IMG/VR virus record: IMGVR_UViG_3300017744_000165
Coordinates: 1-23,358 of that record
Direction: 5' to 3' (one strand)
DNA: 23,358 nt
DNA from: a virus
Shown here: piece by piece, positions 1 through 23,358 of the stretch
Position numbering within the stretch: position 1 is the stretch's first letter
How the letters are laid out: the number at the start of each line of letters is the position of its first letter
Translations under genes and position numbers: made by a program
The notes under the pieces: model-generated
Databases searched by the model: none
Told to the model about the DNA's origin: nothing
The model's input: only the letters and a program-made list of their open reading frames with translations

Positions 1-2
1 CA

Positions 3-1340
3 CTTCTCGTCCATGATGAAGCTGGAAAATGGGAGCGTCCGGAAAACATCCTCAATAACTGGCGTGTCACAAAAACCACCCTCAGGCTCGGTTCGAGAAT
101 AATAGGTAAATGTATGATGGGGTCAACGAGTAATTCTCTTGACAAAGGTGGAAATAATTTTAAACAATTATATTATGATTCAGATGTCACAAAAAGAAAT
201 AAAAATGGACAGACTCGTTCTGGATTATATAGTTTGTTCATACCTATGGAATGGAATTACGAAGGATTCATTGATACTTATGGACTACCTGTATTCGACA
301 CCCCAAAAGAAGCCGCTATTGGACCTCATGGTGAAGCTATCGACATCGGTGTCGTTGAACACTGGGAGAATGAAGCAGAAGGTTTAAAAAGTAACCATGA
401 CGCTTTAAATGAGTTTTATAGACAGTTTCCTAGAACTGAAGAGCATGCTTTTAGAGATGAAACAAAAAATAGTATATTTAACCTAGTTAAGTTATATGAG
501 CAAATAGATTATAATGAAGATTTAAAAAGTAGTGGCATAGTTACAAGAGGTAATTTTCAATGGAAAAATGGAGTTAAAGATACTGAAGTAAATTTTTATC
601 CTGATATTAAAGGTAGGTTTTATATTTCATGGATTCCTCCATTAAACCTACAAAATAATGTTGTAATGAAAAATGGTTTTAAAAAACCAGGCAATGAACA
701 TATTGGTGCTTTTGGTTGTGACTCTTATGATATATCAGGTACTGTTGACAGAAGAGGTTCTAAAGGTTCTTTACACGGTTTAACTAAGTTTAGTATGGAA
801 GATTCACCAGTAAATACCTTTTTTTTAGAATATGTTGCTAGACCACAAACGGCAGAAATATTTTTTGAAGATGTGCTTATGTCTTTAATTTTTTATGGAA
901 TGCCATTATTAGCAGAGAATAACAAACCTCGTTTACTTTATTATTTAAAAAGAAGAGGTTATAGAGGTTATTCTATGAATAGACCTGATAAAACATATAA
1001 CAGATTATCAACAACCGAAAAAGAAGTTGGTGGTATACCTAATACAGGCGAAGATATTAAACAAGCTCATGCTGCTGCAATAGAAACATATATACAGCAA
1101 CATGTAGGAATAAAACCAGACGGATCATACGGTTCCATGTATTTTAATAGAACGTTAAATGACTGGTCGAAGTTTGATATAAACAACAGAACAAAATTTG
1201 ATGCTACTATAAGTTCTGGATTAGCTATAATGGCTTGCAATAGACATTTATATACTCCAAGAGCAGATAAAATAGTAAAAACATTAGATTTTGAATTTAA
1301 AAAATACGATAACAGAGGATTTTCTTCAAAAATAATATAA
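3..1340 (+). CDS. terL: Terminase large subunit, 5'-truncated by the window start
   Basis: ATPase/nuclease motor that pumps DNA into the procapsid and cuts it. The frame is open from base 3, so the ATG at 114 is internal and about 37 further codons are visible before it. Those codons carry a Walker B motif (LLVHDE, bases 3-20) and, at bases 93-128, the coupling motif region ending in MMGSTSN. The Walker A part must lie upstream. Downstream, GLYSLFIPMEW (bases 216-248) is typical of the linker region of this family. The nuclease domain follows, with a likely RNase H-fold first acidic motif GCDSYD (about 714-731), a second acidic cluster FFED (about 861-872) and a C-terminal motif region near 1190-1240. 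The gene ends in TAA three bases before the portal start, the usual terL-portal pair. The first 120 bases are clearly richer in GC than the rest. The large-terminase call is secure; the crAss-like affinity is remembered similarity. Confidence 0.93.
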   Translation, partial: LLVHDEAGKWERPENILNNWRVTKTTLRLGSRIIGKCMMGSTSNSLDKGGNNFKQLYYDSDVTKRNKNGQTRSGLYSLFIPMEWNYEGFIDTYGLPVFDTPKEAAIGPHGEAIDIGVVEHWENEAEGLKSNHDALNEFYRQFPRTEEHAFRDETKNSIFNLVKLYEQIDYNEDLKSSGIVTRGNFQWKNGVKDTEVNFYPDIKGRFYISWIPPLNLQNNVVMKNGFKKPGNEHIGAFGCDSYDISGTVDRRGSKGSLHGLTKFSMEDSPVNTFFLEYVARPQTAEIFFEDVLMSLIFYGMPLLAENNKPRLLYYLKRRGYRGYSMNRPDKTYNRLSTTEKEVGGIPNTGEDIKQAHAAAIETYIQQHVGIKPDGSYGSMYFNRTLNDWSKFDINNRTKFDATISSGLAIMACNRHLYTPRADKIVKTLDFEFKKYDNRGFSSKII

Positions 1341-1343
1341 TTA

Positions 1344-3761
1344 ATGTCAAAACAAATAACAAAAGGACAATTTCCTAGTCAATCAGCTAGTGACGGTGAA
1401 AAATCTTCATCTCCTTATGGATTAGAGATTGCAAAAGCTATAGAAGCTGAATGGTTTAAAAGGGACTCAGGATCCGTTAGATACTACGCTAACAGAGACC
1501 AATTTCATAGATTAAGACTTTACGCTAGAGGGGAGCAAAGTATACAAAAATATAAAGATGAATTATCTATAAATGGTGATTTGTCTTATTTAAATTTAGA
1601 CTGGAAGCCAGTACCTATTATTCCAAAATTTGTTGACATTGTAGTTAATGGTATATCAGAAAGAATGTATGATATAAAAGCTTATTCTCAAGATCAAGCT
1701 TCTATAGATACTAGAACAAGTTATGTTGATTCTATTGTAAGAGATATGAAAAACAAATCATTATTTGATGAGTTAGAAAATTCTTTTTCTATTAACATGT
1801 ATAATAATGATAAAGAAACTCTACCAGAAACACAAGAGGAGTTAGAGCTACATATGCAACTTGATTATAAACAATCAATAGAAATAGCTGAAGAAGAAGC
1901 AATAAATAATGTTTTTGATTACAACAAATATGATTTATTAAAAAAGAGATTAGATTATGATTTAGCTGTTGTAGGTATTGGAGCTGTAAAAAATAGTTTT
2001 AATACATCTGAAGGTATAAAAATAGATTATGTTGATCCTGCAGATTTAGTTTACTCATATACTGAATCACCATACTTTGATGACATATATTATGTAGGTG
2101 AAGTTAAAAGAGTCAGTTTAATTGATTTGAAAAAACAATATCCTGAGTTAACTAGTGAAGACATTGAAGAAATAGAAGGATCTAGTAATAGTTCTATGTT
2201 ATATAATAAATCTTATTCTTCATCTGATTCACCGGATAACAATTATGTTTATATTTTATACTTTGAATATAAAACATTTAATAATCAAGTTTATAAAATA
2301 AAAGAAACTTCAACTGGTTCTCAAAAATCTATAAAGAAAACAGATGAATTTAATCCACCTAAAGATTCAGAAAATAGGTTTCAAAAAGTAAATAGATCAA
2401 TAGAGGTTATTTATGAAGGTGCTAAAATAATTGGATCAAATAAATTACTTAAATGGAAGTTAGCCGAAAATATGACAAGACCATATTCTGATATAACAAA
2501 AGCTCAACTATCCTATAGCATTGTTGCTCCTAGAATTTATAAAGGTAAGATAGAATCTTTAGTAGGTCGTATGACAACTTTTGCGGATATGGTTCAATTG
2601 ACTCATTTAAAATTACAACAAGTATTATCTAGAATGGTTCCAGATGGTGTTTATTTAGATGCTGATGGTATAGCTGAAATAGACTTAGGAAATGGAACTA
2701 ATTATAACCCACAAGAAGCATTAAATATGTATTTTCAAACTGGTTCTGTTATAGGTAGATCTATGACTGGTGATGGTGAATATAATCATAGTCGTATGCC
2801 AGTTCAAGAATTACAATCATCTTCTGGTGGACAAAAGATAGCTAGTTTAATTCAATCTTATAATTATTATCTACAAATGATTAGAGATGTTACTGGATTA
2901 AATGAAGCAAGAGATGGTAGTATGCCTGATAAAAATGCTTTAGTAGGCTTACAAAAGTTAGCTGCTGCTAACTCAAATGTTGCTACTAGACACGTATTAC
3001 AAGCTGGATTATATTTAACTTTAAAGACAGCAGAAGCAATATCACTAAGAGTATCTGATGTATTGCAATATGGAAATACAACTCAAGCATTTGTAAATGG
3101 TGTTGGTAAATTTAATGTAGCTAGTTTAAGAGAAATACAAACTCTTCACTTACATGATTTTGGTATATTTTTGGAATTAGCTCCAGACGAAGAACAAAAA
3201 CAAATTCTTGAAAATAATATTCAAATGGCATTACAACAAAAACAAATAGAAATAGAAGATGCTATTGATGCTAGAGAGGTTAAGAATTTAAAATTAGCTA
3301 ACCAATTACTTAAACTAAGAAGAAAGAAAAAGTTTGAAAAAGATAGACAACTTCAAATGGAAAATATCGAAGCTCAAAGTAGATCAAACGCACAAGCTGC
3401 ACAAGCTGCTGCTCAGAGTGAAGCTCAAAAAGAGCAGGTAATAATGCAAGGTAAAGCTAAGATGTCAGAAATTGAACATCAATTTGAAATACAGAAGCTT
3501 GAAAGAGAAGCTGAAATTAAAAAAGAATTAATGTTTCACGAATTTCAACTTAACATGCAACTTAAACAAGCTGAAACACAGGTGATAAATACTAAAGAAG
3601 AATACAAAGAAAATAGAAAAGACAAAAGAACAAAAATACAAGCTACACAACAAAGTGAGCTTATAAACCAGCGACAAACTGGAAAACCACCTAAAGATTT
3701 TGAATCTGCAGGATTTGATAACTTAGGTGGATTTGGATTAGAGCAATTTGATCCAAGATAA
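1344..3761 (+). CDS. Portal protein with long C-terminal helical extension
   Basis: Probable dodecameric portal at the packaging vertex, the channel for DNA entry and exit and the docking site for terminase and tail rings. The product is 805 residues, within the size of crAss-like and P22-type portals. Residues about 50-110 hold the N-terminal region with WKPVPIIPKFVDIVVNGI, typical of portal wings (membrane-protein-like hydrophobicity but no true span). Residues about 494-550 contain the stem/crown part with the signature RDVTGLNEARDG and then NALVGLQKLAAANSN, which I recall from crAss-like portals. Residues about 620-785 form a very long K/Q/E/A-rich predicted helix or coiled coil, followed by a short glycine-rich tail. 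It sits directly after terL, and a scaffold-like gene follows after 26 bases. The role rests on family signature and position. Confidence 0.85.
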   Translation: MSKQITKGQFPSQSASDGEKSSSPYGLEIAKAIEAEWFKRDSGSVRYYANRDQFHRLRLYARGEQSIQKYKDELSINGDLSYLNLDWKPVPIIPKFVDIVVNGISERMYDIKAYSQDQASIDTRTSYVDSIVRDMKNKSLFDELENSFSINMYNNDKETLPETQEELELHMQLDYKQSIEIAEEEAINNVFDYNKYDLLKKRLDYDLAVVGIGAVKNSFNTSEGIKIDYVDPADLVYSYTESPYFDDIYYVGEVKRVSLIDLKKQYPELTSEDIEEIEGSSNSSMLYNKSYSSSDSPDNNYVYILYFEYKTFNNQVYKIKETSTGSQKSIKKTDEFNPPKDSENRFQKVNRSIEVIYEGAKIIGSNKLLKWKLAENMTRPYSDITKAQLSYSIVAPRIYKGKIESLVGRMTTFADMVQLTHLKLQQVLSRMVPDGVYLDADGIAEIDLGNGTNYNPQEALNMYFQTGSVIGRSMTGDGEYNHSRMPVQELQSSSGGQKIASLIQSYNYYLQMIRDVTGLNEARDGSMPDKNALVGLQKLAAANSNVATRHVLQAGLYLTLKTAEAISLRVSDVLQYGNTTQAFVNGVGKFNVASLREIQTLHLHDFGIFLELAPDEEQKQILENNIQMALQQKQIEIEDAIDAREVKNLKLANQLLKLRRKKKFEKDRQLQMENIEAQSRSNAQAAQAAAQSEAQKEQVIMQGKAKMSEIEHQFEIQKLEREAEIKKELMFHEFQLNMQLKQAETQVINTKEEYKENRKDKRTKIQATQQSELINQRQTGKPPKDFESAGFDNLGGFGLEQFDPR

Positions 3762-3787
3762 TTTTTTAAATTTTATAATATTTTATT

Positions 3788-4972
3788 ATGTCAGAAATCA
3801 AAATGAAATCAGTTGAAGACAATATGTCTACAGCTGAAAAAGAACAAGATTTAGTTGATAAAACTAGTGGACAACAAGAAGATGGTGTTTACAAAGTTGA
3901 TTTAACTAAACAAACAGAAGAAAAAACCGTTGAACAACCTCCTGCCGAACAAGTGGAAGAAGCTAAAAAACAAGAGGAACCAGTTGAACAGATTAAAGAG
4001 GAAGAAAAACAAGTTGAACCTCAAGAACAAGAAGAAGTAATAACATTAATTAAAGAAGAAAAAGATGGCGTACAAGTGCAAGAGCAAGGGCAAATACAAG
4101 AAAAGCAGCCCGAAGAAAGTCAAGTCTTACAAGAAGAAGTAAAACTAGAATATCCTGAAGATGTTAAGAAACTCATGGATTTTATGAGTGAAACTGGAGG
4201 AACATTACAGGATTATGTAAAATTAAACGTTGATGTAGAATCACTAGGTGATGATGACTTATTGCTAGAGTACTATAAATCAACAAAACCTCATTTAAAT
4301 AGTGAGGAAATAAATTTCTTGTTAGAAGATAAATTTTCTTATGATGATGAAATAGATAAAGAAAGAGATATTAAAAGAAAAAAATTAAACTACAAAGAAG
4401 AAGTCGCTAGCGCAAAAACATATTTAGCTAACGCAAAAAGTAAATACTATAATGACATAAAATCTGGTTCTAATTTTTCTACGGAAATTAAAGAAGCTGT
4501 AAATTTTTATGATAATTATAAAAAAGAGCAGAACGAACTAACTGCTCAGCAGCAAGAGTCTAACGAAAACTTTATAAATAAAACTAATAGTGTTTTCAGT
4601 GATAAATTCAAAGGTTTTGAGTTTAAAGTCGGTGAAAATAAATTTAGATATAACGTTAAAGATGTTCAGACAACTAAAGAAGCACAAAGTAACATATTAA
4701 GTGCATTTGAGACGTTCTTAGATGACAAAAACATGTTGAAAGATGCTAATGGTTATCATAAAGCACTTTATGCTGCTAGAAATGCTGATTCAATAGCAAA
4801 TCATTTTTATGAACAAGGAAAGTCAGATGCTATAAAGCAAATGTCTTCAGAAGCAAAAAATATTAATATGGATCCTAGAAGGATTGGTCAAAATATAGAT
4901 GCTGGTGGAATGAAAGTGAGAGCTATAAGCGGCGATGATAGTTCAAAATTAAGAATTAAAATTAAAAAATAA
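3788..4972 (+). CDS. Probable capsid scaffolding protein (acidic, Glu/Gln-rich)
   Basis: Likely assists assembly of the capsid shell and is then removed. The product has 394 residues. The first 130 or so are low-complexity and strongly acidic, with repeated runs of E, Q, K and V. The middle (about 130-320) is helical and charged, with segments such as VKKLMDFMSETGG and a possible coiled coil around 195-260. The C-terminal end is basic (KLRIKIKK), as in scaffolds that bind the capsid protein through a basic helix. There is no signal peptide, membrane span or enzyme motif. Its place between portal and major capsid protein is the classical scaffold position. Sequence alone does not prove the function; a virion cargo or decoration protein is the alternative. 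Confidence 0.6.
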   Translation: MSEIKMKSVEDNMSTAEKEQDLVDKTSGQQEDGVYKVDLTKQTEEKTVEQPPAEQVEEAKKQEEPVEQIKEEEKQVEPQEQEEVITLIKEEKDGVQVQEQGQIQEKQPEESQVLQEEVKLEYPEDVKKLMDFMSETGGTLQDYVKLNVDVESLGDDDLLLEYYKSTKPHLNSEEINFLLEDKFSYDDEIDKERDIKRKKLNYKEEVASAKTYLANAKSKYYNDIKSGSNFSTEIKEAVNFYDNYKKEQNELTAQQQESNENFINKTNSVFSDKFKGFEFKVGENKFRYNVKDVQTTKEAQSNILSAFETFLDDKNMLKDANGYHKALYAARNADSIANHFYEQGKSDAIKQMSSEAKNINMDPRRIGQNIDAGGMKVRAISGDDSSKLRIKIKK

Positions 4973-4990
4973 CTTTAAAAAAAACAAATT

Positions 4991-6385
4991 ATGGCAATTA
5001 CATTAGGGAGCGGAACTACAACTCCAGCTCCAGTTAAACAAGCCTTATCAACAAATTACATTGACTTCACATCTTCTGCAACAAAAGGCTGGGCACAACA
5101 ATATCTTCCAGACTTATATGAAGCAGAGATCGAAAAGTTCGGTGATAGATCTGTTGGTGGGTTTTTAAAAATGGTAGGCGCAGAGATGCCTATGAGTTCA
5201 GATCAAATCATTTGGTCAGAACAAGGAAGATTACACCTATCTTATTCAGGTGGTACTTGTGCTGCTGATTCAGGTGGTGCAAACGTTATTTCAGGACTTA
5301 CTAGTCATGCTATTAGAGTAGGGCAAACAGTGGTAGTGAGCGACGGAACAGATGTTGTTAAAGCTTATGTATCAGCAGTTGGTGCTGCACAAATAACAGT
5401 TAAATGTTACACGAACTCTACGGGTTGTGTTGCCGCTGGTATTGCAACAGGAAGTGGTGTTATAAAGCTTTTCGTATACGGTTCTGAATTCAAAAAAGCT
5501 GACACTGGTATGAATGAAGCGGTTAAGCCAAGTTTCCAGTCTTACACTAACAACCCAATTATCTTAAAAGATAAATATGAGATCTCTGGATCTGATGCTT
5601 CTCAAATTGGATGGGTTGAAGTTACAGGTGAAGCTGGTCAGTCAGGTTACTTATGGTATATCAAAGCTGAAGGTGATACTAGAAAGAGATTCGAAGATTA
5701 CTTAGAAATGGCTATGATTGAATCAGAGAAAAACGTTAATACAAATTTAGTAGACATCGCAGGAACTGAAGGTTTATTTGCTGCGGTAAAAGATAGAGGT
5801 CACATCCATGAAGATGGTATTGATGGAAACACTGCTGCTGATGATTTAGCTGATTTTGATAACATGCTTAAGAAATTAGATAAGCAAGGAGCTATTGAGG
5901 AAAATGTATTATTTTTAAATAGAGATTTATCTTTAAATATTGATGATATGTTAGCTGCTCAAAACTCTTATGGTTCTGGTGGTACTTCTTGGGGATTATT
6001 TAATAATTCTGAAGATATGGCAATCAACTTAGGTTTTTCTGGTTTTAGAAGAGGTTCTTATGACTTCTACAAAACTGATTGGAAATACTTAAACGATGCA
6101 TCTACTAGAGGAGAAATTGCTTCTGATGTTACAGGTATATTAGTACCAGCGGGTACTTCATCTGTTTATGACCAAATTCTTGGTAAAAACATCAAAAGAC
6201 CTTTCTTACACGTAAGATACAGAGCTTCACAATCTGATGATAGAAAATTAAAATCTTGGATCACAGGATCTGTTGGTGGAGCATCTACTAGCGATCTTGA
6301 TGCGATGGAGGTACATTACCTATCAGAAAGATGTTTAGTTACACAAGCTGCGAATAACTTCGTACTGTTTGGTAACTTTGCATAA
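4991..6385 (+). CDS. Major capsid protein
   Basis: Main shell protein, 464 residues, expected to take the HK97 fold. The N-terminal part has an amphipathic segment (KGWAQQYLPDLYEAEIEKFG, about 32-51) in the region of the N-arm and E-loop. Residues about 80-170 form a beta-rich, glycine/threonine/valine-rich stretch with three cysteines (C90, C139, C146), which I read as an inserted surface or axial domain. Residues about 190-260 contain YEISGSDASQIGWVEV and the helical segment KRFEDYLEMAMIESEKNVN, the probable spine-helix region. The C-terminal part ends with a beta-rich P-domain-like segment. Codons are richer in C/G-ending forms (AAC, ATC, TTC, GGT, GCA) than in neighbouring genes, which fits very high expression. 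The leader is A-rich without Shine-Dalgarno. A strong hairpin follows the stop codon. The call rests on position, composition, length and recalled similarity to crAss-like capsid proteins. Confidence 0.85.
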   Translation: MAITLGSGTTTPAPVKQALSTNYIDFTSSATKGWAQQYLPDLYEAEIEKFGDRSVGGFLKMVGAEMPMSSDQIIWSEQGRLHLSYSGGTCAADSGGANVISGLTSHAIRVGQTVVVSDGTDVVKAYVSAVGAAQITVKCYTNSTGCVAAGIATGSGVIKLFVYGSEFKKADTGMNEAVKPSFQSYTNNPIILKDKYEISGSDASQIGWVEVTGEAGQSGYLWYIKAEGDTRKRFEDYLEMAMIESEKNVNTNLVDIAGTEGLFAAVKDRGHIHEDGIDGNTAADDLADFDNMLKKLDKQGAIEENVLFLNRDLSLNIDDMLAAQNSYGSGGTSWGLFNNSEDMAINLGFSGFRRGSYDFYKTDWKYLNDASTRGEIASDVTGILVPAGTSSVYDQILGKNIKRPFLHVRYRASQSDDRKLKSWITGSVGGASTSDLDAMEVHYLSERCLVTQAANNFVLFGNFA

Positions 6386-6393
6386 TACTTAAC

Positions 6394-6434
6394 GTAATTT
6401 TTACCCTCGTTTTATTAACGGGGGTAATTATTAC
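6394..6434 (+). terminator. Hairpin terminator candidate after the major capsid gene
   Basis: An 11-base arm at 6401-6411 (TTACCCTCGTT) pairs with 6417-6427 (AACGGGGGTAA) with one G-T wobble and a 5-base loop. An outer 5-base stem (6394-6398 GTAAT with 6430-6434 ATTAC) is separated from it by a symmetrical TT/TT internal loop. The T-rich stretch TTTTATTAATTTTT follows. It starts nine bases after the capsid gene stop, where many phages have a partial terminator that raises capsid mRNA relative to downstream genes. The next gene starts only 28 bases later and no promoter is obvious, so partial read-through is likely. Confidence 0.72.
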
Positions 6435-6461
6435 TTTTATTAATTTTTATTATATTATATC

Positions 6462-7199
6462 ATGACAAAAACAAAAAATAAATGGTCTATCAAGGATAGA
6501 ACATACATACTTAAAAATGAACTTTCTCCATTAACCTTTACAATGAAAAGTAAAAATATATTTTGGTTTGATGAAGAACAAGGTTTTGAAAGAGAATTAA
6601 AATATACTGTTAACCAAAAAACTCCATTTGTAGATGATTTCAAGGGTGATGCTAGACTAGCTCACATTGTATTCGAAGATGGTATGTTGATGGTACCAAA
6701 ACAAAAACAAACACTACAAAAATTATTATCTTTATATCACCCTGGATTAAATAAATTATACTTTGAATATGATCCACAAGAAGAAGCTAAAGATGATTTA
6801 GTAGAGCTTGAACAAAGAATAGAAGCTTTAAATGCAGCTAAAAATTTAAATATAGATGAAGCAGAAGCAATAGTAAGAGTAAACGTAGGATCTTCTGTTG
6901 CTAACATGACATCTAAAGAAATAAAAAGAGATTTATTAGTTTTTGCTAGTAATGATCCAGAATTATTTTTAGAACTAGCCGCTGATGAAAATGTAAACTT
7001 AAGAAACATAGGCTTGAAAGGCGTTGAAGCAAACATAATAAAACTATCAAATGACCAAAGAACTTTTCAGTGGGTTAGTAATGGTAGAAAATTAATGACT
7101 GTACCTTTTGATGAAAATCCATACTCTGCACTTGCAGCTTGGTTCAAAACAGATGAAGGAGTTGAAGTTTTCCAAACATTGGAAAAAAGATTAAAATAG
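6462..7199 (+). CDS. Conserved-type protein downstream of the capsid gene, function unknown
   Basis: A 245-residue soluble protein without signal peptide or membrane span. Residues about 1-75 look beta-rich (ILKNELSPLTFTMKSK, NIFWFDEEQGFERELKY, HIVFEDGMLMVPK). Residues about 88-110 contain SLYHPGLNKLYFEYDP, followed by a helical stretch (about 110-210) that includes EIKRDLLVFASNDPELF and NVNLRNIGLKGVEANII. The C-terminal part has LMTVPFDENPYSALAAWF and a final helix. I recall similar proteins immediately after capsid genes in uncultured marine phages, but no known biochemical role. Position suggests a capsid-associated, head-completion or nucleoid-type protein; this is inference. The gene ends with TAG just before a strong hairpin. 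Confidence 0.7.
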   Translation: MTKTKNKWSIKDRTYILKNELSPLTFTMKSKNIFWFDEEQGFERELKYTVNQKTPFVDDFKGDARLAHIVFEDGMLMVPKQKQTLQKLLSLYHPGLNKLYFEYDPQEEAKDDLVELEQRIEALNAAKNLNIDEAEAIVRVNVGSSVANMTSKEIKRDLLVFASNDPELFLELAADENVNLRNIGLKGVEANIIKLSNDQRTFQWVSNGRKLMTVPFDENPYSALAAWFKTDEGVEVFQTLEKRLK

Positions 7200-7211
7200 T
7201 CACGTATAACG

Positions 7212-7236
7212 GTTAGGCCGCTTTATGTGGCCTAAC
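7212..7236. other. Near-perfect hairpin in the intergenic gap, possible terminator or mRNA-processing element
   Basis: GTTAGGCC (7212-7219) pairs perfectly with GGCCTAAC (7229-7236). The stem can extend inward by a G-T and a C-G pair, leaving the 5-base loop TTTAT. It is one of the few GC-rich stretches in the AT-rich region. No T-run follows on either strand; on the + strand an A-rich leader follows instead. It is therefore not a textbook intrinsic terminator, and mRNA stabilisation, processing or transcriptional pausing are alternatives. Confidence 0.6.
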
Positions 7237-7257
7237 TATTATAAAAAAAAACAAAAT

Positions 7258-8004
7258 ATGGCTATAAGTGTAGATAAAATATACAAAACTGTACTTACAA
7301 TTTTAAATAGAGAACAGAGAGGACAGTTAACACCTGGCCAATTTAATAAATTAGCTCAGCAGGCTCAACTAGAAATATTAGAAAAAACTTTTTATGATTA
7401 TAATAGAGTTTTATCAAAATCAAATGTTATTGGTTCTAATGACGATTATGGCGATTTAGCAAATAATATAAAAGAAAAAATAGATCATTTTTTAAAATTA
7501 AAAGCTGTTGCTATAGATACAACAAATGATTTAATAAATTTAACAGATAATGTTACTGATCTTTATAGATTAATATCTATATATAAAAGTGACAATTTAA
7601 CACAGTTTGAAGAAATAAAAATATCAGAACTTCCTTATGTTTTATCTTCTAAACTTATCTCACCTAGTAGTTCTTATCCTATATACTACAGACAACAAAT
7701 AACAGATGGTTCAAATTTAGATGACGCAGTTAAGTTACTTCCTAGTACTTTAACTGGGAACGTTAATATACATTATATTAAAATACCTAACACTCCTTCT
7801 TGGAATGCTTCTAATACGCCTGGACCAAACAATTCTATAACTTTTTCTTCAGCAAACAGTACTAACTTTGAGTTACATCCATCAGAAGAACCTAGTTTAA
7901 TTACAAAAATACTATCTTACGTTGGTGTAGTAATAAAAGATCCTTTAGTATTACAATCATCATCACAACAAGAGCAGAATAAGTTTAATAAAGAAAATAT
8001 ATAA
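7258..8004 (+). CDS. Probable head-tail connector/ring protein
   Basis: 248 residues from the chosen ATG at 7258. The longer start at 7225 lies in the loop region of a strong hairpin, whereas 7258 follows an A-rich leader (AAAAAAAAACAAAAT) like the neighbouring genes and gives a natural N-terminus (MAISVDKIYKTV). The first 100 residues are helical and include LNREQRGQLTPGQFNKLAQQAQLEIL, a pattern I recall from virion proteins of marine and crAss-like phages in this genome position. The C-terminal half is mixed and beta-rich. There is no enzyme motif or membrane span. Placed between the capsid module and the next connector gene (3-base gap), it probably forms one of the rings under the portal. 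Function is inferred mainly from context. Confidence 0.6.
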   Translation: MAISVDKIYKTVLTILNREQRGQLTPGQFNKLAQQAQLEILEKTFYDYNRVLSKSNVIGSNDDYGDLANNIKEKIDHFLKLKAVAIDTTNDLINLTDNVTDLYRLISIYKSDNLTQFEEIKISELPYVLSSKLISPSSSYPIYYRQQITDGSNLDDAVKLLPSTLTGNVNIHYIKIPNTPSWNASNTPGPNNSITFSSANSTNFELHPSEEPSLITKILSYVGVVIKDPLVLQSSSQQEQNKFNKENI

Positions 8005-8007
8005 CAA

Positions 8008-9123
8008 ATGGGTTTTTTAGATAATCAAACAGATCAAGCTTACTACGCTGGTTCCCAAAGCTTTAGATGGGAAACTGGAGATCCACAATATTTCACTATA
8101 ACAACTATAGATCCTTCTCCAACTGCTGTAGGAGATTTTTATGTTTATATAAACGGTAATGTTGTATCTACAACGAATATATCTTTTACTAATTCAAATA
8201 AAAGAGTAACAATAAGTAATATAACATTATCTAACAATGATGTTGTAACTGTACAATTAAAAGAAAAACTATATGGAGAATATAGATACACATCTTTATC
8301 TGATATAGTAAACAATTTTATGTTCTCATACGTAGGTGAAGGAAAAATAATTAATAGAGCAAACAGAAGAGATGTATTGTTTCACACAAAAAGAGGTATA
8401 CAGGAATTTGCTTATGACATTACAAAAGTTGAAAAAATACAAGAAGTTGAAGTTGGTCATACATTATCTATACCTATGCCAAAAGACTTTATTAGTGCTA
8501 CAAGTATTTCTTGGATAGATGGTTCTGGTATAGAACATATGATTTCAAAAGGTTCAACTACCTCAAAACCAACAGAAGCTATTGCTCAAGATGATGAGTT
8601 CAATTATACTTATGACAGTAATGGCAATATAATTAAAACAACAGCTCTTACTAATGAAAGATTTAAAGGTTTTAATAATTCACAACTAACACATGCTCAC
8701 GGAAATGATGACTATTTTTATAATAGTGATTTTCCATCGGAAAGATTAATGGAAGCTGGTAAAAGATATGGTGGAGATCCACAACATATGAATAGAAACG
8801 GTATATATATCATAGATCAATATAACGGTACTATAAACTTTAGCAGTGAATTAAGTGGCGCTTTAATAACATTGAAATACATATCTGATAGCATGGGTAA
8901 TGACAATGAAATGAAAGTACATAAATTTGCTGAAGAAGCTATATACAAACATGTTGCATATTCTATGCTTTCTACTATGGCAAACATTCCAGAATATATA
9001 GTTAATAGATACAAAAAAGATAGAAGAGCATCTATGAGGCAAGCTAAAATAAGATTATATGAAATAAACATACCTGAATTAACTCAGGTAATGAGAGGTA
9101 AATCAAAACAGATAAAACATTAA
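8008..9123 (+). CDS. Probable tail-ring/adaptor protein with N-terminal beta domain
   Basis: 371 residues. Residues about 15-88 form a compact beta-sandwich-like unit (FTITTIDPSP, FYVYINGNVV, VTISNITLSNNDVVTVQL) resembling the N-terminal virion-anchoring domain of T7-type tail fibre proteins. Residues about 93-371 look like a head-tail adaptor of the P22 gp4/T7 gp11 kind: helical starts (SLSDIVNNFMFSYVG, RDVLFHTKRGIQEFAYDI), then a beta part (VGHTLSIPMPKDFISATSI), a loop region, and the C-terminal helical bundle (EMKVHKFAEEAIYKHVAYSML, then a basic RRASMRQAKIRLYEIN segment). It sits 3 bases after the preceding ring protein and 4 bases before the tail stabilization gene, which fits the portal-proximal tail. 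The adaptor role is likely; the fibre-like domain is a fold guess from beta pattern. Confidence 0.62.
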   Translation: MGFLDNQTDQAYYAGSQSFRWETGDPQYFTITTIDPSPTAVGDFYVYINGNVVSTTNISFTNSNKRVTISNITLSNNDVVTVQLKEKLYGEYRYTSLSDIVNNFMFSYVGEGKIINRANRRDVLFHTKRGIQEFAYDITKVEKIQEVEVGHTLSIPMPKDFISATSISWIDGSGIEHMISKGSTTSKPTEAIAQDDEFNYTYDSNGNIIKTTALTNERFKGFNNSQLTHAHGNDDYFYNSDFPSERLMEAGKRYGGDPQHMNRNGIYIIDQYNGTINFSSELSGALITLKYISDSMGNDNEMKVHKFAEEAIYKHVAYSMLSTMANIPEYIVNRYKKDRRASMRQAKIRLYEINIPELTQVMRGKSKQIKH

Positions 9124-9127
9124 TTAA

Positions 9128-12100
9128 ATGCCTGAAGTTAAAAATACCTTTATAAAAGGTAAAATGAACAAAGATTTAGACCCTAGGATATTACCTGAAG
9201 GAGAGTATTTTGATGCAAAAAATATTAAAGTTAGTAGATCTGAAGGTGGTGATGTAGGTGTTGTAGAAAATATACTTTCTAATAATAAAGTTAGTGGTAT
9301 AGAATCTGATTTATCATCTACTGAAGTTATAGGTCATGTTGTTGATTTTGAAAATAAAAATGTATACTATTTCGTAACTAATTTTTCAAACGCTAATGCT
9401 AACATAAAAGCTCCAAGTGATGCAAAGTGTGCTATTGTAAAATATAGTCCAGATTCAACACCATCAACAACTACAATATTTAAAACTTATAGATTTAATT
9501 TTAATAAAATTTTTGCTATACACGGTGTAAATATTTTAGACGGTTTTTTATATTTTACAGATAATTTAAATCAACCAAGGGTTTTTAATGTTGAAAGACC
9601 TAATCTATATTCAGATGATCAATATTTTGAAGACAAAATAAGTGTGGCTAAATATGCACCATATTGTGCACCTAAATTTTTAAAACCAAAATATATTTTA
9701 ACTGTAAATGGTGCTGTTAATAATAGTGCTACCGTTACAATTTCAGCAGCTAATTCTTTTTTAGCCGCTGATCACGCTGCTGGTAAAAAATTTTTAGTTA
9801 GGCATGATAGTTTAGATGATGATATTATTATAAATAATATAAGTTCTACAACTTTAACTTTAAGTGAAAGCGTAACAATAGCCAATGGTCAAAAGTTATC
9901 AATTATAGGTTCTTCTATGATAGATAATAGTGCAGCTGATTCAGGTATAGACAAAGAATTTTTAAAAGAAAAGTTTGCTAGATTTTCATATAGATATAGG
10001 TTTGAAGATAATACTTATTCTATTTTTGCACCCTTCACTCAAATAGCTTTTGTACCAGAAATACAAACATTCACTAATACAGAAAAAGAAAACGCTTATA
10101 AAGAAACTGAGGTTTCTACATTTGTTAATTCTATAAACTATTTAGAGTTAGAAATAATGTTACCTACTTTAGATCCTTATAGTGACTTATTAATAAAAGA
10201 AATAGAAATATTATTTAAAGAATCAGATAGTTTAGCGGTAAAGGTCTTAGACACTATAGATATAAAAAACATATCTACGTTAAGAAAAGATCCTTCTACA
10301 ATAACAAATGGTGCTGTTTCTGGAGGTAAAATAAAAAAATATATTAATAACACAGTTAGTGGTTCTACTAATGATAGAAGAAAAGAATTATATTATATAT
10401 ATAGATCAGAAGAGCCTTATAAAATGTTACCCGAATCACAAACGTTCAGAGTTTATGATCGTGTTCCAGTAAAAGCATTAGCACAAGAAATAACAGGTAA
10501 TAGACTTGTATATGGTAATTTTGTTACAGGTAAAGAATTACCTCCTTCTGGATTAAACTTTGAATTAAGTACTGGTTCTAAAAATGAAGAAGATGAATTT
10601 CTTTACGAAGAATATAAAAGACACACATTAAAGCAAGATAGAACATATGTTGTTGGTGTTGTTTTTTCAGATAGATATGGAAGACAATCACCTGTAATGC
10701 TTTCTAATCAACACAGTTCATCAATTCAACACAAGAGATCGCAAATAAGTTTAAATGGAGATTCTTTAAAAGTTATATTTAATGAAGGTGTTGATAGTTC
10801 TTTTTTATGGCAAGCTGATACTAACCCTCTAGGTTGGTATTCTTATAGAATAGTAGTAAAACAAACAGAACAAGATTATTATAATGTATATACACCAGGA
10901 GTTGTTTTTTATAATTCATCAACACATGGAGATAGTATGAGTTATTTTCCTATATATGGCGACAATATAAATAAAATACCTAGAGATGAAGTAACAGAAG
11001 GAAGTAATATAAACCTATCTACAAGTAGTGTTATTTTAGATGGTATACTAGAAAATGGAGATACTGGTATTCAAACGTCTACACATAATATTATATCAAT
11101 AGGTAAACTTAATGATTTTGGTATTGAAGATGCTGATAGAGTAGAGTTTTATGATAAAGACAAACAATATTTGTTTGCACAAATTAAAGGTAATTATGGG
11201 CAACAAACTCAAGGTGGATCAAGTTCTAATGTACCTTCTTTAGCTGTTTTTGAAACAAAGCCATTTAAATCAAAACTAGATATATTTTATGAAACATCTA
11301 CATGTGGATTAATATCAGATTTAAATTCTAAAATAACTTCTGGTGGAGGATCTTCTAGTGCCGCTAGTTTAGTATTAAGAAATCTCAATGATGATGCAGA
11401 TTTAGATGAGTTTGTTGAAAGTACAGCTGGTAATTCATATATAATGATTATCAAAGTTTTTGATGCTAATGGCTCACAATTAACACCTGGAACAAATAAT
11501 TTAACTATAAGTGTTCAAAGTGTTGTAAGGGTAGAAGATAATATAAATCAAAGTTATGTAAATGAATTTAGTGCAGAACAAATTGGAAGTACAGATGTAA
11601 TAAAACTAAAACTTGTAAATGGCCAAGAATTTAGACCTTCGCCTTCCAACGAATACACAATAACTTTTAGAGCAACAACATCTAATGGAGCTAAAAATTT
11701 CACTAAAAACATATTTGTAACAAATGCAGCTCCAGTACTTGCTTTTATACCAGACGCTGATAGAATAGGATATACAGCTGATGAAACCGGTGTTATTGCT
11801 ACAGTAAATAGCAGTGGTGAAATATCCGGTAAAAATGGTAGTTCAAACTCAACGAGGTGGACAAATAGATTAATCTATAGCCACGCTGGTGGATATTCTA
11901 ATGTTAGCGTATCTGACCAAGGTGCAATATCATTAGGAACAGCTATAGGTGCTTCCGCATCTAACCTTAGTTTTGTTTTAAAAGTAACTGGTATTGCTGG
12001 GCCTACAGATACAGATACATTAACAGTACCTCTTTCGTTAGAGTTTGGTGATATTATTAGCGTAACAGAAAAAACAGGTACTGGCTTTAATTACTATGCT

Positions 12101-12592
12101 AGATGTTATGGTCAAGGTGGACAAGGTGATGGTTATGATCCGGGTGATAAGTATGAAGAATATTTTATACCTACTAATTACGGATATTATGAAGTTAACG
12201 GAACTTGCGGAGGTGATTACGAAGATGTTCTTTCAAATCACAATGCTTATGATGAAACAACTAACAGTCCTGTCCCTGCATCTCACAAATTCGCAACAGT
12301 AAGTGTAGATGGAACAGTAATATTAGATGTATCAAATTATACATGGAATGATTCCACTGAAGCCTTTTGGATAAGACCTGCTCCTCACCAAAACACAGAC
12401 CCAACTGATTCTGGTTATGTAGGTGCTAGTAATAGTAACTTTATAGTAACAGTGACAAGTTACATAACGGGTAGCGCGGTAACAACAGACTATGAATTAG
12501 TAGTGGGGTATGAACAAATAGGCGCTGTAATGGAGCCTGTTCACAGGGTGCTTATAAAAAGAAATAATATAACAACAACGCAATATTCTTAA
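9128..12592 (+). CDS. Tail stabilization/muzzle-type protein, N-terminal part, with Ig-like C-terminal domains
   Basis: 1154 residues. The N-terminus (about 6-55: NTFIKGKMNKDLDPRILP, then EYFDAKNIKVSRSEGGDVG) is a signature I recall for the large tail stabilization or tubular proteins of crAss-like and marine podoviruses. Repeated beta segments follow (GHVVDFENKNVYYFVTNF, ILDGFLYFTDNLNQPRVFN), suggesting a propeller-like body as in T7 gp12-type proteins. Residues about 514-590 hold VFSDRYGRQSPVML and GWYSYRIVVKQTEQDYYNVY; about 722-735 read ETSTCGLISDLN. Residues about 738-977 look like two Ig- or cadherin-like domains. The C-terminal 170 residues are Gly/Tyr-rich with two cysteines near 992 and 1025. 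The next gene starts one base after the stop and appears to carry the missing part of the same tail protein. No secretion signal. Confidence 0.65.
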   Translation: MPEVKNTFIKGKMNKDLDPRILPEGEYFDAKNIKVSRSEGGDVGVVENILSNNKVSGIESDLSSTEVIGHVVDFENKNVYYFVTNFSNANANIKAPSDAKCAIVKYSPDSTPSTTTIFKTYRFNFNKIFAIHGVNILDGFLYFTDNLNQPRVFNVERPNLYSDDQYFEDKISVAKYAPYCAPKFLKPKYILTVNGAVNNSATVTISAANSFLAADHAAGKKFLVRHDSLDDDIIINNISSTTLTLSESVTIANGQKLSIIGSSMIDNSAADSGIDKEFLKEKFARFSYRYRFEDNTYSIFAPFTQIAFVPEIQTFTNTEKENAYKETEVSTFVNSINYLELEIMLPTLDPYSDLLIKEIEILFKESDSLAVKVLDTIDIKNISTLRKDPSTITNGAVSGGKIKKYINNTVSGSTNDRRKELYYIYRSEEPYKMLPESQTFRVYDRVPVKALAQEITGNRLVYGNFVTGKELPPSGLNFELSTGSKNEEDEFLYEEYKRHTLKQDRTYVVGVVFSDRYGRQSPVMLSNQHSSSIQHKRSQISLNGDSLKVIFNEGVDSSFLWQADTNPLGWYSYRIVVKQTEQDYYNVYTPGVVFYNSSTHGDSMSYFPIYGDNINKIPRDEVTEGSNINLSTSSVILDGILENGDTGIQTSTHNIISIGKLNDFGIEDADRVEFYDKDKQYLFAQIKGNYGQQTQGGSSSNVPSLAVFETKPFKSKLDIFYETSTCGLISDLNSKITSGGGSSSAASLVLRNLNDDADLDEFVESTAGNSYIMIIKVFDANGSQLTPGTNNLTISVQSVVRVEDNINQSYVNEFSAEQIGSTDVIKLKLVNGQEFRPSPSNEYTITFRATTSNGAKNFTKNIFVTNAAPVLAFIPDADRIGYTADETGVIATVNSSGEISGKNGSSNSTRWTNRLIYSHAGGYSNVSVSDQGAISLGTAIGASASNLSFVLKVTGIAGPTDTDTLTVPLSLEFGDIISVTEKTGTGFNYYARCYGQGGQGDGYDPGDKYEEYFIPTNYGYYEVNGTCGGDYEDVLSNHNAYDETTNSPVPASHKFATVSVDGTVILDVSNYTWNDSTEAFWIRPAPHQNTDPTDSGYVGASNSNFIVTVTSYITGSAVTTDYELVVGYEQIGAVMEPVHRVLIKRNNITTTQYS

Positions 12593-12593
12593 T

Positions 12594-13889
12594 ATGGCAA
12601 CAACAATAGATGTAAGTTTTTTTAATTCCTTTTACATAAAAAGTAGTGATGCTAATGATAATTGGCATATTGAAGAAAGTAGAATAAAAGGAGATTTTAA
12701 CGCTGTTCAAGTAGATATAGGTGTTAGAGCGTATATTATAGATGAAGATTTTACTGAGGAAAGAAGAAAAAATGCTTTAATATATTCTGGTGTTTTTAAC
12801 TCTAGAACAGGTATAAATAATACAAATCAATTTTCACCAGCAGAAGCAATAACAAAGTCAGTAAATTCTGCAAACGGAAGTATACAAAAACTTTTTGCAG
12901 AAGAAACAAATTTAATAATATTACAAGAAGATAAAGTTAGTAGGGCTTTAATAAACAAAGATGCTATATTTTCAGCTGAAGGTGGTGGAACAGTTACTTC
13001 TTCTAAACTTGTTATAGGTCAAATAATACCTTTTGTAGGAAAGTATGGTATATCTAAAAATCCAGAAAGCTTTGCGTCATTTGGAAATAGAAAATATTTT
13101 GCAGATAAAAACAGAGGATTAATATTAAGATTATCATCTGGTCAAGGTGGTGGAGATGGATTAACTCCAATATCAGAGTATGGTATGAGAAGTTTTTTTA
13201 GAGATAATTTAAAAAATAGTTCTAAAGTAGTAGGTATGTTTGATAACTACCACAAAAGTTTTATAGTTTCATTGCAAAAGGATAATGGAAGTTATGAAAC
13301 GGTAAGTTTTAGTGATGCTATAAACGGTTGGACAAGTAGACATGATTATAAACCTTCTCAAGGCTTTAGTTTAAGTAATAAATTTTATACATTTAACAAT
13401 AGTGACGTATGGAATCATTATGATAGATCAACTGTTGATTATGGTAAATACTACGGTGCTAGTGTAGTACCTTCAACTGTAACTTTTGTTGTAAATTCTA
13501 ACGCTGTACAAGAAAATGTATTTTATAGTATATCTTATGAAGGAACTTCTTTATGGGAATTAAATGATATTAAAACTAATACAGATGATAGAGTATTGTC
13601 AGGAACAGAAGAATTTTTAGATAAAGCAAACAACATTGCTAATTCTGAAACTTCTACTGTAATAGGTTATATAGGTGCATCTGTATTCACCAAAAGAAAT
13701 AATAGGTACTATGCTGAATTGCAAAACAGTTCACCAATAGCGTATGGAGAAATATATGATGTAGACAATAACTTAGATGTAACGGGTATAAAAGGTAATT
13801 TCGTAAAAGCTACTTTTTCTACAACTTCTAATAATAAAAAACAGGAGTTGTTTAGTACTAATACGGTATTTAATAATGTATTAATATAA
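12594..13889 (+). CDS. Tail stabilization/muzzle-type protein, C-terminal part
   Basis: 431 residues. The segments NALIYSGVFNSRTGINNTNQF, NGSIQKLFAEETNLIILQEDKV and GQIIPFVGKYGISKNPESFA match, from memory, the C-terminal half of large stabilization/muzzle proteins of crAss-like phages, which are often one longer chain. Beta strands dominate (KYFADKNRGLILRLS, DNYHKSFIVSLQKDNG), as expected of a beta-propeller component of the short tail. The gene starts one base after the stop of the 1154-residue upstream gene and in a different frame, so translation is probably coupled and the two products probably assemble together. No Shine-Dalgarno, signal peptide or membrane span. The role in the virion is likely; the exact place in the tail is inference. 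Confidence 0.65.
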   Translation: MATTIDVSFFNSFYIKSSDANDNWHIEESRIKGDFNAVQVDIGVRAYIIDEDFTEERRKNALIYSGVFNSRTGINNTNQFSPAEAITKSVNSANGSIQKLFAEETNLIILQEDKVSRALINKDAIFSAEGGGTVTSSKLVIGQIIPFVGKYGISKNPESFASFGNRKYFADKNRGLILRLSSGQGGGDGLTPISEYGMRSFFRDNLKNSSKVVGMFDNYHKSFIVSLQKDNGSYETVSFSDAINGWTSRHDYKPSQGFSLSNKFYTFNNSDVWNHYDRSTVDYGKYYGASVVPSTVTFVVNSNAVQENVFYSISYEGTSLWELNDIKTNTDDRVLSGTEEFLDKANNIANSETSTVIGYIGASVFTKRNNRYYAELQNSSPIAYGEIYDVDNNLDVTGIKGNFVKATFSTTSNNKKQELFSTNTVFNNVLI

Positions 13890-13902
13890 AAAAATAAAAA
13901 TT

Positions 13903-14592
13903 ATGGGTATAGGTATAGCAATGGCGGGCGTAGGAGCATTAGGTAGTATTTTTAGTAGTTTTGGCTCTGGAAGACGAGCTAGAAGAGCTGAAAGTCAAGC
14001 TAATTATTATAGAGGCGAATTAAGAAAAGCTGAAGAAGATAGACAAGAAATTATTAATCCTTATAAAGGTATAACTGATTTAAGTTCTATGATTACAAAT
14101 CCAGCTCGTGATATGCAGGTTGCAACTAGATCTGCTGAATTAGCTGCTGAAGAAACTGATATGTCACTAGCTACTACACTAGAAGGTTTAAGAGAATCAG
14201 GAGGAGGTGCAGGTATGGCAACTGCATTAGCACAACAAGCTAATAGATCTAAATTACAAATATCTGGAAACATACAACAACAAGAAACAGCTATTAGTAT
14301 GCAAAGAGCAAGGGGTGAACAAGCTGCTCAACAAATGAGAATGAAAGAAGCAATGAGATTACAATCAGCGGATGTAGCAGGACAACAGTTTATGTTTGGA
14401 GTAAGAGAACAAAGACAAGTTGCTAACTTAGATAGACTACAAGGCATGGGTGATAGATATGCTAACATGGCCAATCAATATAGGTCAGCACAATCAAGTG
14501 CATTAGGTAGCGCATTTAGTGATATAGCAGGTATGGGTATGGGTATATATCAAAACCAGTTTAGAAAGAAAAATCCTGGTTTGTTTAAATAA
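13903..14592 (+). CDS. Probable internal virion/ejection protein (T7 gp14-like type)
   Basis: 229 residues with an N-terminal glycine/alanine-rich hydrophobic segment (about 1-22, GIGIAMAGVGALGSIFSSFG) followed at once by a basic patch (RRARRAE). The rest is almost entirely helical, Gln/Ala/Arg/Met-rich (AISMQRARGEQAAQQMRMKEA), ending with another Gly/Met-rich stretch (about 205-220) and a basic tail. This layout, small size and position between tail and giant virion protein resemble the small ejection proteins of podoviruses, such as T7 gp14, which enter the host envelope to make a DNA conduit. The N-terminal segment is not a convincing cleavable signal peptide. The assignment is by pattern and context; no specific catalytic feature exists. 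Confidence 0.6.
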   Translation: MGIGIAMAGVGALGSIFSSFGSGRRARRAESQANYYRGELRKAEEDRQEIINPYKGITDLSSMITNPARDMQVATRSAELAAEETDMSLATTLEGLRESGGGAGMATALAQQANRSKLQISGNIQQQETAISMQRARGEQAAQQMRMKEAMRLQSADVAGQQFMFGVREQRQVANLDRLQGMGDRYANMANQYRSAQSSALGSAFSDIAGMGMGIYQNQFRKKNPGLFK

Positions 14593-14620
14593 AAAATATA
14601 ATAATAATAAAAAATAAAAA

Positions 14621-16144
14621 ATGAGTTATAGAAATCCTGGAAATTTAAACATAGGAGATCCTAATGCTTTTTTAAAAGCTTTTTTAGGTGGTGTTGAAAA
14701 GTATAGTTCGTATTTCCAACAACAAGCTGAAAAAGAAGAACGAAAAGAAAGAGATTTAGATATAAGATTAGCTAAATTTGAAAGCGAATTAAATTATCCT
14801 GATATAGCTAAAAATTATAATCCTCAAGTTGCTTCTCAAGTAAAAAACATTATAAATGAAAAATATGTAGACTCTGGTGTTTTTGCTAGTTCAAGTGTGC
14901 AAGATCAAGCTAAAATTTTATCTGACATAGGTGTTAATATAATGGCACCTCTTGATAACATGAACAAAGCAGTTGCATTAGATCCAACCGATGTCGATTT
15001 AAACTTATTTAATAAAACACCTGTTTTTAGATCTTTTTTAGAAAATAAACAAAATGGTTTTGAAGTTGTTACTAAAGATAATGGTTTAGCATTTAAATTT
15101 AATGATGGAGAAAAAGATCATTTTTTAACTCCAAATGATGTGCCTGACAAAATGCCTACTATAAGAAAAAACACTGAAATATTTGGTGATTATGATAAAA
15201 GTATAAATGATGCTGTTAGAATTGTTGATTATGCATACCAAAGAGCAGAAGATTATAGTCAAATAGAAGGCGAAATGGAAAAAGGATTTGAAAGCGCTGC
15301 AAATAAAATTTTTGGTAATATGGATTATCAATCTAGAGCAGCTATTTTTAAAAAAATGTTAAAAGATAAAACTGGAGAAGAATTTAACTATAACGACTCA
15401 CCGAGTGATATTAGTAAAGATGAACAGTTTGATTTTTTAGAAATACAAGATCTTGCTATAAAAGAATATATAGAAAATACTATACGTAATCAATCAGCTG
15501 TTAGAAATAAATTTATTTATGAAAAAGAAAAAGAAGAAGAAGTTGATGATCCTTCAAGAGCTGAGTTAGAAAGAATGGATGTTGATGAGTCTTTAAATAA
15601 TGTTTTTGATATTGTAGATGGTCCAGCAAGTAGTCAACTTTCTGAATATTTAAAAATAATTGAAGATCAAGAATATAAAATTGAAAATGGTATATTAACT
15701 ATAACAGATGGTTTTAGTGTTGGTGATGATTTTGAAGATGCTGTTTATGATATGAATACTGCTGCTGGAAAAATTAATCTTGTTAAGAGAATAATTCAAA
15801 AACAAGGTTTATACACTGGTAAAAACGACAGTTATATAAACAGAAAAATAAGTAATTTATATGTTAATTTATTGAAAGAAGAAAAAGTAAAAGAAGATGC
15901 AGAAAAAGAAGTTTTAAGTAAAATACCAGTGGCTGAATTAGATAAGCAATTAAATAATCATAAAGCTACTTTAGATAAATTAAATAAACTTAAAATGAAT
16001 ATTGATGGAACTTTTAGTTTAGAAGGTAAAAATTATACAGGAAAAGAACTAGATACAATAAAAGAAAAGTTGTTCCAAAAAATCAACGACATAAGTAATA
16101 TTAGAAACCAAAACGCAAGTCAAGAATTTAATAGTAATAATTAG
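14621..16144 (+). CDS. Probable internal virion (cargo/ejection) protein, function unknown
   Basis: 507 residues, soluble, charged and mostly helical. The N-terminus (SYRNPGNLNIGDPNAFLKAF) leads into a helical region (about 25-55, QQQAEKEERKERDLDIRLAK). Another long charged helix lies near 295-325 (FIYEKEKEEEVDDPSRAELERMD) and a C-terminal coiled-coil-like region near 415-495, ending in an Asn-rich tail. No enzyme motif, signal peptide or membrane span is visible. It lies 28 bases after the small ejection-type protein and 4 bases before the 2143-residue giant gene, the place where podoviruses keep internal core proteins (compare T7 gp15). I do not recognise the family, and the role is taken from context. 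Confidence 0.55.
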   Translation: MSYRNPGNLNIGDPNAFLKAFLGGVEKYSSYFQQQAEKEERKERDLDIRLAKFESELNYPDIAKNYNPQVASQVKNIINEKYVDSGVFASSSVQDQAKILSDIGVNIMAPLDNMNKAVALDPTDVDLNLFNKTPVFRSFLENKQNGFEVVTKDNGLAFKFNDGEKDHFLTPNDVPDKMPTIRKNTEIFGDYDKSINDAVRIVDYAYQRAEDYSQIEGEMEKGFESAANKIFGNMDYQSRAAIFKKMLKDKTGEEFNYNDSPSDISKDEQFDFLEIQDLAIKEYIENTIRNQSAVRNKFIYEKEKEEEVDDPSRAELERMDVDESLNNVFDIVDGPASSQLSEYLKIIEDQEYKIENGILTITDGFSVGDDFEDAVYDMNTAAGKINLVKRIIQKQGLYTGKNDSYINRKISNLYVNLLKEEKVKEDAEKEVLSKIPVAELDKQLNNHKATLDKLNKLKMNIDGTFSLEGKNYTGKELDTIKEKLFQKINDISNIRNQNASQEFNSNN

Positions 16145-16148
16145 TATT

Positions 16149-19100
16149 ATGAATGAATTTTACATAGTAGACGGGAAACTATTTGAAGTTTCACCAGACA
16201 GAAAACAAGATTTTCTGCTAAAATATCCAGGAGCTAAATTAAAAAATGAACAAACAGATTTAGCAAAGACAAAAGGAACAGAAAAGGGTGTGCCTGTTCC
16301 GGAAAATGTAACACCCAATACGGAATCAAACTTGGCAGCTGGTTTTTTGGAATTCAAACTTCCAACTCCAGAAGAAATAAAAGTAAAAAATAAAACAGAA
16401 GAAGATTCTGAAGAATTAACTTTAGGTCAAGGTCTTTTAAATGAGTTTAAAAATGCTGGGGATAGATTAGGTTTAATAGATAATTTTTGGAAAGGTGATG
16501 ATCCTTCCGTACAATTAGCTTTGACAACTATGAATGAAGAGTTGTATGGAAGAAAAGGTATGAAAACACTATTAAATGCTGGAAGAGATTCTTTCAATGC
16601 TAAGGAAAGATATTTACAGTTTGAAACTGTTGAAGATTTAATAAAAGATGTCAAAGAAAAACAAGCAAGCAATAGACCTGTTTTTGCTTTAGCAGATGCT
16701 ATTACAGAAAAAGATCCAGCTAAGTTTGCTGTTGGTGTTCTTGGAACGGTAGCAAACGCTATAGCATCAGTTGCTTATGGTGTAGGTACAGGATTTACGG
16801 GTTATGGATACGAATATGCTGCTGAAAATTACATAGAATATAACGAAAGATTAGCAAAAAGAAAAAATAAAAGTTTAAAACAGTTAATATCTGATAATGA
16901 AGAGGAAACAATAATTCCTTTTTCAATAGCCGCAGGACAAGCCGGTGTGGAAAATTTAGGTTTAGGTAAAATATTAGGAAAAGTATTAAAGAAAGGTAGA
17001 AACAAAATAACTAAATATGCTTTAGATATTGCGTTTGCCGGAGGTGTTGAAGCAGGTACAGAGTGGACACAGTATGGTTTAGGAGAGTTTAATAAGCTTT
17101 TAGGTGATGGTAAAAGTAAAACAGAAGCGCTGCAGGGATCTTTATATAGAATGTTAACAGAAAAAGATGCATATGAGTCAATGTTGCGTGGTGGATTTGG
17201 TGGGGCTGGAATTAGAGGTGGTAGATATGCATTAAAAGCTTCTTATTCTGTTAGATCTACAAAAGATTCAAATGAAATACAAAAGAATATAAATGCTATT
17301 GTATACAATAAAAAAGTTAGTGCAGAAACAAAAGATGATGATGTCAAAGCAAGTGCTGAAGCTAATATAGAAATAGCTAAATCAAATGTTAAAAGGTTAA
17401 TAGACATATCTAATGACAAAATAAAAGATTTAGATGAAGAATCTCAGAAAAAAATATATGATATTAATGTTGAAACAGAAAAACAAGTATCTAAACTTAA
17501 AGATTTAAAAGAAAAATTAGATAATAATAAAATAAATAAAAAAGAATATTTAACTTATTTAGATAAGGTAAAAAAAGATTATAATATAAGTGTATTAAGA
17601 ATAAATGGAGTTTTAGCTAAAAATAGAGGTATAAACTCTTTAGTAAACAAAAGCACTAGTTTTGGATTGAAAATGGCAGAAGCTTTAAATATAAAAGCTA
17701 AAAGCTATGAAACAAACAAAGAATTTGCTAATGCTATAGGAAAAACAGAATCAGAAGCAAGTAATATAGGAGGCGCATATATAAACGGTAAAATATACTT
17801 TAATAAAGATGCGGCTAGTAAAACATTTCAAATAAATATTGGAGCTCACGAAATACTCCACCCTATTTTAAACTCTCAAATAGGTGATAGAAAACAACAA
17901 GCAAAAATAGTACAAGGTGTTAAAGAAAGATTAACATCTAGACAAGTAAGTGAACTTGACGCCATAATGGAAAGCAGAGGGTACGGTCCTGATACAGGTA
18001 AATATGATACAGAATACTTAAATGTAATGTCAGATGCACTTGCTAAAAATGAACTTTCTTTAGACAAAACAATATTAGAAAGAATAGCTCAGTTTTTTAA
18101 AAATTTATTTAAAAAATATGATATGGAAGTTGGTTTTGAAAATGCTGACCAGGTATATAATTTCTTAAGTGAGTTTAATAAATCTGCTAAAGAAAACAAA
18201 GTTTCAAAAAAAGTCTTAGAAGTTATAGACAAAGTTAAATTGAACAAAGAATTAGAAAGTAAATCTAGACAATTTTCTCAAGCAGAAAAAAATTCTATAA
18301 TTGATGATTTAGCTGGACCAAATACTAGAGAAGAAGGTTATGGTATTTCTAAAAAACAATATGAAGAAGATGGTTATATGGCTGACGCATATAACAAAAT
18401 TATAGAGGGTAACTTGATGGATCCACTTATTCTTCGTGGTATACAAGGTAATACTGTTTCTGGTAAATCTAAAGATAATTTTGTTGAAGACGTTAAAAAG
18501 GAATTAACAGATTTAATAATAAAATTTGATCCTGAACAAAACGATTCATTTTCAGGTTATTTAAATGGACAATTACAAACATGGGTAAAAAGTAAAGTTC
18601 TTAAACAATATGCACAATCTAAATCTAAAAGTTTAGACGTTGTAGCTGGAGAAGTTGGATCTGTTGCTGAACCTGGTGTAAATGAAGATTTTTCAGAGTT
18701 TGACACAAAAGAAAGTTTTGATGAAAATACTGAAAATAAAATAATACCTTCTAAAGTTTTTGGTATAGAATCTGATGTTAAAAATTCTGTTAAAAATCTA
18801 TTTCCAATGTTAACACTAGATCAAATGACTTTTGGTAGTGTTCCATTGATTGCATCTCCACATATTGCTGAAAAAGCAGGTGTACCAGTTAGTAAAATAA
18901 CAGATCCTAAAAAAAATCTAGGATCAGGAGAATTTAAAAAAGCACAAAAGTTTTTATATAAACATATAGATGATTTTATAAAACTTTTACCACCACTTAC
19001 TTCAAATAAAGAAGTAACTGATCAAAATGCAGAAGGTAAATCAGTTCAAATAGCAACTAAATTAATTAATGATGAAAAGTTTAATTTAGATCTTTATGAA

Positions 19101-22100
19101 CCAGCCGACAAAAGAGTTAAGGGTGCACAGGGTAACCCACAGTTTAAACTTCCTAATAATTTTTTATCTAACGAGTATAAAGAAAGAGTTTTAAAAACTT
19201 TTGGTATGGACTCAGAAGGTGGAGCTTTAATAACAGATGTTAGAGGAGAGATTTTAGACGGTAGAAGTCCTGAATCACAAAGAGTAAAAGGTGCCCTAGC
19301 TTTATTGTCTAAACTTACAACAAATACTGAGTTAAGAATACAAATGTTAAAAGCTGGCATAAATCCTAATGTTATAAATAATGTTGCTGCTGGTAAATCT
19401 GAATTTCAATTTAGTCAACAACCTGATAATGATATTGTTATTCCAGAGTTAACTAACATGATATTTAATAAGCATGAATATGTTAAATACACTAGAAGTT
19501 TATATGAAAACCCTGAGTTTTTAGAAGAAACAAGCAAGATATATGATATTGATTTAAATAAAGAAGATGTAAAAAATATATCCTTATATAAATATGAAAA
19601 CAATGTACAAAAATGGGATTATGAAAAACTTTTAAAATTAAAAAAATATCAATTTGAGTTTTTAAACTCAATGCCTGATTTGTTTAAAAGAGAAAGTTCT
19701 TTAGCAAGATCAGTTGCTGGATTCAATGGTTTCAATTCTTTATTTAATAACACGCTAGATCTTTACACATCAGAAAGTAAAGTTCTTGTAGACAAAAACA
19801 ATAATATAATAAGAGATGATAGAATAGAAAAAATAACCGTTTTTGATCAAGAAATAAATAAAAACATATCTACTAAAAATTTAAAATCAAATAAAAATTT
19901 ATCCAAAAATGATGTTAGTTTTATAAATGATTTAAACGATCATATAAAAAATAACAATAAAAAAATAAATACATTATATACTTTAAAAAAATTACTAAAC
20001 GATCCAACACTATTACAAGATACAAAGAAAACAGCTATACTTGATTTCAAGTCATCAAAAGCAAATGAAACAAGAAATGGTGTATATAATTTAATGAATC
20101 AATATAGGCTTGCTTTTGTTAAATCTGGAAAAAACAAAAATGAAATAAAAGAAAGGCTAATGTTTATTACTCAAAGCTTGGCTTTTGAAAATTCTTCTAT
20201 TGATGGTTTAAATAATTTATCTTCTTTAGATTTGTCTGTACTTAAAAAAGGTACTGAAAGATATTCTATACAAAACTACGACTCAAGTAGTAAAATAACT
20301 AAACAAATTTTATTTGATATAATGTCAGGTAAAGAACCTGTTGTTAGCACTAATAATTTTAAGTCAGGTATAGTACCTACAAGTATATTAGAACAAACTC
20401 CAAAACTTAGTCAAGAACAATCAATAAAGATTATTAAAAATAAAACCGATAAAAACGAACAATTAAGTCAAGTTAATTTTAATGATGAAGTAAAAACATT
20501 ACAATTAGAATCACAAATGGGTTTAATGTTATCGGCAAAAGATAAAAGATATTCTTTAGATGATGTAATTGATGTTGCAACTTCAAAAAATCTAGCTGTT
20601 AATAGAAAAAAAATGTGGAGAATAATGGATCACTCTGCAAATGATTTAGCTGGTCTTCTTTATGGTTTTCTTGGTAAAGGAAAAAAAGGAGAAAAACAAT
20701 TAGAATTTTTTACTGATAACTTAATAAAACCTTTTAGTAAAGCAGTAATGTCATTAGATATAGCAAGACAATTATCTAGCAAAAAATATAAACAGTTTTT
20801 AAAAGATAATCCTAATTTTAACAAAGACATGGAACAAGAAACTGGAATTTCTGGTTTTAACTATGATCAAGCATTAAGAATATACCTCTATACTAAAAAT
20901 GGTTCTAAAGTTCCTGGTGTTAATGATGCAACACTACAAAAAGTAAAAGGAAAAATAATAACATATCCTGGTAATAAAATGTTAAAATATGCTAGTAGTT
21001 TATCTAGTGTAATGAGACAAGATTCATATTGGATAGATCCAGATATAAATTCGTGGCAAACTGATACTATTAGACAAGATATACTTAGATCAATAGATCA
21101 ACTTTCAAGAAAAAAATTCTTAGGACCTTTTATTGAGAATAAAAATGCTATTTTTAGTGAAAACAATATAAATAAAATTAGAGCAACTTATGGTCAAAAG
21201 TTTTTAGATCCATTACAGAATATTTTAAGTAGAATGGAAACTGGAAAACTCTCAAACACAAATGATCGTTTCATGAATGGAGCATTGAATTGGGTAAGAG
21301 GTTCTGTTGCATCTACAATGTTTTTAAACACAAGAACAGCGGTACTACAAACATTATCTACTTTTAATTATATTAATTGGTCAGATAACAATGTATATAA
21401 TTTTGGTAAGGCTTTAGTAGGAAACCCTACACAATGGGCAAAAGATTTTAAATACATAATGAATTCTGATTTGTTAAAAGAAAGAAGAGGAGGTTTAAGA
21501 ACTGATGTTAACGAAGCTGAAATTGCGGACGCAATTAAGAGAAATAAAGGATTTAAAGGTGTTTTAGGTTTAGTTTTACAAAAAGGTTTTGTTTTCACTA
21601 AAGCTGGTGATGCTTTCGCTATTGCTGCAGGCGGAGCTAGTTTTTACAGAAATAGAATAAACACATACACAACAAAAGGTTTTTCAAAGGTAGAAGCAGA
21701 AAGAAAAGCTTTTATAGACTTTCAAGAGGTTACTGAAGAAACACAACAGTCTGCTAGAGCTGATAGATTATCAATGGAACAGACTAGCACCGCTGGTAAA
21801 TGGTTATTAGCATTTCAAAACACACCAATGCAGTATACTAGATTAATAGAAAAAGCTGGTTTAGATTTAATAAATGGTAGAGGTAATCCAAAAGAAAAAA
21901 TAAGTAAAATATTATATTATTCGTTTTTACAAAACATGATGTTTTCTGTATTACAACAAGGTTTATTTAGTATGTTATTTCCAGGAGAAAATGAAGATGA
22001 AGAAACAAAAAGAAATGAAAGAAAAATAGGTTATATAGCAAACAACATGGTAGATACATTAGTTAGAGGCACAGGTATTACAGGTGCTGTTTTTTCTACG

Positions 22101-22580
22101 GTAAAAAATGTTAGTAAAAAAATATATGAAGAAAACAAAAAAGTTGAGGAAGGAAAAGGACAATTTGATATAGCTGCTATATTAGCAGAATTCTTTACGG
22201 TTGGCCCTGCAATAAGTATTAAAACTAGAGATATATTTGATGCTTTAAAAGATTTTAAGTATAAAAGAAAATCTTTTGAAAAAATGGGTATATCTATAGA
22301 AAATCCTGTATTAGATATGGTAGGTAGCTCTGCTTCATTTTTTAATGTGCCTTTAGACAGGGTTGTTTCAAAAGCTAGAAACGTTAAAGATGCTTTAGAT
22401 GTTAAAACAGAAACATGGCAAAAAATAGCATTATTATCTGGTTGGAACAGGTGGACTATAAACTTTGAACCAGATGATAGTTATTACTCTGTAAAATCAA
22501 AAGGTAAAAGAAAATCAAAAAAAATTAGACAAAATAATTCTGCATCAAGCAGATATTCAAAAAGAAAAAAATATAATTAA
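16149..22580 (+). CDS. Giant multidomain virion protein with HExxH metallopeptidase domain
   Basis: 2143 residues, by far the largest gene. The N-terminal motif (FYIVDGKLFEVSPDRKQDFLLKYPGA, split here as FYIVDGKLFEV and DFLLKYPGA, residues 4-28) is one I recall at the start of large virion proteins of related phages. Residues about 190-360 are Gly/Ala-rich and hydrophobic, with possible membrane-active helices; about 405-485 is a coiled coil. A zinc-peptidase motif HEILH lies at 567-571, with the likely third ligand E622 (EYLNVMSDAL), a gluzincin-like pattern. Residues about 715-830 include a sigma-like or polyvalent-protein segment (FDPEQNDSFSGYLNGQLQTW). About 868-1075 and 1700-2000 are further conserved-looking regions, the latter (FLNTRTAVLQTLSTFNYINW, then FVFTKAGDAFAIAAGG) typical of phage 'large polyvalent proteins'. 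The C-terminus is very basic. Most likely it is packaged and ejected with the DNA, as with T7 gp16. I see no DxDxD RNA-polymerase motif. Confidence 0.7.
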   Translation: MNEFYIVDGKLFEVSPDRKQDFLLKYPGAKLKNEQTDLAKTKGTEKGVPVPENVTPNTESNLAAGFLEFKLPTPEEIKVKNKTEEDSEELTLGQGLLNEFKNAGDRLGLIDNFWKGDDPSVQLALTTMNEELYGRKGMKTLLNAGRDSFNAKERYLQFETVEDLIKDVKEKQASNRPVFALADAITEKDPAKFAVGVLGTVANAIASVAYGVGTGFTGYGYEYAAENYIEYNERLAKRKNKSLKQLISDNEEETIIPFSIAAGQAGVENLGLGKILGKVLKKGRNKITKYALDIAFAGGVEAGTEWTQYGLGEFNKLLGDGKSKTEALQGSLYRMLTEKDAYESMLRGGFGGAGIRGGRYALKASYSVRSTKDSNEIQKNINAIVYNKKVSAETKDDDVKASAEANIEIAKSNVKRLIDISNDKIKDLDEESQKKIYDINVETEKQVSKLKDLKEKLDNNKINKKEYLTYLDKVKKDYNISVLRINGVLAKNRGINSLVNKSTSFGLKMAEALNIKAKSYETNKEFANAIGKTESEASNIGGAYINGKIYFNKDAASKTFQINIGAHEILHPILNSQIGDRKQQAKIVQGVKERLTSRQVSELDAIMESRGYGPDTGKYDTEYLNVMSDALAKNELSLDKTILERIAQFFKNLFKKYDMEVGFENADQVYNFLSEFNKSAKENKVSKKVLEVIDKVKLNKELESKSRQFSQAEKNSIIDDLAGPNTREEGYGISKKQYEEDGYMADAYNKIIEGNLMDPLILRGIQGNTVSGKSKDNFVEDVKKELTDLIIKFDPEQNDSFSGYLNGQLQTWVKSKVLKQYAQSKSKSLDVVAGEVGSVAEPGVNEDFSEFDTKESFDENTENKIIPSKVFGIESDVKNSVKNLFPMLTLDQMTFGSVPLIASPHIAEKAGVPVSKITDPKKNLGSGEFKKAQKFLYKHIDDFIKLLPPLTSNKEVTDQNAEGKSVQIATKLINDEKFNLDLYEPADKRVKGAQGNPQFKLPNNFLSNEYKERVLKTFGMDSEGGALITDVRGEILDGRSPESQRVKGALALLSKLTTNTELRIQMLKAGINPNVINNVAAGKSEFQFSQQPDNDIVIPELTNMIFNKHEYVKYTRSLYENPEFLEETSKIYDIDLNKEDVKNISLYKYENNVQKWDYEKLLKLKKYQFEFLNSMPDLFKRESSLARSVAGFNGFNSLFNNTLDLYTSESKVLVDKNNNIIRDDRIEKITVFDQEINKNISTKNLKSNKNLSKNDVSFINDLNDHIKNNNKKINTLYTLKKLLNDPTLLQDTKKTAILDFKSSKANETRNGVYNLMNQYRLAFVKSGKNKNEIKERLMFITQSLAFENSSIDGLNNLSSLDLSVLKKGTERYSIQNYDSSSKITKQILFDIMSGKEPVVSTNNFKSGIVPTSILEQTPKLSQEQSIKIIKNKTDKNEQLSQVNFNDEVKTLQLESQMGLMLSAKDKRYSLDDVIDVATSKNLAVNRKKMWRIMDHSANDLAGLLYGFLGKGKKGEKQLEFFTDNLIKPFSKAVMSLDIARQLSSKKYKQFLKDNPNFNKDMEQETGISGFNYDQALRIYLYTKNGSKVPGVNDATLQKVKGKIITYPGNKMLKYASSLSSVMRQDSYWIDPDINSWQTDTIRQDILRSIDQLSRKKFLGPFIENKNAIFSENNINKIRATYGQKFLDPLQNILSRMETGKLSNTNDRFMNGALNWVRGSVASTMFLNTRTAVLQTLSTFNYINWSDNNVYNFGKALVGNPTQWAKDFKYIMNSDLLKERRGGLRTDVNEAEIADAIKRNKGFKGVLGLVLQKGFVFTKAGDAFAIAAGGASFYRNRINTYTTKGFSKVEAERKAFIDFQEVTEETQQSARADRLSMEQTSTAGKWLLAFQNTPMQYTRLIEKAGLDLINGRGNPKEKISKILYYSFLQNMMFSVLQQGLFSMLFPGENEDEETKRNERKIGYIANNMVDTLVRGTGITGAVFSTVKNVSKKIYEENKKVEEGKGQFDIAAILAEFFTVGPAISIKTRDIFDALKDFKYKRKSFEKMGISIENPVLDMVGSSASFFNVPLDRVVSKARNVKDALDVKTETWQKIALLSGWNRWTINFEPDDSYYSVKSKGKRKSKKIRQNNSASSRYSKRKKYN

Positions 22581-22582
22581 CT

Positions 22583-22747
22583 ATGGAATGGCAAGATATT
22601 AAACTAATGGCCTTCAATGGCACAACACTAACACTTTCCATGACAGAGATGGAAACAATATTAAAAATAGTACTGTTGTTAGTTTCTATAGGTTTTACAA
22701 TAGCACGATGGTATGACATACATAAAAAAAATAAAGCTAATAAGTAG
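22583..22747 (+). CDS. Small single-span membrane protein (54 residues), possible holin or anchor
   Basis: Starts two bases after the giant gene. A polar N-terminal half of about 25 residues (MEWQDIKLMAFNG...) precedes one hydrophobic span at about 26-41 (ILKIVLLLVSIGFTIA) and a short positively charged tail (RWYDIHKKNKANK). By the positive-inside rule the N-terminus would face outward and the tail the cytoplasm. Its last 35 bases overlap the start of the next gene in another frame. It ends in TAG. Small one-span proteins at the end of late operons are often holins or spanin-like lysis proteins, but no endolysin is visible in this window, so this is only a suggestion. The gene itself is supported by tight packing and amino-acid pattern. 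Confidence 0.65.
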   Translation: MEWQDIKLMAFNGTTLTLSMTEMETILKIVLLLVSIGFTIARWYDIHKKNKANK

Positions 22748-23177
22748 CTTATTGTTTTGTGTTATATCCACAGCTCAAGAAATAAAAATACAAGATATAA
22801 AAAACTCTATACAAACCGGACCTTTAGTAGGAAACCGCAATGTAGGGTTTGGTATGAAGAACATATTAGAAGAATTGGTTCAAGACTACGATTATAACTT
22901 AAATGACAAAAGTAATAATGTGTTGGTTGTTGAGCTAATTTATTTTGATGTAAAAAGAACTCAATCAAGTATTGCGTTGTATAGCAAATCATCAAGTCAA
23001 ACTGAAATAATTGCCGTAGCTAAATACAAAAAGAAAAAAGTAAAAGTAAAGGGTACGTCAAAAGATATAACTACATCTTTAATTTTATTAAATGAACAAG
23101 GAAAGTTTACACAAAACAGTGTTAGCGTTGCATTAAAAAAATTATCTGAAAACATTATTAAGAAATTAAAATTATGA
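22713..23177 (+). CDS. Secreted small protein, CsgG-like type
   Basis: 154 residues. An N-terminal signal peptide is clear: basic start (MTYIKKIK), hydrophobic core (LISSLLFCVIS) and probable cleavage before Gln in TAQE, a frequent Bacteroidetes form. The cysteine at 16 has Phe before it, so the lipobox is poor and a lipoprotein is unlikely. The mature part (GPLVGNRNVGFGMKNILEEL; VLVVELIYFDVKRTQ; EIIAVAKYKKKKVKVKG; a final helix SVALKKLSENIIKKL) alternates strands and helices. It recalls the small proteins annotated as CsgG-like (curli export) in marine phages; those are remembered cases, not a search. It would act in the periplasm or outer membrane of the host. It overlaps the 54-residue gene by 35 bases and the next gene by 4 bases (ATGA), so translation is probably coupled. 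Confidence 0.62.
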   Translation: MTYIKKIKLISSLLFCVISTAQEIKIQDIKNSIQTGPLVGNRNVGFGMKNILEELVQDYDYNLNDKSNNVLVVELIYFDVKRTQSSIALYSKSSSQTEIIAVAKYKKKKVKVKGTSKDITTSLILLNEQGKFTQNSVSVALKKLSENIIKKLKL

Positions 23178-23358
23178 GAAAACTGTTGTTTTTGTTACTA
23201 CCATTATTCTGTTTAGCGCAAGATTTAAAACTTGATCACAGTTATATTAACGAAGCTGATTTTCAGGTAGGTGATACTATAACTATAAAGTTTAATACAA
23301 TACAGGTTACAGAGGGTGCTGATCCAAACCTGTACATGTTTGACTACGAATATAACAA
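23174..23358 (+). CDS. Secreted protein with beta-rich start, 3'-truncated by the window end
   Basis: About 61 codons are visible with no stop. The start overlaps the preceding stop as ATGA. A short, clean signal peptide (MRKLLFLLLPLFCLAQ) has probable cleavage after Ala or Gln at 15-16. The mature start (SYINEADFQVGDTITIKFNT, then NLYMFDYEYN) alternates hydrophobic and polar residues like an Ig-like beta domain. I recall similar openings in exported phage proteins of marine flavobacterial viruses but cannot name a family. Being coupled to the CsgG-like gene, it probably belongs to the same envelope-directed cassette. The full length and function lie beyond the window. Confidence 0.6.
   Translation, partial: MRKLLFLLLPLFCLAQDLKLDHSYINEADFQVGDTITIKFNTIQVTEGADPNLYMFDYEYN

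Follow-up and report, generated by a model that had tools for sequence, protein, structure and literature searches.

The three overlapping genes at the end of the window (by which we mean the whole stretch of DNA analysed, a complete IMG/VR record of 23,358 nt) appear from comparison with their relatives to be the cut-off front of a longer operon. The second and third of them, B and C, match the first two genes of a six-gene cassette, B-C-D-E-F-G, which is frequent in virus contigs and almost absent from the bacterial genomes searched, and which we regard as largely phage-specific. We propose that the cassette is a surface-display module of infected flavobacteria, with adhesion as its most likely use, a reading to which we give about an even chance.

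The window contains terminase, portal and capsid genes related to those of the Flavobacterium elemo phages, Cellulophaga phages, Maribacter phage Panino and MW202828. A 2143-aa gene (16149-22580) lies directly upstream of A, and A, B and C follow on the + strand. A (22583-22747) encodes 54 aa with one hydrophobic span, in keeping with the one-span membrane protein described in the earlier note. B (22713-23177) encodes 154 aa and is predicted to be exported. C (23174-23358) is cut by the end of the record, which leaves the first 61 aa (codons to 23356), including the signal peptide, of a protein that is 539-541 aa long in close relatives. The overlaps that had been noticed from the sequence, 35 nt between A and B (22713-22747, + strand) and then a 4-nt ATGA stop/start between B and C (23174-23177, + strand), are confirmed at these coordinates and conserved among 16 close relatives. 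The A frame ends 35 nt inside B in all 16 close IMG/VR loci found with B, when B is counted from the start that matches the window's (an earlier ATG in L010, L011 and L013 gives 47 nt), and the 4-nt overlap is kept in all 13 of these loci whose DNA extends beyond B. In a wider set of 87 loci, with the first start codon used, A overlaps B in 16 of 16 A-bearing loci (by 35 nt in seven), and the B/C spacing is -4 nt in 50 of 79. Both overlaps are kept more than expected by chance.

In those close relatives that are long enough, C is followed by D (119 aa), E (74-83 aa), F (239 aa) and G (443-494 aa), and G by an M15 endolysin, H (Pfam 2.9e-16 in L001), with a lipoprotein, I, in some; in L005 both C and F are fragmented. 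We then counted each family with its own profile across the 87 loci (85 IMG/VR contigs, Flavobacterium phage immuto and one MAG contig), and found F in 87, G in 85, C in 83, B in 80, E in 79, D in 69, A in 16, H in 13 and I in five; because the profiles were extended on these same loci, which had been chosen by F, the counts describe the relatives found and are not an independent test. B, C, F and G occur together in 78 of the 87 loci and all six cassette genes in 60, several of the incomplete loci being contigs cut inside the cassette. The joint function that had been suggested for the trio therefore needs a different unit: B and C are indeed co-conserved with other genes, but A-B-C is the wrong grouping, since A is present in only 16 loci and it is D, E, F and G that accompany B and C more constantly. 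The outcome that the earlier note named as refuting, related genomes in which the genes do not occur together, is not what was seen for B and C, as B is followed by C in 79 of the 87 loci, although in immuto the two stand apart and in another order. The placement of the genes at the end of a virion operon fares similarly; it fits the window's lineage, but a relative of the upstream 2143-aa gene was seen in only 14 of the 87 loci (in fetched DNA of up to 10 kb on either side of F, less on short contigs), and the cassette is thus not tied to the window's virion operon.

By its distribution, A is a lineage-specific neighbour of the cassette and not part of its core. It has no Pfam match, its PHROG match is a weak one to a holin family (phrog_920, E 0.054), and a crude signal-peptide rule called none of the 16 A proteins. 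A gene of 91 to 99 aa stands immediately 5' of A in 11 of the 16 close relatives (L003-L008, L010-L013 and L016), the copy in L006 (5594-5869) being a DUF5872 protein (E 1.6e-14); L009 has a different 87-aa gene there, and in the window and in four others this place is taken by the end of the 2143-aa gene. The closest terminase relative, MW202828.1 (L017, 63% identity), is annotated with GroEL and a 10-kd chaperonin upstream of its packaging genes.

The cassette is arranged differently in immuto, where B, C, E, F and G all have relatives. The order there is lectin protein gp013, gp014, cohesin protein gp015, gp016 (E), gp017 (F), gp018 (G) and gp019 (B), beside nucleotide-metabolism genes and with no virion gene annotated in the 29 kb covered. 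The most divergent relative of the cassette is on a 9.2-kb Flavobacteriales contig (L135), where a protein with cohesin and sorting domain (both under the Pfam cut-off) comes first, then a barrel-like protein that looks like PorQ, then a lipoprotein-type F, and after it G and B; the PorQ likeness and the assignments of B and G were made by eye.

The distribution of the cassette was followed through F. A first scan of IMG/VR contigs gave 36 loci; with a broader F alignment, 562 IMG/VR stretches were matched, of which 553 encode an F relative and the best 80 of these 553 were kept, and a like scan of 84,980 bacterial and archaeal species, with one genome per species, matched 44 stretches and yielded a single F relative. 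The patterns of the viral and host-genome scans differ by one residue, and because these scans rest on short patterns their counts are lower bounds in which near-copies are still included. A profile search of 395 Flavobacteriales genomes found F in two and B in one, the two F matches being the MAG of L056 (12.6-kb contig) and the L135 contig. A host origin of the cassette was considered and rejected on these counts of 2/395 and 1/395. Among isolated phages, tblastn of F matched four records, all of them immuto (49% identity); none of these four belongs to the 87 records that share a related terminase, in which the 68 Flavobacterium records come from a different host strain. The same search with B, C and G at E ≤ 1 gave no match to isolated phages, which says little, because the immuto relatives missed in this way were found by profiles.

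Export is predicted for most of the cassette. The crude signal-peptide rule called 71 of 80 B proteins, 90 of 100 C, 75 of 75 D, 52 of 79 E, 81 of 88 F and 87 of 87 G, against 100 of the 752 remaining ORFs of these loci that are 150 aa or longer and none of the window's 12 upstream genes (11 of which are informative, the terminase being without its N-terminus). The window's own B and C are both called, so that the signal peptides reported for them, and with these the idea of envelope-directed export, are supported as a prediction. The calls for E probably reflect its membrane span; E is a one-span, charge-rich protein (for example L020:4699-4929) with a fixed C-terminal Trp (79/79). D has a lipobox in 72 of 75 proteins by one rule and in 63 of 75 by another, and 45 of the 72 lipobox D proteins have at least two acidic residues at +2 to +6, as do 3 of the 60 lipobox ORFs in these loci that are not D. 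The relevant passage of PMC5080379 describes acidic residues placed in this way as part of the Bacteroidetes surface-export signal of lipoproteins. The D tails are weaker in the window's lineage (for example CTTEVYNE). A lipobox was found in 6 of 80 B and 4 of 88 F proteins.

G has the look of a barrel of the outer membrane. Such barrels tend to end in a Phe/Leu-type residue, and the C-terminal residue of G is Phe or Leu in 82 of 87 proteins. The protein (for example L042:10681-12558) has an N-terminal part with invariant Cys residues, a barrel-like C-terminal part, and between them a tract in which Ser, Thr, Asp or Glu abound and whose length and composition vary greatly. It was mostly this low-complexity tract that matched when the G profile was run against the PDB; the barrel part gave one match, 4qdy, at E 0.022.

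The model predicts that B takes the CsgG/PelC/LptE/TraT fold, a fold group that points to no single function. The AlphaFold model (23 sequences) has a pLDDT of 74.9 and is weak at 13-17, 84-93 and 119-123. By VIA-align its neighbours are an LPHT ring (Z 11.8), FlgT (11.4), PelC (11.0), CsgG 6lqh (10.9), TraT (10.1) and LptE (9.6), and the rows with Z of at least 9.0 align 104-137 residues at rmsd 2.3-5.9; the margin is one to three Z units, since ribosome-hibernation factors, unrelated and of other function, reach 8.2-8.8. Foldseek puts Cj1090c, HpaA and LptE-type proteins in its best rows and CsgG at rank 40 (E 4.9e-3), and its viral library gives one row at E ≤ 0.001, a ribosome-hibernation-type protein. 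The sequence searches gave less. The window's B (19.0 bits) and that of L001 (22.1 bits) fall under the 25-bit gathering score of YajG (PF03923), a family hit at E ≤ 0.1 by 18 of 23 B family members (best 4.6e-6, with no bit score given), and the PDB matches of the B profile, none better than E 0.034, were confined to PP2A repeats and a single ribosomal protein. A sequence kinship of B with CsgG was tried and rejected, the E-value of 0.031 lying inside the permuted controls (best 0.0043), and a host CsgE-like profile gives B at E 0.017 only, which we treat as a weak lead. Neither B against F nor either of them against host CsgG gave anything usable in hhalign, where the alignments are shallow (Neff ~2).

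F, on the other hand, is a good but not final candidate for a remote relative of CsgG. A host CsgG profile made from 11 CsgG-like Flavobacteriales proteins, with signal peptides removed, was run on the 1654 ORFs of the loci and placed F proteins at ranks 1-13 (best E 2.8e-6), with a match that is collinear across most of the domain. Among 40 column-permuted CsgG profiles the best E-value for F was 0.021 (median 4.7) and the best for any other ORF 6.1e-4, the reversed profile gave F at 1.3 at best, and four other host families gave 0.21 to 11. The clustering of F in the ranks means little by itself, because one permuted profile likewise had 10 F proteins in its top 15; it is the E-value that carries the argument, and as the F proteins are related to each other it amounts in effect to one comparison. 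In the reverse direction, the F profile run on 90 host ORFs had as its top three L114 (2.2e-4), L113 (0.017) and L115 (0.042), which are loci fetched for a CsgG-Pfam match, and the seven classical CsgG proteins (L106-L112) were absent from its best seven rows. The Pfam CsgG family (PF03783) was not matched by any of 25 F members at E ≤ 1 or by any of four F-carrying virus records at E ≤ 10, the F profile had no PDB match at E ≤ 10, and the AlphaFold model of F (pLDDT 42.9) has no usable fold. A lipoprotein signal, which is a CsgG trait, is mostly absent from F (four of 88). CsgG has two membrane-crossing beta-hairpins and forms a nine-fold pore; by a crude amphipathicity score the first hairpin of F is similar to that of CsgG and the second is lower and more polar, and any pore formed by F must be called putative. 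The resemblance to CsgG that the earlier note saw in the window is accordingly divided: structure prediction, with CsgG and LptE among the folds compared, upholds it for B, the sequence of B does not, and the better CsgG relative is F, which lies beyond the window and whose own model is of low confidence.

The cargo-like protein of the cassette is C. Among 24 C members, Pfam matches at E ≤ 0.01 were to Cohesin (12), a T9SS tail (five), Lectin_C (two) and PA14 (one). The Cohesin (PF00963) cut-off of 24.1 bits is passed in immuto (36.7) and L083 (26.5); the T9SS type A sorting domain (PF18962, cut-off 27 bits) scores 34.6 in immuto gp015, which therefore has both domains above their Pfam cut-offs, but only 22.0 in L051, and it was not seen in the C proteins of the window's lineage. 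An iterated profile started from window-lineage C finds gp015 at 8e-19. Against the PDB, the C family profile matched a scaffoldin cohesin (E 3.9e-6), a dockerin (0.018) and an FN3 domain (0.031), in the order FN3, dockerin, cohesin, although for dockerin and FN3 no individual stretch of the match clears the threshold by itself. For the window-lineage C proteins themselves, Pfam gave no cohesin at E ≤ 1 and an eight-sequence profile no PDB cohesin at E ≤ 10, and we call a part of them cohesin-like through alignment with relatives in the family profile only. Dockerin_1 (PF00404, cut-off 22.9 bits) stayed below its cut-off in every protein scanned (best 15.3, in L102), and no catalytic domain was called in the C proteins scanned. 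The idea that the N-terminal half of C is hypervariable was dropped, its mean identity being 0.34 against 0.36 for the cohesin part (with five of 24 rows left out).

D is predicted to be a lipoprotein, often with a surface-export-type N-terminus, that resembles a T9SS sorting domain: at E ≤ 0.01, seven of 17 members match a T9SS tail family (best 5.6e-6) and nine of 17 match DUF3244. D and the fused sorting domain replace one another. Using a sorting-domain profile that was seeded from the nine fused loci and then run over all ORFs, we find that the 83 loci with C comprise 69 with D, five with a divergent D-like gene and nine in which a sorting domain is fused to C, and none with D and the fused domain together. 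On the F tree the fused state requires at least three changes, where two of the loci labelled as fused, L135 (tail below the Pfam cut-off) and immuto, sit on long branches. Nothing else in the data points as strongly to joint work of C and D at the surface as this exchange, which also suggests that one and the same anchoring role can be filled by a surface lipoprotein or by T9SS cargo. In six loci (L071, L083, L084, L102, L104 and L105) C and D are each duplicated in the order C1-C2-D1-D2, which suggests that C and D pair off; Lectin_C was matched in the three C2 copies scanned, those of L071 (below the cut-off), L083 and L102.

Seven of the nine fused loci also have a second C-like gene adjoining G, with dockerin-like loops and no cohesin. 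Lectin_C is present in this second gene of L054 and, below the cut-off, in that of L098; immuto gp013 has a lectin and a dockerin-like loop; and in L051, the ninth fused locus, the second gene is cut by the contig end. These second genes suggest that a cohesin-bearing anchor pairs with a dockerin-bearing binder. In the window's lineage a single protein has both parts, so that C could pair within itself or head to tail.

Starting from what was computed, namely the gene order, the signal peptides by the crude rule, the predicted fold of B, the domain matches and the exchange between D and the sorting domain, we envisage that B-G would equip infected flavobacteria with an outer-membrane apparatus for surface display. 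C, with its N-terminal part and its FN3-like, dockerin-like and cohesin-like parts, would be exported by Sec and held on the cell surface by D, the surface lipoprotein resembling a sorting domain, and where D is missing C would be anchored by its own T9SS sorting domain. B and F, both of CsgG/PelC type, would form the envelope part together with G, the presumed barrel with its long disordered tract, possibly as a ring or pore, and E would be the inner-membrane part. Infected cells and their remains might then become sticky through lectin, PA14 or cohesin-dockerin contacts. A more ambitious version, which we offer only tentatively and think doubtful as it stands, is that Bacteroidota phages carry their own extracellular assembly system, in which a CsgG-type envelope set and secreted cohesin/dockerin proteins with a T9SS-type or lipoprotein anchor give infected cells and debris a coat or fibre of cohesin-dockerin type and so keep sibling hosts or particles close.

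A possible objection to the display reading is that the cassette serves lysis, with B, F and G as an outer-membrane ring or channel and E, together with A or another small membrane protein, as the inner-membrane part, so that the envelope is weakened late in infection. In 48 of the 87 loci, endolysin-type families (Amidase_2, PG_binding with Amidase_2, and M15) are found in the cassette or no more than 3 kb from its end, and the number rises to 73 if two small membrane-protein families are added, one of them without Pfam match and the other just under the Phage_holin_4_1 cut-off (BLAST was used to sort the neighbours into families, and a single member of each went through Pfam). This neighbourhood points to late expression and keeps the lysis reading alive, and a similar role has been proposed, in the part of PMC9004378 that treats it, for CsgGF of methylophage Melnitz. 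Lysis would however leave the lectin, PA14, cohesin and sorting domains unexplained, the second hairpin of F is polar, the annotated endolysin of immuto starts ~6 kb beyond its cassette, and separate spanin-like genes are seen by eye beside some cassettes; we consider this use unlikely. A non-specific DNA/RNA endonuclease is another neighbour, its family (Endonuclease_NS) occurring in the DNA of 28 loci and within 3 kb of the cassette in 20 (for example L094:10708-11334, PF01223 E 2.6e-33, with a signal-like N-terminus by eye), and immuto gp012 is one too.

Superinfection exclusion, in which the displayed proteins would mask or occupy receptors of the infected cell much like the TraT lipoprotein ring in plasmid surface exclusion, seems to us just as improbable as lysis. 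It is true that phages commonly have exclusion proteins whose place of action is the outer membrane, that B shares the TraT fold (alongside many other families), and that a lipoprotein with a surface-export-type tail and the ligand-binding modules of the C relatives would suit receptor blocking. Exclusion factors are usually one small gene, however, whereas here there are six genes and a multi-domain secreted protein; the lectin and PA14/GLEYA parts point outward and not at the cell's own receptor; and the window-lineage cassette follows virion genes and is probably expressed late, when exclusion would be least useful. It is far less probable again that the proteins are virion parts that join the particles and that their N-terminal hydrophobic stretches are not signal peptides. 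The window-lineage genes do directly follow a run of virion-type genes, but the high signal-peptide calls in B, C, D, F and G, set beside those of the window's upstream genes and the other ORFs, and the lipobox of D speak against it, as does the rarity of the upstream virion-type neighbour (14 of 87 loci). We retain surface display, with adhesion, as the best explanation.

Several known systems resemble the cassette in part. The type VIII (curli) clusters of pelagiphages, for which aggregation ('sibling capture'), exclusion or uptake have been proposed (PMC7029224 and PMC9599517, in the sections on these clusters), are likewise multi-gene outer-membrane export sets of marine phages, with a CsgG-type protein, that are shared between phage families. 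There CsgG and CsgF are recognised and CsgA/B repeats reported (in the relevant part of PMC9599517), whereas F escapes detection by Pfam and the protein that resembles a cargo is made up of cohesin, dockerin-like and lectin parts. Neither curlin nor CsgF nor CsgE was seen by Pfam among the B-G proteins of L001 and immuto or in the B, C, D and F alignments, and in view of these curli partners and of the Pfam CsgG result we do not assign the cassette to the curli system. Melnitz also has a CsgG-type gene, whose CsgGF was proposed as a lysis pore, with a part in lysis timing suggested from gene order; in the passage concerned (PMC9004378) it is CsgG and CsgF only, whereas here six genes are co-conserved and include a secreted modular protein. 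Cryophage genes for T9SS cargo, proposed to change the host surface, offer phage-encoded T9SS type A sorting domains and one protein with PA14, but they are three variable genes, and the passages describing them (PMC7468147) mention no outer-membrane set and no lipoprotein replacing the sorting domain. B shares its predicted fold with PelC, CsgG, LptE, TraT and FlgT, outer-membrane ring or plug proteins, but most B proteins are without a lipobox and no sequence family membership was found. Cellulosome scaffolds share with the C family a cohesin, seen by Pfam and by the PDB profile, but C is phage-encoded, its dockerin is sub-threshold and no catalytic domain is called in it; no report of cohesin or dockerin proteins in phages was among the literature matches listed, in which subscription journals are thinly covered. 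As far as those passages go, then, the cassette shares ideas with the curli, Melnitz and Cryophage systems and matches none of them in content. Phage-encoded outer-membrane export has precedents in phages of SAR11 and OM43, in which there is dispute about what it is used for; the present case is a differently built export set in flavobacterial phages, whose domain content points to adhesion and whose B, C, E, F and G relatives in an isolated phage species (immuto, four records) make the question one that can be tested at the bench.
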